Assembly (NCBI GenBank): GCA_021287165.1
Contig: JAJTAY010000001.1
Span: 37,173-101,172, forward strand
Reading direction: 5' to 3'
Source of the DNA: Bacteroidia bacterium
GTDB taxonomy: Bacteria > Bacteroidota > Bacteroidia > Bacteroidales > F082
DNA length: 64,000 nucleotides
Part shown: one piece after another, positions 1 through 64,000 of the stretch
How the letters are laid out: the number at the start of each line of letters is the position of its first letter
How positions within the stretch are numbered: the stretch's first letter is position 1
The notes under the pieces: generated by a model
What the model was told of the DNA's origin: nothing
Seen by the model: the letters and a program-made list of their open reading frames with translations, nothing else
Database searches by the model: none
Program-made: the position numbers and the translations under genes

Positions 1-303
1 AATTGGACTTTCGAGCAGGTTACTGGCATTACGGTCGGAATGCCTGAACGACAGAACGAAGCCATGTTCAGTATTGGACCAAATCCATCGCAGGGCAAGA
101 CCTTTGTTTATTTTCCGGAAGAAGCGTCAGGGCAGGCCACTATTACAATAAGCGACAATAGCGGAAAGTTGGTTTACCGTTCCAATCTTCAGCAGGAAAC
201 ACGGCAATTTGTTTTGCCCGAGTTTGTGCCTGGGCTTTACTTTGTTACGCTTACCCGCAATGGAGCAAGGCACACCGAAAAACTTGTTGTACTCAGGCCT
301 TAA
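1..303 (+). CDS. T9SS-exported protein, C-terminal sorting domain only (5' partial)
   Basis: The reading frame is open from the first base, so this is the last 100 codons of a larger protein that begins outside the window. The visible part is a type A T9SS sorting domain: a GPNPSQGKTFVYF entry motif, a beta-sandwich with SDNSGKLVYRS, then the closing PGLYFVTLTRNG and EKLVVLRP strand. Proteins with this tail are carried across the outer membrane by type IX secretion and usually anchored to the surface. The catalytic or adhesive part is not visible. The stop overlaps the convergent kinase gene by 4 bp. Confidence 0.85.
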   Translation, partial: NWTFEQVTGITVGMPERQNEAMFSIGPNPSQGKTFVYFPEEASGQATITISDNSGKLVYRSNLQQETRQFVLPEFVPGLYFVTLTRNGARHTEKLVVLRP

Positions 304-1442
304 AGTGCAACGGGCAGTTTAATTACGAAAGTAGTTCCGTTTTCGGCATCGGAGCTGAAGTTGACGGTGCCTTTCAGGTATTTTTCGCCCAAAAGTTTGA
401 TGCTGTAGGTGCCAACGCCACGGCTGGTGTCTTTGGTGCTGAAACTGCGCTGAAATACCTGTGCTTTTACATCAGGTGTCATTTCTCCCTCATTGTGCAC
501 GCTGAAGGTAACCTGTTTGTTCTCTTCGTCCAAAGAATAGGAAATGCTTATCACCTGCCCGGGTTTGGAGGCTTCAACGGCATTTTTGGTCATATTCAGC
601 AAAACGCGTCTTAACAACACAGGATCGGTTATGAGCATTAAATCTTCGTCAGGAGCATCAATATGTATTTCCTTTCCTTCTGTTACAGGGTGATGCTCAA
701 TCTGGAATTTTATGTCCGAAGTAATTCTTTTAGCATAAACCGTTTTGGGATAAGGTGTTAATTCGCCCCTTTCGGCGGCCAGGAGTTCGCGCTGAGCCAT
801 GATTTCATCAATCATCTGGTCGCTCAGCGACATGGCTATGTTGAGCAGTTCATCCTTGTCTTTATCCTCGGGGAAGGTGTTAAGGAATTCGAGAAAACCT
901 TTAAGCCCTCCGGCGGTATTCAGAATATCATGAAAGAAAAGCCTTTCGAGCACTTTGCGTCGTTTTTCATTGCTGATGTCGTTGAACGAAAGGATAACAT
1001 ATTCATTGTCATTATGTCGGAACGGCGATGCTGTTACATAAAAATCGTAGGCTACTTCTTCATTGTCAGCATTACGAGCAATAATTCGGCATTCACCTTC
1101 GGAACGCTTTTTTGTGTTGAGGCAGTTCATGATGGCATTTACTGCTCCGCAATAGCGGCAACTCTCGGAAGTACCGCAACCGCCTTCGTTTTCGTTGGCA
1201 TGAACGCAATTAATCAATTCGCCGGGACGCTTTCCTACGAGCTCAAGCAAGTCCTTTGCTCCAAGCAAATCAACCAGGTATTGATTGGAAAACACCAGCT
1301 GACGCTCTTTATTGAGGATAAGCGCAATATAGGGCAAACCATCAATGATATCCGAAAGCTTTTCGAATCGGCGAAAGAGGCCAAAATCTTTCTCAACATT
1401 TTCAGGGTCGTCTCTTTCGGCAGGCGCAAAAAATGTTTTCAT
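300..1442 (-). CDS. PAS-domain sensor histidine kinase with Cys-rich PAS insert
   Basis: A 380-residue soluble histidine kinase with no transmembrane segment or receiver domain. An N-terminal PAS domain (about 30-155) holds a cysteine cluster, C79, C89, C95 and C98, in a GGCGTSESCRYCG context; such a cluster could hold metal, Fe-S or heme, but the ligand is not known from sequence. The phospho-acceptor is H171 in FFHDILNTAGG. The N box is around N283-N287 and the G box is GVGTYSIKLL (342-351). ATG start at 1442 overlaps the stop of the upstream small gene by 4 bp, so the two are probably translationally coupled. No partner response regulator lies nearby. Confidence 0.85.
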   Translation of the reverse strand: MKTFFAPAERDDPENVEKDFGLFRRFEKLSDIIDGLPYIALILNKERQLVFSNQYLVDLLGAKDLLELVGKRPGELINCVHANENEGGCGTSESCRYCGAVNAIMNCLNTKKRSEGECRIIARNADNEEVAYDFYVTASPFRHNDNEYVILSFNDISNEKRRKVLERLFFHDILNTAGGLKGFLEFLNTFPEDKDKDELLNIAMSLSDQMIDEIMAQRELLAAERGELTPYPKTVYAKRITSDIKFQIEHHPVTEGKEIHIDAPDEDLMLITDPVLLRRVLLNMTKNAVEASKPGQVISISYSLDEENKQVTFSVHNEGEMTPDVKAQVFQRSFSTKDTSRGVGTYSIKLLGEKYLKGTVNFSSDAENGTTFVIKLPVAL

Positions 1443-1624
1443 GGTTTGTTTTTTCTGTTCTGGTATAAATATACAACCAAAACAGCTAAAAACGGACTCA
1501 GTAACATCGAAATTGCAAATAGTGCCTGCTTGCCAAATTTGCTATTCTTACTATATTTTTCTGATATCCAATATGATAGAAGATACCAAATAAGAAAGGC
1601 TACGCCAAAGTATACTGCTTCCAT
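1439..1624 (-). CDS. small membrane protein, unknown
   Basis: A 61-residue protein with two hydrophobic segments (about 5-20 and 34-53), a charged KYSKNSKFGK linker and a basic C-terminus. I recognise no family. It is judged real because it sits in a same-strand run with an ATG start 3 bp downstream of the PepSY-type gene and a 4-bp ATGA-type overlap with the histidine kinase gene. It may be a membrane partner of the soluble kinase; that is inferred only from position. Confidence 0.55.
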   Translation of the reverse strand: MEAVYFGVAFLIWYLLSYWISEKYSKNSKFGKQALFAISMLLSPFLAVLVVYLYQNRKNKP

Positions 1625-1627
1625 GGC

Positions 1628-2176
1628 CTAATAAAGATAATAAATGATAAATCCCAGTGGAACAAGCAGACCAATAAATGTCATCCACCACCCGCGACCC
1701 GATAGTCCGTCGCCACCGCGCGGTATTAAAATGCCTGTAAGGGCAAGCAATATGAGCGCCCCAGCATAAATGTCAGAAACGATGGTCCAGCTTCGCACCG
1801 GATTGTAATGCAGATAGTTAACCTCCCTGAAAACAAGACGTCGTTTGGTCATTGAGATCTCTCCGTTGCCGCTTTCGAGATTGACTTCGGCTGTTCCCCC
1901 TTTTAAGAAAACTTTCAGCCTTTGGTCTGAAGGAAAGTAATGCTTTCGGTAATCATCATCTACACCGTATTTTCTTAGGAGACTGATCACCTGATCCTTA
2001 TCAGGTTTTTCCTGAAAAGGAGCTTCAGTGATGGCCTTTTCAATGACAACGAAATTGGGGTTCCATTCGTTGCGGTGATTCAAAGCAATGCCTGACAAGG
2101 CATACACTATGGTTAGTCCAAAAAACAAGTAGCCAAAATCGCGGTGGATGGCCCTGTTCCATTTTCTCCAGCTCAT
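1628..2176 (-). CDS. PepSY-associated transmembrane protein
   Basis: A 182-residue inner-membrane protein resembling the PepSY-associated TM family: a helix at the N-terminus (FGYLFFGLTIVYALSGIALNH), a roughly 90-residue extracytoplasmic domain, and two C-terminal helices around 133-150 and 162-181. The RKWNRAIHRDFGY start is typical of this group, whose members often accompany iron or siderophore reductases and heme or copper proteins. The preceding lipoprotein gene ends with an intrinsic terminator just upstream, so this gene, the 61-residue protein and the kinase may form their own transcription unit. Confidence 0.7.
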   Translation of the reverse strand: MSWRKWNRAIHRDFGYLFFGLTIVYALSGIALNHRNEWNPNFVVIEKAITEAPFQEKPDKDQVISLLRKYGVDDDYRKHYFPSDQRLKVFLKGGTAEVNLESGNGEISMTKRRLVFREVNYLHYNPVRSWTIVSDIYAGALILLALTGILIPRGGDGLSGRGWWMTFIGLLVPLGFIIYYLY

Positions 2177-2195
2177 CGGAAAAAGTTTTGTTTAC

Positions 2196-2223
2196 AAAAA
2201 AACCAGACCTGTCTGGCCTGGTT
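2196..2223 (-). terminator. Rho-independent terminator after the 2244-2798 lipoprotein gene
   Basis: A CCAGA/TCTGG stem (2203-2207 and 2212-2216) with a 4-nt loop is followed on the minus strand by a run of T (plus-strand A 2196-2202). It lies directly after the lipoprotein stop. Confidence 0.6.
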
Positions 2224-2243
2224 TAACAAGGTGATTGATCTTT

Positions 2244-2798
2244 CTATTCCTTTACGATCTCGTACGATTTGGCAATGATGTGATAGAACGACAGCTTATC
2301 TACACCTTTTTCAGCCATCATGGCACGGTAATTTTCAATCTGCTTGTAGGCATCTTCGTTACTGTGGTGGTCTTCGCCTTCTTTATGCTCACCGTCTTCA
2401 AGGTGAGGGTTTTCGGCTTCGTCCGTCTTAAGTTCTTCTTCCCATTCCTTCAGATATGCTTCATCGACAATTGTTTCGGCTACGATGCCTGTAACAATGA
2501 AGTCAAGACCTTCGTTGGCGGCATCAAAGGCAGCCATGTCATCGCCGGTAACAACCTTAACACGACCATCGCTGTTTACATCGATAAGAAACAGCTTTTT
2601 TCCATCGTGTTTGCAGATGTGATCTGCGGTGCCACGAATAACCACAGTTTTTCCTACAAGATCACCTGCCATGTTTTTAAAGTTACCTACGGTTACTTCG
2701 GTAATCTGTTCGTCGGTTTGCTGAGCTTTGTCAGCCTTTTGTCCGCCGCAGGCTGCAATCACAAAAGGTAGCAATGCGACAAAAAACAATTTCTTCAT
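2244..2798 (-). CDS. lipoprotein with OB-fold-like domain
   Basis: A 184-residue lipoprotein with a signal peptide and lipobox ending AAC at residue 17. Residues about 45-130 look like an OB-fold of the tRNA_anti-like kind found in Bacteroidota lipoproteins (GKTVVIRGTADHICKHDGKK, then FIVTGIVAETIVDE). A His/Glu-rich linker (HLEDGEHKEGEDHHS) follows and could bind metal. It probably sits in the periplasm or outer membrane. The specific function is unknown. A second OB-fold protein of the same style is at 42976-43416. Confidence 0.65.
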   Translation of the reverse strand: MKKLFFVALLPFVIAACGGQKADKAQQTDEQITEVTVGNFKNMAGDLVGKTVVIRGTADHICKHDGKKLFLIDVNSDGRVKVVTGDDMAAFDAANEGLDFIVTGIVAETIVDEAYLKEWEEELKTDEAENPHLEDGEHKEGEDHHSNEDAYKQIENYRAMMAEKGVDKLSFYHIIAKSYEIVKE

Positions 2799-2974
2799 TA
2801 TCAGTTGATTTTAGTGATACATTCGTCAGCAAAATTAAGTATTTTAACTATTCAATTGCTTGTTTGAGAGATATAAACGGTTTATTGAGCGGTCGTTATA
2901 CCCAATTCATCTTCGATAGCCAGCAGATCGTGCCTATAAGAAAAGAAAGTCTGAAACTGTAAGCGGTTAGATGC

Positions 2975-4492
2975 TCATTCTTCCGGTATTACCACATCAG
3001 TATCGTTGAGCCGAATACCGTCGTAGGCCCGTTCCACACCATTAACGTACAATATGCTCAAAATGAGGCTTCCATCTTCGTTCCATAGTTTCCATTCTCC
3101 ATTGCGACGACCCATAAGCCAGTTTCCTTCTTCCGATTTACGGCCGTTGGGGTAATAGCTTATGTGCGGACCATTGGGCAGATCTTCCCTGAACCCGCCT
3201 TCGAAAGCAAGTGTACCATCGGCAAAATAGTGTTTCCAGACGCCATTTCGCATTCCTTCGCTGTAATTCCCTTCTTCGGTAAAGCCGGCTGTCTTTATTC
3301 GCCAGAAACCTTCGCGCAGATCGTCGAGGTATTCTCCCTGGGCAATCACATTGCCATCCTGATCGTATTCGGTCATCAATCCGTCAAGTTTTCCCTGACG
3401 GTAGTTTTCTTCCCTTAGCACTTGGCCGTCGTTGTAAAACCAAACCCATCGTCCGTCGGGCTGTCCTTTGCCGTCGAAATTTCCTTTTTGCTCGATGGCG
3501 CCATCGGGGTAATAAAACTCCCAGACACCAATACGCATATTGTCTTTATAGTTGCCTTGCGATTTGATGGTGCCGTTGGGATAAAATTCTTTCCAGAATC
3601 CCTGACGCAAACCTGCAGCATCGAGCACACCTTCGGCAAGCAGAATGCCCTGCTGGAAAACATAAGACGTTGTAATGTTGCCGTCGCGGTCGTACTCGCG
3701 CCGTATGCCCTCGGGAAGTCCCTGACGGTAAGTGGCTTCGGTTTTTACTTTTCCATCGGGCCAAAAATCGCGTCTGTATTCCAGTCGGGCAACTTCTTCG
3801 GCGCTTTCCTGCAAAATGTCGTCAACATACTTTTCGATGGTCAGCAAATTGCCTTGCCTGTCGTAGGTTTTGAAAATTCCATTACGAAGTCCGTTTTTGA
3901 AAGTTCCTTCTTCCTTGAGTGATCCGTCTTCGTAAAACCATTTCCAAAGTCCGTTTTCGCGTCCTTCGGGGTCTCGCCGGTTTATGCGTTCACGACTGGT
4001 AACGAAACCTCTGCGATATTGAACCAGTTCGATTATGATGCCGGTAGTATCGTAGGCAAACGACATTCCATCCTCCAGCCCGTTCACATAAGGAACGGTT
4101 TTGAGCAGTCGACCCTGGCGGTCGAAGTGACGGGTGAGACCTTGCCGGATATCGTCTTCAAAATTTTCTCTGATGACTTCATCTTTCAGCCAAACCACGC
4201 GGTCGCCCTGCCGTTTTCCTTCTTTATAGCTGATTTCCAGGGTTAAAGTGCCTTCTTCATCGTAAAATTTCCATATTCCATCGAGTAGGAAATTCCTGCG
4301 ATTGCCTTCCGATTTGAGCTGGCCGTTTTCGTGATAATTTTTCCAATAGCCTTCGGGTTTACCCTTGACTAACCATCCTTCGCTGGATATTTGACCTGAA
4401 GGAAACCTGAGCATGGTGTAAACGCTGTCGGGCTGCATGGTCATTGCAACCAGCGGCAGAAAAAACAAGAGAATGAGCAAAACCCGTTTCAT
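2975..4492 (-). CDS. exported MORN-repeat protein
   Basis: A 505-residue exported protein with a Sec signal peptide. About 15 tandem MORN-like/YwqK-type repeats run from residue 35 to 490, each near 23 residues, with the pattern NG-x-h-K-x-E-G-x-(Y/W)-x-x-G-x-x-x-G-x-W-x-x-(Y/F)-x-x-(D/E)-G. Such beta-hairpin repeats form extended solenoids; proteins of this kind are common in Bacteroidota and their ligands are mostly unknown. The name 'YwqK family antitoxin' used for some homologues should not be taken as a function here. The start is 10 bp after the stop of the upstream lipoprotein gene, giving an operon nadA, lipoprotein, MORN protein. Confidence 0.8.
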   Translation of the reverse strand: MKRVLLILLFFLPLVAMTMQPDSVYTMLRFPSGQISSEGWLVKGKPEGYWKNYHENGQLKSEGNRRNFLLDGIWKFYDEEGTLTLEISYKEGKRQGDRVVWLKDEVIRENFEDDIRQGLTRHFDRQGRLLKTVPYVNGLEDGMSFAYDTTGIIIELVQYRRGFVTSRERINRRDPEGRENGLWKWFYEDGSLKEEGTFKNGLRNGIFKTYDRQGNLLTIEKYVDDILQESAEEVARLEYRRDFWPDGKVKTEATYRQGLPEGIRREYDRDGNITTSYVFQQGILLAEGVLDAAGLRQGFWKEFYPNGTIKSQGNYKDNMRIGVWEFYYPDGAIEQKGNFDGKGQPDGRWVWFYNDGQVLREENYRQGKLDGLMTEYDQDGNVIAQGEYLDDLREGFWRIKTAGFTEEGNYSEGMRNGVWKHYFADGTLAFEGGFREDLPNGPHISYYPNGRKSEEGNWLMGRRNGEWKLWNEDGSLILSILYVNGVERAYDGIRLNDTDVVIPEE

Positions 4493-4502
4493 TGAAACTC
4501 TG

Positions 4503-5039
4503 TCAGTTTGCTACGGTTCGGCCAGGTGCAACGCGTTCGTCTTTCTTTAGCACGAAAACATCCTGCTTTTTTACTTTCAGGCTTGTCCGTTCGCCTCCCG
4601 GCATGATGTAGTAAAAAGTTGTATCGTACTCAACCCTGCCATAACCTTTGCGCCATTCGATGGCCGAAATCTGATAGCGACCCCGGTAGTTAACCACAAA
4701 CTTTAAAGTACGGTTATCACCTGTTTCAAACGAAACATCAAGAAAATCAGGACCATATTTTTCACAAACTCCTGGAGTCATTTTCCTTATTACGATACGT
4801 TCAACAAACTGCCCGTTAACGAAGCGTACTTTGCCACCCATCACACGCGCTTCGTCTTTGGTAACATTGCGCTGCAATACGAATTTACGGTCGTTGTAAT
4901 ACTGCACCTGTTCGGGGCTTATGTTGTAGGAGCTGATTCTGTCGCGCAATTGTTGCGTCAGATATAACGAATTTCGCGATGCACAGCCACTGCTTACCAT
5001 TAGGGTGGCAAACACGATGACAGATATCAACATCCTCAT
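4503..5039 (-). CDS. lipoprotein, unknown
   Basis: A roughly 178-residue lipoprotein with an MLISVIVFATLMVSSGC signal and lipobox, then a beta-rich domain with no family I recognise (repeated phrases such as VRFVNGQFVERIVI and TLKFVVNYRGRYQISAIEW). I chose ATG 5039; ATG 5033 would also preserve the signal, while the longer TTG start at 5045 is unnecessary. It begins 6 bp after the nadA stop, so it is co-transcribed with nadA. No functional link to NAD synthesis is evident. Confidence 0.65.
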   Translation of the reverse strand: MRMLISVIVFATLMVSSGCASRNSLYLTQQLRDRISSYNISPEQVQYYNDRKFVLQRNVTKDEARVMGGKVRFVNGQFVERIVIRKMTPGVCEKYGPDFLDVSFETGDNRTLKFVVNYRGRYQISAIEWRKGYGRVEYDTTFYYIMPGGERTSLKVKKQDVFVLKKDERVAPGRTVAN

Positions 5040-5045
5040 AATCAA

Positions 5046-5984
5046 TTATTTTATCAGTCCTAAATTTACCGACAGATCAAGCATTCGTTCTATTGGCTTA
5101 CGCGCTTTGTTCATGAGTGTTTCGTCCATCTCGAGGGCAGGACGCTCATTTTTCATCGCAAGATACAGTTTTTCGAGCGTGTTGAGCTTCATGAACGGAC
5201 AATCGTTGCAGCTGCAGGTTTCGTCGGAAGGCACAACTAAAAATGATTTTTCAGGTGAAGCCTGTTGCATTTGATATATGATGCCAGTTTCGGTTGCCAC
5301 GATAAACTTCCTGGAATCGCTTTTTTTGGTATAGGCGAGCAAAGCCGTAGTTGAACCAACAAAACTTGCCAGCTCGAGTACTGGTGCCTGACATTCGGGA
5401 TGTGCAATGATCTCGGCATCAGGATTTTGCATTTTCATCTTGATAATAGCCTCAGCCGTGAGGATGTCGTGCACCTGACATGTACCATCCCAAAGCACCA
5501 TGTTGCGGCCGGTAAGCCTGTTTATATAGCCACCAAGATTTTTATCGGGAGCAAAAACGACAGGATGATTTTTAGGGAAGGACTCAACCAGCTGAACGGC
5601 ATTTCCCGATGTAACAATCAGGTCGGACATGGCTTTCACCTCTGCAGAACAATTGATGTAGGAAATAACGGTATGACCAGGATAATTTTTTAAAAACGTT
5701 GCAAAATCGTTGGGCGGACAGCTATCGGCCAGAGAACAGCCCGCTTCGAGGTCGGGAAGAACGACGAGCTTGTCCGGGTTGAGTATTTTGGCTGTTTCGG
5801 CCATGAAATGCACACCGGCAAAAACGATCATGTCGGCATCGGTTTGTGCAGCTTTTTGGGCAAGGCCAAGACTATCGCCAACATAATCTGCAATATCCTG
5901 TATTTCAGGCACCTGATAGTAATGAGCCAAAATGACTGCATTTTTCTGCTTTTTCAACAAGGCTATTTCTGAGGCAAAATCCAT
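5046..5984 (-). CDS. nadA: quinolinate synthase NadA
   Basis: A 312-residue enzyme that condenses iminoaspartate with dihydroxyacetone phosphate to quinolinate in de novo NAD synthesis; it is cytoplasmic and binds [4Fe-4S]. Visible family signatures are [23 protein letters not shown] at the N-terminus, [31 protein letters not shown] and the C-terminal [17 protein letters not shown]. The invariant cluster cysteines lie in these three Cys motifs. ATG 5984 is preferred over GTG 5987. Neither nadB nor nadC is in the window, so the pathway genes are dispersed. Confidence 0.95.
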
Positions 5985-6021
5985 CACAATCTTTTTTTTT
6001 CAGTTCTTTGAAAGTGCTTTG

Positions 6022-6029
6022 CAAAAATA
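6022..6029 (-). promoter_or_regulatory. -7 element for nadA operon
   Basis: The minus strand reads TATTTTTG, a match to the Bacteroidota TAnnTTTG -7 consensus, 38 bp upstream of nadA. No clear TTG -33 element was found. Confidence 0.4.
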
Positions 6030-6517
6030 CCATAAAAGCCCCCTTTGGTTAGTTAGCGTGCTTATTCATTCAGTTAATAGTATGTTTTTATAAAAACTCT
6101 GTTATTGTTATTGGGTTGTGTTGAAAAGTTGAAAATTTTTAGAGTAAGGATTTGCTTTTTAAAGTTTTCAGATTTTTTCAACAGTCATTTAACAAAGATA
6201 AAGTCCTATCACACTGATAAACAGAAATATTTATTTTGAACGGGTATAGTACTACCTTTTTAATGTTGAAAAAAAGTGTTCAGACATATCCGGTATATTG
6301 TCAGAAAAAGACTGATAAAAAGCCATGTATTCAACAGTATGTTCAAAACTCGCCGCATATTGATCCCTGTAAATAAAGGGTTAACAATTTTGCAACACGC
6401 TGTCAACAATTAAGCTATGCGTATTGTTGATAAAATGTATCATCTGATTTTCAGTTATTTAACTATTATGAATGCCTTTGTGAGGTTCACAATGATTTCA
6501 TACACAGGCACAATTCG

Positions 6518-6546
6518 TTTGCGGGGAGCAATTTGTAATAACTTTG
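6518..6546 (+). promoter_or_regulatory. promoter of rpiB-lutB operon
   Basis: TTTG at 6518-6521 and TAACTTTG at 6539-6546 are separated by 17 bp and match the Bacteroidota -33/-7 promoter form. They lie 20 bp upstream of the rpiB start. Confidence 0.6.
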
Positions 6547-6565
6547 GCATGAATTCTTATCAACA

Positions 6566-7027
6566 ATGAACCTTTTTGGCACAACAATACCTATTGCCAG
6601 CGATCATGGAGGCTTTGCCGTAAAACAGTTTTTGATTGAAAAACTGAAAGGGCTTGGTTATGAAGTGATCGACTTTGGCACACATGGCACCGAAAGTGTT
6701 GATTATCCCGATTTTATTCATCCGCTGGCAAGTGCCGTGAATGCTGGTCAATTTCCCGGAGGCATCATTCTCTGCGGCAGTGGCAATGGAGCGCAGATGA
6801 CAGCCAACAAATATCCCAATGTAAGAGCCGGGCTTTGCTGGAACGCCGAACAGGCTGCGCTCACGCGGCAGCATAACAATGCCAATATTCTTTCTATTCC
6901 GGGCAGGTTCGTATCGGCGGATGAAGCATGGGAAATCACCAAAACTTTTCTGAACACCCCATTCGAAGGTGGACGTCATGAACTTAGGGTGGAGAAGATC
7001 CCTCTTATCGTCAACCCCAAAAAATGA
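6566..7027 (+). CDS. rpiB: ribose-5-phosphate isomerase B
   Basis: A 153-residue cytoplasmic enzyme interconverting ribose 5-phosphate and ribulose 5-phosphate in the pentose phosphate pathway. It has the full RpiB/LacAB fold: ASDHGGFAVK (11-20), GYEVIDFGTHG, SVDYPDFIHPLA, the catalytic cysteine C70 in IILCGSGNG, TANKYPNVRAGLCWNAEQA and H103 in RQHNNAN. Length is typical. It is followed after 6 bp by the LutB-like gene. An alternative family member is allose-6-phosphate isomerase, but no allose genes are near. Confidence 0.93.
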   Translation: MNLFGTTIPIASDHGGFAVKQFLIEKLKGLGYEVIDFGTHGTESVDYPDFIHPLASAVNAGQFPGGIILCGSGNGAQMTANKYPNVRAGLCWNAEQAALTRQHNNANILSIPGRFVSADEAWEITKTFLNTPFEGGRHELRVEKIPLIVNPKK

Positions 7028-7033
7028 TGCCAT

Positions 7034-8416
7034 ATGAAGGAATATAAAGCTGAATTTTTGCGCAAGGCAGCCGGTGTGGCTTTTGATCAGGAGCATCGCA
7101 GGCGCATCAACCATAATATCAGGCAATACGACAAGGCTGTTGTAAAAGGAAAGGAACGCCTCGAAAATATTCAGCAGCTCAGACAAAAGGCATATAGCAC
7201 CAAATTCAAGGCACTACACCTGCTCGATCAGTATCTTGTTGAATTTGAAGCCAATTTTCAGCGGAAAGGTGGCAAAGTGATTTGGGCTTGCACGGCCGAA
7301 GATGCTTTGAAAGAAATTATTGGGCTGCTTGAAAAAGAACGCATTGAGATGGTGGTGAAATCGAAATCGATGACTACCGAAGAAATTCATCTCAATGAAT
7401 TTCTGGAAAAGAAGAAGATAGCCGTACATGAGACCGATCTTGGCGAGTTCATCGTGCAGATAGCCGGCGAGAAGCCTTATCACATTGTTACTCCGGCCAT
7501 GCACAAGTCGAAAGAAGATGTTGGTGCATTGTACCACGAAAAATTTGGCCTCGATGCAAACAGTACACCCGAAGAAATAACCGCTTTTACCCGAACGCAT
7601 CTCCGCGAAAAATTTAAAATGGCGGGTGCAGGCATCACAGGAGCCAATTTCATTGTAGCCGACACCGGTTCGGTGGCTATTACCGAAAACGAAGGTAATG
7701 CACTGCTCTCGATGACATCGCCCAGGTTGCACATTGTGATTGCCGGCCTTGAAAAAGTAATTCCATCTGTTGACGATCTCGACCTGTTCTGGCCATTGCT
7801 TGCCACCTATGGCACCGGCCAGAATATGACGGTTTACAACTCACTGGTGAGTGCTCCGGCCGCCGAAGGGCAGGGGCCTCAGCAAATGGTGGTGATTTTG
7901 CTCGACAATGGCCGCACCGAACTGCTGTCGAAATCGCGCATGCGTATGGCACTGGGATGCATACGTTGCGGTGCCTGCCTCAACACTTGTCCGGTTTACA
8001 AAAATATTGGCGGATATACTTACAATATTACCTATACCGGACCAATCGGAGCGGTGATCAGTCCGCATACCGGTAATTTTGAGCGTAACATCCACCTCAG
8101 CTTTGCCTCGAGCCTATGTGGAGCATGCACCCAGGTTTGCCCGGTAAACATACCGCTGCATCACATGCTGCTGCTCAACAGGCAGGAAGCGGTGAGCAAA
8201 AAAATTGTTCCCAAAAATGAGCGTTTTCAGCTTAAAAATGCCTCGTCCATACTGCTCAACCGAAACCGGCTTGATATGGTCGGCGGTGGATTCAAGAACA
8301 AAGTGCTGCGTTATTTTGTGGAAAAGCAATGGGGCGACAGACGCGTGTTGCCACAATTTGCACCCAAATCGTTCAGCCGGATGTGGCAGGAGCAGAATCA
8401 GCAGGAAGTTAAGTAG
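7034..8416 (+). CDS. lutB: LutB/LldF-type lactate utilisation iron-sulfur protein
   Basis: A 460-residue protein of the LutB/YkgF family, the ferredoxin-like subunit of the L-lactate dehydrogenase complex LutABC. Residues 70-300 form the LUD domain (IVADTGSVAITENEGNALL). Two [4Fe-4S] motifs follow: C309, C312, C315, C319 (CIRCGACLNTCPVY) and C362, C365, C369 (CGACTQVCPV). ATG start 6 bp after rpiB. Neither lutA nor lutC is adjacent, which is unusual because the three genes normally form an operon; here it is paired with rpiB. The lactate role is therefore from the family, not from context. Confidence 0.85.
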   Translation: MKEYKAEFLRKAAGVAFDQEHRRRINHNIRQYDKAVVKGKERLENIQQLRQKAYSTKFKALHLLDQYLVEFEANFQRKGGKVIWACTAEDALKEIIGLLEKERIEMVVKSKSMTTEEIHLNEFLEKKKIAVHETDLGEFIVQIAGEKPYHIVTPAMHKSKEDVGALYHEKFGLDANSTPEEITAFTRTHLREKFKMAGAGITGANFIVADTGSVAITENEGNALLSMTSPRLHIVIAGLEKVIPSVDDLDLFWPLLATYGTGQNMTVYNSLVSAPAAEGQGPQQMVVILLDNGRTELLSKSRMRMALGCIRCGACLNTCPVYKNIGGYTYNITYTGPIGAVISPHTGNFERNIHLSFASSLCGACTQVCPVNIPLHHMLLLNRQEAVSKKIVPKNERFQLKNASSILLNRNRLDMVGGGFKNKVLRYFVEKQWGDRRVLPQFAPKSFSRMWQEQNQQEVK

Positions 8417-8476
8417 CAGTTGATGTGTTTGTTGTTCTGTGTTCGTTGTTGCGGGTGGTTTTTCCGGGTATAGGGG

Positions 8477-8573
8477 TTTAGTTCGCGTAATTGAATCGCG
8501 CGTTAGCACGAGATGACCAATCGCTCAGCATCCACAACTTCAACCAATTTTGAATCTTTGAATTTTGAATTCT
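8477..8573 (-). repeat. dispersed intergenic repeat, copy 1
   Basis: Read on the minus strand, this segment runs from GAATTCAAAATTCAAAGATTC through ATTGGTTGA, TTGGTCATCTCG and a final CGCGAACTAAA. The same ordered blocks occur at 63517-63619 on the plus strand with small indels, about 55 kb away. It lies between convergent genes and is non-coding. Confidence 0.75.
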
Positions 8574-8577
8574 CAGC

Positions 8578-8602
8578 TCCCGTAACCCGCAACCCGCAAC
8601 CA
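8578..8602 (+). repeat. GC word repeat (CCCGTAACC / CCCGCAACC)
   Basis: Three tandem 7-bp-like words, CCCGTAA, CCCGCAA, CCCGCAA, then CC. Related words occur at 15171-15194, 25303-25335 and 54896-54956. Confidence 0.6.
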
Positions 8603-8618
8603 AATTCTTGTTCCAGAA

Positions 8619-9254
8619 TTATTTCCTGAGCAGTTCGTCTTTTCGGAGCTGTTTGCTCAACAGCTTTGAATAGCCATCAAACCATGTTTTCAGGTTAGTG
8701 GGATTAACCGCTTCCGATTGTGCGGTCCAAACCAATTTTTCCTGACTTAGATCATAAAGATTGCTTTCGGTGAGGTAGCTCCGTTCGGTTGTGAAATAGC
8801 CAGGATGGTAAACGGACTTAAACCGATGATCATAATAAGCGTAAAAATTACCGTAAAACACCAATGTTCCGGCCGGAGGCAAAACATAAGGAGGTGTGTA
8901 CCTTTCGGCGGTGAGCACATCTAAAAGGGTAAGGGTGTACACGGCATCGCAGCCACTATCTTTAATTTCGCGGATAAAGTATTCTTTCTGAGTAGGTTGA
9001 AGCTTTAACCCAAGTTCGGGAAGTATTTCGTATGACTTAGCACTCTCAATTTTCAGTTTTTCGAGCGAGCCAGCCAAGCGGTCCTCGATATACCTGCGCA
9101 CCTCCTGATCGTCGATGAGCGCAACAACGAATATTTTGTTATACTTCAGGCTTTCGGCAGCAGGCGATTTCCATGCATTGAGGATACGCTGACTACTGCC
9201 GCAGGACGATAGAATTAAGCTTAGAAAGAGAATGTTGTAGAAGATGCTTTTCAT
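8619..9254 (-). CDS. lipoprotein, unknown
   Basis: About 211 residues from ATG 9254, which opens a lipoprotein signal (MKSIFYNILFLSLILSSC) directly; the longer in-frame start at 9293 would bury it. The mature part begins SSQRILNAWKSPAAESLKYNKIFVVALIDDQEVRRYIEDRLA, a pattern seen in Bacteroidota lipoproteins that resemble periplasmic GNA1162- or CsgG-like alpha/beta domains; I do not assign a function. It lies 10 bp after the envelope-protein gene and is probably co-transcribed with it. Confidence 0.65.
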   Translation of the reverse strand: MKSIFYNILFLSLILSSCGSSQRILNAWKSPAAESLKYNKIFVVALIDDQEVRRYIEDRLAGSLEKLKIESAKSYEILPELGLKLQPTQKEYFIREIKDSGCDAVYTLTLLDVLTAERYTPPYVLPPAGTLVFYGNFYAYYDHRFKSVYHPGYFTTERSYLTESNLYDLSQEKLVWTAQSEAVNPTNLKTWFDGYSKLLSKQLRKDELLRK

Positions 9255-9264
9255 CGTATGGATT

Positions 9265-9891
9265 TTAATATGATAGTTTTGTTGGTTTAACAATCAGCCC
9301 CCCGAAAAGTCCGAATTGTGCAAAGGGAATTCGACTGCTAATGGCTGCCTGCGTTCCGCTGCCAGGGCTCCACCAGAGATAGCCGCCAACATCGGTAACG
9401 GGAAAAAATAAATTGGCTGAAAACTGAACGCCCATGCCCGGACTAAACATGTATTTCATACCACCCTGCACCCCAAAAGCAAGCTTTACGATATCCTCAA
9501 GGCTTTGTTTACGGGGAGCAAGTACCATCAGACCCATTTTGGCGCCGCCACCTGCAGCAAAGCCTTCACCAATTTCCTGATATTGACTGGCACCCACCAT
9601 AATGTAGTGCATCTGAATGGCTTCGTCGATATTCACTTGTTGAGCGAATAGATCGGCCTTGCCGCGCGTTTCCTGCCATAAATAGGTAAGTTCGGCCGAG
9701 CGTCCGTTACCAATTTCAACACCGGCAGTTCCCATAAAGGCCCAATCGCCAAGTATTTGCGCTTTTCCGCCCGAAATTTTAAATCGATCGCCAAAGAGAT
9801 ATCCGCCATTGACATTCAGACTGATATCCTGGGAGAATAATACATTGAAGGGAAATAACAAGAGCAACAAAGCTATACGGAACGGGGACAT
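9265..9891 (-). CDS. outer-membrane beta-barrel-like protein
   Basis: About 208 residues from ATG 9891, which starts a clean signal peptide (MSPFRIALLLLLFPFNVLFSQ). The mature protein alternates short beta-strands and Gly-rich turns (NVNGGYLFGDRF, GGAKMGLMVLAPR, GLFGGLIVKPTKLSY) and ends in an aromatic residue, as expected for a small outer-membrane barrel. No family beyond that is recognised. It precedes a lipoprotein gene in the same operon. Confidence 0.6.
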   Translation of the reverse strand: MSPFRIALLLLLFPFNVLFSQDISLNVNGGYLFGDRFKISGGKAQILGDWAFMGTAGVEIGNGRSAELTYLWQETRGKADLFAQQVNIDEAIQMHYIMVGASQYQEIGEGFAAGGGAKMGLMVLAPRKQSLEDIVKLAFGVQGGMKYMFSPGMGVQFSANLFFPVTDVGGYLWWSPGSGTQAAISSRIPFAQFGLFGGLIVKPTKLSY

Positions 9892-9988
9892 AATTAAAAG
9901 GTTTAGTTGTTGCCGCAAAACTAACGAATTAACCTTAAGGCCAAAACAATTAGGCATTTAAGAAAACATACAGCTTAGTGTTAGACTT

Positions 9989-10546
9989 CTATTGCTTAAC
10001 CCTGCCGGGGTTTTGGTCCAGAAAAGCCTTCCAGCCTGAGTAGCTTGCACTTTCGGTTTTGCTGGTTTTACCCTGAAAGTAGTGACAAACGGCAGCGGCG
10101 AGACCGTCGGTGGCGTCGAGGGCTTCGGGCTGCTCATCAAATGCAAGCAGGGTTTGCAGCATGGCAGCCACCTGTTCCTTTGAGGCGTTGCCATTGCCGG
10201 TAATTGATTGCTTGATTTTTTTCGGGGAATATTCAAAAACAGGGATATCCTGATTAAGTGCCGCTGCAATGGCCACACCCTGAGCACGGCCCAGTTTGAG
10301 CATGGATTGGACGTTTTTACCATAAAACGGCGCTTCGATGGCCAGTTCGTCGGGCTTGTATTCGCGAATGAGCTCGGTGGTGCGGTCGAATATTTTTTTC
10401 AGCCTTAGGGCATGGCTGGCGTATTTGTTGAGCCTCAGCACACCCATAACCAAAAGCTTCATGCGCGTTCCATTCTGCACAATTACACCATAACCCATGG
10501 TGGTGGTGCCAGGGTCGATGCCAAGGATGATGCGTTCGCTGTCCAA
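9989..10546 (-). CDS. ruvC: crossover junction endodeoxyribonuclease RuvC
   Basis: Holliday-junction resolvase acting with RuvAB. The RNase H-like fold is clear: [14 protein letters not shown] with the first catalytic Asp, [12 protein letters not shown] with the catalytic Glu, [20 protein letters not shown], and [13 protein letters not shown] with the final acidic residues. The only in-frame ATGs are at 10621 and 10618, which would add 25 unrelated residues and overlap the divergent gene. A TTG at 10546 gives [13 protein letters not shown], the usual RuvC start and about 185 residues, and leaves 22 bp to the divergent ATG at 10569; I prefer it. Confidence 0.9.
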
Positions 10547-10568
10547 AAAAAATTCCTTATTTAGCCTG

Positions 10569-11573
10569 ATGAACGCAAAGGTACGCAAAAGCGCCAACCT
10601 CTTGCTGAGGCTGGCCATCATGGTGCTAACGATGGTATTTCTTTACCGTCAGCTGTTTGCGAAAACCGGTGCGGAGCAATGGATCGATATGATCGGACCA
10701 CTTCTGTTGCCGGGGCGAGCACGCAATTTGTTCCTTTTTGCCCTTGCCCTTCTCACGTTGAATCTGATGCTCGAATCCCTTAAGTGGCAGCTGATTATCC
10801 AACCACTTGAGCAGGTTCCGTTTGTTAATGCCCTTGCTGCCGTGCTTGCAGGCATCTCGGTGAGTTTGTTTTTGCCCAACCGCATTGGCGACTATCTGGG
10901 ACGTATTTTCGTGCTCCGTAAAGCTAATCCGGCCGAAGCGGTACTGCTTACCGTGATTGGCAGTTTCTCGCAATTGATTGTCATCGGTATTGCCGGCGCC
11001 ATCGCCTTGCTTATACTTCTTCCCAGGATGCAATTTCTGCAGTTTTTACCCGAACCATTTGGCTTTTGGTCGGTGCTGCTGATGAGTATTTTAGCTATTG
11101 GAGCGGGCATATTGCTTTATTTCAACCTGCCGTTGCTCCGACGTGTTTTTTCGGGCCGAAAAGGATGGGTATTTCGCATCGAACAATTGCTGGGGGTTTA
11201 TGAATTGCTGAGTAATCAGCGGCTGTTTTTACTATTGTTGATCTCGGCAGCCAGATACCTGGTTTTCAGCACACAGTTCTATCTGCTCATACTCGCATTT
11301 GGTCAGCCAGTTCCATACCTTACCGCGCTTACACTGATCAGCATGATTTACCTGCTGATGACCCTTATACCCACGATTGCCATTTCGGAACTTGGCATTC
11401 GGGGATCGGTGACTGTGGCAGTTTTCGCGCTTTATTTCGGCGCCGATGTCGCCCAAACAGGAATGGTTGTGCTCGCCGCAAGCTCTATGTTATGGCTTAT
11501 CAATCTTGCATTTCCGGCCCTGCTGGGTGCCTTTGCTGTTAATAGATTACGATTTATCCGCACTGATGATTGA
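10569..11573 (+). CDS. flippase-like/LPG synthase TM family membrane protein
   Basis: About 334 residues from ATG 10569 with some eight transmembrane helices and the family phrase [19 protein letters not shown], followed by [19 protein letters not shown]. Family members (lysylphosphatidylglycerol synthase TM region, COG0392) move or modify lipids; this one lacks the C-terminal aminoacyl-transferase domain. It overlaps the glycosyltransferase gene by 8 bp, suggesting a shared role in glycolipid handling. A start at 10497 is possible but would run through the ruvC N-terminus. Confidence 0.75.
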
Positions 11574-12708
11574 ACTGATACACTGGATCTTATTTTTTAC
11601 GCGGATAGCTGCTTTTTGCTACCTGCTGCTCATGCTGGTGTATATGGCCGGATGGCAGCGGCTGTTAAAGGTATATTCAACACAACGCGCCGAAATGCCG
11701 ATCCTTAGCATCGTTGTAGCCATGCGCAACGAGGTGGCCAATATTGAAAAATTACTCCAGGCCTTGGCCAGACAAAGCTATCCGGCCGACAACATTCAGG
11801 TTGTTCTGGTGGATGATCATTCCACCGACGGATCGGCAGCAATGGCACAAAGAACGGCTCATTTGCTTGAATTGCAGAATTTTACACTTATCTTAAACGA
11901 TGGTATCGGCAAAAAGCAGGCATTATCAACAGCTTTGAGACACATTTCGGGGGAGTGGGTGATTTTTACCGATGCCGACTGCGAGCCGCACCATCAATGG
12001 GCCGAAACCATGATGAGTGCGGCAGGGCAGGGCAGGGCGCTGATGTTGCTTGGTCCGGTGCGCTTTTCACCTGCTAAGGGATTATTACAAACTTTTCAGG
12101 CGCTTGAAATGAATAGCCTTATGGCAGCAACGGCAGGTTCTGCAGGCATTGGATTGCCTTCGATGGCCAATGGTGCCAACATGGCTTTGCATCGACGCCT
12201 TCTGGGGGTCGAAAACGACAGCGCACTAAAACCTGGCTTTGCATCGGGGGATGATATGTTTCGCCTGGAAACTATATTAAATCACTATGGTTCAAAGGTA
12301 GTTAGGATGGTAATGCAGGAAGAGTCGATGGTGAGCACAGCACCGGCCATTGGCTGGAATGCGTTTTTTACACAGCGTTTGCGCTGGGTTTCGAAAAGCG
12401 GCGGTTACCGCAGGGCAGAAACCATCGTTCCCGCTTTGGTGGTTTTTGCGTTCAATGCGCTGCTCACCGTTGTTTTGCTGCTTTCGGTATTTTTTCCTGT
12501 TTTGCTGCTGGCCTATCTGGCTTTTATTGTTTTGAAAACACTCACCGACCTGCCTTTGGTGTGGCCGGCGAATCGCATAGCCGGACAAAGCCGTTTGTTG
12601 CCATGGTTTCCAGTGTTTCAGCTGATATACCCGCCTTATGTGTTTTTTACAGCCCTGGCCGGATTGCTGATTCCGGTGCGCTGGAAGGGCAGGGCAGCGG
12701 GTAGATAG
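11566..12708 (+). CDS. membrane-bound family 2 glycosyltransferase
   Basis: 380 residues from ATG 11566. An N-terminal helix precedes a GT-A domain: LSIVVAMRNE, VVLVDDHSTDGS (DDHS at 83-86), the metal-binding TDADC (135-139), the catalytic GDD (228-230) and the processive QRLRW motif (270-274). Two or three helices follow (about 285-330 and 355-375). This is the architecture of inverting processive transferases such as those making glycolipids or polysaccharides with UDP-sugars at the inner membrane. It overlaps the flippase-like gene, so it probably glycosylates a lipid that partner handles. Confidence 0.85.
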   Translation: MIELIHWILFFTRIAAFCYLLLMLVYMAGWQRLLKVYSTQRAEMPILSIVVAMRNEVANIEKLLQALARQSYPADNIQVVLVDDHSTDGSAAMAQRTAHLLELQNFTLILNDGIGKKQALSTALRHISGEWVIFTDADCEPHHQWAETMMSAAGQGRALMLLGPVRFSPAKGLLQTFQALEMNSLMAATAGSAGIGLPSMANGANMALHRRLLGVENDSALKPGFASGDDMFRLETILNHYGSKVVRMVMQEESMVSTAPAIGWNAFFTQRLRWVSKSGGYRRAETIVPALVVFAFNALLTVVLLLSVFFPVLLLAYLAFIVLKTLTDLPLVWPANRIAGQSRLLPWFPVFQLIYPPYVFFTALAGLLIPVRWKGRAAGR

Positions 12709-12710
12709 AG

Positions 12711-12750
12711 AAAGGGCTGGAAATCAGCACTCAGCCAACCCCAGCCCTAA
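12711..12750. terminator. inverted repeat between convergent genes
   Basis: AGGGCTGG (12713-12720) pairs with CCAGCCCT (12741-12748) over a 20-nt loop between the convergent glycosyltransferase and M3 peptidase genes. A short T-rich tract follows on the minus strand only, so it is a weak terminator candidate. Confidence 0.4.
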
Positions 12751-12783
12751 AATTCTAATCATCAATCACTACTCACCATTCAC

Positions 12784-14925
12784 CTATTTCAGGCCACTCC
12801 TCATAAGGAAATGATCGATGGAGGGTTCGTGTCCGCGGAAACGTTTATAAGCATCCATACCTTCCCATTTGCCGTTGCCAGCCAGGATGTATTTGCGGAA
12901 GTTTTCGGCCAGATCTTTGTTAAACAGATCGCCAGATTCCTTAAATGCCATAAACGCATCGGCATCGAGCACGCCGGCCCAGCGATAAACATAATATCCG
13001 GCGGCATAACCGGTGCTATGGATATGGCCAAAATTGGTCGTGCGATAGCGGGGCACAATCTGCTCGATAAGGCCTATGCGGTCCAATGTGGCTTTTTCGA
13101 AGGCGTTGACGTCGGTATTTGCATCAACCGGTTTTGTGTGCCAGTCCATATCGAGGATAGCGGCGGCTACATATTCGGCATTTTCAAAGCCCTGATTGAA
13201 TGTGGAGGCTTTGGTCAGTTTGTCGATAAGATTTTGCGGAATAGGCTCGCCGGTTTGGTAGTGGAAAGCATACATTTTCATGAATTCGGGGTCGGCGGCC
13301 CAGTTTTCAAGTATTTGCGAGGGGAGTTCCACAAAGTCGCGGGGTACCGAGCGGCTGGTACGATTATATTGTCCATCGGCAAAGAGGTTGTGCAGGGCAT
13401 GGCCGAATTCGTGAAAATAGGTACGCATTTCATCTATGCTAAGCAGGGCCGGCTGGTCGCCTACCGGTCGGGTGAAGTTCATCACGATGGTTACCACGGG
13501 GCTGATCTTGTTACCGTTGTCGTCGTAGCCTGCATTACGATAGGTGCCGCACCAGGCCCCGCTGCGTTTTGATGGGCGCGGATGGGGGTCGATGTAGAGC
13601 ACACCCTGATGGCTTCCGTCGCGGTTGAGTACCTCGTAGGCTTCTACTTCGGGGTGATAAACAGGTAGATCGGTACGTTTTACGAACTTAAGGCCAAAGA
13701 GTTTTTCGGCCAGCAGGAAATTACCTTTTTTCACCTTTTCGATAGGGAAATAGGGGCGCAGCTCATCCTCGTTGAGATCATATTTTTCTTTTCTCACCTT
13801 TTCGGCATAATACCACCAGTCCCAAGATGCCAGCGTAAAATTGCCGCCTTCGCGCTTGATGATGGCCTGCATATCGTCGCGCTCGGCCTTTGCCCGTGCA
13901 ATAGAGGGCTCCCAAATTTTATAGAGGAAATCGTAAACATTGTCGGGCGTTTGGGCCATTTGGTCCGAAATGAAATATTCGGCGTAGTTGTCGTAGCCCA
14001 GCATATTGGCCATTTGCTTTCTCAGTTGCATGAGCTCGATAAATGGAGCCTTGTTGTCGTGCTGGTTGTTGTTGTCGCCGCGATTTACATAGGCCATATA
14101 GAGCTTTTCCCTGAGGTCGCGCCTTTCGGAAAATTGCAGGAAGGGAATCCAGCTGGGTTTGGCCAGGGTGAATACCCATTTGCCTTCCATGCCCTGCTGG
14201 CGGGCTTCGGCTGCAGCGGCGGAGCGAACATCATTGGGCAGGCCCACCAGGTCGGCTTCGTTATCAATAACAAGTTTGAAGGCGTTGTTTTCGGCCAGCA
14301 GGTTTTCGCCAAGGCGAAGCGAAAGCAGCGACATCTGCTGGTTAAGTTTTTTCAGCACTTCGCGTTGCTCTTCGGGCAATGCGGCACCATTGCGTGCAAA
14401 GTCGTCATACATCTTTTCGACCAAACGCATCTGTTCAAGGTTGAGGCCAAGCTGGTTGCGCTGCTCGTAAACTGCCTTGATACGCTCGAACAAAGGCTGA
14501 TTGAAGCGGATTTCGTTGTAATGCGCAGTAAGCATAGGTGTTACCGTACGGGCAATCTCTTGAAGCCTGGGATTGGTGTTGGCTCCGCGCAAGCCACCAA
14601 ATATGGCGCCGATCTGGTTGAGCTGGCGTCCGGACCTGTCATAGGCCAGTATGGTATTGTTGAAGTCGGGTTTTGCCTTGTTGTTTACTATAGCATCAAT
14701 CTCGGCCTTGTGCAGCTTTATAGCGGCTTCGTAGGCCGGAAGGTAGTGCTCGTTGTCAATCTTGTCGAAGGGAGGTACACCGAAGGGTGTATCGAAATTG
14801 GTTAACAGGGGATTAACCGGAGTGGCAGCAACAGGCACTGATGCTTTTTTAGCGCGCTTTTGCGCTTGTCCGTAGTTTGGAACCATAATGCAAAGAAGCA
14901 GGAAAATTGTGATGGTTTTTTTCAT
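12784..14925 (-). CDS. dcp: M3 family peptidyl-dipeptidase (Dcp-like), exported
   Basis: A 713-residue zinc metallopeptidase of the thimet oligopeptidase/Dcp family with a Sec signal peptide, so probably periplasmic. The zinc site is HEFGH in MRTYFHEFGHALHNLF, with the downstream glutamate in the helix around ILENWAADPEFM. The substrate-site phrase HSTGYAAGYYVYRWAGVLDADAF is also present. Dcp removes C-terminal dipeptides from oligopeptides; the distinction from oligopeptidase A rests on overall similarity. It stands alone between two convergent or divergent plus-strand units. Confidence 0.88.
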   Translation of the reverse strand: MKKTITIFLLLCIMVPNYGQAQKRAKKASVPVAATPVNPLLTNFDTPFGVPPFDKIDNEHYLPAYEAAIKLHKAEIDAIVNNKAKPDFNNTILAYDRSGRQLNQIGAIFGGLRGANTNPRLQEIARTVTPMLTAHYNEIRFNQPLFERIKAVYEQRNQLGLNLEQMRLVEKMYDDFARNGAALPEEQREVLKKLNQQMSLLSLRLGENLLAENNAFKLVIDNEADLVGLPNDVRSAAAAEARQQGMEGKWVFTLAKPSWIPFLQFSERRDLREKLYMAYVNRGDNNNQHDNKAPFIELMQLRKQMANMLGYDNYAEYFISDQMAQTPDNVYDFLYKIWEPSIARAKAERDDMQAIIKREGGNFTLASWDWWYYAEKVRKEKYDLNEDELRPYFPIEKVKKGNFLLAEKLFGLKFVKRTDLPVYHPEVEAYEVLNRDGSHQGVLYIDPHPRPSKRSGAWCGTYRNAGYDDNGNKISPVVTIVMNFTRPVGDQPALLSIDEMRTYFHEFGHALHNLFADGQYNRTSRSVPRDFVELPSQILENWAADPEFMKMYAFHYQTGEPIPQNLIDKLTKASTFNQGFENAEYVAAAILDMDWHTKPVDANTDVNAFEKATLDRIGLIEQIVPRYRTTNFGHIHSTGYAAGYYVYRWAGVLDADAFMAFKESGDLFNKDLAENFRKYILAGNGKWEGMDAYKRFRGHEPSIDHFLMRSGLK

Positions 14926-15170
14926 CGCGTTTTATTTTATCAGTTCAAATTTTCGAACCGTAAAAATATAGTTAAGTTCTAATTGCCAATCAACCTGACA
15001 GTTATGGTGTGCTTAAAAAAAGTTAACGGGGAAGATGCCGAGAGCGAAGTTGGGCCAGGGGATGTTGACGCTGTTGGTATCGTAGTTCTTATTGTCATTG
15101 CAGTTATTGTTTAGCGTTCCGGGTCTGTTGTTCGTTGATAGCCATCGTCTTTCAACAGTTTGCTGCCGCA

Positions 15171-15194
15171 ATACGCAACCCGTAACCCAAAACC
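15171..15194 (+). repeat. GC word repeat
   Basis: Contains CGCAACCCGTAACCC, the same words as at 8578-8602, in an intergenic gap. Confidence 0.45.
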
Positions 15195-15321
15195 AGGCTT
15201 TCCCACCTCCGTCCGATGACGGACAGTTGCGCACGTCTGCGCACACAAAACTCATGTTCAAATTTTGAGGAAAGAGGCCATAATCACTCTTAATATTCTA
15301 AATATCAGCATTATAAAAACA

Positions 15322-15337
15322 TTGGCACGATCTTTAA
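15322..15337 (+). promoter_or_regulatory. possible sigma-54-type promoter half
   Basis: TTGGCACG matches the -24 part of TTGGCACGN4TTGC, but the -12 part reads TTAA rather than TTGC. It lies 33 bp before the ABC operon start. Sigma-54 activators often control such exporters in Bacteroidota, but this is only a half match. Confidence 0.3.
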
Positions 15338-15341
15338 TTCG

Positions 15342-15374
15342 ATCATGACATCAAAAACTGAATGCTGTCATGAT
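15342..15374 (+). promoter_or_regulatory. perfect 9-bp dyad covering the start codon of the ABC operon
   Basis: ATCATGACA (15342-15350) and TGTCATGAT (15366-15374) are exact inverse complements with a 15-nt spacer. The ATG of the ATPase gene (15370-15372) lies in the right arm. It could be a repressor operator, or an mRNA hairpin that hides the start codon. Confidence 0.55.
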
Positions 15375-16083
15375 TCAACTACAGAACATCCACAAAAGCT
15401 ACCCCATGGGAAACAGCAGCCTGCATGTGCTCAAAGGCATTGACCTCACTGTTGAGGAAGGCGAAATGGTGGCCATCATGGGCTCTTCGGGTTCGGGTAA
15501 AAGCACCTTGCTCAACATCATCGGTCTGCTTGATGTGCACGACAAGGGCGAATATTACCTCGACGGCCTGCGCATCGAAAAGCTCAACGAAACCAAAGCC
15601 GCCAGGCTGCGAAACCAGTTGCTAGGCTTTGTTTTTCAGTCGTTTAACCTGATAAGCTTCAAGAATGCCATGGAAAATGTGGCCCTGCCGCTATACTATC
15701 ATGGCGTGAGCCGCCGCCGCCGCAACAAAATAGCCATGGAATACCTCGAAAAGGTAGGGTTGCGCGAATGGGCTGATCATCTTCCAAGTGAACTTTCTGG
15801 CGGACAAAAACAGCGTCTGGCCATTGCCCGCGCCCTCATCACCAACCCCAAGGTAATTCTGGCTGACGAACCAACAGGTGCCCTCGACAGTGTTACTTCC
15901 AACGAAGTGATGGCGCTGTTCCGCGAAATCAACGATTCGGGCAAGACGATCATCATCGTAACCCATGAAAACGACATTGCCAACCAAACACAGCGCATCA
16001 TCCGCCTACGCGACGGTTTGATCAATACCGACGAACGCAATGGTTACCATCCGGTAGCCCCGGTTTACGCCCGCGCCGTTTAA
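15370..16083 (+). CDS. ABC transporter ATP-binding protein, MacB/LolD type
   Basis: A 237-residue ATPase with Walker A GSSGSGKST (38-46), Q loop FVFQSFNL, signature LSGGQ (142-146), Walker B VILADEP (162-168) and the H loop VTHE. The insertion and spacing match the MacB/LolD/FtsE branch, which uses the ATPase to drive extracytoplasmic movement rather than substrate passage through the membrane. It opens a four-gene operon with two FtsX-like permeases and a MacA-like adaptor. Translation may be controlled by the dyad over its start codon. Confidence 0.93.
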   Translation: MIQLQNIHKSYPMGNSSLHVLKGIDLTVEEGEMVAIMGSSGSGKSTLLNIIGLLDVHDKGEYYLDGLRIEKLNETKAARLRNQLLGFVFQSFNLISFKNAMENVALPLYYHGVSRRRRNKIAMEYLEKVGLREWADHLPSELSGGQKQRLAIARALITNPKVILADEPTGALDSVTSNEVMALFREINDSGKTIIIVTHENDIANQTQRIIRLRDGLINTDERNGYHPVAPVYARAV

Positions 16084-16103
16084 CCCCAAAAAACACCGGC
16101 ACC

Positions 16104-17339
16104 ATGTTCGACCTCGATAAATGGCAGGAAATACTGAGTACCATCAAAAAGAATAAGCTGCGCACCTTCCTCACCGGCTTTTCAGTGGCCTGGGGTATCT
16201 TTATGCTGATCATCCTGCAGGGATCGGGCGTTGGGCTACAGCGTGGCGTGGAATCCGATTTCAACGGGTCGGCCACCAATTCGGTTTGGATCTGGAGCGG
16301 ACAAACCAGCAAGCCTTTTGCAGGCATGCAGCCCGGACGTTATGTGCAGATGACTAACGAAGACCGCGATCAGATTGCCCGGCAGGTACCGGGCATCGAC
16401 AACCTCTCGGCACGTTTCAATATACAAGGCAACAACCGCGTAAGCTATAAGAAGGAATTTGGCACCTACAACGTCCGTACCGTTCACCCTGACTATCAGA
16501 ACATCGAAAAGGTGGAGATGCTCGAAGGCCGCTTCATCAATATGCCCGACCTCAACGAAAGACGTAAGGTAGCCGTGATCAGCTATAAGGTGCGCGACGA
16601 GCTATTCAAGACCGAGCCCGCCATGGGCAAATATATCACCGTTAATGGCGTGCCTTTCAAGGTGGTCGGTATTTTCACCGACGAGGCACGCAACAATTCC
16701 GAGAGCCTGCATATGGTTTATTTGCCCATCACCACGGCACAGCAGGTGTTTTCGGGCGGCAACCGCATCCACCTCATTGCACTGACGGTAGGCGACGCCA
16801 GCCTCGATGAAGCAAAGGCCATTGAGAAACAGGCCAAAACCCTGATAGCCAATCGTCAGAAGTTTGATCCGGACGACGAACGCGCCCTGGGTTCGTGGAA
16901 CAGCAGCGAGCCTTACCAGCAGGTGCAAAAGCTTTTCCGCTCCATCAGCATGTTTATCTGGATTATCGGTATTGGCACAATTATAGCCGGTGTGGTGGGC
17001 GTGAGCAACATCATGATGATTGTGGTGAAAGACCGCACCAAGGAAATTGGCATACGCAAGGCCATAGGCGCTACGCCCGCCAGCGTGATATCGCTGGTAC
17101 TGTTCGAATCGGTGCTCATCACTGCGTTTTCGGGCTATATCGGCCTGGTGGCCGGGGTGGGAATACTTGAGCTGCTTTCGGCCAACATCAACGCCCCGTT
17201 TTTCAAAAATCCGGAGGTGAGCCTAAACCTCGCCATCAGCGCCACTCTTTTACTAGTATTTGCCGGCACCCTGGCAGGCTTTATTCCGGCACGCAGGGCA
17301 GCCTCCATCAAACCTGTTGAAGCCCTCAAAGACGAATAA
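16104..17339 (+). CDS. ABC transporter permease, MacB/FtsX family (first copy)
   Basis: A 411-residue permease: an N-terminal helix after MFDLDKWQEILSTIKKNKLRT, a periplasmic MacB-core domain (about 45-270), then three helices in an FtsX domain with WIIGIGTIIAGVVGVSNIMMI and the coupling-helix phrase VKDRTKEIGIRKAIGATP. The C-terminus ends PARRAASIKPVEALKDE, the family end. Starts 20 bp after the ATPase gene. A close paralogue follows directly, so the transporter probably works as a heterodimer. Confidence 0.9.
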   Translation: MFDLDKWQEILSTIKKNKLRTFLTGFSVAWGIFMLIILQGSGVGLQRGVESDFNGSATNSVWIWSGQTSKPFAGMQPGRYVQMTNEDRDQIARQVPGIDNLSARFNIQGNNRVSYKKEFGTYNVRTVHPDYQNIEKVEMLEGRFINMPDLNERRKVAVISYKVRDELFKTEPAMGKYITVNGVPFKVVGIFTDEARNNSESLHMVYLPITTAQQVFSGGNRIHLIALTVGDASLDEAKAIEKQAKTLIANRQKFDPDDERALGSWNSSEPYQQVQKLFRSISMFIWIIGIGTIIAGVVGVSNIMMIVVKDRTKEIGIRKAIGATPASVISLVLFESVLITAFSGYIGLVAGVGILELLSANINAPFFKNPEVSLNLAISATLLLVFAGTLAGFIPARRAASIKPVEALKDE

Positions 17340-17358
17340 TCCAAAACAACTCACAACA

Positions 17359-18615
17359 ATGTTCGACCTGGATAAATGGAAAGAAATTGGCAGCAGCCTG
17401 GCAAAGAACAAGCTGCGCACCGCCCTCACGGCCTTTGGGGTGTTCTGGGGCATCTTTATGCTGGTGATCATGATTGGCTCGGGCCGTGGCCTCGAAAACG
17501 GGGTGATGAACGGTATGGGAAAATTTGCCACCAATAGCGTATTCATCTGGGGTCAGCGCACCTCGGTGCCTTATCAGGGCATGCAGCGCGGCCGGGCCAT
17601 ACAGCTGCGCAATGCCGACACCGAAGCCCTGCGAGGTATTGAAGAGCTGGAAAAACTTGCACCAAGGCTCGATGTGCGCGGTGCAGGCAACAACAATGTG
17701 AGCCGCGGACAGAAATCGGGTGCTTTCAGCATTTTTGGCGACTATCCCGAATGGAACGAAATAGACCCTGCCGATATCATTGCCGGCCGCTTTATCAATC
17801 ATACCGACATAACCGAAAAGCGCAAAGTAGCTGTTATCGGTCAGCGTGTGCGCGAGCTGCTCTTTGGTCCTGATGAGAACCCAATCGGGCAATACATACA
17901 AATCAAAGGCATTTATTTTCAGGTGATTGGCGTATTCAAGCCTCTCAGTGTAAACATGAATTTTGGTGGCGATAAAACCCAGACCATCCATATCCCTTTC
18001 AGTACCACCCAGCAAGCTTTTAATTATGGTGACCGCCTGAGCTTCTATGCAATGACGGCCAAGCCGGGTGTGAATGCTTCGGTACTCGAGGAAAAAGCAT
18101 TAACAATGCTACGTCAGCGCCACAAGGTGGCCCCCGATGATGCACGGGCTTTCGGGTTTTTCAACCTCGACAAGCAGTTCAAACAGATGAGCAACCTGTT
18201 TATGGGCATCAGCGTGCTGGTGTGGATTGTAGGCACAGGCACCTTGCTGGCCGGTGTGATCGGCATCAGCAACATCATGCTGGTGGTAATCAAGGAGCGT
18301 ACAAAGGAAATAGGTATCATGCGGGCCATTGGCGCGACACCCCGGCGAGTAACCGCTCAGGTTATCAGCGAGGCTGTGCTGCTCACCACCGTATCAGGCT
18401 ATATGGGGCTGGTGCTCAGTGTGTTTGTGCTCGAAATGGTGAGCAAGGCTTTGCCCTCGGGCGGCGGACAGCAGATGTTTATGAATCCCGGTGTGGATTT
18501 CAATGTGGCCGTTACAGCCTTGCTTATTCTCATCGTTTCGGGAGTGCTGGCGGGATTTATACCAGCCCGTCGAGCCGTGGCCATGAAACCCATCGATGCC
18601 TTGCGTTACGAATAA
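17359..18615 (+). CDS. ABC transporter permease, MacB/FtsX family (second copy)
   Basis: A 418-residue paralogue of the preceding protein from ATG 17359, whose first residues (MFDLDKWKEIGSSLAKNKLRT) align with those of copy one and fix the start; the longer frame from 17260 would overlap it. Same layout: helix, MacB-core domain, three helices with KERTKEIGIMRAIGATP, and the end PARRAVAMKPIDALRYE. The two copies arose by tandem duplication and have diverged in the periplasmic domain. Confidence 0.9.
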   Translation: MFDLDKWKEIGSSLAKNKLRTALTAFGVFWGIFMLVIMIGSGRGLENGVMNGMGKFATNSVFIWGQRTSVPYQGMQRGRAIQLRNADTEALRGIEELEKLAPRLDVRGAGNNNVSRGQKSGAFSIFGDYPEWNEIDPADIIAGRFINHTDITEKRKVAVIGQRVRELLFGPDENPIGQYIQIKGIYFQVIGVFKPLSVNMNFGGDKTQTIHIPFSTTQQAFNYGDRLSFYAMTAKPGVNASVLEEKALTMLRQRHKVAPDDARAFGFFNLDKQFKQMSNLFMGISVLVWIVGTGTLLAGVIGISNIMLVVIKERTKEIGIMRAIGATPRRVTAQVISEAVLLTTVSGYMGLVLSVFVLEMVSKALPSGGGQQMFMNPGVDFNVAVTALLILIVSGVLAGFIPARRAVAMKPIDALRYE

Positions 18616-18648
18616 ATCAAATCAACAATAATCCAAAAAACTGAAATC

Positions 18649-19731
18649 ATGAAAACCTTTATCAAAATTGCAGCAGCACTCGTAGTGGTTGGGGTATTTG
18701 CCGGCACCCTGCTCTATCTGTATAAAAAATCGCAGGCCAAACCGGTGGTTTACAACACCGAAAGCGCATTCGAAACTACCATCGTCCGCAAAACGGTGGC
18801 CACCGGCTCGGTAGTACCCCGTCACGAAATCGACATCAAGCCCAAGGTGTCGGGCATTATCGAAGAAGTGTATGTTGAACCCGGCGATATGGTGCGCAAA
18901 GACCAGCTCATTGCCAAAGTGCGTATCATTCCGGATATGATCAACCTCAACAATGCTGAAGCCAGGGTAAAAAAAGCCGGCATACAGCTGGAGGAAGCCC
19001 GACGCAACTACAACCGCTATAAGGAATTGTATAAGAAGGGCGTTGTTCCCGAAGCGGAATACCTTACCTACGAGGTAGCTTTCCGCACTGCCGAACAGGA
19101 GCTCGAAGCTGCCGAAGACCACCTTGCCCTGATACGTGAAGGTGCTACGCGCAAGGCCGGCAATGCCACCAACACCCTCATTCGCAGCACCATAGATGGT
19201 ATGGTTCTGGCCGTTCCGGTCGAAAAGGGCCGCTCGGTGATCGAGAGCAATACCTTCAACGACGGTACCACCATTGCCACCATTGCCGATATGAACGAGA
19301 TGATTTTCGAAGGCAAGGTTGATGAGTCGGAAGTAGGAAAGATTCGCGAGGGCATGGAACTGATACTGACCATTGGCGCCATCGAAAACGAAAAATTCAC
19401 TGCCAGACTTGAACGCATTTCTCCCAAGGGCGTTGAAGAAAACGGCGCCATTCAGTTCGAAATCAGGGCTGCTGTTGAGCCCCGCGCCGGTCAGTTTATC
19501 CGTGCCGGCTACAGCGCCAATGCCGATATCGTGCTCGAGAAAAAAGAAAATGTATTGGCTGTAAATGAGTCACTTGTGAAATTTGAAGGCGACAGCGCCT
19601 TTGTAGAAGTGGAAACCACTCCTCAGACGTTCGAAAAAAGGCTCATAAAAACCGGGCTTTCCGACGGCATCGTTGTTGAGGTGCGCGAAGGCCTGAGTAA
19701 GGAAGATAAGATCAAGGCCGCCGCAAAATAG
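18649..19731 (+). CDS. MacA-like periplasmic adaptor (HlyD/RND adaptor family)
   Basis: A 360-residue membrane-fusion protein: one N-terminal helix (9-26), a lipoyl half-motif around VVPRHEIDIKPKVSGIIEEVYVEPGDMVRKDQLIAKV, a coiled-coil hairpin (about 105-165), the second lipoyl half (TLIRSTIDGMVLAVPVEKG) and a beta-barrel plus membrane-proximal domain. It joins the MacB-type permeases to an outer-membrane channel. No TolC-like gene is in the operon, so the channel is encoded elsewhere. It closes the operon and is followed by a strong terminator. Confidence 0.9.
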   Translation: MKTFIKIAAALVVVGVFAGTLLYLYKKSQAKPVVYNTESAFETTIVRKTVATGSVVPRHEIDIKPKVSGIIEEVYVEPGDMVRKDQLIAKVRIIPDMINLNNAEARVKKAGIQLEEARRNYNRYKELYKKGVVPEAEYLTYEVAFRTAEQELEAAEDHLALIREGATRKAGNATNTLIRSTIDGMVLAVPVEKGRSVIESNTFNDGTTIATIADMNEMIFEGKVDESEVGKIREGMELILTIGAIENEKFTARLERISPKGVEENGAIQFEIRAAVEPRAGQFIRAGYSANADIVLEKKENVLAVNESLVKFEGDSAFVEVETTPQTFEKRLIKTGLSDGIVVEVREGLSKEDKIKAAAK

Positions 19732-19759
19732 CGGCCCTGGTTTGTGTGTTGGTTTGGTT

Positions 19760-19795
19760 GCCGCAGTCTCCCGGGCAGGAGGCTGCGGCCTTTTT
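19760..19795 (+). terminator. intrinsic terminator of the ABC exporter operon
   Basis: A 12-bp stem with one G-U pair (19760-19771 with 19778-19789), a 6-nt loop and then TTTTT, 28 bp after the adaptor stop. It sits between convergent operons, but there is no A run on the left to make it bidirectional. Confidence 0.85.
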
Positions 19796-20279
19796 ATGGC
19801 TGAAGCAGCTTGATTCCGAAGCCTTTGTTCGACGACCAGCCCGTTGCATCGGTCAGGCTGATAAAGAAGTGATAATCGCCGGGCTGCAGCAATCCGTTGG
19901 AGTTTTGTTGAGGCATTGGAATCTTCACCAAGGCATCGTAGCTACGCTTGCCTGAAGGTATTTCGTAAACGCCAACAAAAACATAGGGATTGGCGGCGGG
20001 CTTTTTGGGGTCGAGCTGGCAATTCACGGCCTCAGTGCTATGAGAGTGATGGTCGAAATTGTGATGAATATCTATGCGAAACGAGCCCAGCTCAAAATTG
20101 TCGGTGAAGCGAACACGCACCAGCAGGGTATCGCCCAGCAGGGCAGTGTCGCAGGGCCTTGGAGCGGCGCCGTCGAAGTCGAAGCTGATGACAGGTTTTT
20201 CGTTGTCAACAGCATCTTTGCTGCACGACGACACCACTCCAAATAACACAAGCAAGATATAAGGATAAAACCTTTTCAT
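19794..20279 (-). CDS. DUF4625 lipoprotein (second copy)
   Basis: A 161-residue lipoprotein (lipobox VVSSC) with a DUF4625-type beta-sandwich. It carries a His-rich stretch (DIHHNFDHHSHS) likely to bind metal, plus two cysteines. It is the last gene of the fur/TonB operon, 13 bp after its paralogue. The best reading, from the His-rich stretch and the operon, is a periplasmic or outer-membrane metal-binding partner of the TonB receptor. Confidence 0.75.
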   Translation of the reverse strand: MKRFYPYILLVLFGVVSSCSKDAVDNEKPVISFDFDGAAPRPCDTALLGDTLLVRVRFTDNFELGSFRIDIHHNFDHHSHSTEAVNCQLDPKKPAANPYVFVGVYEIPSGKRSYDALVKIPMPQQNSNGLLQPGDYHFFISLTDATGWSSNKGFGIKLLQP

Positions 20280-20292
20280 GGCCCTGCAGTTT

Positions 20293-20727
20293 TTAACGTG
20301 TTGGCAGAAGCACTTTTAGCTCGCCTTCGGCTTTGCCTTTGTTGCCTTTCTGGTCAATAACGCTCAGATGCACATGGTAATCGCCGGCAGGGGCAGTGAG
20401 CGGCACATCCACATGTTCGTGAAAGTCGGTGTTTTTCAGACCTTTGAAATTATCATACACTTTCTCAAGGTGCCATTCGCCATCAAAAATGACCAAACTG
20501 ACTTTATGTCCGCCTTCTGCATGAATCTCGAGTTCAACACGGTCAATTTTTTCGGGTGCTTCAATTTCGGCTTCCAGGTGCAGCTCGGTGCCGGCTATCA
20601 CCTGACCGCTGTTGTCGTAGCCGATTTGAAGGCTTTTTATCCTTGGAAGTTGGGAGTCTTTTTTGCAGGAAGCCAGACTGAACGTAAAGAGGACGAGGAG
20701 TAAGCCATAATGCAATATTCTGTTCAT
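20293..20727 (-). CDS. DUF4625 lipoprotein (first copy)
   Basis: A 144-residue lipoprotein (lipobox SLASC) with an immunoglobulin-like DUF4625 domain: IKSLQIGYDNSGQVIAGTELHLEAEIEA, a His cluster NTDFHEHVDVPL, and GDYHVHLSVIDQKGNKG. It starts 2 bp after the TonB-receptor stop. The conserved HEH and HVH pairs fit metal binding. A SusD-like substrate role is unlikely because the protein is too small. Confidence 0.75.
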   Translation of the reverse strand: MNRILHYGLLLVLFTFSLASCKKDSQLPRIKSLQIGYDNSGQVIAGTELHLEAEIEAPEKIDRVELEIHAEGGHKVSLVIFDGEWHLEKVYDNFKGLKNTDFHEHVDVPLTAPAGDYHVHLSVIDQKGNKGKAEGELKVLLPTR

Positions 20728-20729
20728 AA

Positions 20730-23123
20730 CTAAATCTTTTTTTGTGGTTTAAGTTTTTTTGAATCGATCGGTAATCGGGCCACCACCATCACATTGCGGC
20801 CTGCTTCGGGCAGGTTGATGCGGCGGTAGTAGCTCAGATGATTGAAATAGATAGTGTTGGTAAGGTTGTTCAGCTGCACGCTCAGTTCAAGAGGCTGGTT
20901 TCGCAACTGTATCAACGCATTTGCCCTCAGGTTGATGGTGTACCAGCCCGGTGTGGGTGCTTCGGGCGGAACGATGCGCCTTTGAGCAGAGGTAAGTACC
21001 ACATCGGCCGCCAGCTCAAGGGGAAAAACCGTTTTTGGCGACCAGTTCAGGTTGATGAGGCCGGAGGCGGGCGGACTGATTGGCAGGCCAAAACCCTTCT
21101 TAGGGCCCGAAAGTTGGCGGCTGTAGAGCGTCTCCAACATCAATCCGGCCACAAGAGTTTCGGAGATGCCATAATGCAGGTGGAGTTCGCCTCCGGCCCT
21201 AAATACCTGAGCCTGGGTGTAAACATACTTCTGGTTGCCGTTGCCATAGAGGTAATCGTGTTCTGCCGTGGGATTGAGGTAGATATAATTGGGCGACCAG
21301 GCCGTAAACGGGCTCAGCTCCAAAGCCAACCGTGCATTACGCCATTCGGCCGAAAGGTCAAACTGGTATGAGGTTTCGGGCCTCAGTTGGGCATTACCCT
21401 GCTCGAAGCGAAATTGATGGTAGTTGACACCATTGGCCCCAAGTTCGGCCGCGGTTGGCAACCGAAAGCTCTTGCCTGCATTGGCTTTTAACGACCAATG
21501 TCCTTTTGTAAGGCCATATCCGCCCGACCAGCTCAGGCTCAGGTAGCGGAGGCTGAGGTCATGTGCACGTTGCACAAAAACCCCGTCAGGCGAGGCAAAC
21601 CAATCGCGATAGCCAGCAATCTGCAAAGCCGAACCATCGAGGCGCAAACCGGCCTGCAAGAGGTGTCCCGGCCTCGGTTGCGCGTCTATAAGTGAAAACA
21701 GGCCAATGTTTTGTGCGTGGTAACCCGGAAAAATGAAAGCCCAGCCCCCGATGCGGTTTTGCACCGATGCAGCAGCAAGACCCGCGCTCCAGTTGAACGA
21801 TTTCAGGTTTTGCTGCCAGAGGGCTTCAGCCGAAACAGCATCTTTGACAAAATGCCGCTCAAGGTCGGCATGCTTCATTAGTTCAGACGGCAACACCGAA
21901 GGCATAAAACCGTGGCTCACATAAGCACTGCGCTCGTCCATCAGGTTTTTCTGGTAGCCGAGCATAAGTTGTAAACTACCCGCAGCAAGGCTGAGCCGCG
22001 ACTGGCCGATAAACTTCAGGTGCAGGACTTCGTGATAGGGATATTGGATGTCGCGCTGCGATTGGTCGTGCAACAAGGTATCCACGCTGCGTGGTTCAAT
22101 GCCGTGGGCGTGAGCAAAAAAGCCTTGCCTGCTGTTGATGGCACTCAGCCTTAACTGATGATTCCAACGGCCCCGGCTAAAACCATACCCTGCCCTGAAG
22201 CTTCGTTCCATGCCTGCTGTATTGCGCAAACGGCCATAGCGAAGCGGAATGCGAAAGTTGTACACATCCACGCTGTCGGCCGGCACGCGAGAGTCGGCGG
22301 CATCGCGCCAGCCCAGCCCTACATAGGCCCAGCTTCGTCCTTCTTTCCACTGCAGCAGGCTGTTCAGACCCATCTGTTGGTTTACGCTGGCCGCAAGCAG
22401 GCTGAGATGGCCAGAGAAAACCTCCTGACCGGGAGCAGTTGTGGAGACGATGTTCAACACTCCTCCAATGGCATCCGAACCATAGCGAACCGACGAAGGA
22501 CCGCGTATGACCTCCACCTTGCCAGCACTCAGCGCATCAATCTCCAGACCATGCTCTTCGCCCCATTGCTGGCTTTCGTGCCGCAGGCCGTCTTCCACCA
22601 CAAGTACACGGTGAAATGCCAGGCCGCGAATCACCGGTTTAGATTGGTTCACACCAATGGATATGCTGCTCACCCCCGGCAAGCGTTCGAGCGAAGCGGC
22701 CAGGCTTCCTGCATAAAATCTTCTCACATAAGCCTGACCAACAGCTTCGGAAGGCAATACCACAGAGGGCTTTTCCATGCGGGTTCCGGAGGCGATAACG
22801 CGCACCTCCTGAAGGTTCATCTGCCTTTGCTTAAGCATGACAGCCATCGTGCCAGCAAAAGGAATCTGTAAATCAGTGATATAAGTCTCGTAACCCAGGT
22901 AGGAAACTTCCAGCCGGTATTTTCCGGCAGGCAAGTCGTTGAAAATCGCCAGGCCCTCGCCATCGGCCATCGCGGCTTGCCTGGAGGGATATAGTACTGC
23001 CACAGCCCCCGGCAACACTTCACCTGAAGCATCGGTGATGCGCAATCTGAAGACGGACTGCTGGGCCGGAAGCAGTATGGAATACAGCCACAAAGCTGTG
23101 AATATGAATAACTTTCTGATCAA
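20730..23123 (-). CDS. TonB-dependent outer-membrane receptor
   Basis: A 797-residue receptor: signal peptide, carboxypeptidase-like regulatory domain (about 24-95, GEVLPGAVAVLYPS to SYLGYETYITDLQI), plug (about 110-235 with LERLPGVSSISIG and VEVIRGPSSVRYGSDAIGGVLNI) and a 22-strand-type barrel. The tail KKLKPQKKI after the last strand is an unusual Lys-rich addition. The start is TTG: an in-frame stop lies just upstream and the next ATG is after the signal peptide. Encoded after a Fur-family regulator and before His-rich lipoproteins, it most likely imports a metal or metal chelate. Confidence 0.9.
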   Translation of the reverse strand: MIRKLFIFTALWLYSILLPAQQSVFRLRITDASGEVLPGAVAVLYPSRQAAMADGEGLAIFNDLPAGKYRLEVSYLGYETYITDLQIPFAGTMAVMLKQRQMNLQEVRVIASGTRMEKPSVVLPSEAVGQAYVRRFYAGSLAASLERLPGVSSISIGVNQSKPVIRGLAFHRVLVVEDGLRHESQQWGEEHGLEIDALSAGKVEVIRGPSSVRYGSDAIGGVLNIVSTTAPGQEVFSGHLSLLAASVNQQMGLNSLLQWKEGRSWAYVGLGWRDAADSRVPADSVDVYNFRIPLRYGRLRNTAGMERSFRAGYGFSRGRWNHQLRLSAINSRQGFFAHAHGIEPRSVDTLLHDQSQRDIQYPYHEVLHLKFIGQSRLSLAAGSLQLMLGYQKNLMDERSAYVSHGFMPSVLPSELMKHADLERHFVKDAVSAEALWQQNLKSFNWSAGLAAASVQNRIGGWAFIFPGYHAQNIGLFSLIDAQPRPGHLLQAGLRLDGSALQIAGYRDWFASPDGVFVQRAHDLSLRYLSLSWSGGYGLTKGHWSLKANAGKSFRLPTAAELGANGVNYHQFRFEQGNAQLRPETSYQFDLSAEWRNARLALELSPFTAWSPNYIYLNPTAEHDYLYGNGNQKYVYTQAQVFRAGGELHLHYGISETLVAGLMLETLYSRQLSGPKKGFGLPISPPASGLINLNWSPKTVFPLELAADVVLTSAQRRIVPPEAPTPGWYTINLRANALIQLRNQPLELSVQLNNLTNTIYFNHLSYYRRINLPEAGRNVMVVARLPIDSKKLKPQKKI

Positions 23124-23211
23124 GAAAAGTGGGATTTAAGGCATGAAACATCAATTGCAGCCCCGGGGGCATGAACATTCAAGCAGCGAAAAAAAAGATC
23201 AGTATGATAAA

Positions 23212-23550
23212 TCAGGATGCTGCCGGAGGGGCTCGTGTGGAAGTGTTTTGAACAGGCTGCTGAAATGTCGTGGGTGTATGTGCTTGAACATAAGCAAAGT
23301 CAACAGGTGTGATACCGGGTATCTGAGCAAGCGGTTCGGTTTGGCCGGGGAGCACCAGTTCATACTCACACACTGCACATTTTGATGAGGCTGCAAAGTT
23401 TAGCTTGCTACGGTCGGACTGCGTGGTCTGGCACACCCCGTGGCAGTGTTGCTCATCGGTGAGATGAACGAAGCGATGCAGGCTCTGATAAATCAGAGGT
23501 GCAACAAACAATGCCAGCGCCAGCCAGGCGGTGTGTGATTTGCGGTTCAA
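23212..23550 (-). CDS. small His/Cys-rich membrane protein
   Basis: About 112 residues from a TTG at 23550, two bases after the fur stop; a longer frame from 23694 would run inside fur. One transmembrane helix (about 6-22) is followed by HRFVHLTDEQHCHGVCQ and SSKCAVCEYEL, a set of His and Cys residues suited to binding a transition metal outside the cytoplasm. I recognise no named family. Its place between fur and the TonB receptor suggests a role in metal handling. Confidence 0.6.
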   Translation of the reverse strand: MNRKSHTAWLALALFVAPLIYQSLHRFVHLTDEQHCHGVCQTTQSDRSKLNFAASSKCAVCEYELVLPGQTEPLAQIPGITPVDFAYVQAHTPTTFQQPVQNTSTRAPPAAS

Positions 23551-23552
23551 TT

Positions 23553-23966
23553 TCAGGATTTTACATTTTCGTTGCAGTTGCGGCAGATGCCATGAACAAT
23601 CACTTCTGTTTCCGAAGCCCTGTATCCTTCGGGGAGTTCCACTGGCTGGATGCTGGCCGAACCCAGACAACGCACACTGCTGCAGGAATTGCAATGAAAG
23701 TGGGCGTGGCTGTTGATGTAGCCCCGACGGGCAATGGCATAGCGCACTTTCTGGCTGTCGAGCACGATTTTGTGGATGATGCCCGACTCTTCGAGCGTTT
23801 TAAACGAGCGGTAAAAAGTTGTCCGGTCATATGAAGAAGCCAGACGGTCGCGTATTTCGTGCTCCGAAAGGGCATGCTCATTCTCGAGCATAAGCGACAC
23901 AATGCCCTCGCGGCAGTTGGTGCGCTTAAGCATGTGTTGACGTAGGATTTCGCGTGCTTCGGACAT
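23553..23966 (-). CDS. Fur-family metal-responsive repressor
   Basis: 137 residues from ATG 23966. Winged-helix DNA-binding domain: LSEHEIRDRLASSYDRTTFYRSFKTLEESGIIHKI; dimerisation domain with HAHFHCNSCSSVRC and CRNCN, the paired CxxC-type motifs that hold structural zinc in Fur, Zur and PerR proteins. Whether it senses zinc, iron or peroxide is not decided by these motifs. It heads an operon with metal-binding membrane and lipoproteins and a TonB receptor, which favours Zur or a related role, and a palindrome in its own promoter suggests autoregulation. Confidence 0.85.
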   Translation of the reverse strand: MSEAREILRQHMLKRTNCREGIVSLMLENEHALSEHEIRDRLASSYDRTTFYRSFKTLEESGIIHKIVLDSQKVRYAIARRGYINSHAHFHCNSCSSVRCLGSASIQPVELPEGYRASETEVIVHGICRNCNENVKS

Positions 23967-23982
23967 GCAAGGATGTTTTAAA

Positions 23983-23997
23983 TGCAACGAGGTTGCA
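23983..23997 (-). promoter_or_regulatory. candidate Fur/Zur operator
   Basis: TGCAAC-GAG-GTTGCA is a perfect 6-3-6 palindrome 17 bp before the fur start. It overlaps the edge of the -7 element, as expected for an autorepressed promoter. Confidence 0.55.
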
Positions 23998-24003
23998 AAT
24001 ATA
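23996..24003 (-). promoter_or_regulatory. -7 element of the fur operon
   Basis: The minus strand reads TATATTTG, a full TAnnTTTG match, 30 bp upstream of the fur ATG. No well-spaced -33 element was found. Confidence 0.5.
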
Positions 24004-24039
24004 ACAAAGCCTTGCAAAAAGTGTTTACCGGCTAGTCAA

Positions 24040-25041
24040 CTATTTTTCTTTCGATACGGCTACGTAGGGTTTTTCGCCGGCGCGCACATAGCCGCGAAAC
24101 ATGCCGGGCGTGTTGAATGGCATGGCGATATTGCCTTTGCGGTCAACGGCTATGATGCCTCCGCCGGCATCGAGGGCGGCCAGCCTGACCATAACCACCT
24201 CATTGGCAGCTTCCTGAAGACTTTGGCCGAGGTATTTCATGCGGGCGCTGATATCGCTGGCCACAGCATTGCGGATGAAATATTCGCCATGGCCGGTGGC
24301 CGAAACGGCGCAGCTGTTGTTATCGGCCCATGTGCCGGCGCCGATAACGGGCGAGTCGCCCAGACGGCCAACGCGCTTATAATGCATGCCACCTGTGGAA
24401 GTGCCGGCGGCCAGATTGCCGTTCATATCAAGGGCCACTGCCCCAACGGTTCCTTTGGGCTGCAGCGGAAACTCACGCTCAAGACGTGTTTTGCGGGTTT
24501 TTTCCCAGGCGTCGTAGCGTTCTTTGGTGTAGAAATAATCGGGCGAAACAGTATCAACCCCTTTGGAGGAGGCAAACAGCTCGGCCCCGCGACCTACCAG
24601 AAACACATGGCGGCCGTCGTCCATCACGGCTTTGGCAGCGAGTATGGGATGTTTGATAATGCCTACCATGCCCACTGCTCCTGCTTTGCCCTGTTTGCCT
24701 TCCATGATGCTGGCGTCGTGGGCAATCTGGCCGGCTTCGTTAAACACGGCACCGCGGCCTGCGTTGAACAGCGGGTTGTCCTCCAGTCGGGCGATGGCAG
24801 CCACCACGGCATCGATGCTGGTGCCTCCCTTTTTCAGCACCTCTTCGCCGGCGGACAAAGCCTCGAGCAAGCCGGCTTCGTAGCCACGGCGGGCTTCGTC
24901 GCTCATGTGTTCCCACTCCATGGCGCCTGCGCCCCCGTGCACCACCAGCACGTAGGGCGGACGCTCTTCGGGCATGGCTTTCTGGGCAAAGCCCGCCAAA
25001 CTTAGTATCATTAAGCAGAAAAGAATAAGATATCGTTGCAT
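24040..25041 (-). CDS. isoaspartyl peptidase/L-asparaginase family Ntn-hydrolase
   Basis: 333 residues from ATG 25041, which begins a Sec signal peptide (MQRYLILFCLMILSLAGFAQ). Type 2 asparaginase family: VVHGGAGAM at the N-terminus, DAVVAAIARLEDNPLFNAGRGAVFN, and autocleavage before the Thr of GTVGAVALD, then NLAAGTSTGGM and GDSPVIGAGTWAD. Family members hydrolyse beta-aspartyl peptides, asparagine or glycosyl-asparagine; the export signal points to scavenging in the periplasm. The longer start at 25104 is less likely. Confidence 0.87.
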   Translation of the reverse strand: MQRYLILFCLMILSLAGFAQKAMPEERPPYVLVVHGGAGAMEWEHMSDEARRGYEAGLLEALSAGEEVLKKGGTSIDAVVAAIARLEDNPLFNAGRGAVFNEAGQIAHDASIMEGKQGKAGAVGMVGIIKHPILAAKAVMDDGRHVFLVGRGAELFASSKGVDTVSPDYFYTKERYDAWEKTRKTRLEREFPLQPKGTVGAVALDMNGNLAAGTSTGGMHYKRVGRLGDSPVIGAGTWADNNSCAVSATGHGEYFIRNAVASDISARMKYLGQSLQEAANEVVMVRLAALDAGGGIIAVDRKGNIAMPFNTPGMFRGYVRAGEKPYVAVSKEK

Positions 25042-25347
25042 AAGCTCAGGTGTTTGGACAAATTTATGGTTTTTGGGGTTCACTTTCCATCGTTCACCGA
25101 ACACTGTTCACCCCCTGTAACCCGCTTTCCCTAACCAATAAACTAATCTCCATCCCTGAAAAAGAGTCAAGGAAAAAGAGTCAAGGAAAAAGAGCCAAGA
25201 CAAAGTTGAAAGTGAGCAGCCGTAAACCACAAATCGGATCATTAAATATGGAAAACCAATGAATTATTGAATTTTGAATTTTTGAATCTCCGAATTCTCT
25301 TCCTGTCCCGCAACGAGTAACCCGCAACCAATCCCGTATCCCCGAAA
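25042..25347. other. 306-bp repeat-bearing intergenic region
   Basis: No gene. It holds a 14-bp tandem repeat (25158-25199), a partial copy of the AT-rich end of the dispersed repeat (around 25262-25295) and CCCGCAAC/AGTAACC words (25303-25335). Confidence 0.6.
25158..25199 (+). repeat. 14-bp tandem repeat, three units
   Basis: GAAAAAGAGTCAAG twice, then GAAAAAGAGCCAAG. Purine-rich and non-coding. Confidence 0.85.
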
Positions 25348-26073
25348 TCATCCCAGCACCGTGCGCAGCACCTCGTGCGATTGCAGTCCTTTGAATATTG
25401 GCAGGTGCAGCTGGTAGTACAGAATGAGAATATCGAGCATGCGGCGGCGATGGGTGAGCGTATGTTTCAGTCCGGCGAGGTTTTCGAGGTTGGTTAGGGC
25501 CAGCTGCCTGAACTGTTGGGCTTCGTCGAATTCGAGGTAATAGCTGAGCCCGGCCGGCTGTACCCTGAAGCTACCGTCGAGCAGATCGAAGACCTGCCAG
25601 CCCGCTTCGGCCTGCAGGCGAGGATAAAATCCCAGAAAACGGCTGAGTTCGAGCATAAAGAACAGGTGAAAATCAGCAAAATGTTCATGTTGAAGGTCGA
25701 GCCATTGCAAGCTGCTGTGTAAAAAACTGAACAGCATGGGGTTTGGTCCTTGTTCGACGAGGGTTTTCGAGAGCAACTCGGCCAGAAAGAGGGCAATGGT
25801 GCTCTTGTGCACATCGAGCGGGATGCTGTGGTAAGGTGTTTCGACTGATACCTCGGTGAAGTACTGAAAGTCTTTGTTTGGTTGGACTGAGGCTACAAAC
25901 TCTAATATGCTTAGGGGTTGAAAAAGGGCAGGCCTAAAACGTGATTTTCGTCCTAAAGCGCCTTTTACCATAAAAGTGAGCAGCCCGTGCTGCTCGCTGT
26001 AGAGCTTCACGATCAGGCTGGTGTCGCCGTAGCGCATTTGTTGAAGTACGATGCCCCGGGCGTGGTCGGTCAT
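25348..26073 (-). CDS. recO: DNA repair protein RecO
   Basis: A 241-residue RecF-pathway mediator that helps load RecA on gaps. The N-terminal OB-fold starts MTDHARGIVLQQMRYGDTSLIVKLYSEQHGLLTFMVKGALG, typical for Bacteroidota RecO, and an alpha-helical C-terminal domain follows. No zinc-binding Cys motif is visible in this copy, as in many members. The ATG overlaps the porZ stop by 4 bp, so the two are co-translated. Confidence 0.92.
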   Translation of the reverse strand: MTDHARGIVLQQMRYGDTSLIVKLYSEQHGLLTFMVKGALGRKSRFRPALFQPLSILEFVASVQPNKDFQYFTEVSVETPYHSIPLDVHKSTIALFLAELLSKTLVEQGPNPMLFSFLHSSLQWLDLQHEHFADFHLFFMLELSRFLGFYPRLQAEAGWQVFDLLDGSFRVQPAGLSYYLEFDEAQQFRQLALTNLENLAGLKHTLTHRRRMLDILILYYQLHLPIFKGLQSHEVLRTVLG

Positions 26074-28406
26074 GGTTTGCGCATGAGCATGATTTTGGTG
26101 ACCAGGGTGTCGTAGCCGCTGTTGTCGCTGATGAACACCAGATAGATGCCGGGTTGTACGCGTTGGCCAGCCATATTGCGGCCGTCCCAGATGGCCTGGC
26201 CGCCCAGCGAGCGGGTTTGAAACACCAGATTGCCGCTCATGTCGGTAAACTTCACAATAGCATCGCGCACGAGTCCTTTCACGGCTATAGGGCCTTCGTA
26301 TTCGGGCCGTACGGGATTTGGAAAGGCGTACACATCACTGATGACATCGGGCGGGGTGGTGGCGCTGCCGCGATAGGAGATGATGCCGGCAGGGGTACCA
26401 AAAAACACCTCGCCTTCTTCGGTGATAGCAATGCTGTTTACGGTATTGGAGAGCAGCGGGCTGTTGTCGGTATTGAAATAATGAATCTGTTCCAGGCCAT
26501 CCTTCGACATGAGGAAGGCGCCGTTTTCGGTGCCGAACCATTTACGGTTGGCCCCGTCAACTGCCATACTGAGGATTTTCTCACTGCCCAGCAGGTAGTC
26601 GGCTTGTCCGGTGCCATCGTTGCGCGGCACAAGAATTTGAATACCGTCGTAGTTTTGACCACTTTGGAAAATACGCGAGGTGTTATAAAACACTACGGGA
26701 CCTTTGTCGGTGCCCACCCAAACGGCCCCGTCGAGATCGACCATTAGCGAAAAGACCGAATTGCCTACAATATTGCCTGTGCCCTGCGATCCGGTTAGGA
26801 TGCGCGTTTGGTCGTCAGCCGTATTGTCGAGGGTGTTGTTGTCGTTGAAAACAATGATTTTACCGTCGCTGCGGCGCAGTATCCATTTGTAGTTGTTTCG
26901 GTCGACAATCATATTGCCAATGTCGACACCACTGGAATTTGAACCCAGAAAATAGGATCGCCACTCACTATTGGTTTTGCGCACCGAAAGCAGGTTGGTG
27001 GTTCCGGTATTAGCCACCCAGAGATTGCCCTGGCTATCGAAGTCGAGTCCGCTCACATTGATCAGCGTTGGGTCGGCCAGCCAGGGACGAAGACTGCTGT
27101 TGTGCACCGAAAAGATGTCCGACTTTTCGAAGTTGGTAAACTCAATCACGCCTTCCTGCCATGTGCCTATGTAGGCTTTGGCTGGGTTTTTGGGGTTGAT
27201 GGCCACGCTCACAAAGTCGGAAATGCTGTCGAAGCCGCTGGTGTTGGTGAAGTTGTAGGTACGCCATTGGCTGCCGTCGTAGGCAAACACACCATCAAGC
27301 ATATACATTTTGCCCCAGTCGTTGCGGCGACCACCCGAAGCCACCCAAACCTGTTTTCCGCGGGCTTTGAGCTCATAAACGCTGGTTGTACCGGGGCCGT
27401 TGGGCAGGAATATCTCGGCCGAAAAACCGTTGTTGAAAGTGCGCAGCAGTCCGTTGCGCCGGTCGCCAACCCAGATGTTGCCCTGAGCATCGGCCACGGC
27501 CGCCTTGGGTTCGATGGAAAGTTGCTGCGGCGCATATATGGACTGTATCATATTCATTTGCTGGTCGTAAACAAACACATTGTAGTTGTTTACAAGCAAA
27601 AAGCGGTCGCCCGAGGCGCGCATCTGAGGATGCAGGCTGTTGTTGGAGCGTTCGAAGTAGTTCCAGGCTTGTCCGTCGAACACAAACATAGTGTCGGCAT
27701 CGAAGAGGTTGCGTGTGAGGTTCAGATAAAGCTTGCCGGAGAAGGCCTCAATCTGGTTGTAGCGCTGGCTGGGGTGGCGCAGCCGGTTGTCTCTGGTCCA
27801 CTGGTTGAAGTCGGCCAGGTTGGGGCTGTTAAGCGGGGCGTAATAAACTCCGCTTTCAGTAGCCGCAAAAACCATATTGTTGTAAAACTCAATATCCAGC
27901 ACATTGATAAAGCTGCCCTGCTGGCCGATGAGGTAGGTATCGAACACTTCCTTTCGGTCCACGTCGATCACTACAATGCCGAAGCCGCAAGCCAGCCAGG
28001 CGTATTTACCGGAAAAACGTATGCTGTTGATGGTTTTATTCCCAAGTAAGTCCTTGATTTTGATGTCGTTGAGATTAACAACACCATCAGCCTTGATCAG
28101 GTCGATGTTGGCATTGGCATAGGCAATCACAAGGGTTTTAAAGTCGGGGCTATAGCGGATGGCTTTCACGCCCATATCGTTGAGGCCGTTCACCTTATTG
28201 AGGATGCGCAGGCTGTTGTCGGTGCGGTCGTACACAAAAAGGTCGTTGGGTGTGGCCGCATAAACTTTATTGTCGGCCAGTTCCACATCGATCACATGCT
28301 GATAGGGCAGGTGTGTGCGCCATTGGCCGATGCCTACCGGTTGTGCAGAGCTTTGGGCTGAAGATATGATTAGAAAAAGGGATGTCAGGAGTAGAAGCTT
28401 ACGCAT
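26070..28406 (-). CDS. porZ: PorZ-like type IX secretion protein
   Basis: A 778-residue exported protein with a Sec signal, two beta-propellers built of two-component-regulator-type blades (VGIGQWRTHLPYQHVIDVELADNKVYAATPNDLFVYDR, later AWVGTDKGPVVFY, KWFGTENGAFLM) and a C-terminal domain with VYAFPNPVRPEYEGPIAVKG and NMAGQRVQPGIYLVFISDNSGYDTLVTKIMLM, a sorting-type fold. This is the architecture of PorZ, the surface component that hands A-LPS to the sortase complex of T9SS. It fits the T9SS cargo proteins in this window. Confidence 0.85.
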   Translation of the reverse strand: MRKLLLLTSLFLIISSAQSSAQPVGIGQWRTHLPYQHVIDVELADNKVYAATPNDLFVYDRTDNSLRILNKVNGLNDMGVKAIRYSPDFKTLVIAYANANIDLIKADGVVNLNDIKIKDLLGNKTINSIRFSGKYAWLACGFGIVVIDVDRKEVFDTYLIGQQGSFINVLDIEFYNNMVFAATESGVYYAPLNSPNLADFNQWTRDNRLRHPSQRYNQIEAFSGKLYLNLTRNLFDADTMFVFDGQAWNYFERSNNSLHPQMRASGDRFLLVNNYNVFVYDQQMNMIQSIYAPQQLSIEPKAAVADAQGNIWVGDRRNGLLRTFNNGFSAEIFLPNGPGTTSVYELKARGKQVWVASGGRRNDWGKMYMLDGVFAYDGSQWRTYNFTNTSGFDSISDFVSVAINPKNPAKAYIGTWQEGVIEFTNFEKSDIFSVHNSSLRPWLADPTLINVSGLDFDSQGNLWVANTGTTNLLSVRKTNSEWRSYFLGSNSSGVDIGNMIVDRNNYKWILRRSDGKIIVFNDNNTLDNTADDQTRILTGSQGTGNIVGNSVFSLMVDLDGAVWVGTDKGPVVFYNTSRIFQSGQNYDGIQILVPRNDGTGQADYLLGSEKILSMAVDGANRKWFGTENGAFLMSKDGLEQIHYFNTDNSPLLSNTVNSIAITEEGEVFFGTPAGIISYRGSATTPPDVISDVYAFPNPVRPEYEGPIAVKGLVRDAIVKFTDMSGNLVFQTRSLGGQAIWDGRNMAGQRVQPGIYLVFISDNSGYDTLVTKIMLMRKP

Positions 28407-28493
28407 CGGGATTGATTTTGAGACTCTTTCGGTGAATTATGCTCAATATAAACACAAAACAGTCCGATTTATTTTGAATGCTGACGTAGTAGT

Positions 28494-29192
28494 TCAGTGC
28501 GGAGGTATGAGAAACACCAGTCCGGCGGTAAGATTCATCGTACTGATGCGGCGGTTGTCGGTGCGAATTCCGCCTGATGTAAGGAAGCGAAAGTCCATCT
28601 CAGTGTGAAGAAAGGAAGCGGAGAGACGCAGGTGATAGCAGGGTGTTACTTTCCATCCGGCAGCCAGTTCGCCGCCGTAAACCATGGCATAATCGATAGC
28701 CGAGGATATTTCGAAATATTCCGGCCCTGTCATAAAATAGGTGGGCTTGTGCAGCTGATGTGGGGTTTTCGACTGCATGAAGCCAGCCATGAGCGATGCC
28801 CGGGCAAACCACCATTGGCCTTTATCGAGCTCAAAGCCCGGCCCGGTAAGCAAGCCCAGATGACGGTAAGGCTCGCTGCGTATGTAGGTGTCCACCAGAA
28901 AAGGATCGGTCACCACCCTTTCGTACCCTAGTCTTCCCACATCCACGGGGTGCATCTGGGCTACAAAACGCACATCCCACCACCACTGCCTGAAAACATT
29001 GACAGAGGCTACCGACTCAAGCTGCAAACCGCTTTGGGTGAAACAGCCTTTGCTCAGGCTTGGCGAAGCATAGTCGAAAACGGGCTGCGATAAGCCAGCT
29101 CCTGGCATTAGCCTCAAAGGCGGTAGCTTGGCCATGGCAAGCGTGGCCATCGACATAAATGCCGTGATGATAATGTATCGAATCGGTTTCAT
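28494..29192 (-). CDS. outer-membrane beta-barrel-like protein
   Basis: 232 residues from ATG 29192, which starts a signal peptide ending AMA. The mature sequence is Trp/Tyr-rich and strand-like (FRQWWWDVRFVAQM, GGELAAGWKVTPCYHLRLSASFLHTEMDFRF, STMNLTAGLVFL), consistent with an outer-membrane barrel. No family is recognised. It is divergent from the esterase gene; the region between carries the esterase promoter. Confidence 0.55.
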   Translation of the reverse strand: MKPIRYIIITAFMSMATLAMAKLPPLRLMPGAGLSQPVFDYASPSLSKGCFTQSGLQLESVASVNVFRQWWWDVRFVAQMHPVDVGRLGYERVVTDPFLVDTYIRSEPYRHLGLLTGPGFELDKGQWWFARASLMAGFMQSKTPHQLHKPTYFMTGPEYFEISSAIDYAMVYGGELAAGWKVTPCYHLRLSASFLHTEMDFRFLTSGGIRTDNRRISTMNLTAGLVFLIPPH

Positions 29193-29239
29193 AAGCGGGA
29201 ACGAAGATACAAAACCGCTCATAACCGTAACCTTAAGCC

Positions 29240-29247
29240 TATCTTTG
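29240..29247 (+). promoter_or_regulatory. -7 element for the T9SS esterase gene
   Basis: TATCTTTG, a full match to TAnnTTTG, 69 bp upstream of the ATG at 29317, in the divergent gap. Confidence 0.45.
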
Positions 29248-29316
29248 AAATGTAGTAACGCACAAACAAATCTTTTAGGTGACTGTTTATCCGATAATTT
29301 CAACCGTTTCGTCAAA

Positions 29317-30456
29317 ATGAAAAACTACCTGCGCTTTTTTGCGGCAATTTTACTGCTGTTTGCCCAGAAGCTAAACGCCCAAACGGCACACAATTTTCAG
29401 CACAACGGCATCAATCGTACGTTCACCGTTTTCAGGCCTGCCGCCGCGCCGACAGGTGCCAAGCTGCCCCTTTTGCTCTCGCTGCACGGTTTCACGCAAA
29501 CAGGGCCGCAGATGATGAATTACAGCCAGTTTAACAACCTTGCCACACAGCATAACTTCATGGTGGCTTATCCCAACGGCATCAACACCAGCTGGAATGT
29601 AGGCCAGAGTGGCAGCTCAGGGGCCGACGATGTAGGTTTTTTGCTGGCCCTGATTGATACGCTCGACCAATGGTATGGGGTGAACCAGCAGCGGGTGTAT
29701 GCCTGCGGGTTTTCCAACGGAGGCTTCATGAGCTACCGGCTGGCCTGTGAGGCTTCAGGCCGCATTGCCGCCATCGCATCGGTGGCCGGCACCATGACGG
29801 TGAGCACCTTCAACAGCTGCGCCCCGCAGCGGCCCGTTCCGGTGCTGCACATCCACGGCACCAATGACCTGCTGGTGGGTTACAACGGTAGCTCGGGATT
29901 TAAAACCGTGATGGAGGGCATGGCTTACTGGATTTCTTTCAATCAGTGCCCGGCAGAGCCAGAGGTGATCGACCTGCCCGACCTGGTGCAGGAAGGTTCA
30001 ACGGTGCAGCAGATGAGCTGGGCACCCTGTGCGCAAGGCACCTTGGTGCGCCATCAAAAGGTAATCAATGGTGGCCACACCTGGCCGGGATTCAACGGAA
30101 TCATGGGCATCGGCAATGTAAACATGGACATCAGTGCCAGTGCAGAGATCTGGACCTTTTTGAGCCAGTTCAGTCTCGACGGAGGCACCGTTGGTGTGAT
30201 TAATACAAACTCCTCCAGGCCACGAATTTTTCCCAATCCCGCAAGTGGCGAAGGTTTTCGCATCGAAGCTCCTGGTTTTACCAATGCCAACATTCTCATT
30301 AGCAGTGCGGATGGTCGTATTTGTTACAGTGGTCGACACAAAGCTGTTGACGAAATATTTAGCATAAGCAAAGAGGGGATTTCCCCTGGCCTTTATCACC
30401 TTGTGCTGGATGATGGCCGAAAAAGATCGGCGCTGACGTTTATTGTCGGCCCGTAA
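29317..30456 (+). CDS. secreted PHB-depolymerase-family esterase with T9SS tail
   Basis: 379 residues from ATG 29317, where the signal peptide begins. An alpha/beta-hydrolase of the LpqC/poly(3-hydroxybutyrate) depolymerase and feruloyl esterase group: oxyanion region LLSLHGFTQTG, nucleophile elbow CGFSNGGFMSYRLACE, acid region LHIHGTNDLLVGY and catalytic His in NGGHTWPG. A type A T9SS sorting domain follows (IFPNPASGEGFRIEA to YHLVLDDGRK), so the enzyme is exported to the cell surface. The substrate, polyester or acylated plant polysaccharide, is not evident. Confidence 0.87.
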   Translation: MKNYLRFFAAILLLFAQKLNAQTAHNFQHNGINRTFTVFRPAAAPTGAKLPLLLSLHGFTQTGPQMMNYSQFNNLATQHNFMVAYPNGINTSWNVGQSGSSGADDVGFLLALIDTLDQWYGVNQQRVYACGFSNGGFMSYRLACEASGRIAAIASVAGTMTVSTFNSCAPQRPVPVLHIHGTNDLLVGYNGSSGFKTVMEGMAYWISFNQCPAEPEVIDLPDLVQEGSTVQQMSWAPCAQGTLVRHQKVINGGHTWPGFNGIMGIGNVNMDISASAEIWTFLSQFSLDGGTVGVINTNSSRPRIFPNPASGEGFRIEAPGFTNANILISSADGRICYSGRHKAVDEIFSISKEGISPGLYHLVLDDGRKRSALTFIVGP

Positions 30457-30494
30457 GTGGTACCCAATAATCAGGAAACGGGGATATTAAATAC

Positions 30495-30524
30495 TTGATT
30501 TTCTTTTCAAATCAATTATTTTTG
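30495..30524 (+). promoter_or_regulatory. promoter of the Crp-family regulator gene
   Basis: TTG at 30495-30497 and TATTTTTG at 30517-30524 have 19-bp spacing, a strong match to the Bacteroidota -33/-7 form, 41 bp before the ATG. Confidence 0.65.
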
Positions 30525-30565
30525 TGATTCATATCAAGATAAAAAAGATACAGCCCGTTTTATAG

Positions 30566-31267
30566 ATGCTGAAACGTAAATCAGAAACCTGCACCGATTG
30601 CGAGAAGTGTAATAACAAGTCCCCGCTTTTTCAATTACTAAGCCGTGAAGAGCTGATCATTATGAATATGGGCCGCTTCGAATTGCGGTTCAACAAAGGC
30701 GAAACCATTGTTAAGCAGGGTACTCATGCAACACATTTGATTTCGCTCACCAGTGGAATGGCAAAATTGTATCTCGAGGGATTCGACAATAAGAACATCT
30801 TGCTCGATATCTTGCAGGAGTGGAGGCTTTTTGGTGGGCCAGGCCTTTTCACCGATTCCAAATATCACTATTCGGTGGCTGCGCTTTCGGAAAGTACGGC
30901 TTGTTTTATACCTATCGATAATCTGCGTCAGGTAATCCGGACTAATGCCGATTTTGCGGAGGGATTGATCAAGCACTGCAATGCCAACAGTGTAACTAAT
31001 TTTGAACGACTGGTTAGCCTCACGCAAAAGCAGATGCATGGTCGCCTGGCCGATGTATTGCTGTTTTTTTCCGACAAGCTGTTCCGGTCCGATCGTTTTG
31101 TTTTGCCGGTGAGCCGTCAGGAGCTTGGCGAGATGTCGAATATGACCAAGGAAAGCGTAACGCGCATTCTGAAGGAGCTCGAAAGCGACGGGGTTATCGC
31201 GCTGGATACCAAGCACATACGTATTTTAAACAAAACAAGTCTGGAAGAATTGTCGCTTAGGGCTTAG
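30566..31267 (+). CDS. Crp/Fnr-family transcriptional regulator with N-terminal Cys motif
   Basis: A 233-residue regulator: cyclic-nucleotide-type beta-roll (about 25-140) and a winged helix (about 155-225, VSRQELGEMSNMTKESVTRILKELESDGVI). The N-terminus has C9, C12 and C15 in a CxxCxxC array, as in FNR-like proteins that hold Fe-S, with one fewer Cys visible than in classical FNR; an oxygen or redox sensor is possible. The 3' end overlaps the convergent T9SS gene by 11 bp. Confidence 0.82.
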   Translation: MLKRKSETCTDCEKCNNKSPLFQLLSREELIIMNMGRFELRFNKGETIVKQGTHATHLISLTSGMAKLYLEGFDNKNILLDILQEWRLFGGPGLFTDSKYHYSVAALSESTACFIPIDNLRQVIRTNADFAEGLIKHCNANSVTNFERLVSLTQKQMHGRLADVLLFFSDKLFRSDRFVLPVSRQELGEMSNMTKESVTRILKELESDGVIALDTKHIRILNKTSLEELSLRA

Positions 31268-32054
31268 CCACGGTAAATTTTCCACCCGCTGTGCGAAATT
31301 TTCCACTTTCGATGTAATAAAGGTATTGTCCGCCTGGCCATCCCGATACATCGATTTGCAGCTGTCCGCTACTGTTATTTAATTCCATTGTTCGCAGGCT
31401 TCGTCCGGCGGCATCCTGAATGTGCAGATTGGCTTTGCTGATATTCTCAGGCAATACCCATGGCAGGGTCAGGCTATGCCCGGCCGGATTGGGAAAAGCC
31501 TGCTGCAGCGGAATTTCGGCAGTATTCGGAAACTGGTTTGTAACGAGAGATCCGGGTAGGCTGTATACCTTGGTTTGAACAGACACCGGAAAAACAGAAT
31601 AATCGTAAACGTAGGCCAACAGCTTGCTACTTCCGTTGGCTAATTTTTGCACAATGAGATACTGGCAGCCTGGAATGCTGAGCAGCTGTGTTCCGTTTTC
31701 GCGCACCACTTTGGCGGTGTAGGTGTAGTATTGGCCTACATCGTTGTAACTATAATAAATATAGGCCAGACAAAGCCCATTATCGGTAGTGAAAAGGCCT
31801 TCGCTGACGAATTTGATGTCGTAGAGCCAGTTGTTGGCAGGCACCGAAAGGTTGATGGTTTTCCAAAGGCTGTGGTCGGCATTATAGATACGGCATTGGC
31901 TCAGCGATACGTCCATAATGTAGAATTTGTTGCCAACCGAGGGAAGGTAAGTATAAATACCAGAGTAATTGTAGGAGGCTTCGGGGTTGATCTGTGCGCT
32001 TACGAGAGAGCTTGCTGCAATAAGCAAAAAAGCTGCGATAATTATGTTTTTCAT
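31257..32054 (-). CDS. T9SS-exported protein, unknown N-terminal domain
   Basis: 265 residues from ATG 32054 with a clean signal peptide (MKNIIIAAFLLIAASSLVSAQ). The middle is Tyr-rich and strand-like with no recognised fold (YIYYSYNDVGQYYTYTAKVV). The C-terminus is a T9SS sorting domain (AFPNPAGHSLTLPWVL to GGQYLYYIESGKFRTAGGKFTV). It is probably secreted or surface-attached; the longer start at 32183 would hide the signal. Convergent overlap of 11 bp with the Crp-family gene. Confidence 0.75.
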   Translation of the reverse strand: MKNIIIAAFLLIAASSLVSAQINPEASYNYSGIYTYLPSVGNKFYIMDVSLSQCRIYNADHSLWKTINLSVPANNWLYDIKFVSEGLFTTDNGLCLAYIYYSYNDVGQYYTYTAKVVRENGTQLLSIPGCQYLIVQKLANGSSKLLAYVYDYSVFPVSVQTKVYSLPGSLVTNQFPNTAEIPLQQAFPNPAGHSLTLPWVLPENISKANLHIQDAAGRSLRTMELNNSSGQLQIDVSGWPGGQYLYYIESGKFRTAGGKFTVAKP

Positions 32055-32072
32055 GTTTGATAAATATCCGCA

Positions 32073-32080
32073 CAAAGGTA
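32073..32080 (-). promoter_or_regulatory. -7 element for the T9SS protein gene
   Basis: The minus strand reads TACCTTTG, a full TAnnTTTG match, 19 bp from the ATG at 32054. Confidence 0.45.
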
Positions 32081-32195
32081 GAAATGTATTCTTATGACTG
32101 GTTTTATACAATTTTTGGGAAAGCGTACAAGATTTTCCAATTGGTGGCAATCCTAACACTAAGCCAGTAATTTTACCCCGCAAATCTCGAAAACG

Positions 32196-33269
32196 ATGGA
32201 CAGAAATGTTTCCGGAGGAGCTGTTCTAAGGTATCAACACCTTGATTTAATGAAAGGTTTGGCGGTGATGGCTATGATTCAGGTTCACCTGACAGAGCTG
32301 TTTTCGGTGCCATCGTGGCAGGAGAGTGTAGGCGGGCATATCAGTCTGTTTATCGGAGGGCCGGGGGCTGCGCCGCTGTTTATGGTTGTCATGGGCTATC
32401 TGGCAGCTCAGGGTAAAAGAGCGCCTTCGGGCATTGCCCTTCGGGGTTTAAAGCTGGTGTTATGGGGATTGTTGCTTAACATTGGCCTGAATTTTCATTT
32501 GTTGATTAGAATTTTTTTTGACGAATGGAAAAGCAACCCACTGCATTACATTTTGGGCGTTGACATACTCTTTCTGGCCGGATTGAGCCTGATGCTGATT
32601 GCACTGGCAAAGGCTGTGGGCAAATTTGAAGCTGTGCTGGCTTTTATCCTTATGGTTGGATTTTCGGCTGCAGCATATTTGAAACCATGGCCAGGAACAG
32701 ACAACGAAGCCGTTGATTACCTGATGGCATTTGTTCATTCCGATGTCAGCTGGAGTTATTTTCCGCTCGTTCCATGGGCAGCCTACCCATTGGCCGGCTT
32801 TATTGCAGCCCGGCTTTTTATGTCGCAAAGGTTAATCTTTCACCGAGAAAGAACCTATTGGTTTATAATGTTAATCGGAGTGCTGTTGATTTCAACCACT
32901 TTTAGAATAGGTTGGGAGGCCGCTACCAATCTCACCCTTTGGTATCACCATCAGATCCCGGTGATTATTTGGAATCTGGTATTTGTGGCAACGCTTTCGG
33001 CTGCAGCAAAACTGATTATCATGGCTTTCGAAGGCCGGCCTGCTGTGAAATTTTTAAGCTGGACCGGCCGGCATGTTACCGCTTTTTATGTTTTTCAGTG
33101 GCTGATCATTGGCAATCTGGCCACATCTATCTATCAGACGCGTTACCCCCTTCAGCTGCTCTTTTGGTTTATTGCCATTACGGCTGCCAGCGCAGGACTT
33201 ACCTGGTTGTATAACCGTGTAAAAGCGAAGTTTCGGAGGCAAATGGCTGAGCAAGAACCTAAAAATTAA
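32196..33269 (+). CDS. HGSNAT/DUF1624-type membrane acyltransferase
   Basis: A 357-residue membrane protein with about ten helices. The N-terminal RYQHLDLMKGLAVMAMIQVH matches the heparan-alpha-glucosaminide N-acetyltransferase catalytic family (DUF1624), which moves acetyl groups across the membrane; the His in IQVH is the family position. The phrase FIGGPGAAPLFMVVMGYLAA is also typical. The natural acceptor is unknown. It is followed by an AraC-type gene whose promoter overlaps its stop. Confidence 0.75.
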   Translation: MDRNVSGGAVLRYQHLDLMKGLAVMAMIQVHLTELFSVPSWQESVGGHISLFIGGPGAAPLFMVVMGYLAAQGKRAPSGIALRGLKLVLWGLLLNIGLNFHLLIRIFFDEWKSNPLHYILGVDILFLAGLSLMLIALAKAVGKFEAVLAFILMVGFSAAAYLKPWPGTDNEAVDYLMAFVHSDVSWSYFPLVPWAAYPLAGFIAARLFMSQRLIFHRERTYWFIMLIGVLLISTTFRIGWEAATNLTLWYHHQIPVIIWNLVFVATLSAAAKLIIMAFEGRPAVKFLSWTGRHVTAFYVFQWLIIGNLATSIYQTRYPLQLLFWFIAITAASAGLTWLYNRVKAKFRRQMAEQEPKN

Positions 33270-33274
33270 CTTTG
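33267..33274 (+). promoter_or_regulatory. -7 element for the AraC-type gene
   Basis: TAACTTTG, a full TAnnTTTG match, overlaps the upstream stop codon and lies only 15 bp before the ATG at 33290, so any leader would be very short. Confidence 0.35.
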
Positions 33275-33289
33275 TGTCAGTGAAACGAG

Positions 33290-33907
33290 ATGTCTGACTT
33301 CAAACAGTCGCGATACCTGCTGAGCAATATGCTTAGCGATTGCTGCCTCAGGCTTATGATGCTTGAGTTGGAGAAGTTGGGCGTGGAGGTAAAAAAAGCC
33401 CGGCTGGGCGAGGTTTTGCTGCGCTGGGATGAGGATCTGGTTAAAGAAAATGAGATTCTCGATCTATTCAGTCGTATGGGTTTTGGCCTTATCGACGATC
33501 ATGAGAAAGCCTTAGTTGAAGACATCAAACGCGTGGTGATCGAACTGGTATGGCACACAACCTTCAACGCCATGGTGCGCAATTCCGATTTTATTGTGAG
33601 CCGGTTCGACAAAAGCTATCAATACCTCTCCACACTGTTTTCGCGCCACGAACACATTACCCTCGAGAAATACATCATTTTACAGAAAATAGAGAAAGTA
33701 AAGGAGCTCCTTCAGGATGAGCGACTTACGCTTAGCGAAATTGCCTATATGATGGGCTACAGCAGTGTGCAATACCTTTCTACCCAATTCAAACAGGTTA
33801 CGGGCTACTCGGTTACGGAATACCGCAGCCTGCCCGAAAAACAACGCAGTGGCATAAGGTTGTCGGATGCCAAACTCCTTGGTAAAGACGAAAATTTTGA
33901 ACGATAA
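33290..33907 (+). CDS. AraC-family transcriptional regulator
   Basis: A 205-residue protein with an unassigned helical N-terminal domain (about 1-115) and a C-terminal AraC double helix-turn-helix (about 118-185): YIILQKIEKVKELLQDERLTLSEIAYMMGYSSVQYLSTQFKQVTGYSVTEYR. The second half matches the family signature strongly. It directly precedes the six-gene PqqD/ATP-grasp operon by 65 bp on the same strand and is a natural candidate for its regulator. Confidence 0.85.
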   Translation: MSDFKQSRYLLSNMLSDCCLRLMMLELEKLGVEVKKARLGEVLLRWDEDLVKENEILDLFSRMGFGLIDDHEKALVEDIKRVVIELVWHTTFNAMVRNSDFIVSRFDKSYQYLSTLFSRHEHITLEKYIILQKIEKVKELLQDERLTLSEIAYMMGYSSVQYLSTQFKQVTGYSVTEYRSLPEKQRSGIRLSDAKLLGKDENFER

Positions 33908-33913
33908 ACATAA

Positions 33914-33932
33914 ATAGTTGAAAACAACCTAT
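33914..33932 (+). promoter_or_regulatory. imperfect inverted repeat before the PqqD operon
   Basis: ATAGTTG (33914-33920), 4-nt AAAA loop, CAACCTAT (33925-33932). It lies in the 65-bp gap upstream of the operon and could be an operator for the AraC-type protein. No T run follows. Confidence 0.3.
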
Positions 33933-33972
33933 CGTGTAAATGGTCTAATCTTGCAATCAAAACAATGACATT

Positions 33973-34224
33973 ATGAAGATTAAGAGCAACATAGCCATCA
34001 GCGACAACGGCTTCGTGTTCAACCCGGTGACAGGCGAGTCGTTCACGGCCAATCCCACCGGGCTGGAAATCATGAACCAGATGCGTCGCGGAGCCTCAGC
34101 TCCTCAAATCGTAGAGACCCTTTGCAACATGTTTCAGGTGGAACCTACCCAGGCCGAACGCGACCTGCAGGACTTTATCGAAATGATGCGGCAATATCAT
34201 CTTTTGACCTATGACGAAGAATAG
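33973..34224 (+). CDS. PqqD-like RiPP-recognition-element protein
   Basis: An 83-residue protein with the PqqD/RRE fold: strands around IAISDNGFVFNPVTGESFTANPTGLEIMNQM, then a winged-helix part with IVETLCNMFQVEPTQAERDLQDFIEMM and a final leucine-rich strand. PqqD-type proteins bind the leader of a peptide and present it to modifying enzymes. The stop overlaps the ATP-grasp start by 14 bp, giving tight coupling. No PqqA-like precursor ORF was seen beside it; a leader-like sequence is instead fused to the decarboxylase-like protein (35288-36649). Confidence 0.8.
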   Translation: MKIKSNIAISDNGFVFNPVTGESFTANPTGLEIMNQMRRGASAPQIVETLCNMFQVEPTQAERDLQDFIEMMRQYHLLTYDEE

Positions 34225-35263
34225 ACCAAAACTCACCATCGGAGTGACAGGGCTGAATGCCATTGACAGCCCGGGACCCGGTGTAGCAGTCATTCGCGGT
34301 CTCAGGGAAGCCGAAAGCTTCGACTGCCGAATTATTGGGCTCTCCTACGAATCGCTCGAGCCAGGCATCTATATGCACCATCTGGTGGACAAAACCTACC
34401 AGATTCCCTATCCTTCGGCAGGCACTGAGGCACTCATGCAAAGGCTGCAATACATACAGCAGAAAGAGAAAATGGATGTGATTATCCCAAACTTCGATGC
34501 CGAGCTGTTTTCATTCATGCGTCTCTCGGGTACGCTGCGCAGTATGGGCATCAACACCTTTCTGCCTGAAAATGAGCAATTCGAGGCCAGACAAAAGGTT
34601 AATCTATACAATTTTGGTAAGGAGCATGGCATCAGCGTTCCACCAGCCAAAGTGATTTACACCCTTGGCGAAGCGCAAAACATCGACAAGGATTTCGACT
34701 GGCCGCTGGTGGTCAAAGGCAAATACTACGATGCCAGCCTGGCCTACAACCCTGAGCAGGTGCGCTCGGCCTTCAACAAGATTTCGGCCAAATGGGGCCT
34801 GCCCATCATCATACAGAAGTTTATTCACGGCTCGGAATACAATGTAACAGGCCTGGGCGACGGACAGGGCAACACCCTTGCGGCAGTACCCATGCGCAAG
34901 CAATACATCACCGACAAAGGCAAGGCCTGGGGTGGCATTTCCATAGCCGACGAAAAAGCCATTGAGCTTACACGGCATTTTGTGAAAGCCTCGCGCTGGA
35001 GAGGTCCGTTCGAGCTTGAACTAATGATGGACAAGGAGGGGCAATATCACCTGCTTGAAATCAATCCGCGTATGCCTGCCTGGATTTATCTGGCGGTGGG
35101 CGTGGGGCAAAACATACCCGAGGCCGTGGCCAGACTGGCCATGGGCTGGCCGGTGAAGCCCTTCGAGCACTACGAAGTAGGTAAGATGTTTGTCCGATAT
35201 TCCTGGGATATGATTGTGGACATCAGCGAGTTTGAAACCATATCCACCCAGGGCGAACTTTAA
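34211..35263 (+). CDS. ATP-grasp ligase, carbamoyl-phosphate-synthase-like
   Basis: A 350-residue ATP-grasp enzyme. The N-terminus (IGVTGLNAIDSPGPGVAVIRGLRE) is a Rossmann-like region, followed by the ATP-binding part (DWPLVVKGKYYDASLAYN, IIIQKFIHGSEYNVTG) and the catalytic Mg site LLEINPRMPAWIYLAVGVGQNIPEAVARLAMG. Such enzymes activate a carboxylate as acyl-phosphate and join it to an amine or thiol. In this operon the probable substrate is a peptide or amino acid. It resembles CPSase large-subunit halves but is single-domain. Confidence 0.82.
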   Translation: MTKNRPKLTIGVTGLNAIDSPGPGVAVIRGLREAESFDCRIIGLSYESLEPGIYMHHLVDKTYQIPYPSAGTEALMQRLQYIQQKEKMDVIIPNFDAELFSFMRLSGTLRSMGINTFLPENEQFEARQKVNLYNFGKEHGISVPPAKVIYTLGEAQNIDKDFDWPLVVKGKYYDASLAYNPEQVRSAFNKISAKWGLPIIIQKFIHGSEYNVTGLGDGQGNTLAAVPMRKQYITDKGKAWGGISIADEKAIELTRHFVKASRWRGPFELELMMDKEGQYHLLEINPRMPAWIYLAVGVGQNIPEAVARLAMGWPVKPFEHYEVGKMFVRYSWDMIVDISEFETISTQGEL

Positions 35264-35287
35264 TCAGAAACAAAAAAACATTGAAAT

Positions 35288-36649
35288 ATGCCAACGAGAA
35301 AAATTTACGAACGCCCGGTAATCAAAAAACTTGAGGGCAATATGCCCAACAAATTTGGTATGCGTTCGGCACATGAACCCACGCAGAGCATTGAGGGACA
35401 TGCAGTTAAAGACCTCATCAACGAGTTTGGCTCTCCGCTTTTTGTGATTTCGGAGAAGAAGCTGCGCAAAAATTACCGCAATGCCCGTCAGGCTTTCCAG
35501 ACACGCTATCCCAAGGTGCAGTTTGCCTGGAGCTACAAAACCAATTACCTCGATGCCGTTTGCAATATCTACCATCAGGAAGGCTCATGGGCCGAGGTGG
35601 TTTCGGGCTTCGAATACGACAAGGCCATCCGCAACGGCGTGCCGGGCAGCAAGATCATCTTCAACGGGCCAGACAAAACCGACAGCGACCTGCGCAAAGC
35701 CATCACCAACAACTCGCTCATCCACATCGACCACCTCGACGAGCTCTACATGCTCCAGGACATTGCCCGCGAGTCGAAGATGCGCCCGCGGGTGGCCATA
35801 CGTGTGAACATGGACACCGGGGTTTATCCCATGTGGGACCGTTTCGGATTCAATTACGAAAACGGCCAGGCCTGGGATGCCCTGAACAAGATAATGTTTT
35901 CAGGTTTAATGGATCTGGTGGGACTACACACCCACATCGGCACTTTCATGCTTTCGCCCAATGCCTATGCTGTGGCAGCTTCCAAGCTGGCCCATCTGGC
36001 CCAGAGCCTGCTCAACAAATACAACCATGAAATCAAGTATATCGACATCGGGGGAGGATTTGCCAGCAAAAACACCCTCAAGGGCTCCTATCTGCCCGGC
36101 AGCGACGTCAGCCCTTCGATTCACGACTTTGCCGAAGCCATCGCCTCGGCCCTGATGAACAGCGACTACAGGCCCAAAACCCCACCAGTGCTGGTGATTG
36201 AGTCGGGCCGTGCGCTCATCGACGATGCCGCATGGTTGCTGGGAACGGTGCTGGCCAACAAACGCCTGAGCGACGGCCGCAGGGCCACCATTCTCGACAT
36301 TGGCGTAAACACCCTGTTCACCGCCTTCTGGTACGACCACCTCATCACACCGGCCCAGCCCATCACCTCCTACACCGAAGACACAGCCCTTTACGGGCCA
36401 CTGTGTATGAACATCGACGTGGTGCGCGAAAACGTCAACCTGCCCCTGCTCAACCGTGGCGACCATGTGGTGGTGCATCATGTGGGGGCCTACAACATGA
36501 CCCAGTGGCTGCAGTTTATCACCCTAAGACCCAATGTTTTGCTTATTGACGAGGAGGGCGGAAAACATCTGATACGTCGCGCCGAATCCCTCGATACCAT
36601 TACCTCGCAGGAGATCATGCCGGCTCATCTGGCCCATTTTGACCTATGA
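35288..36649 (+). CDS. diaminopimelate-decarboxylase-like PLP enzyme with leader-like N-terminus
   Basis: A 453-residue fold-type III PLP enzyme related to LysA. PLP lysine K84 (WSYKTNYL, in place of the usual VKAN), HTHIG (214-218), GGG (255-257), ESGR (305-308, usually EPGR) and a retained active-site Cys C373 (GPLCMNIDVV, usually CESxD). Residues 1-24 form an extra N-terminus, IYERPVIKKLEGN, with Y7-x2-P10-x-I12 and G17. This resembles the YxxP part of RRE-bound RiPP leaders. The substrate is unknown; decarboxylation of a peptide-linked or free amino acid is possible. ATGA overlap with the next gene. Confidence 0.85.
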   Translation: MPTRKIYERPVIKKLEGNMPNKFGMRSAHEPTQSIEGHAVKDLINEFGSPLFVISEKKLRKNYRNARQAFQTRYPKVQFAWSYKTNYLDAVCNIYHQEGSWAEVVSGFEYDKAIRNGVPGSKIIFNGPDKTDSDLRKAITNNSLIHIDHLDELYMLQDIARESKMRPRVAIRVNMDTGVYPMWDRFGFNYENGQAWDALNKIMFSGLMDLVGLHTHIGTFMLSPNAYAVAASKLAHLAQSLLNKYNHEIKYIDIGGGFASKNTLKGSYLPGSDVSPSIHDFAEAIASALMNSDYRPKTPPVLVIESGRALIDDAAWLLGTVLANKRLSDGRRATILDIGVNTLFTAFWYDHLITPAQPITSYTEDTALYGPLCMNIDVVRENVNLPLLNRGDHVVVHHVGAYNMTQWLQFITLRPNVLLIDEEGGKHLIRRAESLDTITSQEIMPAHLAHFDL

Positions 36650-38844
36650 GCATCGCAAGGTTCAGGCAGCTTTTCCCGCACTTCAGGCTGAGCATCCGCA
36701 ACAGCTACACCCAGATCTTTTTCTCGAAAGATAAGATACTGGGCTGGACATTGATGCTCATATCCTTTTTCGACTGGCAGGCAGGGCTGGCAGGCTGGCT
36801 TTCGGTGGCTGTGGCCAACACGGCAGCCTATATGAGCGGCCTCAACCGGCAAAAGATTACTGACGGTCTTTATGGCTTCAATGCCTTGCTCGTGGGCCTG
36901 GGGCTTGGTTCCTATTATCAGCTTAATAGCGCCTTTTTGTTGGTCATCCTTTTTGCTGCCTTGCTAAGCCTGCTGGTAACCACCCTGCTCGAGGGCATTC
37001 TGAGCAAATATGGCCTGCCTTTCCTGAGCCTGCCATTTCTCATTACCTACTGGATGACCATTCTTAGCACCCGCGATTTCAGTCAGCTCGAACTCAGCCG
37101 CCATGGACTCTACAACCTCAACGAAATGTTTCGGCTGGGAGGCTTGCCGCTCATGCGGTCTTATGAATGGATAAGCAATCTTAACCTGCCCGAAACCATT
37201 AAAATTTATTTCCGCTCGCTGGGCGCTGTGTTTTTCCAGTATCATCTTTTTGCTGGCGTGCTTGTGGCACTGGCCCTGCTCAGGTGGTCACGTCAGGCTT
37301 TTCTGTTTTCCGTAATCGGGTTTTCATCGGCATGGTTGCTTTACAGGCTTTTGGGAATCAATATGCAGTCGGTGTCCTATAGCTACATTGGTTTCAACTA
37401 CCTGTTGACAAGCATCGCCATTGGCGGATTTTTTCTGGTCTCATCAGTGGGTTCGCTTATTTGGCTCATCATCTCCGTTCCCATTACCGCTTTTGTAATT
37501 GCCTCGGGCAATGCCATATTCAGCAACTGGCAGGTAGGCATTTATTCTTTGCCCTTCAACGTGGTGGTGCTACTGGTGCTTTATCTGCTGCGGCTCAGGG
37601 AGCGTTTCACCGAAAATCCGCCCCTGGTTTTTTATCAGCAGTATAGCCCCGAGCAGAACCAATACAATTATCTGGTAAACCGTAAAAGGCTTGCTCACCT
37701 GAGCAGTATGCCCGTCAAACTTCCGTTCTGGGGCATTTGGAAAGTGACACAAGGCTTCGATGGCGAGATTACCCATAAAGATGCCTGGCGTCATGCCTGG
37801 GATTTTGAAATGACCGACGAGGAGGGAAAAACTTTCCGAGGCGATGGATTGCGCTGCGAAGATTACTTCTGCTACGATAAACCGGTGATTTCGCCGGCCG
37901 ACGGGGTGGTGCAGGAAGTAGCCGACGGCATACCCGACAATGCCATTGGCGATATGAACCTCAATAAAAACTGGGGCAATACGGTACTTATCTGGCATGC
38001 TACCGGCATTTACAGCCAACTGAGTCACCTCAGGAAAGGCAGTATCACCGTAAAATCAGGACAGACCATTCGCAAAGGCGAGCAGATTGGCCGATGCGGC
38101 AATTCGGGACGATCGCCCTATCCGCATCTGCATGTGCAGTTTCAGGCCGTGCCCGAAATCGGAGCGGCCACAATCAGTTTTCCTTTTGCAGGCTACCTCA
38201 CCATCAACGGCAAAAAGCAGCTTCATCCTTCAGGTCAGCCACATAAAGACCAGTATGTTGCAAATCTAAATCCGGAAACTCTGCTCGACAGGGCCTTACA
38301 TTTCATTCCCGGTCAGGAGCTGAGGTTCGAGGTGCTTTCCGACGGAAAGTCTGAAGGCGAGGTCGTTTGGCGTGTTGAGACCGATATCTTCAATAATACT
38401 TACCTTGAATGCAAAACCACCAGCGCCAAGGCCTGGCTGGTGCGCCAGCCCGATGTGCTCTATTTCACGCACTACGAAGGGCCTGACGATACCCTGTTGA
38501 AAGAGTTTTTCCAGGGTGCTTATCAGCTCAGCACGGGCTTTGAACCGGGACTTATCTTGTCGGAAAGCATTAGCCTGCACTATTTTCCGAATAAGGTACT
38601 CAAACAATTGCAGGATTTTGTCTCGCCCTTCTTCAGATTTATCAGGACAAACTACCATCTGGAACATTATGCCCGGACAGGCGACATGCTCGACGAGGGC
38701 ATCGAATTGCGCACCAATGTTAGCCATATGGCTTTCAACAGGGTAATAAAAGCAAAAAGCTATGAACTGCACTTTGCCAACGACCAGATTAAAACCTTTG
38801 CGATACGCGATAATCAAACCGTTAAAATCTTGAAGCGTGTATAA
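36646..38844 (+). CDS. urea-transporter/M23-metallopeptidase fusion
   Basis: A 732-residue fusion. Residues 30-320 contain about ten helices with the urea-transporter phrase QKITDGLYGFNALLVGLGLG. After a linker, an M23/LytM-type zinc peptidase domain (about 360-505) has RHAWDF (H383, D386), SHLRKG (H461) and PHLHVQF (H494, H496). The H-to-D spacing of the first pair is three rather than the usual four. A C-terminal beta-rich region of about 200 residues is unassigned. The peptidase would act outside the cytoplasm. The combination of channel and endopeptidase in one chain is unusual. Confidence 0.82.
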   Translation: MSIARFRQLFPHFRLSIRNSYTQIFFSKDKILGWTLMLISFFDWQAGLAGWLSVAVANTAAYMSGLNRQKITDGLYGFNALLVGLGLGSYYQLNSAFLLVILFAALLSLLVTTLLEGILSKYGLPFLSLPFLITYWMTILSTRDFSQLELSRHGLYNLNEMFRLGGLPLMRSYEWISNLNLPETIKIYFRSLGAVFFQYHLFAGVLVALALLRWSRQAFLFSVIGFSSAWLLYRLLGINMQSVSYSYIGFNYLLTSIAIGGFFLVSSVGSLIWLIISVPITAFVIASGNAIFSNWQVGIYSLPFNVVVLLVLYLLRLRERFTENPPLVFYQQYSPEQNQYNYLVNRKRLAHLSSMPVKLPFWGIWKVTQGFDGEITHKDAWRHAWDFEMTDEEGKTFRGDGLRCEDYFCYDKPVISPADGVVQEVADGIPDNAIGDMNLNKNWGNTVLIWHATGIYSQLSHLRKGSITVKSGQTIRKGEQIGRCGNSGRSPYPHLHVQFQAVPEIGAATISFPFAGYLTINGKKQLHPSGQPHKDQYVANLNPETLLDRALHFIPGQELRFEVLSDGKSEGEVVWRVETDIFNNTYLECKTTSAKAWLVRQPDVLYFTHYEGPDDTLLKEFFQGAYQLSTGFEPGLILSESISLHYFPNKVLKQLQDFVSPFFRFIRTNYHLEHYARTGDMLDEGIELRTNVSHMAFNRVIKAKSYELHFANDQIKTFAIRDNQTVKILKRV

Positions 38845-40303
38845 TAAGTTGATATATACGGTTTTGCTGTCGGCTTTGGGTTGGGTAGTAAGCGCACAGC
38901 CTGCAGCGCGTAGTGTCAATCCCGACAGCCTTACATGGCAGTTATACCAGCAAGGACGTTGGGAAGAATTATTGAAGACCGGAAGGCAGCTCAACAGACA
39001 AGGTATCGATTACTACTATCTGCGAATGCGCATGGCTGTGGCGGCTCTGGAAACCCAGCGCTACGACGACGCAGTCGGATATTTACGCAGGGCAATGGAA
39101 TTCAGTCCGCGCGACCTGCAGGCACGCCGCCTGATGGTTTTGGCCCGAAACTACAACCTTATGCCGGCCGAAGCCGGAAGGGTCTTTAACGGTCTGCCCG
39201 AAATCCAGCAAACTGATCTTGGCATAAAACCAGATTTCAGATTGCTCTCGGTACACACAGATGTGGGCATCAGCCGTACCAATCTCAACATTGCCGATAA
39301 TTTTGAGGCACTTGCGGGTCAGTCAGGCTTTTACGGCAGTCAGTCGGGCCTCAGCCAAAGCGGCTTGCAGGATGCCGGAGTATGGATGCAGCTCAGGCCG
39401 GGTTGGCTGCTTTATGGTGGTTTTCAGAGCATGGGCTACAATTTTGAGCAGAATTTTGCCTATCTCGAACCTGAGTTGAAGCTCGAACGTGTTGAACTGA
39501 ACGGAAACTATAAGGACTTTTATTATCGCATCGATGCCAAACCCACTGTTTTCGATGCCCGGATTTACACACTTCAACGTTCTTTTCTCGCTCAATCGCG
39601 CTATGCTCTGGCTTATAATGTACAACTTGTAGCCTCCGCGGGCATGTCGAAAGTGCATGGGGAGTATCCCTACGTCATTACTGACAGCATACGCTTCACC
39701 GACACCGCCCGCCTTGATCTCAACTCAGGCCTGGCCACCCTGTTTAATGTAGATGTGCCTGTTGCGAAGGTGAGAACCAAGCTATGGCGCACCACCGACT
39801 TTAGGTTGGCACTGGGTGCCATTGCGCATTTTGGACGAATCAGCCCGTCTGTGGGTATGCATTTCGGCCGTGTCAACGACACCAGCCTGCTGCAATTGCA
39901 GGCAGGCTACACCTGGCGTCTGAGGGGCAATTCCAAAACATGGCAGCAGGCAGAGGTTTTTGTACTAGGCGACAGCAAAAGCTGGAGGCCTGCACTGAAA
40001 ATTGCCGCCGGACATTGGTTTGGTACTTCAACACAGCTTTCGGCCTCGGTGATTACCGGTCACCTGAACGGCATGGCTGACCAATGGGGCTATGTAGTAT
40101 TTAACCACCGCGACCGCCTCGACCTATTTGGCGAAGGCATGCTGATGCAAAAAATAATACCTAAGGTCTATTTCAGCTTACGCTACAGGTATAGCAAAAG
40201 CAGGATGAGATCCGAACAACTGGACGAGAACCTGAAGCTGAATGTTACGTACAAAGATTTAATTTCACACGGATTTATCGGAGGATTGATATGGAATTTA
40301 TGA
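38837..40303 (+). CDS. TPR domain plus outer-membrane beta-barrel
   Basis: 488 residues. The start is GTG 38837 (8-bp overlap with the preceding gene) or TTG 38849; either keeps the signal peptide. Two TPR-like units (about 35-105, YYLRMRMAVAALETQRYDDAVGYLRRAMEFSPRDLQARRLMV) are followed by a barrel-like region to the C-terminus (repeated strands such as GWLLYGGFQSMGYNFEQNF and VYFSLRYRYSKSRMR) ending in LIWNL. It probably lies in the outer membrane and gives the cluster an export or docking site. Confidence 0.7.
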   Translation: MYNKLIYTVLLSALGWVVSAQPAARSVNPDSLTWQLYQQGRWEELLKTGRQLNRQGIDYYYLRMRMAVAALETQRYDDAVGYLRRAMEFSPRDLQARRLMVLARNYNLMPAEAGRVFNGLPEIQQTDLGIKPDFRLLSVHTDVGISRTNLNIADNFEALAGQSGFYGSQSGLSQSGLQDAGVWMQLRPGWLLYGGFQSMGYNFEQNFAYLEPELKLERVELNGNYKDFYYRIDAKPTVFDARIYTLQRSFLAQSRYALAYNVQLVASAGMSKVHGEYPYVITDSIRFTDTARLDLNSGLATLFNVDVPVAKVRTKLWRTTDFRLALGAIAHFGRISPSVGMHFGRVNDTSLLQLQAGYTWRLRGNSKTWQQAEVFVLGDSKSWRPALKIAAGHWFGTSTQLSASVITGHLNGMADQWGYVVFNHRDRLDLFGEGMLMQKIIPKVYFSLRYRYSKSRMRSEQLDENLKLNVTYKDLISHGFIGGLIWNL

Positions 40304-40911
40304 GAAGAACGATTGTGGCTTTTCTGTTGTTTTTTTCTGTTATTAGCAGCAAAGCTCAGGACTATGAGAAGCTTTCCAAAGCATTCGAAGCATCCTATGC
40401 AGCCGAAAACAAGGGCGAATACCAGCAGGCCATACAGGCCTTGCTCACTGTTTACAGGGCCGACAGCTACGAACTCAACCTTCGCCTTGGCTGGTTGCAT
40501 TATATGTCCGGCCGCTTTACCGATGCTTTGCCTTATTACCAGAAAAGCATTGATCTGATGCCTGTGGCCATCGAAGCCAAGCTGGGCTATGTGTTGCCTG
40601 CCGCTGCCCTGGGCAACTGGGCTCAGGTGGAAAAGCAGTACCGCGAAATCCTAAAAATCGACCCGATGAACACCACGGCCAATTACCGCATGGGACTCAT
40701 TCACTATGGGCGGCAGGAGTACGCCCAGGCCCTTCGTTTTTTCGAAAAGGTGCTAAACCTTTATCCCTTCGATTACGATACAGTGATTATGGTGGCCTGG
40801 TCGCACCTGAAATCAGGGCAGATGCGCGAGGCGAAGGTGATGTTTCAGAAAGCCCTGCTCATCCGTCCCAATGATACCGATGCGCTGCAGGGTCTTGGTA
40901 TGATCAAATAA
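40291..40911 (+). CDS. exported TPR protein
   Basis: A 206-residue protein with a signal peptide (RTIVAFLLFFSVISSKAQ) and four to five TPR units (SYELNLRLGWLHYMSGRFTDALPYYQKSIDLMP, TTANYRMGLIHYGRQEYAQALRFFEKVLNLYP and others). It starts 13 bp inside the end of the barrel gene, so it belongs to the same operon. It is likely a periplasmic scaffold for the barrel protein. No enzymatic motif is visible. Confidence 0.8.
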   Translation: MEFMRRTIVAFLLFFSVISSKAQDYEKLSKAFEASYAAENKGEYQQAIQALLTVYRADSYELNLRLGWLHYMSGRFTDALPYYQKSIDLMPVAIEAKLGYVLPAAALGNWAQVEKQYREILKIDPMNTTANYRMGLIHYGRQEYAQALRFFEKVLNLYPFDYDTVIMVAWSHLKSGQMREAKVMFQKALLIRPNDTDALQGLGMIK

Positions 40912-40919
40912 AACCTAAA

Positions 40920-41552
40920 TCATAGCCATTTGAAGTAAACACCGTCGGATTGGGCCTTGAAACCCATCCGGCGGAGGTAGCGCTCGTGTGTTGGCGCTAT
41001 CGGAATAGCCTGAATGGTTTTGATTCCGGCCTTTGTGAGTTGTTTGCCCAGGTGGCCATACACAAACCTGCCATTTTTGAAATCGCGGAAACGGGGTATG
41101 ACGTAGTCGATGCTCACCTTCAACCCTCCTTTGCCATCGGGCGAACCAGCAAAAACTCCGGCTACCTCCATATTGCGCAGCACAAAAAATGTAAGGCTGT
41201 CGTTGGCAGGATCAAAATGATAATCAGGAAAAAATCTTTGAATGTCCTGCCGGTGAAAGTCGAGAAAACGCTTAAGAAAACGGCTGTCGGGCTGTATTTC
41301 GAGCACCTCGAAAACCTCTTTACGACCAAAAATCTGGGCCAGATAGTAGAGGTCAACCAATACGATGAAACCATTCATCACGCCCACCGGATAAGCGCCG
41401 ATGATAAAACCGTAGGCCGAAAACAAGGCAGCACCAATCAGGTTGACTACCCTGAATTTGACCACCGAGCTCAGGGCCAGCGACACGGCCACAACCACCG
41501 AGGCGGCATAGCCTATCCATTCAAGCGCGCTGATCGAAGTAATCCATTCCAT
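40920..41552 (-). CDS. YgjV-like membrane protein with GNAT-like C-terminus
   Basis: About 210 residues from ATG 41552. The first 80 residues have three helices of the YgjV type (ALEWIGYAASVVVAVSLALSS). The remainder (about 100-210) resembles an acetyltransferase-like GNAT fold: TFFVLRNMEVAGVFAGSPDGKGGLKVSIDYVIPRFRDFKNGRFVYGHLGKQLTKAGIKTIQAIPIAPTHERYLRRMGF. The combination is seen in Bacteroidota but I know no function. Convergent with the TPR gene, 8 bp apart. Confidence 0.65.
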   Translation of the reverse strand: MEWITSISALEWIGYAASVVVAVSLALSSVVKFRVVNLIGAALFSAYGFIIGAYPVGVMNGFIVLVDLYYLAQIFGRKEVFEVLEIQPDSRFLKRFLDFHRQDIQRFFPDYHFDPANDSLTFFVLRNMEVAGVFAGSPDGKGGLKVSIDYVIPRFRDFKNGRFVYGHLGKQLTKAGIKTIQAIPIAPTHERYLRRMGFKAQSDGVYFKWL

Positions 41553-41572
41553 AAACACAATCTTTGGGCCTG

Positions 41573-41580
41573 CAAAAATA
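41573..41580 (-). promoter_or_regulatory. -7 element for the YgjV/GNAT-like gene
   Basis: The minus strand reads TATTTTTG, a full TAnnTTTG match, 21 bp upstream of the ATG at 41552. Confidence 0.4.
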
Positions 41581-41591
41581 GAAAACCCGCA

Positions 41592-42290
41592 TTAAGACTT
41601 AAGCTCAAAACCTAATAGTCCGGCAAAGTGCAGAAAACCAAGTTGATACGGCGCTTCGATATAAACAGGCTCACTTGTGCGCGGGTGGAGGAATTGAAGG
41701 CTCCTTGCATGCAACATCATGGTGTTGAGCTGAAAGTGCTGGCGCAGCAGTCGATTTTGCTTATTGCAGCCATGCTTCACATCGCCAATCACTGGGTGAA
41801 AAATATGGGCAAAATGCCTTCTTATCTGGTGCATTCGACCTGTTACCGGCTTCACTTCGGCCAGTGAATATCGCGAGGTGGCAAAGCCGACCGAGGGCAG
41901 GGGTATTTCGCTACGCTGCAGGCAAACGAAACGGGTAAAAGCCTCAAGGCTTCGTCCGCGCTCGTCTTTGAGCGGATAGTCGATCTCGCCATCGTCGGGT
42001 AACCAGCCCCTAACTATGGCATGATAGATTTTGCCTACTTCATGGTTCATAAAGGCTTGCTGCATCTGGCTGTTCGCCTCAATTGTGGTGGTGAAAAGCA
42101 ATACCCCGGCCGTTTTGCGGTCGATTCGGTGGGCAGGGTATACACTTTTGCCGATCATGTTGCGCACCAGCTGCAAGGCGTATTCACCTGCATCGGCTGC
42201 GATTTTTGTTCGATGTACCAGCAGGCCGTGGGGCTTGTTTACAGCTACCAAATCTTCGTCGCGATAAAGCAATTGCAAAGGAAAGTCCAT
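41592..42290 (-). CDS. truC: tRNA pseudouridine synthase TruC-like
   Basis: A 232-residue RluA-family pseudouridine synthase. The catalytic Asp lies in AHRIDRKTAGVLLFT (family HRLDxxTSG). LLYRDEDLVAVNKPHGLLVHR is the N-terminal family motif and VTGRMHQIRRHFAH the C-terminal one. No S4 domain. The length and the H-x-C-N-K insert (HGCNKQNRLLRQHF) fit TruC, which modifies tRNA U65, rather than RluA, which is the main alternative. Confidence 0.85.
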   Translation of the reverse strand: MDFPLQLLYRDEDLVAVNKPHGLLVHRTKIAADAGEYALQLVRNMIGKSVYPAHRIDRKTAGVLLFTTTIEANSQMQQAFMNHEVGKIYHAIVRGWLPDDGEIDYPLKDERGRSLEAFTRFVCLQRSEIPLPSVGFATSRYSLAEVKPVTGRMHQIRRHFAHIFHPVIGDVKHGCNKQNRLLRQHFQLNTMMLHARSLQFLHPRTSEPVYIEAPYQLGFLHFAGLLGFELKS

Positions 42291-42311
42291 CGAACCAAAT
42301 TACGGCAAAAG

Positions 42312-42355
42312 CCAAAAGAAAAACCGGATCGGGTGGGGAACCTCTGATCCGGTTT
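42312..42355 (-). terminator. terminator after the YceI gene
   Basis: A perfect 10-bp stem (AAACCGGATC at 42321-42330, GATCCGGTTT at 42346-42355) with a 15-nt loop, followed on the minus strand by a T-rich tract. It ends the 42410-43416 unit. Confidence 0.75.
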
Positions 42356-42409
42356 GAAGCGTGAATTGAAATGTATAACCAAAACCAACGCTAAAACATC
42401 ACAACTCAG

Positions 42410-42961
42410 CTAATTGTTCAAAGCGGTGAGCGAAACATCAACATTTATTTCGATTGTTTCGGCAATATTTTTTACCACAGCCTTTGGAATTTTAATGTCG
42501 TAGTCGGCAAGTTTTATGTAAAACTTTGACTTACCATTGATTACGCCATCTTTGATTTCAAAGGTGCCTTTTTCGTTCACTTTGCGTGTAATGCCTTTGA
42601 TGGTGAGGTCGCCGCTCACTTCCACCTGGTGGGTGCCGTTTTTTGTCCAGTCGATCCTGTCGGCATTGAGCACCTTGCCGCTGAAGGTGGCATTTGGAAA
42701 TTTGCTCGACTCCACGTAGTTTTCGTTGAAGTGTTCCTGCATGAGGGCTTTTTCGAACTGGAAGCCTTTCATGAGCACGCGAAATACAAAGTCGCCGGTT
42801 TGCGTGTCGAGGGCGCTGTTTACCTGTCGGTTAACAGCTTCGATGTTTTCGGCCGGTGCTTCGGAATAAAAGCGGATGAATCCGGTTTTTGTGGCAAAGC
42901 GCTGGGCGCTGAGCTGCACCGAAAGCAGCATAAGCAAGCCAATAACAATAGTTTTGTTCAT
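42410..42961 (-). CDS. YceI-family periplasmic protein
   Basis: A 183-residue exported protein with a signal peptide and a YceI/lipocalin-like barrel: ATKTGFIRFYSEAPAENIEAVN, FQFEKALMQEHFNENYVESSKFPNATFSGKV, SGDLTIKGITRKV and FYIKLADYDIKIPKAV. Family members bind isoprenoid or other lipids in the periplasm. It lies 14 bp after the OB-fold gene and is followed by a clear terminator. Confidence 0.85.
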   Translation of the reverse strand: MNKTIVIGLLMLLSVQLSAQRFATKTGFIRFYSEAPAENIEAVNRQVNSALDTQTGDFVFRVLMKGFQFEKALMQEHFNENYVESSKFPNATFSGKVLNADRIDWTKNGTHQVEVSGDLTIKGITRKVNEKGTFEIKDGVINGKSKFYIKLADYDIKIPKAVVKNIAETIEINVDVSLTALNN

Positions 42962-42975
42962 GATTTTATGTTGTT

Positions 42976-43416
42976 TTATTGGTTGATAATTGAGCCGTGT
43001 TCGAGTACAACATCGGTGTCGTTATAGCCTGTAATATAGCCTTTTATGGTAATTTGTGCGCCGGGGTTGATATCTTTTAGTTTTTCAGCATGTCCGGGAA
43101 GCATATTAATGCGCAGACCTTCGTCGCCAAACATGCCCTGTTCGATGGCAAATACAGCAATGGTGAGTCCGCCGCTCTCGTCAATGCCTGTAAGCACGCC
43201 GCTTATTGCCGCCATTTTGCCGTTGTACAAAGCTGTGGCAGCGGCATTATCACTTTTGTAGGCCTCAAATAGCGTAGCGGCGTCCATACTGAAATCGGGC
43301 TTTAGCTTTTCGAAATCAGGATGCTTTTTGTTGTACACAAAAAAGTAAACATAAACAGCGGCAATAGCACCAAGTACTACCACTGCAAGCAGGATTAATG
43401 ATGTTTGTTTACTCAT
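42976..43416 (-). CDS. membrane-anchored OB-fold (tRNA_anti-like) protein
   Basis: A 146-residue protein with one N-terminal helix (7-28) and an OB-fold of the tRNA_anti-like type: AATALYNGKMAAISGVLTGIDESGGLTIAVFA, GLRINMLPGHAEKLKDINPGAQITIKGYITGYNDTDVVLEHG. It probably lies in the periplasm. Function unknown; comparable with the OB-fold lipoprotein at 2244-2798. Confidence 0.7.
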   Translation of the reverse strand: MSKQTSLILLAVVVLGAIAAVYVYFFVYNKKHPDFEKLKPDFSMDAATLFEAYKSDNAAATALYNGKMAAISGVLTGIDESGGLTIAVFAIEQGMFGDEGLRINMLPGHAEKLKDINPGAQITIKGYITGYNDTDVVLEHGSIINQ

Positions 43417-43548
43417 GGTTATTGGATTGGAGCTGAATAACGCAGGAACAACAAAGCAAATTGCTTTTCAGGCTGTTATGGACAATAGTTTAACTTTTCA
43501 TTAGCAGAATTGCTAATCAATAAACTGAAACCGGGCGAAAAAGTTCAA

Positions 43549-44604
43549 TTAGCGAAGGGCTACTTCGAGGCGCACGGGATGGTGGTCGCTTGGTCCGAAC
43601 CCAAGATCGAAGGCCTTGACCGATTTGACGCTCACGTTGGGCGACACCACAAAGAAATCGATGGTAGTGGCGCGGGTTGAGCCTTTCAGATAGACTTCGT
43701 CGAGAAAACGGTTCGAGGGGGTGCTGCTGTCGCAAACCAATTGCCATCCTTTGGGCAGCAATTCGGCAGGGATGCTAACCGGTACGGCTTCGAAACGGTG
43801 GCCGCCATAACCGGCGTCGGGACGGAACGCGGGCGGGTTCATGTTCCAGTCGCCCCCGGCAATCACATAGTTGCCCAGCTCAAACTCGCGCAGCATTTTG
43901 TTGCGGATCACCTCGAGCTCTTTGTCCATGAGCAGTTGATTGTCTACAAAAGCCGAGTTGTGGGTGTTGAGCACCACCAGTTCGGCGCCATTGTCGAGCT
44001 CGTAGCGCGTTTCTATGAAACAGCGGTCGAGCAGAAAGAGGCGGTCGGGCCAGCCGGCTATGAGCGGATAGGCATAACGCCGGGCCAGTCGCGGCATGGT
44101 TTTGCTCAGGCTTAGTTGTCCAGCCAGAACGCGTCCCATGGGTTCGCGCAGTGGAACAGGAACAAAAGGCACTTTGTAGTTGACTGCCTTGGTGAGGTGG
44201 TAATCGGGTAAGGCTTTTGCAATGACTGCCGGCTGATCCATACGGTAGGTGCGTCGGGCGTCGAAGTCCACTTCCTGCAGCAGCCAGAAATCAGCCAGGT
44301 TGTTGCGGATGAATTCGATGATCCTGCCAAGATTATCGCGGGTAGCCTCTTCGGTGGTGCGCACACGGCGCCCTCCATCGTAAAAGAAATCCATGGTGTT
44401 GTCGAGGCCTGCGTAACCAATATTCCAGGTTATCAGGCTGATATCATCGGTATTGAGCGAAGGATTCCCCGGCGCATAAAGTGTGCTGAGCTCTTCCACC
44501 GGCTCGGGCTGATAGTCGGTGAGGTTGATGTAGAGCAGGAAAAGCCCGAATACCAGCAAAGGAATGAGTATCAGCCCGGCGATTATACTGAACATAATTT
44601 TCAT
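43549..44604 (-). CDS. membrane-anchored endonuclease/exonuclease/phosphatase protein
   Basis: 351 residues from ATG 44604, with an N-terminal anchor helix (MKIMFSIIAGLILIPLLVFGLFLLY). EEP fold: LITWNIGYAGLD, WLLQEVDF with the Mg-binding Glu, VVLNTHNSAF, VIAGGDWNMNPPAF and GFGPSDHHPVRLEV with the catalytic His. Members cleave DNA, phospholipids or phosphoinositides. The anchor places it outside the cytoplasm, so a lipid or extracellular phosphodiester substrate is likely. Confidence 0.85.
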   Translation of the reverse strand: MKIMFSIIAGLILIPLLVFGLFLLYINLTDYQPEPVEELSTLYAPGNPSLNTDDISLITWNIGYAGLDNTMDFFYDGGRRVRTTEEATRDNLGRIIEFIRNNLADFWLLQEVDFDARRTYRMDQPAVIAKALPDYHLTKAVNYKVPFVPVPLREPMGRVLAGQLSLSKTMPRLARRYAYPLIAGWPDRLFLLDRCFIETRYELDNGAELVVLNTHNSAFVDNQLLMDKELEVIRNKMLREFELGNYVIAGGDWNMNPPAFRPDAGYGGHRFEAVPVSIPAELLPKGWQLVCDSSTPSNRFLDEVYLKGSTRATTIDFFVVSPNVSVKSVKAFDLGFGPSDHHPVRLEVALR

Positions 44605-44754
44605 GGCAAGGTTTTTTGGATGCGTAAAGGTAGCAGAAAAGGTATCTGGTGGCAAAGCACTGTAAACGGCTGAATGCAATGCGGTTAACATTTTTTATCA
44701 GGCCTCCTCAGGCTGCAAACGAATGTTCGCCTTACTTTCGTTGTTCAATCACTT

Positions 44755-45393
44755 ATGTTGAACCGTCGTTTTCTAACTCTGTTATTTTTTGCACTGCTTT
44801 TTGTGCCTGCAGCCGCTCAGGAATATATCAGGCTCGAGGGCATAGTGTTGTCGTCCGACAGCCTTTTGCCGCAAAAAAACGTGCACATCATCAGCCGAAT
44901 GACGCGCTCTGGAACCATAAGCGATGAGCAGGGTCGTTTTTCTCTTCGCGCCTTGCCGGTCGATACGGTTTTCTTGAGTGCCATAGGTTTCCGGCGTCGT
45001 ATAGTGCCTTTCGACCAGTCGTTTCTGAGGCCTGGCGAAACATGGAAGGTGCTCATTACCAAAGACACGGTGACTATGGACGAGGTGGTGGTGCGTTCGT
45101 TTTACGACTGGCCAACCTTTCGGCACATGTTCGTAAAAATGCCTTCGATCAAGCCCATCAATCTGGAATCGATCAACGAAGAACTGAAGGATATACTGCT
45201 TTATGTGCAGCCTGCCCCTATGACCATAAAAGGGCCGATACAGACGCTTTACGACCTTTTCAACGATATGGCCCGTCTGCAGCGCCGTCTGGAACGCAAC
45301 CGCAGGGCCTACAACCAGCAGCTCATTCGTGAGGGGCGTTTCGATGAACTGATACCCGAAGAACCTGAACACAAATACCGACCGCCGGAATAA
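44755..45393 (+). CDS. exported carboxypeptidase-regulatory-like domain protein
   Basis: A 212-residue protein with a signal peptide and a carboxypeptidase-like regulatory domain (about 22-110: LEGIVLSSDSLLPQKNVHIISRMTRSGTISDEQGRFSLRALPVDTVFLSAIGF), then a charged helical C-terminus (DLFNDMARLQRRLERNRRAYNQQLI). The domain is the same fold used as a TonB-receptor N-terminal extension, but no receptor follows. Fifteen bp before the tyrosine phosphatase gene. Confidence 0.72.
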   Translation: MLNRRFLTLLFFALLFVPAAAQEYIRLEGIVLSSDSLLPQKNVHIISRMTRSGTISDEQGRFSLRALPVDTVFLSAIGFRRRIVPFDQSFLRPGETWKVLITKDTVTMDEVVVRSFYDWPTFRHMFVKMPSIKPINLESINEELKDILLYVQPAPMTIKGPIQTLYDLFNDMARLQRRLERNRRAYNQQLIREGRFDELIPEEPEHKYRPPE

Positions 45394-45408
45394 AACGATG
45401 TTGAAGCC

Positions 45409-45915
45409 ATGAGTCCGATTATTTCCAATAACAAACGGCCTTTCCGGGTACTCTTTGTATGTCTTGGCAACATCTGCCGCTCGCCTGCAGCTGAGGGCAT
45501 CTTCAAGCGCATTGCCCACGACAGGGGATTGAATGTAGAGGTCGATTCGGCTGGCACCTCGGGCTGGCACCAGGGCGAGCCTGCCGATAGCCGTATGCGC
45601 AGGTCTGCGAGACACAGGGGCTATGAATTGACGAGCATTTCGCGTCCGGTGCGCCGCAGCGATTTTGAGCGCTTCGACCTGCTGGTGGCCATGGACGACA
45701 GCAATTACGACAACCTGCGCGAGATGGCCAGCACCAAAGAAGAAGAAGATAAAATTGTGCGCATGGCCGACTTTCTCGACAGAAAAGACTATGATCATAT
45801 CCCCGACCCCTATTACGGCGGTGCCGATGGCTTCGATTTGGTGATCGACCTGTTGGAAGAGGCTTCCGAAAACCTGGCACAGGAAATACAGGATATTTAC
45901 GGACCTCAGGTGTGA
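45409..45915 (+). CDS. low-molecular-weight protein-tyrosine phosphatase
   Basis: A 168-residue enzyme with the P-loop VCLGNICRSPAAEG (Cys nucleophile and Arg of CX5R), the SAGTSGWHQGEPADSR loop and the general acid Asp in IPDPYYGGADGF. Such phosphatases act on tyrosine kinases of polysaccharide export or as stand-alone signalling enzymes. It is the second gene after the carboxypeptidase-like protein; no BY-kinase is nearby. Confidence 0.92.
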   Translation: MSPIISNNKRPFRVLFVCLGNICRSPAAEGIFKRIAHDRGLNVEVDSAGTSGWHQGEPADSRMRRSARHRGYELTSISRPVRRSDFERFDLLVAMDDSNYDNLREMASTKEEEDKIVRMADFLDRKDYDHIPDPYYGGADGFDLVIDLLEEASENLAQEIQDIYGPQV

Positions 45916-46005
45916 AAATCCACGAGGTAAACAAATACCATCACGATAAGTAACAGCCGGTTAGGCGTAAAATCGTTTTCCAGTAAGCCTCAAAATGCTA
46001 TTCGA

Positions 46006-46034
46006 GCAAATTAGAAATCCGACTTCTAATTTGC
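46006..46034. terminator. inverted repeat in convergent gap
   Basis: GCAAATTAGAA (46006-46016) and TTCTAATTTGC (46024-46034) form a perfect 11-bp stem with a 7-nt loop, between convergent genes. A T run begins 5 nt later. AT-rich, so its strength as a terminator is uncertain. Confidence 0.45.
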
Positions 46035-46120
46035 ACGAGTTTTTCACTTATTTCCCCTGCATTAAGAAACGCTGTTTTGTGTGATGAAGAACTTGTTAGT
46101 AGATTAAAAGCCCAATCATT

Positions 46121-47131
46121 TCACTTACTCTCATAAATGACCCTCGTAACCACGTCGCCCACAGCCTGTAATGTTTTGGGGTCAATCTGGCTGAGGTTGT
46201 CGCCCAGGGTGTGCCAGTACTCGTAAAATGTGCCGTTGCTGCTGTTGGGGTCGAGGTGGATGATGTTGATCATGGGGATGCCGGCAATCTGGTTCACGGG
46301 CAGGTGGTCGTCGCTGATGGGGGCGCCGGGTTTGTTTACAAACTTGTAGTCGTAGCCCATGCGTTGAGCGGTGCGCCACACTTTGTCGAGCACCCATGAG
46401 GCATATTGCTGCGAGAAATATTCGCGCGGAAAGATGGCATTGGGGGCGCCTACCATGTCGAGTAGGATGCCAAACTGGGCACGATAGCCCGGCACATGCG
46501 GATTGCGCGACCAATGTTGCGATCCCAGCGCCCAGTGTTCTTCGGAGCTGCCGCTGCGCGGGTCGTCCTGATGCGGGCCATAATCTTCGAGATCGAAAAA
46601 GATGATATCAACGCCCTGGGCCGGGTCGAGGGGTTTTTGGTGAAGAATGCGGGCTATTTCGAGCAATACGCCCACCCCACTGGCCCCATCGTTGGCGCCA
46701 TCTATGGGTTTGCGTCGGTTGGCGGGGTCGGGATCATGATCGGCATAGGGCCTTGAGTCCCAGTGAGCAGCAAGAAGAATGCGCTTACGTGCCTTCGGAT
46801 TGAAGCTGCCTATGATGTTTTTCCCGTCGAAGATGTTGGTGTTGTAAGCCCTTGCCTTGAACTGCTGTATCATGGCTGTGTCGGCATGGCGGCGCAACTG
46901 TCCGTAGAGCCAATCGGCCGCTTTGCCATGAGCGCTGCTGCCTGGCACACGCGGCCCGAAAGCCAGCTGGTCTGCCACGTAACGGTAGGCCGAATCGGCC
47001 GAAAAGGCGGGAATTTCCAGCTGTCGCTCTTGCTTTTCCCCGCCGTCTGATGCAGCGGGTTTCCGGGTAGTTCCATTACAGCCAAAGAAGCTCAGAGCAA
47101 TCATGGTCAGTACGACATGAAAACGTAGCAT
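46121..47131 (-). CDS. M28-family lipoprotein, glutaminyl cyclase-like
   Basis: 336 residues from ATG 47131 with a lipobox (SFFGC). Zinc-binding sites: AAHWDSRPYADHDP, PIDGANDGASGVGVLLEIA, FDLEDYG, and ISDDHLPVNQIAGIPMINIIHLDP with the distal His. These fit the M28 type II glutaminyl-peptide cyclotransferase group, as in the Porphyromonas gingivalis enzyme, which turns N-terminal Gln of exported proteins into pyroglutamate. An aminopeptidase cannot be excluded. The lipobox would place it on the periplasmic side. Confidence 0.78.
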   Translation of the reverse strand: MLRFHVVLTMIALSFFGCNGTTRKPAASDGGEKQERQLEIPAFSADSAYRYVADQLAFGPRVPGSSAHGKAADWLYGQLRRHADTAMIQQFKARAYNTNIFDGKNIIGSFNPKARKRILLAAHWDSRPYADHDPDPANRRKPIDGANDGASGVGVLLEIARILHQKPLDPAQGVDIIFFDLEDYGPHQDDPRSGSSEEHWALGSQHWSRNPHVPGYRAQFGILLDMVGAPNAIFPREYFSQQYASWVLDKVWRTAQRMGYDYKFVNKPGAPISDDHLPVNQIAGIPMINIIHLDPNSSNGTFYEYWHTLGDNLSQIDPKTLQAVGDVVTRVIYESK

Positions 47132-47185
47132 GGGATTATTTTTAGCAAAAATAACCATTCCGGTATGCGGGGGCGGACAGCAGCT

Positions 47186-47806
47186 TTACAGAAAGTTTGC
47201 GGGCTGACCGATGGTTTCGCTAAAAACCAGTTCATTCAGTGGTTTACGCTCGCGTGCACTTGTTTCCATGCCTTTAAGGTTTGGATGCAGGGTTTCGGGA
47301 TTGCCCTGATAGCCTATGGTGTTGGCCGTAACAACCTTGAAATCATGCGGCAGAGCGAAAAGTTCGGCAGCTTTTAATGTATCAAATCCGCCCATCTGGT
47401 GAACATAAAGCCCTTCGTGCATGGCCTGAAGCGTAAGGTAGGCCATGGCCTGACCCAGATCGTAGAGGGCAGATTTGTTTTCTTTACCCGGACTTTTTGC
47501 CGAACTTGTTTTTGCAATGGCCAAAAAGAGCACCGGAGCACTGCCGGCCCACAACTGGTTGAATTCCACCAGCGTTGAAAAAATCTTTTCGTAGGTTTCA
47601 TCGCCTTTAAAACCCAGTATAAAGCGCCAGGGCTGTTCGTTGCTGCTAGAGGGAGACCAGCGTGCTGCCTCGAAAATGCGCTGCAGCTTCTCTTTTTCTA
47701 CCTGCCTGCCATCGAAAGCCCTTGGACTCCAGCGTTGTGCAATAAGGGGCATGATGGCATGATCGGGATTGGCGATCTTGATGTGTTTGGTTTCGGTGTT
47801 TTGCAT
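47186..47806 (-). CDS. nitroreductase-family FMN oxidoreductase
   Basis: 206 residues from ATG 47806, where the family start is MPLIAQRWSPRAFDGRQVEKEKLQRIFEAARWSPSSSNEQPWRF. The FMN-binding RWSPRAF and SPSSSNEQPW motifs are clear, and ALYDLGQAMAYLTLQAMHEGLYVHQMGGFD carries the second FMN contact. It reduces nitro or quinone compounds with NAD(P)H. The longer frame from 47977 would extend into the divergent gene region. Confidence 0.88.
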   Translation of the reverse strand: MQNTETKHIKIANPDHAIMPLIAQRWSPRAFDGRQVEKEKLQRIFEAARWSPSSSNEQPWRFILGFKGDETYEKIFSTLVEFNQLWAGSAPVLFLAIAKTSSAKSPGKENKSALYDLGQAMAYLTLQAMHEGLYVHQMGGFDTLKAAELFALPHDFKVVTANTIGYQGNPETLHPNLKGMETSARERKPLNELVFSETIGQPANFL

Positions 47807-47902
47807 GCTTACAATTTTTAACCGTAAACAACGCAAAAGTGCAAATTGTTCCCATAGTCCGTTTAGGGCCATCGGGGTATCTTTGCCCGAAATTTGTCCC
47901 CG

Positions 47903-48748
47903 ATGATCGGTTACAACTTCCACACCCATACCTATTATTCCGACGGCCGCGACACGCCAGAAGCATTTGTGCGGCAAGCGATTGCACTCGGTATGAAAGC
48001 TTTAGGCTTCAGCGAACACTCGCCTCTGCCATTCGACAACAAGTTCAGCATCAAGGAAAAAGATCTTAAAAATTATGCTGCCGAGGTGCGTCAACTGGCC
48101 GAGGCATATCAAGACAGGCTCGACATTTTTCTTTCCATCGAGATGGATTATATCCCAGGCCTTTCGGAAAACTATGACAGCCTGCGCCAAAGGGCAGGTT
48201 TGGATTACGTGATTGGCTCGGTGCACCTTGTGGGCAGTGATCGGGAAGAAAACCTGTGGTTTACCGACGGGCCGGATGTGGCCGTTTACGACGCCGGTTT
48301 GCAGCAATTTTACGGCGGTGATATTCGCAGAGCCGTTAAATCATTTTATGACCAAACCAACGAGATGATCGAAACCCAGCAGTTCGACGTCATCGGGCAT
48401 TGGGACAAAATCAAGATGCACAACCAGAACCGATATTTCACCGAAGACGAAGTCTGGTACAAAAAGCTTGCTCTCGAAACCCTTGAGCTCATTGACTCGA
48501 AGGGATTGATCGCAGAAGTGAACACCCGAGGCTTGTATAAAAAGCGTTCCGACAGTCTTTACCCCTCACAATGGCTGCTCCGGGCCATGAATGAGCGCCA
48601 AGTGCCGGTGATCATCAGCTCGGATGCCCACCACCCATCAGAACTGATGCTCGAATTCGATATCGCCGTCAGGGCAGTAAAAGACGCTGGTTATCGTTCG
48701 GTGCTGGTCTTTGGCAGCAAAGGCTGGCAAGAAAAACCTCTGGTTTGA
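47903..48748 (+). CDS. PHP-domain histidinol-phosphatase-like protein
   Basis: 281 residues from ATG 47903. PHP fold with metal-binding NFHTHTYYSDGRD, GFSEHSPL, SIEMDY, IGSVH, IGHWDKIK and SSDAHHP motifs in order. This is the polymerase-and-histidinol-phosphatase fold of HisK-type phosphatase. His biosynthesis genes are not nearby, so a generic phosphoesterase is also possible. It faces away from the nitroreductase gene. Confidence 0.83.
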   Translation: MIGYNFHTHTYYSDGRDTPEAFVRQAIALGMKALGFSEHSPLPFDNKFSIKEKDLKNYAAEVRQLAEAYQDRLDIFLSIEMDYIPGLSENYDSLRQRAGLDYVIGSVHLVGSDREENLWFTDGPDVAVYDAGLQQFYGGDIRRAVKSFYDQTNEMIETQQFDVIGHWDKIKMHNQNRYFTEDEVWYKKLALETLELIDSKGLIAEVNTRGLYKKRSDSLYPSQWLLRAMNERQVPVIISSDAHHPSELMLEFDIAVRAVKDAGYRSVLVFGSKGWQEKPLV

Positions 48749-48893
48749 AACACGCAGACCGTGCATGAGGTGAAAAAACGGATGTGCTATCCGAAAGGAA
48801 AGCGAGATGTTCAAAAATGAACAATATCAGGGCCTTTAAGTCCCCAATAACGCCCCAAAAAACCAAAATGTGAATTTATTAACAAAAAACGGC

Positions 48894-48901
48894 TACTTTT
48901 G
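48894..48901 (+). promoter_or_regulatory. -7 element for argF
   Basis: TACTTTTG, a full TAnnTTTG match, 46 bp before the argF ATG. No good -33 element was seen. Confidence 0.45.
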
Positions 48902-48947
48902 CAATGCTTCGTATAGCAGTCAGACAATCACATAAATTCTTAACACT

Positions 48948-49949
48948 ATGGCATTTAACCTTCGTAACCGCAGTTTTCTGAAACTGCTCGATTTCACTCC
49001 GGCCGAGATTCGCTTTTTGCTCGATTTGTCGGTCGATCTCAAGAAAGCAAAATACGCAGGCACCGAACAGCAGCGTCTTAAGGGTAAGAACATTGCCCTG
49101 ATTTTCGAGAAAGATTCCACCCGTACCCGCTGTGCCTTCGAGGTGGCTGCTTACGATCAGGGAGCCCATGTTACCTATCTTGGTCCCTCGGGTTCGCAGA
49201 TTGGTAAGAAAGAGTCGATGAAAGATACGGCCCGTGTGCTTGGCAGGCTTTACGACGGCATCGAATACCGTGGTTTCGGACAGGCCATTGTCGAAGAGCT
49301 CGCCAAATATGCCGGTGTGCCTGTTTGGAATGGTCTCACCAACGAGTTTCACCCCACCCAGATTCTGGCCGACCTGCTCACCATGATGGAGCACAGCGAC
49401 AAGCCCCTGCACCAGATCAGCTTTGCTTATTGTGGCGATGCCCGCAACAATATGGGCAATTCGCTCATGGTTGGGGCAGCCAAGATGGGGATGGATTTCA
49501 GAGCCGTAGCACCAAAACAGGTGTGGCCCAACGAAGAGCTGGTAGCCAAATGCCGTGAAATTGCTGCCACAACCGGTGCCAAAATCACACTTACCGAAAG
49601 TGTTGACGAAGGCGTAAAAGGCGTTGATTTCCTTTATACTGACGTATGGGTGTCGATGGGCGAACCCGACCATGTTTGGGAAGAACGCATCAAATTGCTC
49701 AAACCTTATCAGGTGAACAAGGAAATGGTAGAAAAAACAGGCAATCCCAAAGTAAAATTCCTCCACTGTCTGCCTTCGTTCCACAACCGCGAAACCGCTG
49801 TAGGTGAGCAGATATATCAAAAATTTAGCCTCGAAGCCATGGAAGTTACTGATGATGTTTTTGAGTCGGAACACTCAGTGGTATTCGATCAGGCCGAAAA
49901 CCGCATGCACACCATCAAAGCCGTGATGGTGGCTACACTGGGACAGTAA
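48948..49949 (+). CDS. argF: ornithine carbamoyltransferase
   Basis: A 333-residue trimeric enzyme that makes citrulline from ornithine and carbamoyl phosphate. Carbamoyl-phosphate site [13 protein letters not shown], catalytic [15 protein letters not shown], ornithine loop DVWVSMGE and [11 protein letters not shown] are all present. The SMG loop favours true ornithine over N-succinyl- or N-acetylornithine. It stands as a single gene with its own promoter and a strong terminator, so anabolic and catabolic roles are not separable here. Confidence 0.93.
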
Positions 49950-49975
49950 TCCATTGTCAGATATTATTGGAGCAC

Positions 49976-50018
49976 AAAGCCGGACAAAAGATAAGATGTT
50001 CCGGCTTTGCGTTTTTTT
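49976..50018 (+). terminator. intrinsic terminator after argF
   Basis: AAAGCCGGA (49976-49984) pairs with TCCGGCTTT (50000-50008) over a 15-nt loop, then a T run (50012-50018), 27 bp after the stop. Confidence 0.85.
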
Positions 50019-50154
50019 ACCACTTATTGTTGGCTGAACGCAAATTCGCGCGCGAACATGCCGGACTCACACTTTCCCGTTTGATTTTTTACTTGATTTC
50101 CGGGCCAAATATTGCTTACATTGCAGCATTATTTCTTAACCAATAATCAGCAAT

Positions 50155-50580
50155 ATGGGTTTCGTATCTGAATTCAAGACGTTTGCCATGCGCGGCAATG
50201 TACTCGACATGGCAGTGGGTATCATCATTGGTGGTGCCTTTGGTAAAATTGTGTCGTCCTTCGTGGCCGATGTCATCATGCCTCCCATCGGGATGCTGGT
50301 GGGCGGAGTGGATTTCAGCGACATCAAGCTCACGCTCAAGGATGCCGTGATGAACGGCAGCGAGGTGACCACGCCGGCCATTACCATGAACATCGGGCTT
50401 TTCCTCAACACGGTGATCGACTTCACCATCGTTGCCTTTGCTATTTTCCTGCTGATCAAGGGAGTGAACAATCTTGCGAAGAAAAAAGCCGAAGAGCCAG
50501 CTCCTGCGCCAGCACCTCCGGCACCCAGCAAGGAAGAGCTGCTGCTCACAGAAATCAGGGATATCCTGAAAAACAAGTAA
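50155..50580 (+). CDS. mscL: large-conductance mechanosensitive channel MscL
   Basis: A 141-residue channel that opens at high membrane tension to release solutes on osmotic downshock. Starts [44 protein letters not shown], the diagnostic TM1 region, a periplasmic loop and TM2 (around 80-100), then a Lys/Glu/Pro tail with an amphipathic end. ATG 50155 is the family start. Followed by a terminator. Confidence 0.95.
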
Positions 50581-50588
50581 ACAAAAAT

Positions 50589-50612
50589 CCGGCCCTGGCG
50601 CCGGTTTTTTTT
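50589..50612 (+). terminator. intrinsic terminator after mscL
   Basis: CCGGC (50589-50593) and GCCGG (50600-50604) with a 6-nt loop, then eight T. It sits between the convergent mscL and DUF3109 genes. Confidence 0.8.
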
Positions 50613-51177
50613 ATTTGCGTTGTGCCATCTCTTTTTCGAGCTGCGCATACCACTCCTGTCCAAACTTTCGGACGAGGGCCTCTTTCAGGAATTTGTACAA
50701 GGGAGTTCCGCTGGCTGCGCCAAGCCTTCGTGCAGGAAGGCAGATATTCCACTGATGATAGTTGACAAAAGTAAAACCTCCTTTTTTCTTAAGTCGCACC
50801 GGGTAGAGGTGGCAGCTAAGGGGTTTACGGAGGCTACTCCTTCCTTCACTCCAGGCGCGTTCGATGGTGCAATAGCTGATGCCATTGGGCTGAAACCCCA
50901 CAAAAGCGCACTCTTTTCCATCTACCAAAGGGGTAACAAAATTGCCTGATTCATCATAATCGAACACACCATTTTCGGCAACCACCTGCCGCCCGGCTTC
51001 GGTCATATAGGGCAAGATCTGCTCTATTTCATCTTCCAGTATGCTGATTTCTTCCTCTTCGAGCGGGGCACCGGCATCGCCGGCCACACAGCACTCACCT
51101 TTGCATTTGGGTAGGTCGCAGACAAATCGTGCAGCCAGAAAATCGTCAGATAGTATGGTGTTGCGTATGATTAGCAT
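50611..51177 (-). CDS. DUF3109-family Cys-rich protein
   Basis: A 188-residue protein with CDLPKCKGECC (C20, C25, C29, C30), GISYCTIE, SCHLYPVRLKKKGGF and NICLP. The eight or so conserved cysteines suggest zinc or Fe-S binding, as in DUF3109 and related zinc/iron-chelating (YkgJ-like) proteins. It lacks a signal peptide and is probably cytoplasmic. Role unknown. Confidence 0.8.
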   Translation of the reverse strand: MLIIRNTILSDDFLAARFVCDLPKCKGECCVAGDAGAPLEEEEISILEDEIEQILPYMTEAGRQVVAENGVFDYDESGNFVTPLVDGKECAFVGFQPNGISYCTIERAWSEGRSSLRKPLSCHLYPVRLKKKGGFTFVNYHQWNICLPARRLGAASGTPLYKFLKEALVRKFGQEWYAQLEKEMAQRK

Positions 51178-51285
51178 GGGGCAAAATTAGGCAAACACAC
51201 CTATTCACAAAGTGGCTTTGGAATTGAATGGACTCAAATCTGATGGAATTAACCTGGCCGAGTGCTTTAAACCGAGGCTTTCAGC

Positions 51286-52119
51286 TTAGTTATTTGAATG
51301 CACATAAACATCCATCTGAGGGAAAGGTATGGTGAGGCCTTGAGCAGCAAAGGTTTCGTAAACCTTTCGGTTCATGTTGAAAAATACCGGCCAGTAGTTC
51401 TCGGATTTTGTCCAGCAGCGCACTACGATATCCACCGAGCTGTTGTTGAGTTTTTGCAAAGCGATGAAGGGTTCGGGTTCGGCCAGGATGCGGTCGTCGG
51501 CTTCAATGAGTTCGCGCAGCACCTGCTCTGCCTTACCGTAATCGTCGCCGTAGGCAATGCTGAACACCCAATCTACCCTTCGTTCGGGCATTTTCGAATA
51601 GTTTATGAGCGATCCGGTGGCCAGGGCACTGTTGGGGATGGTAACCACGCGGTTGTCGAATGTGGTGAGCAATGTGTACATCATCTGGATTTCCCGCACT
51701 GTGCCGATGTAGCTTCCGCTTTCGATCACATCGCCCACGCGCAGGGTTTTGAAAAGCAAAATAATCACCCCTCCGGCCACATTCTGTAAAGTGCCCTGCA
51801 AAGCCAGACCCACAGCCAAACCAGCAGCACCCAGCATGGCGATAAAGCTGGTCATTTGTACCCCTACCATGCTCAGCACGGTGATGATCACCAATATTTT
51901 GAGGGCGATGCTCAGAAAGCTCCGCAGAAAAGTGCGCAGCGATGGGTCAACATTGCGGCGCTCCATGATGCGCATCAGGCCTGCTTTGAGCCGTCCAACC
52001 AACCAGAAACCTACAATGAGGGCGAGAATGCCTCCCAGCAGGCCCATACCAAGCTCTACAATAAGCTTTAGCAAAACTTCAGAATCGGTGAATATACGGT
52101 TGGCAGTAGTCTGTTCCAT
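51286..52119 (-). CDS. mscS: small-conductance mechanosensitive channel MscS family
   Basis: A 277-residue channel: helices around 16-40, 62-82 and the pore helix MLGAAGLAVGLALQGTLQNVAGGVIILLFK (about 95-125), then the beta domain GSYIGTVREIQMMYTLL and VVTIPNSALATGSLINYS and a C-terminal alpha/beta domain. It opens at moderate membrane tension. Its own -7 element lies just upstream. The gene faces the threonine operon. Confidence 0.93.
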   Translation of the reverse strand: MEQTTANRIFTDSEVLLKLIVELGMGLLGGILALIVGFWLVGRLKAGLMRIMERRNVDPSLRTFLRSFLSIALKILVIITVLSMVGVQMTSFIAMLGAAGLAVGLALQGTLQNVAGGVIILLFKTLRVGDVIESGSYIGTVREIQMMYTLLTTFDNRVVTIPNSALATGSLINYSKMPERRVDWVFSIAYGDDYGKAEQVLRELIEADDRILAEPEPFIALQKLNNSSVDIVVRCWTKSENYWPVFFNMNRKVYETFAAQGLTIPFPQMDVYVHSNN

Positions 52120-52142
52120 GTTTAAGGCAGAAATTGATCCTG

Positions 52143-52150
52143 CAAAACTA
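52143..52150 (-). promoter_or_regulatory. -7 element for mscS
   Basis: The minus strand reads TAGTTTTG, a full TAnnTTTG match, 24 bp before the mscS ATG. Confidence 0.45.
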
Positions 52151-52273
52151 TTATTTTGTCCTACGGGCAGCCCGTTGACTACCCGCCAATATTTGCCAAA
52201 AAATTTGCAACCGTTTGAAGTTAATCCCGATAGTCCAAGGCTTTTCGATGTTTTCCTTTTTTTGGCATTGTGT

Positions 52274-52281
52274 TACATTTG
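52274..52281 (+). promoter_or_regulatory. -7 element for the threonine operon
   Basis: TACATTTG, a full TAnnTTTG match, 104 bp before thrA. No Thr/Ile-rich leader peptide or attenuator hairpin was found in the interval. Confidence 0.4.
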
Positions 52282-52385
52282 CCGAAACCAGCCGTTGAAA
52301 TTTCAGGTCTAAACGAGAAGTTCGAACGGGCTTATATTAAGCTGATTGAGTATAATCAACAGAAAATCATATAATTAAAGTATAA

Positions 52386-54833
52386 ATGAAGATTTTAAAA
52401 TTCGGAGGTACCTCAGTGGGATCGATGGAGGCGATAAAGCGGGTGGTTTCCATCGTGAAACAATCACAACTGGAAAGTGGCTCTGTTGCTGTGGTTTGCT
52501 CTGCCATGGGAGGGGTAACCAATGAGTTGATTGCCCTGGCCGAATTGGCGCAGTCAAGCGATGACCGGACAGCACTGTTTCATCAACTGGTGAAACGTCA
52601 TATGGAGACTGCCGAAGCCCTGCTGAGCGATGCTCATACCTTACGCAGCGATTTGATGGGCCTTTTTGCCCGGCTCGAAAACCTGCTGAGCGGCATAGCA
52701 GCCGTGGGCGAGCTATCGGCCCGCACGCGCGATCTTGTGATGAGTTTTGGCGAACAACTTTCGTGCAAAATGGTAGCGGCATGTCTGGAAGATGCCGGAC
52801 TGAAAAGCCTCTACACCGACAGTCGCGTCCTGGTGGTTACTGACAGCCGCTATGGCAATGCTGTTGTGAATGAGGAAATTACGTATTCAAATATTCGCAA
52901 CTGGTATCATCAGCTGGGCAATGTTGTTCCGGTGGTTACAGGTTTTATTGGCAGCAATGCCAAGGGCCAGACCACAACCATCGGCCGTGGTGGTTCCGAC
53001 CTCACCGCAGCCATCTTTGGTGCAGCGCTCGAGTCCGAAGAAATTCAGATCTGGACCGATGTGGACGGTTTCATGACTGCCGATCCGCGACTGGTGCGCA
53101 ATGCTTTCACCCTGCCTGAGCTCAGCTACAAGGAGGCAATGGAGTTGTCCTACTTCGGTGCCAAGGTGATTTACCCGCCCACCATGATACCTGCCATTGA
53201 GCGAAACATCCCCATCGTCATCAAAAACACCTTCAATCCCGGGCATCCCGGCACGACCATATTGCCGGCCCCGGGCAAAAACGGCAAGTTGATCAAGGGG
53301 ATCTCGTCCATCAGCCGCGTAAGCCTCATCAACGTGGAAGGCGGCGGCATGGTGGGGCTTAAGGGTTTCGGCGGTAAGCTTTTTGGTGCATTAGCCGAAG
53401 CCGGGGTCAATGTCATTCTCATCACCCAGGCCAGCTCGGAGCACAGCATCAGCTTTGCCGTTGCCCCCGACGATACCGATGCGGCCCTGGAAGCCATCCG
53501 AACGCGCTTTGCCTTTGAGCTCGAAACCAGAAAGATAGATCCGCCTACAGCCGAAAGAGACATGAGTATTCTGGCCGTTGTGGGCGAAAACATGCGCCAC
53601 ACACGCGGGCTGAGCGGCAAACTGTTTCAGGCACTGGGGCGAAGCGGCGTGAATGTGGTGGCCATTGCGCAGGGCTCGAGCGAGCTCAACATTTCGGTAG
53701 TCATTGCCTCGGCCGACCTGGCCAAGGCCCTCAATGCCGTGCACGATCAGCTATTCCTTTCACCACACAAAAGCCTCAATGTGTTTGTCGTAGGCACCGG
53801 CAACATCGGACGCGAACTGCTTGCACAGATGGCCAGCTCGGCCAGCTACCTTCAGAATGAACTGCATGTGCGTTTGCGCCTAATGGGATTGGCCAACAGT
53901 CGGCGGATGATGCTGTCGGAAGGAAGCAGTTTCGATCCGGCACAATGGCTCAATCTGCTCCAAGTACAGGGCAAACAGGCTGACCTTGACCGTTTTGTCG
54001 GGAGCATAATCGATATGAACCTGCCCAACTGTGTTGTTGTGGACAACACCAGCAGCCCGGATGTGGTTGGACATTACGAAAAACTGCTGAGTAACAATGT
54101 GTCGGTGGTGGCCTGCAACAAGCTGGGCGCTTCGGGCAGTCAGGTACAATACGATCGATTCAAACGCACAGCCAGAGAGGCCGGGGTGGAGTTCCTTTAC
54201 GAAACCAATGTGGGTGCAGGTCTGCCGGTGATTAAAACCATGGCCGACCTGCTGGCCAGCGGCGACCGTTTTCTGCGCATCGAAGCCATACTTTCCGGCA
54301 CCATATCGTTCATTTTCAATAATTATCAAAGCGGAAGAAGTTTTGCGTCGGTGGTGCGCGAAGCTCAAGATCGGGGCTACACCGAGCCCGACCCTCGCGA
54401 CGACCTCAGCGGCATGGATTTCCGCCGCAAGGTGCTCATCCTTGCCCGCGAAACCGGACTAAAGCTGGAAATAGAAGACATAGAGCTCCAACCCATTTTG
54501 CCCGAGGCGTGCATAAATGCCCCTGATGTTGATGCTTTCTATCAGGAACTGGAAAAAGCCGAAGCCCATTTTTCCGGCATGCTGCATCAGGCCGCGTTAC
54601 AAGGCAAAAAGTTACGATACGTCGGCCTCATTGCCGGCGGAAAAGCCTCAATTAGTCTGCAGATGGTTGATAGCCAGCATCCTTTCTTCAATATGGAAGG
54701 TAGCGACAACATCATAGCCTTTACCACCGACCGCTATCACAGCAACCCGCTGGTGGTTAAAGGCCCGGGTGCCGGGGCAGGCGTCACCGCAGCCGGAGTG
54801 TTTGCCGATGTGCTAAGAGTGGGATATAAGTGA
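52386..54833 (+). CDS. thrA: bifunctional aspartate kinase/homoserine dehydrogenase
   Basis: An 815-residue fusion catalysing the first and third steps from aspartate to threonine and methionine. Aspartokinase part (1-285) starts MKILKFGGTSVGSMEAI and includes GRGGSDLTAAIFGAAL; two ACT domains (about 300-460) give feedback control (MVGLKGFGGKLFGALAEAGVNVILI, then VGENMRHTRGLSGKLFQALGRSGVNVVAIAQGSSELNISVVI). The dehydrogenase part starts at VGTGNIGRELL and includes TNVGAGLPVIKTM, GTISFIFNNY and the catalytic Lys region GMDFRRKVLILARE. It opens the thrA-thrB-thrC operon. Confidence 0.95.
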   Translation: MKILKFGGTSVGSMEAIKRVVSIVKQSQLESGSVAVVCSAMGGVTNELIALAELAQSSDDRTALFHQLVKRHMETAEALLSDAHTLRSDLMGLFARLENLLSGIAAVGELSARTRDLVMSFGEQLSCKMVAACLEDAGLKSLYTDSRVLVVTDSRYGNAVVNEEITYSNIRNWYHQLGNVVPVVTGFIGSNAKGQTTTIGRGGSDLTAAIFGAALESEEIQIWTDVDGFMTADPRLVRNAFTLPELSYKEAMELSYFGAKVIYPPTMIPAIERNIPIVIKNTFNPGHPGTTILPAPGKNGKLIKGISSISRVSLINVEGGGMVGLKGFGGKLFGALAEAGVNVILITQASSEHSISFAVAPDDTDAALEAIRTRFAFELETRKIDPPTAERDMSILAVVGENMRHTRGLSGKLFQALGRSGVNVVAIAQGSSELNISVVIASADLAKALNAVHDQLFLSPHKSLNVFVVGTGNIGRELLAQMASSASYLQNELHVRLRLMGLANSRRMMLSEGSSFDPAQWLNLLQVQGKQADLDRFVGSIIDMNLPNCVVVDNTSSPDVVGHYEKLLSNNVSVVACNKLGASGSQVQYDRFKRTAREAGVEFLYETNVGAGLPVIKTMADLLASGDRFLRIEAILSGTISFIFNNYQSGRSFASVVREAQDRGYTEPDPRDDLSGMDFRRKVLILARETGLKLEIEDIELQPILPEACINAPDVDAFYQELEKAEAHFSGMLHQAALQGKKLRYVGLIAGGKASISLQMVDSQHPFFNMEGSDNIIAFTTDRYHSNPLVVKGPGAGAGVTAAGVFADVLRVGYK

Positions 54834-54895
54834 ACAGCAATTTTTTAGAGGTCATGAACCAGACACCGATGTCCGTTATTCAACCTTTGTCCCTC

Positions 54896-54956
54896 GTCCC
54901 AAGTCCCCTGTCCCCTTCCTGTCCCCTGTCCCCAAAAAACCCGAAACCCGTAACTC
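54896..54956 (+). repeat. GC word repeat between thrA and thrB
   Basis: CCCCTGTCC words occur three times, joined by CTTCCTG, then CCCGAAACCCGTAAC runs into the thrB start. This spaces thrA from thrB by 123 bp while thrB and thrC overlap by 4 bp. Confidence 0.6.
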
Positions 54957-55898
54957 ATGACAAACATCAATAAAATTTCCGTCTTTGCCCCGGCCACGGT
55001 ATCCAATCTAAACTGTGGTTTTGATGTGTTGGGCTTTGCGCTCGATGCTCCCGGCGACACCGTGGACATAGAGCTCACCAATAGTGGCAGGTTAGAGCTG
55101 GTGGCCATCACCGGCGATGGCGGCCTGTTGCCCGTCGAGCCTGAGCGCAACACGGCCACGGCTGTGGTGCGGATGTTTTTCGACAGACTGGGCACGCACC
55201 ATGGTGCGAGGGTTTGGCTGCACAAGGGCATGCCGCTCAACAGCGGCCTGGGCTCAAGTGCGGCCAGTGCAGTGGCAGCGCTGGTGGCCGTAAACAACCT
55301 AACCGGCCATCCAATGCGCAAAGAGGAACTTCTGCTTCTGGCCATGGAGGGCGAACGCCTGGCATGCGGCAGTGCCCATGCCGACAATGTGGCGCCCTGC
55401 CTATACGGAGGTTTGGTGCTTATCCGTTCCTACGATCCGCTTGAGGTGATCCAGCTACCTGTGCCTGAACCGCTTTATTCTATGGTGGTTCATCCGCATG
55501 TGCACATCCCCACGCGCGAGGCGCGGGCAGCGCTTCCTGCCGAAATTCCCCTCAAAACGGCCATTAGTCAATGGGCCAACCTGGCCGGCTTTGTGTCGGC
55601 CTGCTACACCAACGACAAGGCACTTCTGGGCCGCAGCATGACCGATCTGGTGGCCGAGCCGGTGCGTTCGCCACGCATTCCATTTTTCGATGCCATGAAA
55701 GCGGAAGCACTCAACAAAGATGCTCTTGCCTTTGGCATTTCCGGATCTGGCCCCACGGTGTTTGCGCTGTTCGAAAACAAGCCTCAGGCTGAGCAATGCG
55801 CGATGGCGATAAACAAATTCCTGCTAAAGAATAACCTGAATAATGAATATTACATCTCAAGGGTCAACGAGCAGGGACCGAAAATTTTAAACCAATGA
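54957..55898 (+). CDS. thrB: homoserine kinase
   Basis: A 313-residue GHMP kinase that makes O-phosphohomoserine. Start KISVFAPATVSNLNCGFDVLGFALD, ATP loop PLNSGLGSSAASAVAALVAVN, the substrate loop ADNVAPCLYGG and the C-terminal GHMP motif FGISGSGPTVFALFE. ATG 54957 follows a GC word repeat. The stop overlaps thrC by 4 bp. Confidence 0.95.
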   Translation: MTNINKISVFAPATVSNLNCGFDVLGFALDAPGDTVDIELTNSGRLELVAITGDGGLLPVEPERNTATAVVRMFFDRLGTHHGARVWLHKGMPLNSGLGSSAASAVAALVAVNNLTGHPMRKEELLLLAMEGERLACGSAHADNVAPCLYGGLVLIRSYDPLEVIQLPVPEPLYSMVVHPHVHIPTREARAALPAEIPLKTAISQWANLAGFVSACYTNDKALLGRSMTDLVAEPVRSPRIPFFDAMKAEALNKDALAFGISGSGPTVFALFENKPQAEQCAMAINKFLLKNNLNNEYYISRVNEQGPKILNQ

Positions 55899-57196
55899 AA
55901 TTCATTTCCACACGCGACCCTCATCACGAGCGGCCGGTTTCGTTTTTCGATGCCGTGCTTCAGGGCCTTGCCCCCGACGGAGGGCTTTACATGCCCGATA
56001 CCCTACCTGTACTTACCGAGGAGAAGCTGAAACTTTTGCCCGGGTTGAACCTGAGTCAGCTGGCATTTGAGATGCTTTACCCCTTTCTGGAAAACGAAAT
56101 TTCAGCCAGCGAACTCATAACGATTTGTGAGGAGGTTTTCAATTTTCCGCTGCCGCTGGTACGCCTCGACGAAAATTTGCTGAGCCTGGAGCTTTTTCAC
56201 GGACCTACACTGGCATTCAAGGACTTCGGAGCACGTTTCATGGCCCGGGTGCTTAGTCGGCTGGCCGGCCAAAGAGGCGGGGAAATCAGGGTTGTGGTGG
56301 CCACCTCGGGCGATACGGGTAGCGCCGTGGCTGCAGGCTTTTATAAAGTGCCCGGAATAAAGGTGTTTATCCTTTACCCAAAAGGAAGGGTGAGTCCGGG
56401 ACAACAGAAACAGCTGACTACCTGGGGCGAAAACATCACGGCCCTTGAAATCGAGGGCAGCTTCGACGACTGCCAGCGCCATGTGAAAAGCCTGCTAGCC
56501 GATGCATCGCTCCAACAGCAAGTTCAACTCACCTCGGCCAACAGCATCAACCTGGCCCGCTTGCTGCCACAGATGGTCTATTATGCTGCCGCATGGGCTC
56601 AACTATCACAACATCAAATTGCTTTTAGTGTCCCAAGCGGCAATTTCGGTAACCTCACCGCCGGGTTGATGGCCGCTGCCATGGGCATACCGGTGAAACA
56701 TTTCGTGGCGGCCACCAATGTAAACGATGTGGTGCCGCAATACCTGCATGAGGGTATTTATCAGCCCAGGCCTTCGGCCACTACGCTCAGCAATGCCATG
56801 GATGTGGGCAATCCGAGCAATTTCGAGCGCATGCTGCACCTGTTCGGTCACCAGCACCAGCGCATGCAGCAAAGGCTAAGTGGTGCCGGCTTTACTGACG
56901 TGCAAACCCTGCAGGCCATGCAGCAGCTTTACGGGCGTTACGGCTATGTGGCCGATCCGCATGGCGCAGTAGGGTATCTCGGAGCAGCGCAATATCTCAA
57001 TCAGTACCCCGATGCGCAGTTTGTCTTTCTCGAAACGGCCCATCCGGCCAAGTTTCCCGAAACGGTGAACCGGGCCCTGGGCTTTAATCCGGAAATGCCG
57101 GAGAGGCTTCAGGCGTTTTTGGAGAAAAAAGAGCAGCAAAAGGTGTTGCCAAACGAAATTCGAAAGGTAAGGGAAGTAGTTTTAATGCTTCATTGA
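55895..57196 (+). CDS. thrC: threonine synthase
   Basis: A 433-residue PLP enzyme converting O-phosphohomoserine to threonine. PLP lysine in HGPTLAFKDFGARFMARVL, phosphate loop ATSGDTGSAVAAGF, and the later SVPSGNFGNLTAGLMAA; the N-terminus (MKFISTRDPHHERPVSFFDAVLQGLAPDGGLYMPD) is of the shorter fungal/bacterial class II form. Last gene of the threonine operon, 8 bp from the convergent toxin gene. Confidence 0.95.
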   Translation: MKFISTRDPHHERPVSFFDAVLQGLAPDGGLYMPDTLPVLTEEKLKLLPGLNLSQLAFEMLYPFLENEISASELITICEEVFNFPLPLVRLDENLLSLELFHGPTLAFKDFGARFMARVLSRLAGQRGGEIRVVVATSGDTGSAVAAGFYKVPGIKVFILYPKGRVSPGQQKQLTTWGENITALEIEGSFDDCQRHVKSLLADASLQQQVQLTSANSINLARLLPQMVYYAAAWAQLSQHQIAFSVPSGNFGNLTAGLMAAAMGIPVKHFVAATNVNDVVPQYLHEGIYQPRPSATTLSNAMDVGNPSNFERMLHLFGHQHQRMQQRLSGAGFTDVQTLQAMQQLYGRYGYVADPHGAVGYLGAAQYLNQYPDAQFVFLETAHPAKFPETVNRALGFNPEMPERLQAFLEKKEQQKVLPNEIRKVREVVLMLH

Positions 57197-57204
57197 GTCA
57201 TTGG

Positions 57205-57825
57205 TTATTCGTATAAACTGATCTCATAAACCTGCTTTTGCAGATTCTGTTTAATAATTGACCAGTCGAGCGGTTCAAATACAAAAGGCATGGGCTCTGC
57301 TTCGGCATCTTCAAAATAGGTAAGGCTTTTTAATACGAGGAAAACAGAACCATCTTGAAATTTTCGCTTGTAAAAACCAAGGATTTGACTCAGCGTGTAA
57401 CGCTGAAGCAGATAATGGATATCAATAAAGTCTTTTTTACTACCTCTGCCCGTTATTGCGGCCAGTTTCATGGCGGCTATATCCTCAATAGCAGCCATTC
57501 TGATATTATCGTAAACCATCAACTTACCAATCCAAGGATAGGAATAATTCACTATGTCAACCTTGATGTCGTTGACGCTGAATACATTAATGTTTTTTGA
57601 GCTTTTGAGTACAGTTAGCTTGTCTATTCCGTGAAATAGCTCGTTGATATCGAGCAGGCCGAAATCTATGATTCCGAACAAATCCAGATCAACCGATTTA
57701 CGGTGCCCAATTTGCAGTGCAAGTGCTGTTCCCCCAACCAAACGCAAATCATCTAGCAAAGGGTTGAGCATCAGCATTTTCAGAAGTTCCAGTGTTTTGG
57801 GATCGATTGCTGGAAGGTAAAGCAT
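57205..57825 (-). CDS. AbiEii/AbiGii-family nucleotidyltransferase toxin
   Basis: A 206-residue protein with the nucleotidyltransferase motifs of the type IV AbiE toxin family: LVGGTALALQIGHRKSVDLDLF (GGT at 31-33, DLD at 46-48) and the later GSKKDFIDIHYLL. AbiEii adds nucleotides to tRNA or binds GTP and blocks growth during phage infection. This copy is shorter than the 300-residue prototype and lacks its C-terminal region. It overlaps the presumed antitoxin gene by 46 bp. Confidence 0.82.
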   Translation of the reverse strand: MLYLPAIDPKTLELLKMLMLNPLLDDLRLVGGTALALQIGHRKSVDLDLFGIIDFGLLDINELFHGIDKLTVLKSSKNINVFSVNDIKVDIVNYSYPWIGKLMVYDNIRMAAIEDIAAMKLAAITGRGSKKDFIDIHYLLQRYTLSQILGFYKRKFQDGSVFLVLKSLTYFEDAEAEPMPFVFEPLDWSIIKQNLQKQVYEISLYE

Positions 57826-58088
57826 CGGAATGCATGTTTTGGGCGTTGTGACAAAAGCGCAATGAAAGATAGCGCTTTTGGATCGAGATCGCGGAACGAT
57901 TGAGCAACATTTGCAATCTCTTCGATTCCATAGAAATTACGAAGCAAAAACCAATCTTCAATTTTCCCGAATTCCAGTATCTGCTTGATAATGTATGCCT
58001 TGTCTTTTTCGGGACTTAAGGCGATTCTGTTTACGTCCCAGAAAAGGTGAGGGGAAAATTGGGAAAAGTCGAGTACTTTTATTTCCAT
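57780..58088 (-). CDS. presumed antitoxin of the AbiEii-type pair (DUF6922-like)
   Basis: About 102 residues from ATG 58088. It begins with the phrase FSPHLFWDVNRIALSPEKDKAYIIKQILEFGKIEDWFLLRNFYG, typical of DUF6922 proteins that precede nucleotidyltransferase toxins in Bacteroidota. It lacks the AbiEi winged-helix domain, so it is a different antitoxin type. The antitoxin-first order and overlap fit a toxin-antitoxin pair. Confidence 0.7.
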   Translation of the reverse strand: MEIKVLDFSQFSPHLFWDVNRIALSPEKDKAYIIKQILEFGKIEDWFLLRNFYGIEEIANVAQSFRDLDPKALSFIALLSQRPKHAFRCFTFQQSIPKHWNF

Positions 58089-58187
58089 AGTGAACACAAA
58101 ACTAATAAACCTGCATTATTTCAGCAAAGTCGGGCTGTGCAGTTGGAATACCAGTTGCACTCATGCTTTTGGGGAGAGGACAAGATG

Positions 58188-60140
58188 CTATTGTGAGGAA
58201 CTTATTGGAAAAACCTTCATTTCGCCAAGAAATTCCATCACCTTAGCAACACTTTCCGCCATATTTTCGGGTTTCAGGCTCAGGGCGGGGTTTTCAGGAA
58301 CCTCGTAAGGCTCGTCAACACCGGGAAGGAAGTGCAGCTGTCCTTTGTCGGCCAGCTCATATAGCTCGGGTTTGTTGCTGCGGCAGTAATCAAGACCGGC
58401 ATCCATATAGATCAGGTGAAACCTTTCGGGGCCAACGATTTCGGCCAGCTGACGGCGCACCTGTTCGCGGGGCGAGATGAACGAGCAGATGGTGATGATG
58501 CCCTGGTCGTTGAGGATGCGGCACACGTGGGCCACACGGCGCATTTGTTCGGCACGTCCGGCAGGACTGAAGTCGAGCTCGCGGTTCAGGCCCGAGCGTG
58601 CGGTGCTGCCGTCCACCATCACCACGGTGGCGCCGGCGTCGAACAGTTGTTTTTCGAGGGTGTAGGCCAGCAGGTTTTTGCCGCTGCCGTGCAGACCGGT
58701 AATCCACAGGGTGGCGCCACGCTGGCGGTAGCGCTTTTCGAGCTCTTGCTTGCCGATGAGGCTCTTGCCCTGTTCGATCAGCCGTTTCGATTCGGGGTCA
58801 ACCAAACGCGAAGGCATGTCGCTGGGGTTCACCTTGTCGATGATCATGCCCACGGCCGAGGTGTTGTGGGTGATGGGATCGATGAGGATAAATGCTCCGG
58901 TGCTGCGGTTGCGGTGATAGGGATCGAACAGCAATGGTTTGGCCGAGGTGATGACCACACGTCCTATTTCGTTGAGGGCCAGGGCATTGGTTTCGCTTTG
59001 CTCAAGGGTGTTCACATCCACGCGGTAGCGGATCTGGTCGATGTGGGCTCGTGTGACGTTGTTTGCCTGTTTGATGAAAAACTGGGTAAAGGGGTCCATA
59101 AGTTTTTCGTCCATCCACACCAGCATGGCTTCGAACTGGCGCTCCACGCGGGGCAGGTTGTCGGGGTGTACCAGCATATCGCCGCGCGAAAGGTCGATCT
59201 CATCAGCCAGGGTGAGGGTGATGCTTTGGGGTGGGAAAGCATAATCCATATCGCCGTCCGGACCGATGATGCGTGTAACGGTGCTTGATTTGCGTGATGG
59301 CAGGGCCATTAATTTTTCGCCTTTACGCACAATACCTGAGGCTACCTTACCCGAAAATCCCCTGAAATCGAGGTCGGGGCGGAGCACAATCTGCACCGGA
59401 AAGCGAAAATCGTCGAAGTTGCGGTCGGAGCTCACGTGCACCGTTTCGAGGTAATGCAGCAGGCTTTTGCCGCGATACCAGGGCATTTTGTCCGAAAGTT
59501 CCACCACATTATCGCCCTTTAGTGCAGAGAGGGGAATGAAGTAAATATCGGGCAATGAAAGACGGGTGACGAACTTTTTGTAGTCGTCGCAGATTTTTTC
59601 AAACACTTCCTCGCTGTAGTCAACCAGGTCCATCTTGTTCACAGCCAGCACGATATGTCTTATTCCCAGCAGCGACACCAGAAAGGTGTGCCGGCGAGTC
59701 TGGGTGATGACGCCTTTGCGGGCATCGACGAGGATGATAGCCAGATTGGCGGTGCTGGCACCCGTAACCATATTGCGGGTGTATTGCTCGTGGCCGGGGG
59801 TATCAGCAATGATGAATTTGCGCTTGTTGGTCGAAAAGTAGCGATAGGCCACATCGATGGTGATGCCCTGCTCGCGTTCGGCCTGCAGCCCGTCGAGCAG
59901 CAGGGCGTAGTCGGTTTCGTCGCCGGCATGGCCGATGCGCTTGCTGTCGCGCTCCAGGGCCATGAGCTGGTCTTCGTAAATCTTCTTGCTGTCGAAAAGC
60001 AACTTGCCAATAAGCGTACTCTTGCCGTCGTCAACCGAGCCGGCCGTTAGAAAACGCAACAGGTCTTTCTGCTGATCCTGATCGAGGAAGGAGGAGATGG
60101 AACCGGGTGCTGGGTGCTGGGTGCTGGATGCTTGTTTCAT
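58188..60140 (-). CDS. cysN: bifunctional sulfate adenylyltransferase GTPase subunit/APS kinase-like (CysNC)
   Basis: A 650-residue fusion. CysN GTPase: GSVDDGKST (34-42), [13 protein letters not shown], then EF-Tu-like beta-barrels. The C-terminal APS-kinase-like domain starts near 482 but its P-loop is GLHGSGKN with Asn in place of Ser/Thr, and DGDNVR is replaced by DGSTAR (from 510), so kinase activity is doubtful, though this form may be common in the phylum. Residues 2-14 ([13 protein letters not shown]) are encoded by a GC word repeat. Works with CysD to make APS. Confidence 0.9.
60106..60135 (-). repeat. GC word repeat inside cysNC 5' end
   Basis: GGGTGCT occurs three times in tandem on the plus strand, followed by GGATGCTTG. 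It translates into the cysNC N-terminus on the minus strand. Related words lie at 60680-60718 and 63478-63511. Confidence 0.65.
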
Positions 60141-60235
60141 TTTGCTCGATACTGGTGTTTTTTCAGACGATGAAGAGATTTGGGTTATGTATTCTGGATG
60201 ATGTTAGCTTGATAGCACAGGAGGAGAGGAGAAAT

Positions 60236-60601
60236 TTAAGTTTTCCACTCTTTTTCAACGTATTGAATGTATTTGTTGATGCGTTTTCCGAGCGTTTGGT
60301 ATTCTTCGAGAAGCTGTTGCCACGATGGTTGATCCGGATAAAGCTTGACGATAATCATGATATGGCTAATGGTTTCGTCGCCCGATGCCTGTGCATAGGT
60401 CACGTATTTGACAAAATCCTGCTTGTAAGCTTTTCTTCCATAACCTTCGGCAATCTGAGCATATATACTTTTAGATGACCTGCGGACCTGATTTCCTGTT
60501 TCATATTTCTCAAACGAAGGCAATTCAAGACTGAGCAGGTGAACACGCACCGCAAGGTCAAAAGCCAACTGAAATATCTCTAATTCACGAAAACCAGACA
60601 T
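60236..60601 (-). CDS. four-helix bundle protein (S23/IVP type)
   Basis: About 121 residues from ATG 60601. FRELEIFQLAFDLAVRVHLLS, QVRRSSKSIYAQIAEGYGRKAYKQDFVKYVTYAQASGDETISHI are the family marks of the four-helix bundle proteins once found as 23S rRNA intervening-sequence products. Their role is unclear; they often sit alone in intergenic positions. It is inserted between cysD and cysNC, which are usually adjacent. Confidence 0.82.
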   Translation of the reverse strand: MSGFRELEIFQLAFDLAVRVHLLSLELPSFEKYETGNQVRRSSKSIYAQIAEGYGRKAYKQDFVKYVTYAQASGDETISHIMIIVKLYPDQPSWQQLLEEYQTLGKRINKYIQYVEKEWKT

Positions 60602-60645
60602 ATCTTTAACATCTAACAGCAATTATCAACAAATAGAGAAAGTTC

Positions 60646-60653
60646 CAAAACTA
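60646..60653 (-). promoter_or_regulatory. -7 element for the four-helix bundle gene
   Basis: The minus strand reads TAGTTTTG, a full TAnnTTTG match, 45 bp before the ATG, suggesting this gene has its own promoter within the cys cluster. Confidence 0.4.
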
Positions 60654-60679
60654 AATTCTCTGACTAACTAACACTTCTA

Positions 60680-60718
60680 AACCTTCACCCGGCACCTAGC
60701 ACCCGGCACCCGGCACCT
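60680..60718 (+). repeat. GC word repeat (CCCGGCACC)
   Basis: Four CACCCGGCAC/CACCTAGCAC-like words in tandem, ending at the cysD stop. Non-coding. Confidence 0.65.
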
Positions 60719-61631
60719 AAAAATACCCTTCCCTCTTTTTCTGTTCCATGCTGCCTTCCTGGTCAAAGTCGATCACACGGGTGGTGCGTTCGCTTTTGGT
60801 GGTAGTCATCATTTCTTCCACGATTTTTTCGATATTGTCGGCATCCGATTCCACTGCGCCGGTCAGTGGGTAGCAGCCCAGGGTGCGGAAGCGCACTTTG
60901 CGCATGGTAGCTTTTTGGGCAATATGGGCAGGCATGCGGTCGTCGTCGACCATGATGAGGGTGCCTTCGTGCTCTACAATGGGGCGTTCTTTGGCGAAAT
61001 AAAGCGGTACGATGGGGATGTTTTCGAGGCGGATATACTGCCATATATCGAGTTCGGTCCAGTTGCTCAGCGGGAACACGCGTATCGACTCGCCCTTATG
61101 CACTTTGGTGTTGTAGATGTCCCATAGTTCAGGGCGCTGGTTTTTGGGGTCCCATTGGTGAAAGCGGTCGCGGAAGCTAAAGATGCGTTCCTTGGCGCGG
61201 CTTTTTTCCTCATCGCGGCGGGCGCCGCCAAATGCAGCGTCGAAGCGGTGTTTGTCGAGGGCCTTGAGCAGGGCCTGGGTTTTCATCACATCGGTATGCA
61301 CTTTCGAGCCGTGGGTGAAAGGGCCAATGCCGGCAGCCAGTCCTTCGTGGTTGATTTCAACGATGAGCTCCCAACCGTTTTCAGCTGCATAACGGTCGCG
61401 AAACTCCACCATCTCGCGGAATTTCCAGGTGGTATCGATGTGCATGAGAGGGAAAGGCACTTTGCCGGGGTAGAAGGCCTTTTCGGCCAGGCGCACCATC
61501 ACCGAACTGTCTTTGCCTATGGAATATAGCATTACCGGTTTTTCGAACGAAGCTGCCACCTCACGGATGACGTGTATCGACTCGGCTTCGAGCTCACGCA
61601 GATTGTTCAACGAGTAGTTCTGAATGTCCAT
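60717..61631 (-). CDS. cysD: sulfate adenylyltransferase subunit 2
   Basis: A 304-residue PP-loop ATP pyrophosphatase: [20 protein letters not shown] is the PP motif, then [40 protein letters not shown], and [13 protein letters not shown]. With CysN it makes adenosine 5'-phosphosulfate from ATP and sulfate in the cytoplasm. It lies 21 bp after cysQ and before the four-helix bundle gene. Confidence 0.95.
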
Positions 61632-61652
61632 CGGTAGTTATAATTTAACCTT

Positions 61653-62477
61653 TTATTCTGCCTGACGCGGAAAAGCCAGGAATGATGGGTTTTGCAAATC
61701 GGGTTTATTGTAAACCAGGGCCTGAGCTGGCTGATCAGCCAGCACCACTTTGCCTCCGGCGGCCAGAATGATGGCGTGGCCGGCGGCGGTGTCCCATTCG
61801 CTGGTTTGTCCGAACCGTGGATAAACATCGGCCTGACCTTCGGCCACCATACACATTTTGAGCGAGCTGCCGCGCGAGACGATGCGGATATTGTGGTGTT
61901 CGCGTTTTGCCCGATTGATGTAGTTCATTGTTTCTGTGGTAAGGTGCGATCGGCTGGCCACAATGGTAAAGTCGCTATCGGTGCGGGGTAGGGGCAGCTC
62001 AAGGGCTATGCGACGCAAAGACTGCAAATTGGGGTTGGCTTCAACATGGCCTGCAGCGTGATCGAGTCGGAAAGCTCCGGTACCGTCGGCCCAGTAAAGG
62101 GAGTCGGTTACAGGAGCATAGATGACACCCACTCTTGGCAAACGATTTTCGATGAGCGCAATATTCACGCTGAACTCCCCGTTTCGGTGAACAAACTCCT
62201 TGGTGCCATCGAGGGGGTCAACAAGCCAGAATTGTTCCCAGGTTTCCCTGATATGCCAGGGCACATTGCGTCCTTCTTCACTGATGACCGGAATGCCTGT
62301 TTGGCTAAGATATTGCTGAATGATATCGTTGGCACGGGTATCGGCCAGAGTGAGCGGGGTTTGGTCGGGTTTGATTTCCACTTCGAAGTTGGTGGCATAT
62401 ACTTCCATGATGGCCTTTCCGGCCTGTATGGCAGACACAATGAGTTGCTCGAGCAGTTCGGGAGTAATAGGTTTCAT
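61653..62477 (-). CDS. cysQ: 3'(2'),5'-bisphosphate nucleotidase CysQ
   Basis: A 274-residue inositol-monophosphatase-fold enzyme. Metal sites are in VISEEGRNVPW, WLVDPLDGTKEFVHRNGEFSVNIALIE and the late SEWDTAAGHAIILAAGG. It hydrolyses PAP to AMP, clearing the product of sulfate transfer, which fits its place beside cysD and cysNC. Starts 15 bp after the WlbA/WbpB-like gene. Confidence 0.92.
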   Translation of the reverse strand: MKPITPELLEQLIVSAIQAGKAIMEVYATNFEVEIKPDQTPLTLADTRANDIIQQYLSQTGIPVISEEGRNVPWHIRETWEQFWLVDPLDGTKEFVHRNGEFSVNIALIENRLPRVGVIYAPVTDSLYWADGTGAFRLDHAAGHVEANPNLQSLRRIALELPLPRTDSDFTIVASRSHLTTETMNYINRAKREHHNIRIVSRGSSLKMCMVAEGQADVYPRFGQTSEWDTAAGHAIILAAGGKVVLADQPAQALVYNKPDLQNPSFLAFPRQAE

Positions 62478-62492
62478 ATGGCGGTTGTTTGT

Positions 62493-63422
62493 TCAGCTGA
62501 GTTTTGCAGCCTGCCTGCGAATGTCGTGCACAAGGCTGATGGAGGCTCGCGCATCGGCAATGCCGAAGCCTTTGCCTTCGAGTATATGTTTATAGCTCTG
62601 GGTGTGAAGGTCGGTAAACCCCTCGCTAAACTCGAACTCTTCACCATCGATGGTGAGCGAACGATAGGTGGTTTTGCCCTTCTGTTTTACCTCGTTGGGC
62701 AGGGTTTCGGCATTGATGCTCAAAAACCAGTTGACTCTGGCTCTTTCGAGCAATAGTTTTCCGGCAGCCCTGTCGTGGGTGTGTTGTGTGAGCACATTTT
62801 CTTTCACTCCACCGAAAATCCAGCTAAGCATATCAAAGAAGTGGACGCCGATGTTGGTGGCAATGCCGCCCGATTTTTCTGTTTGACCTTTCCAGGAGTA
62901 ATGATACCACTTGCCGCGCGAGGTAATGTATTCGAGCTCAACATCGAACACCTTGCCGGGGTCGGCAGCAAGCACTTTTTCCCTGAGTGCCTGCACAGCG
63001 GGGTGGAGGCGAAGCTGAAGGATTGTATAAATGCGCTTGCCGCTTTCTCGCTCAATTTCTTCCAGGGCGTCGAGGTTCCATGGGTTCAGCACCAAAGGTT
63101 TTTCGCAGATGGCATGGGCCTCATTACGCAAGGCCATGCGGATGTGGGCGTCGTGCAGGTAGTTGGGCGAGCAGATGCCCACGTAGTCTACACGGCCATC
63201 TCCTTTGCGCCGTAGTTTATCCAGATGACGATCGAAGCGCTCGGGCTCAATAAAAAACTGCGCATCAGGGAAATAGCTGTCGATGATGCCCACACTGTCG
63301 AAAGGATCGAGGGCTGCAACGAGGATGTTACCGGTTTCGCGTATGGCTTTCATGTGCCGGGGTGCAATATAGCCGGCGGCGCCGATGAGGGCAAAGTTCA
63401 ATGGTCTATCGTGATGCGACAT
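62493..63422 (-). CDS. Gfo/Idh/MocA dehydrogenase, WlbA/WbpB-like
   Basis: A 309-residue NAD(H)-dependent sugar dehydrogenase: NFALIGAAGYIAPRHMKAIRETGNILVAALDPFDSVGIIDSYFPDAQFF at the N-terminus, EKPLVLNPWNL with the catalytic Lys, and GGIATNIGVHFFDMLSWIFG. The motif order and the SYFPDAQFF phrase match UDP-N-acetylglucosaminuronate 3-dehydrogenases of lipopolysaccharide O-antigen pathways. It opens the sulfate-activation run. The usual aminotransferase partner is not in the window. Confidence 0.83.
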   Translation of the reverse strand: MSHHDRPLNFALIGAAGYIAPRHMKAIRETGNILVAALDPFDSVGIIDSYFPDAQFFIEPERFDRHLDKLRRKGDGRVDYVGICSPNYLHDAHIRMALRNEAHAICEKPLVLNPWNLDALEEIERESGKRIYTILQLRLHPAVQALREKVLAADPGKVFDVELEYITSRGKWYHYSWKGQTEKSGGIATNIGVHFFDMLSWIFGGVKENVLTQHTHDRAAGKLLLERARVNWFLSINAETLPNEVKQKGKTTYRSLTIDGEEFEFSEGFTDLHTQSYKHILEGKGFGIADARASISLVHDIRRQAAKLS

Positions 63423-63446
63423 TTAGGTTGTCTGTTCGTTGGGCAA

Positions 63447-63454
63447 CAAAGATA
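63447..63454 (-). promoter_or_regulatory. -7 element for the dehydrogenase-cys operon
   Basis: The minus strand reads TATCTTTG, a full TAnnTTTG match, 25 bp from the start of the dehydrogenase gene. Confidence 0.45.
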
Positions 63455-63477
63455 AGCAAAAGGGGGAGAAGGGAAAT

Positions 63478-63511
63478 TTGGGTGCCGGGTACTTGTTGCT
63501 GGGTGCCGGGA
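63478..63511 (+). repeat. GC word repeat (GGGTGCCGGG)
   Basis: Two GGGTGCCGGG words separated by TACTTGTTGCT. The complement of the words at 60680-60718. Confidence 0.6.
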
Positions 63512-63516
63512 TAAGA

Positions 63517-63619
63517 GAATTCAAAATTCAAAGATTCAAGACTCAAAATTGGTTGATTTTGTGGATGGTGAGGGGTTGGTCATCTCGGGCTAAGGAGCGA
63601 TTCCACCGCGCGAACTAAA
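63517..63619 (+). repeat. dispersed intergenic repeat, copy 2
   Basis: GAATTCAAAATTCAAAGATTC, then ATTGGTTGA, TTGGTCATCTCG and CGCGAACTAAA, matching the reverse complement of 8477-8573 block by block. Confidence 0.75.
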
Positions 63620-63662
63620 ACTACTTAAACCTCCCAGAGCACCTATGACTTGATAAATTTTT

Positions 63663-63686
63663 GTGCTTTTGCTGGTCCAAAAGCAC
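63663..63686 (+). repeat. hairpin GTGCTTTTG/CAAAAGCAC
   Basis: A perfect 9-bp stem (63663-63671 with 63678-63686) and 6-nt loop, followed by another CAAAAGCA that offers an alternative pairing. Confidence 0.7.
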
Positions 63687-63868
63687 CAAAAGCATGTCCG
63701 CCTCTGGTGGAACCTTGCGCGAACGATGCTGCCTACCCACCCTGCAAAAACTGCGCAAATTCTGGTAAAGTTGTGGGTATGGCGCAATGATTCCATGTGT
63801 TCGCCTTCTGGAAAGTGGCGGGAGCGGATTGATTTTTAAAGATTCATTGTCCTATTGCACCATACAAA

Positions 63869-63892
63869 CAGCCCGCGCTGCCGCACGGGCTG
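63869..63892 (+). repeat. GC-rich hairpin CAGCCCG/CGGGCTG
   Basis: A 7-bp stem (63869-63875 with 63886-63892) and 10-nt loop within a locally GC-rich stretch, without a T run. Confidence 0.6.
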
Positions 63893-64000
63893 CTTTACCG
63901 GATTTGCAGCCGTTTTTGCATTCCCGCCAGCGTTTCCCGCCGTTTGCGCGGCCTGACCGCCCGGCCCGATGGCTTTTTCAGGGACGGGGGACGGAGGAAG

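Follow-up and report, generated by a model that had tools for sequence, protein, structure and literature searches.

What does a PqqD-fold protein bind when its operon encodes a ligase, a decarboxylase, a membrane channel joined to a peptidase and two TPR proteins? RREs are known as docking domains for RiPP precursor peptides, and the 64,000-nucleotide stretch of DNA analysed here (the window) contains one as the first gene of such an operon. The first-pass annotation had described six genes running in one direction, and an ORF check of the window agreed with it in coordinates, strand (+) and junctions: g1 and g2 overlap by 14 bp, a gap of 24 bp separates g2 from g3, and the later overlaps are of 4, 8 and 13 bp.

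Gene set and conservation of the operon

The first gene, g1 (33973..34224, +), encodes a discrete PqqD/RRE protein of 83 aa, scoring 47.6 bits against the Pfam PqqD family (cut-off 23.4). It is followed by g2 (34211..35263, +; 350 aa), an ATP-grasp ligase of the PRK12767/ATPgrasp_Ter type according to Pfam and NCBIfam; g3 (35288..36649, +; 453 aa), a leader-tagged, FslC/FigC-like PLP decarboxylase of alanine-racemase fold; and g4 (36646..38844, +; 732 aa), a channel of urea-transporter fold fused to an M23 peptidase (Pfam UT and M23). The product of g5 (38837..40303, +; GTG start) has a signal-like start, TPRs and a predicted outer-membrane barrel, called from weak TPR similarity and synteny; since no Pfam or NCBIfam family was matched over its cut-off, the barrel remains a prediction. 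The last gene, g6 (40291..40911, +), encodes a TPR protein (Pfam TPR_2, 83.5 bits) that is likely exported, its N-terminus appearing signal-like by eye. The PqqD, ATP-grasp, decarboxylase-like, UT and M23 domains and the TPR of the last gene, all named at the outset, score over their Pfam cut-offs. The AraC regulator placed directly upstream is also present, as an AraC-type gene (33290..33907, +; Pfam HTH_18, 53.9 bits); related genes accompany 22 of 74 loci, 20 of them on the operon strand and with a median place directly upstream, making this a likely operon regulator in part of the family. The window yielded no Rfam family or tRNA, the six proteins no PADLOC match to anti-phage defence, and the three proteins tried no PHROG.

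The operon is conserved far beyond close relatives. The UT-M23 fusion and g3 co-occur in the same 27 of 296 Bacteroidota genomes, presence being counted at E up to 1e-60 for the former and up to 1e-75 for the latter, and neither is found in the other 269; the gene set is thus present in about 1 in 11 of the Bacteroidota genomes sampled. Within the same order, 136 of 344 genomes have g3. Around UT-M23 genes of other genomes, PqqD, ATP-grasp and LysA-like genes are found in 70 of 74 loci (39 of 40 in a first batch and 31 of 34 in a second; L001-L003, as duplicates of L039-L041, were excluded from later counts). Three incomplete loci (L111, L112 and L117) are cut by a contig start; in the genome of L112 (G075) UT-M23 is present, with no LysA-like or ATP-grasp match in the rest of the genome. 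The operon is split in L071, its LysA-like and ATP-grasp genes lying on other contigs of that genome, and in L116 the PqqD, ATP-grasp and LysA-like genes are on the opposite strand. The expectation that the gene set stays together is upheld by these 70 loci and by the 27 genomes shared by UT-M23 and g3. So too is the view of the system as undescribed: among the matches listed from open-licence papers, none describes the gene set or assigns it to a pathway. As a separate observation, the g2-g3 gap is wider in L054 and L061, where it contains an ORF (89 and 135 aa, respectively) without the tag motif considered below.

The leader-like tag of g3 and its pairing with PqqD

Residues 7-24 of g3 (YERPVI...NKFG; 35306..35359, +) form a tag that is predicted to be disordered, pLDDT being below 50 over residues 1-28. 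At this N-terminus a [Y/F]xxPx[hydrophobic] RRE leader motif is present in 152 of 152 g3 rows (151 distinct loci, L111 and L202 being one gene; L055 and L058 have identical cores in two genomes). The leader motif of discrete lasso/LPP RREs is [Y/W]xxPx[L/V/I/A/F/Y], according to PMC13381572. Equally invariant is Lys22 (35351..35353, +), always at +15 from the aromatic in the 152 rows, while most of the tag residues between the two vary; L104 has the tag YTKP with the spacing of Y, P and K unchanged. The leader motif was not found on the true LysA of the same genome.

On the side of g1, the best NCBIfam match is lasso_PqqD_Strm, at 38.4 bits (below the cut-off of 70) and matched by 14 of 14 aligned family members, and the best PDB matches of the g1 profile are TbiB1 (5v1u, 52.8 bits) and TfuB1 (6jx3, 42.8 bits). 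Profile alignment makes Asn27 (34051..34053, +; alignment to 9x8z) the equivalent of LppB Asn33, and Asp64 (34162..34164, +) that of LppB Asp70. In LppB, as reported in PMC13381572, Asp70 contacts the leader Tyr and Asn33 the leader Pro, at a proline kink. The position of Asn27 is Asn in 143 of 143, and that of Asp64 co-varies with the tag aromatic. Judged as an RRE, g1 has the PqqD fold by profile and the residues for leader contact, and a cognate leader of the form YxxPx[hydrophobic] goes with it.

Among 142 pairs in all, whose Tyr/Phe proportions are not a census since the choice of 80 loci described below favours the Phe-tag clade, a tag Tyr is found with Asp (89), Asn (13) or His (1) at PqqD residue 64; a tag Phe is accompanied there by Tyr in 23 pairs, Ser in 11, Ala in 4 and His in 1. 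With Asp and Asn grouped, a step taken after inspection of the data, Tyr tags have an Asp/Asn partner in 102 of 103 cases, L155 (Tyr with His) being the exception, and Phe tags a Tyr/Ser/Ala/His partner in 39 of 39. In the first 133 pairs residue 64 was the top PqqD column, with 0.83 bits and a runner-up at 0.26, and this pairing rule is obeyed by 8 of 8 held-out pairs. A Fisher test of Asp against the rest gives 4e-23 with kinship ignored. On a tree of 132 rows, one row having been dropped by length filters, the Pagel LRT is 57.3 (4 df, n=132) with a p of 1.1e-11, which is approximate because some rates ran towards their bounds. Well-supported branches carry only four Tyr/Phe switches, on which a sign test is not significant (p 0.125).

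The 80 loci were sampled from the 136 genomes with g3, mainly at 67% or less identity to the window, which enriched the Phe-tag clade, and some genomes with g3 at contig starts were left out. PqqD lay inside the fetched stretch in 63 of the 80 and did not in 17; ten of these 17 were refetched with longer flanks, yielding PqqD in eight, and in G085 and G411 g3 has even then no adjoining PqqD or ATP-grasp gene. Ten of the 152 g3 rows are unpaired, including L111 and L164/L201; L144, L149, L152, L170, L179, L188 and L202, also unpaired, are cut by contig ends.

The tag motif, the co-variation and the equivalence of Asp64 to LppB Asp70 make it most likely that PqqD binds the tag on the decarboxylase of its own operon, and binding in the way that lasso-type RREs bind YxxP leaders is strongly supported at the level of sequence. 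The first-pass annotation had suggested PqqD and the decarboxylase N-terminus as partners, a suggestion that the motif and the residue-64 co-variation bear out.

PqqD and a leader motif are also the hallmarks of a true RiPP pathway, in which another gene elsewhere in the genome would encode a precursor bearing this leader, and the copy on the decarboxylase would serve only to join the complex; a lasso-type RRE, FusB1, can indeed be promiscuous, as stated in PMC13381572. Yet a search for the strict motif in 118 sequences, partly overlapping and made up of the window together with L001-L117, yielded 104 matches, all in LysA-type ORFs, and no short, separate leader-bearing precursor; nor does any gene of the operon match a lasso cyclase, a radical SAM or a graspetide-type enzyme in Pfam or NCBIfam. 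We regard a true RiPP pathway as quite improbable. Of the initial proposal, the leader binder in a conserved operon stands, and the separate bound peptide gives way, on this evidence, to a leader carried by the decarboxylase.

Enzymes, channel and proposed mechanism

The claim that g2 is an amino-acid-ligase-like enzyme agrees with its 44.9 bits against Pfam ATPgrasp_Ter (cut-off 29.1); NCBIfam PRK12767.1-4 gives 84.8 bits, below cut-off. Residues E268, E270, E283, N285 and R287 are each kept in at least 97% of 72, and no graspetide-ligase family was matched in Pfam or NCBIfam.

That g3 is decarboxylase-like is likewise confirmed, with 101.3 bits for Orn_Arg_deC_N (cut-off 23.4), 47.8 for Orn_DAP_Arg_deC (cut-off 23.0) and Lys84, His214, His216 and Cys373 kept. 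The NCBIfam family FslC scores 232.3 bits, below its cut-off of 500, and the best PDB match is 7kh2 (E 2.6e-58). By alignment, the active-site changes of g3 are common to N-citrylornithine decarboxylase, Thr345 and Met374 occupying the positions of FigC T327 and M355. In the FigC work His357 was proposed to bind the citryl group; Ile376 replaces it in g3, so that the substrate is not that of FigC. Like N-citrylornithine decarboxylase, g3 is without residues with which relatives grip a substrate whose far end is charged, so that an amide-capped amino acid would fit. Diaminopimelate decarboxylase (LysA) was considered for g3 and rejected: the score is 215.5 bits against a cut-off of 297.9, and CMNID and Thr345 are found, not CESSD and the Arg of RPxxY. 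The other LysA of the same genome scores 385.6 bits, with CESSD and RPALY.

The fourth protein scores 189.6 bits against Pfam UT (cut-off 25.0) and 56.0 against Peptidase_M23 (cut-off 28.7). Its UT channel part (36646..37608, +) has the expected fold, with a Foldseek match to 3k3f (E 1.1e-10); the AlphaFold2 model has a mean pLDDT of 81.5, the second half of the UT part being mostly at 49-73. The urea site is changed. Gln23, which we take to be at the urea-site Gln, is kept in 182 of 193 rows, and alignment to 3k3f places Ala194 (37225-37227, +) opposite a dvUT Glu that we assume to be a urea-site residue, this position being Ala in 177 of 193. Ordinary nitrogen metabolism, in which an enzyme for polyamines or diaminopimelate works beside a channel taking up urea or an amine and the tag is incidental, would match the automatic names (diaminopimelate decarboxylase, alanine racemase, urea transporter); the lost Glu, the absence of DAPDC motif residues from g3 in a genome with another LysA, and the co-variation of the tag with PqqD make it very improbable.

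In the M23 domain (37774..38145, +), H377, D386, H461, H494 and H496 are each present in 193 of 193 rows (among which 188 C-terminal halves differ from one another; 119 of the rows are database proteins, possibly duplicating loci already fetched), from an alignment without L105 (G104, gene broken by a stop) and without proteins of 600 aa or less. These we take, from M23 motifs, to be the zinc ligands and catalytic His, the longer first spacing, with H377 nine residues before D386, presumably being as in LasA-type members. A degenerate M23 was considered and rejected: the usual first His, H383, is Tyr/Phe in 64 of 193, yet H377, six residues N-terminal of it, is invariant. The domain had been thought extracytoplasmic. 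However, in 193 of 193 rows Lys/Arg are more numerous on the inner loops of the UT part than on its outer ones, a charge pattern that puts M23 inside, and we consider a cytoplasmic position likely; one inner loop is without Lys/Arg, and the long outer loop also has some (mean 2.4, alongside 3.8 Asp/Glu). Both termini of human UT-B are inside, according to PMC5700210. Export or cleavage of a peptide at the envelope, as first proposed, is not borne out either, the UT channel family passing small molecules.

What the sequences show directly is the operon itself, a tag with a lysine at a fixed place, and the co-variation between that tag and PqqD. On this basis we propose, with a probability of about 0.6, that tag-bound g3 is brought to the ATP-grasp enzyme, that ligation is followed by decarboxylation, and that the product exits through the urea-channel-like pore. 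PqqD would grip the leader-like tag at the N-terminus of g3, a contact that would bring the decarboxylase to the ligase. From the gene neighbourhood we infer that g2 feeds g3, ligating an amino acid that g3 would then decarboxylate. The M23 domain, predicted to be cytoplasmic, may trim or release the product at the channel mouth, the direction of transport being putative, and g5 and g6 may carry it over the periplasm and outer membrane.

The tag might instead be the substrate: PqqD would present Lys22, a candidate acceptor to which the ATP-grasp enzyme would add an amino acid via its side-chain carboxyl, g3 would decarboxylate the arm and M23 would free the product. This would explain the fixed distance of the lysine from the RRE anchor across mostly variable residues, and is consistent with RREs normally presenting a peptide to a modifying enzyme, with a g3 pocket resembling that for an amide-capped substrate, with the presence among g3 relatives (E about 1e-25) of structures of BtrK, the butirosin enzyme whose substrate is glutamyl-ACP, and with an intact, predicted cytoplasmic M23. 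A second point of docking would account for the invariant Lys-x-Gly equally well, however, and the missing graspetide-ligase match of g2 also argues against a substrate role for the tag; we consider such a role possible rather than probable. Just as tentative is the formulation of g3 as its own carrier protein, in which PqqD would read a ribosomal leader on the enzyme, the ATP-grasp enzyme would attach an amino acid to the invariant lysine of the tag through an isopeptide bond, g3 would decarboxylate it on a swinging arm, and the cytoplasmic M23, joined to a repurposed urea channel, would cut it free at the exit pore.

Comparison with known systems

Under the reading preferred here, in which PqqD docks the tagged decarboxylase, a metabolic enzyme bears a leader with which an RRE seems to have co-evolved, and the operon concerned is spread across Bacteroidota. 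The same operon has an M23 peptidase whose predicted side is the cytoplasmic one, and a channel of urea-transporter fold in which the urea site is altered. RiPP mining for short precursors beside PqqD would miss or misread such operons. If the carrier formulation were true, RiPP recognition would have been turned into primary-style metabolism in a whole phylum.

The lasso-peptide and LPP pairs TbiB1, TfuB1/FusB1 and LppB-LppA share with g1 a discrete PqqD-fold gene, the leader motif and both LppB contact positions; here, in contrast, the leader is on a 453-aa enzyme and not on a short precursor, and the operon has no cyclase. In borosins, which are not known to use a separate RRE, the precursor is fused to its own methyltransferase, with a C-terminal core. 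The likeness lies in a RiPP-like segment on an enzyme, whereas the present tag is N-terminal and the RRE separate.

FigC/FslC, the best relative of g3 (232 bits; 7kh2), shares the Met next to the catalytic Cys and the Thr at the T327 place. It differs in its His357, Ile in g3, in a family cut-off that g3 does not reach, in the lack of an NIS synthetase from the operon and in having about 14 native residues before the matched part (offset inferred for FigC), compared with 35 in g3. The butirosin enzymes BtrI-BtrJ-BtrK offer the same combination of an ATP-grasp enzyme (BtrJ, which we take to be the ligase of that pathway) and a LysA-type decarboxylase, with a tethered amino acid; the operon, however, has an RRE and a tag instead of an acyl carrier protein. 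Decarboxylation by BtrK is mentioned in PMC2922099. Finally, g4 has the channel fold of dvUT and UT-B (SLC14), with a TMt of 0.72-0.78 to dvUT entries, the pore Gln mostly kept and Ser instead of two pore Thr, but differs from them in Ala for the urea-site Glu, a score of 117 against the yut cut-off of 274.6, and the fused M23 domain.

The six-gene set and its distribution

The operon occupies 33973-40911 on the forward strand, its six genes running in one direction with an AraC-type gene ahead of them; their coordinates and overlaps, as proposed in the first-pass annotation, were borne out on the sequence, and the domain content proposed there was recovered by Pfam and NCBIfam. In order, the genes encode a discrete PqqD protein (83 amino acids; Pfam), an ATP-grasp protein of the PRK12767/ATPgrasp_Ter group (350; Pfam and NCBIfam), a LysA-like PLP protein of alanine-racemase fold (453; Pfam and NCBIfam), a fusion of a urea-transporter (UT) domain with a following M23 peptidase domain (732; Pfam), a protein with a signal-like start, a weak TPR match and a predicted barrel (488), and a TPR protein, likewise with a signal-like start (206). 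Neither Rfam families nor tRNAs were found within the 64-kb window.

When residues 1-560 of the UT-M23 protein served as query, 2177 of the 7995 proteins scored were relatives, and both Pfam domains were present in 120 of 120 relatives among the matches listed. Counting the window's own genome in each case, relatives occur in 52 of 100 genomes drawn near it (E <=1e-150) and in 27 of 296 genomes drawn evenly from the phylum (E <=1e-60). The LysA-like protein (E <=1e-75) is found in the identical 27 of these 296 genomes (both present in 27, only one in 0, neither in 269), and in 136 of 344 genomes of the order. The PqqD, ATP-grasp and LysA-like genes surround the UT-M23 gene in 70 of 74 fetched loci (39 of 40 and 31 of 34 in two sets); of the four exceptions, three are truncated by a contig start and one, L071, has a split operon with its LysA-like and ATP-grasp genes on other contigs. 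For the cut locus L112 (genome G075), these two genes were not found in the remainder of the genome. A distant clade of 13 loci lacks the TPR-barrel gene from its place and has, behind the TPR gene, a protein of about 280 residues with a signal-like start; two of these that were scanned and two look-alikes (loci L104 and L107) matched no family above its cut-off, the best score among the four being that of the L107 protein against a porin family (19.9 bits vs 23).

The gene set is present in named Bacteroidota MAGs and in one Balneolaceae MAG. In a Candidatus Marinimicrobia MAG, a UT-M23 relative (43% identity) sits at a contig edge (L004, 31-2160), which hints at either spread beyond Bacteroidota or contamination. 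One genome, G420, holds two copies of the ATP-grasp and LysA-like pair (contigs C234 and C56), the LysA-like copies being 69% and 63% identical to that of the window. At locus L105 (genome G104) the UT-M23 gene is in two pieces with a TGA stop reported within, and matches to the first three genes lie alongside.

Several neighbours recur. An ORF of about 277 residues lies between the LysA-like and UT-M23 genes in six loci (L052, L054, L061, L062, L063 and L065), membership being judged by cluster size and gap length; that of L061, the one scanned, belongs to the IF-2B family (87.4 bits). A metallopeptidase gene of M64 (IgA peptidase) type, its product likely secreted, is located upstream of the PqqD gene on the same strand in seven loci, the one scanned (L061, 10837-12108, reverse strand) scoring 243.7 bits. 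One cluster of likely secreted proteins is represented near the operon in 13 loci; its member at 3986-4822 of L093, the one scanned, has a T9SS sorting tail. The window itself encodes a T9SS-tailed protein of a different kind at 31257-32183 on the reverse strand (36.2 bits), and a look-alike was recognised by eye behind the operon of L075, a reversed locus, at 10150-10353.

A leader-like tag and its co-variation with the PqqD protein

The LysA-like protein starts, ahead of its fold, with MPTRKIYERPVIKKLEGNMPNKFG. In all 152 rows compared (151 distinct loci; 72 initial rows and 80 more), this tag contains Tyr (113) or Phe (39), Pro at +3, a hydrophobic residue at +5 and Lys at exactly +15, the aromatic and the Lys being Tyr7 and Lys22 in the window; Gly follows two residues past the Lys in 148. 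The pattern is close to the leader motif recognised by discrete lasso-peptide RREs, given as [Y/W]xxPx[L/V/I/A/F/Y] in PMC13381572. AlphaFold2 assigns residues 1-28 a pLDDT below 50 (some active-site loops are likewise low), as would be expected if the tag were an unattached tail. It is present in 113 of the best 120 database relatives, the other seven starting at an inner Met or being cut short, and a strict motif search of 118 sequences (the window and loci L001-L117) gave 104 matches, in LysA-type ORFs only. The true LysA of the window's genome (385.6 bits, above the lysA cut-off) has no tag-like tail.

For the RRE protein LppB, a hydrogen bond between Asp70 and the leader Tyr is reported, together with a kink at the leader Pro that is held by Asn33, the complex being weakened by D70A and nearly abolished by N33A (PMC13381572). 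A profile alignment of the PqqD protein to chain 9x8z pairs its Asn27 with Asn33 and its residue 64 (Asp in the window) with Asp70; in 9x90 the two positions align with Gly and Gln, in agreement with what is stated on PbaB1 (PMC13381572). From these aligned residues we read 9x8z as LppB and 9x90 as PbaB1.

Asn27 is invariant (143 of 143) and residue 64 varies with the tag aromatic. Among the first 72 operons, a Tyr tag accompanied Asp in 61 and Asn in one, and a Phe tag accompanied Tyr, Ser or His in 10; Phe with Asp was seen in none. In 133 pairs, Tyr occurred with Asp (86), Asn (10) or His (1) and Phe with Tyr (20), Ser (11), Ala (4) or His (1). Residue 64 is the top PqqD column for information shared with the tag aromatic, at 0.83 bits, the next reaching 0.26. 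The rule that Asp or Asn at residue 64 implies a Tyr tag, and anything else Phe, was correct in eight of eight held-out loci, residues being verified by alignment; in these loci, set aside by accident, the PqqD gene lies further upstream than the first cut. A further locus, L192, also obeys the rule. The pooled counts (n=142) are Tyr with Asp 89, Asn 13 and His 1, and Phe with Tyr 23, Ser 11, Ala 4 and His 1.

Kinship was taken into account on a tree of 132 rows built from the LysA-like core, tag excluded, with residue 64 scored as Asp/Asn against all others. Tag aromatic and residue 64 class each switch at least eight times on this tree and are concordant in 131 of 132 rows. Well-supported branches carry four independent pairs; residue 64 was concordant in all of them for 172 of 200 pairings, in three for the remaining 28, and never went in the opposite direction, a sign test with four pairs being unable to attain significance by itself. 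Pagel's dependent model was favoured over the independent one (LRT 57.3, 4 df, p 1.1e-11), a figure that is approximate, one rate lying at its lower limit and others being very large. Two smaller, earlier trees contained too few switches to be informative on the co-variation.

Enzymes and channel-peptidase

The nearest solved relative of the LysA-like protein by sequence search is N-citrylornithine decarboxylase 7kh2 (E 2.6e-58), with diaminopimelate decarboxylases ranking behind (best 5e-38). Equivalences to FigC were taken from alignment to 7kh2, with a chain numbering shift of 19 deduced. Thr345, Trp348 and Tyr349 occupy the places of FigC T327, T330 and Y331, which, according to PMC7857480, replace far-end substrate-binding residues of other enzymes, including the diaminopimelate decarboxylase Arg; in one such enzyme, 1twi, an Arg aligns with Thr345. 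Similarly, Cys373-Met374 corresponds to FigC Cys354-Met355, where Met355 stands in place of the acid adjoining the catalytic Cys354 (PMC7857480). Thr345, Trp348, Cys373 and Met374 are each found in at least 98% of 72 sequences, but FigC His357 is replaced by Ile376. Because these places resemble those of FigC but His357 is missing, the far end of the substrate is most likely uncharged, perhaps amide-capped, and the substrate not N-citrylornithine.

The ATP-grasp protein retains acidic and Asn residues typical of its fold and matches no graspetide-ligase family in Pfam or NCBIfam. It weakly resembles tyramine-glutamate ligase and PylC-type N-termini, each below cut-off in these databases, which suggests an amino-acid ligase.

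The AlphaFold2 model of the UT-M23 protein (36646-38844) has a mean pLDDT of 81.5, but the second half of the UT domain lies mostly at 49-73; Foldseek matches it to dvUT (3k3f) and M23 domains. The C-terminal 230 residues (505-732) are beta-rich and well predicted, with no Pfam match. The M23 domain had been taken as extracytoplasmic in the first-pass annotation; the charge pattern instead predicts a cytoplasmic position in 193 of 193 sequences. With loops taken from the model, the side carrying both termini is richer in Lys and Arg than the other in every sequence, even with the long outer loop taken into the count, and at least two Lys or Arg come right behind the last helix in 189. No clear additional membrane helix follows the last UT helix, 19-residue hydropathy exceeding 1.6 in 4 of 193. 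It is from this pattern, together with human UT-B, described as having both termini inside and ten helices (PMC5700210), that the cytoplasmic M23 domain is predicted. Its five metal or catalytic residues are invariant in the 193 sequences.

Pore positions were assigned by alignment to 3k3f, with Ser301 placed by eye, using the dvUT residues that we take to bind urea. Gln23 is retained in 182 of 193 sequences, two dvUT pore Thr are Ser (Ser128 in 191, Ser301 in 172), and the Glu in the second half of the pore is Ala in 177. This last replacement argues that the channel is probably other than a plain urea channel.

Proposed pathway and known systems

We propose that the PqqD protein most likely grips the tag of the LysA-like protein and would also contact the ATP-grasp protein, uniting ligase and decarboxylase; the latter contact is suggested by the overlap between the PqqD and ATP-grasp genes and by the usual role of RREs as partners of modifying enzymes. 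An amino acid would be capped or attached by the ligase, the LysA-like protein would take off its carboxyl group, and the product would then exit via the UT-M23, TPR and TPR-barrel proteins, trimmed or freed by the M23 domain where the channel opens on the inner side. In a bolder form of the proposal, the invariant tag lysine would be the attachment point and the LysA-like protein its own carrier. This form resembles the butirosin carrier pathway (BtrJ, BtrK).

No NCBIfam family scores above its own cut-off for any of the first four proteins, and single members have been named by their parts, as diaminopimelate decarboxylase, alanine racemase, FslC or urea transporter. Literature searches for the parts together gave no description of the gene set among the papers listed, and neither did term searches of PMC8939145, PMC12710340 and PMC10352776. 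The principle of leader recognition by an RRE is known; the new element is that it would serve a metabolic enzyme, in company with this transport module.
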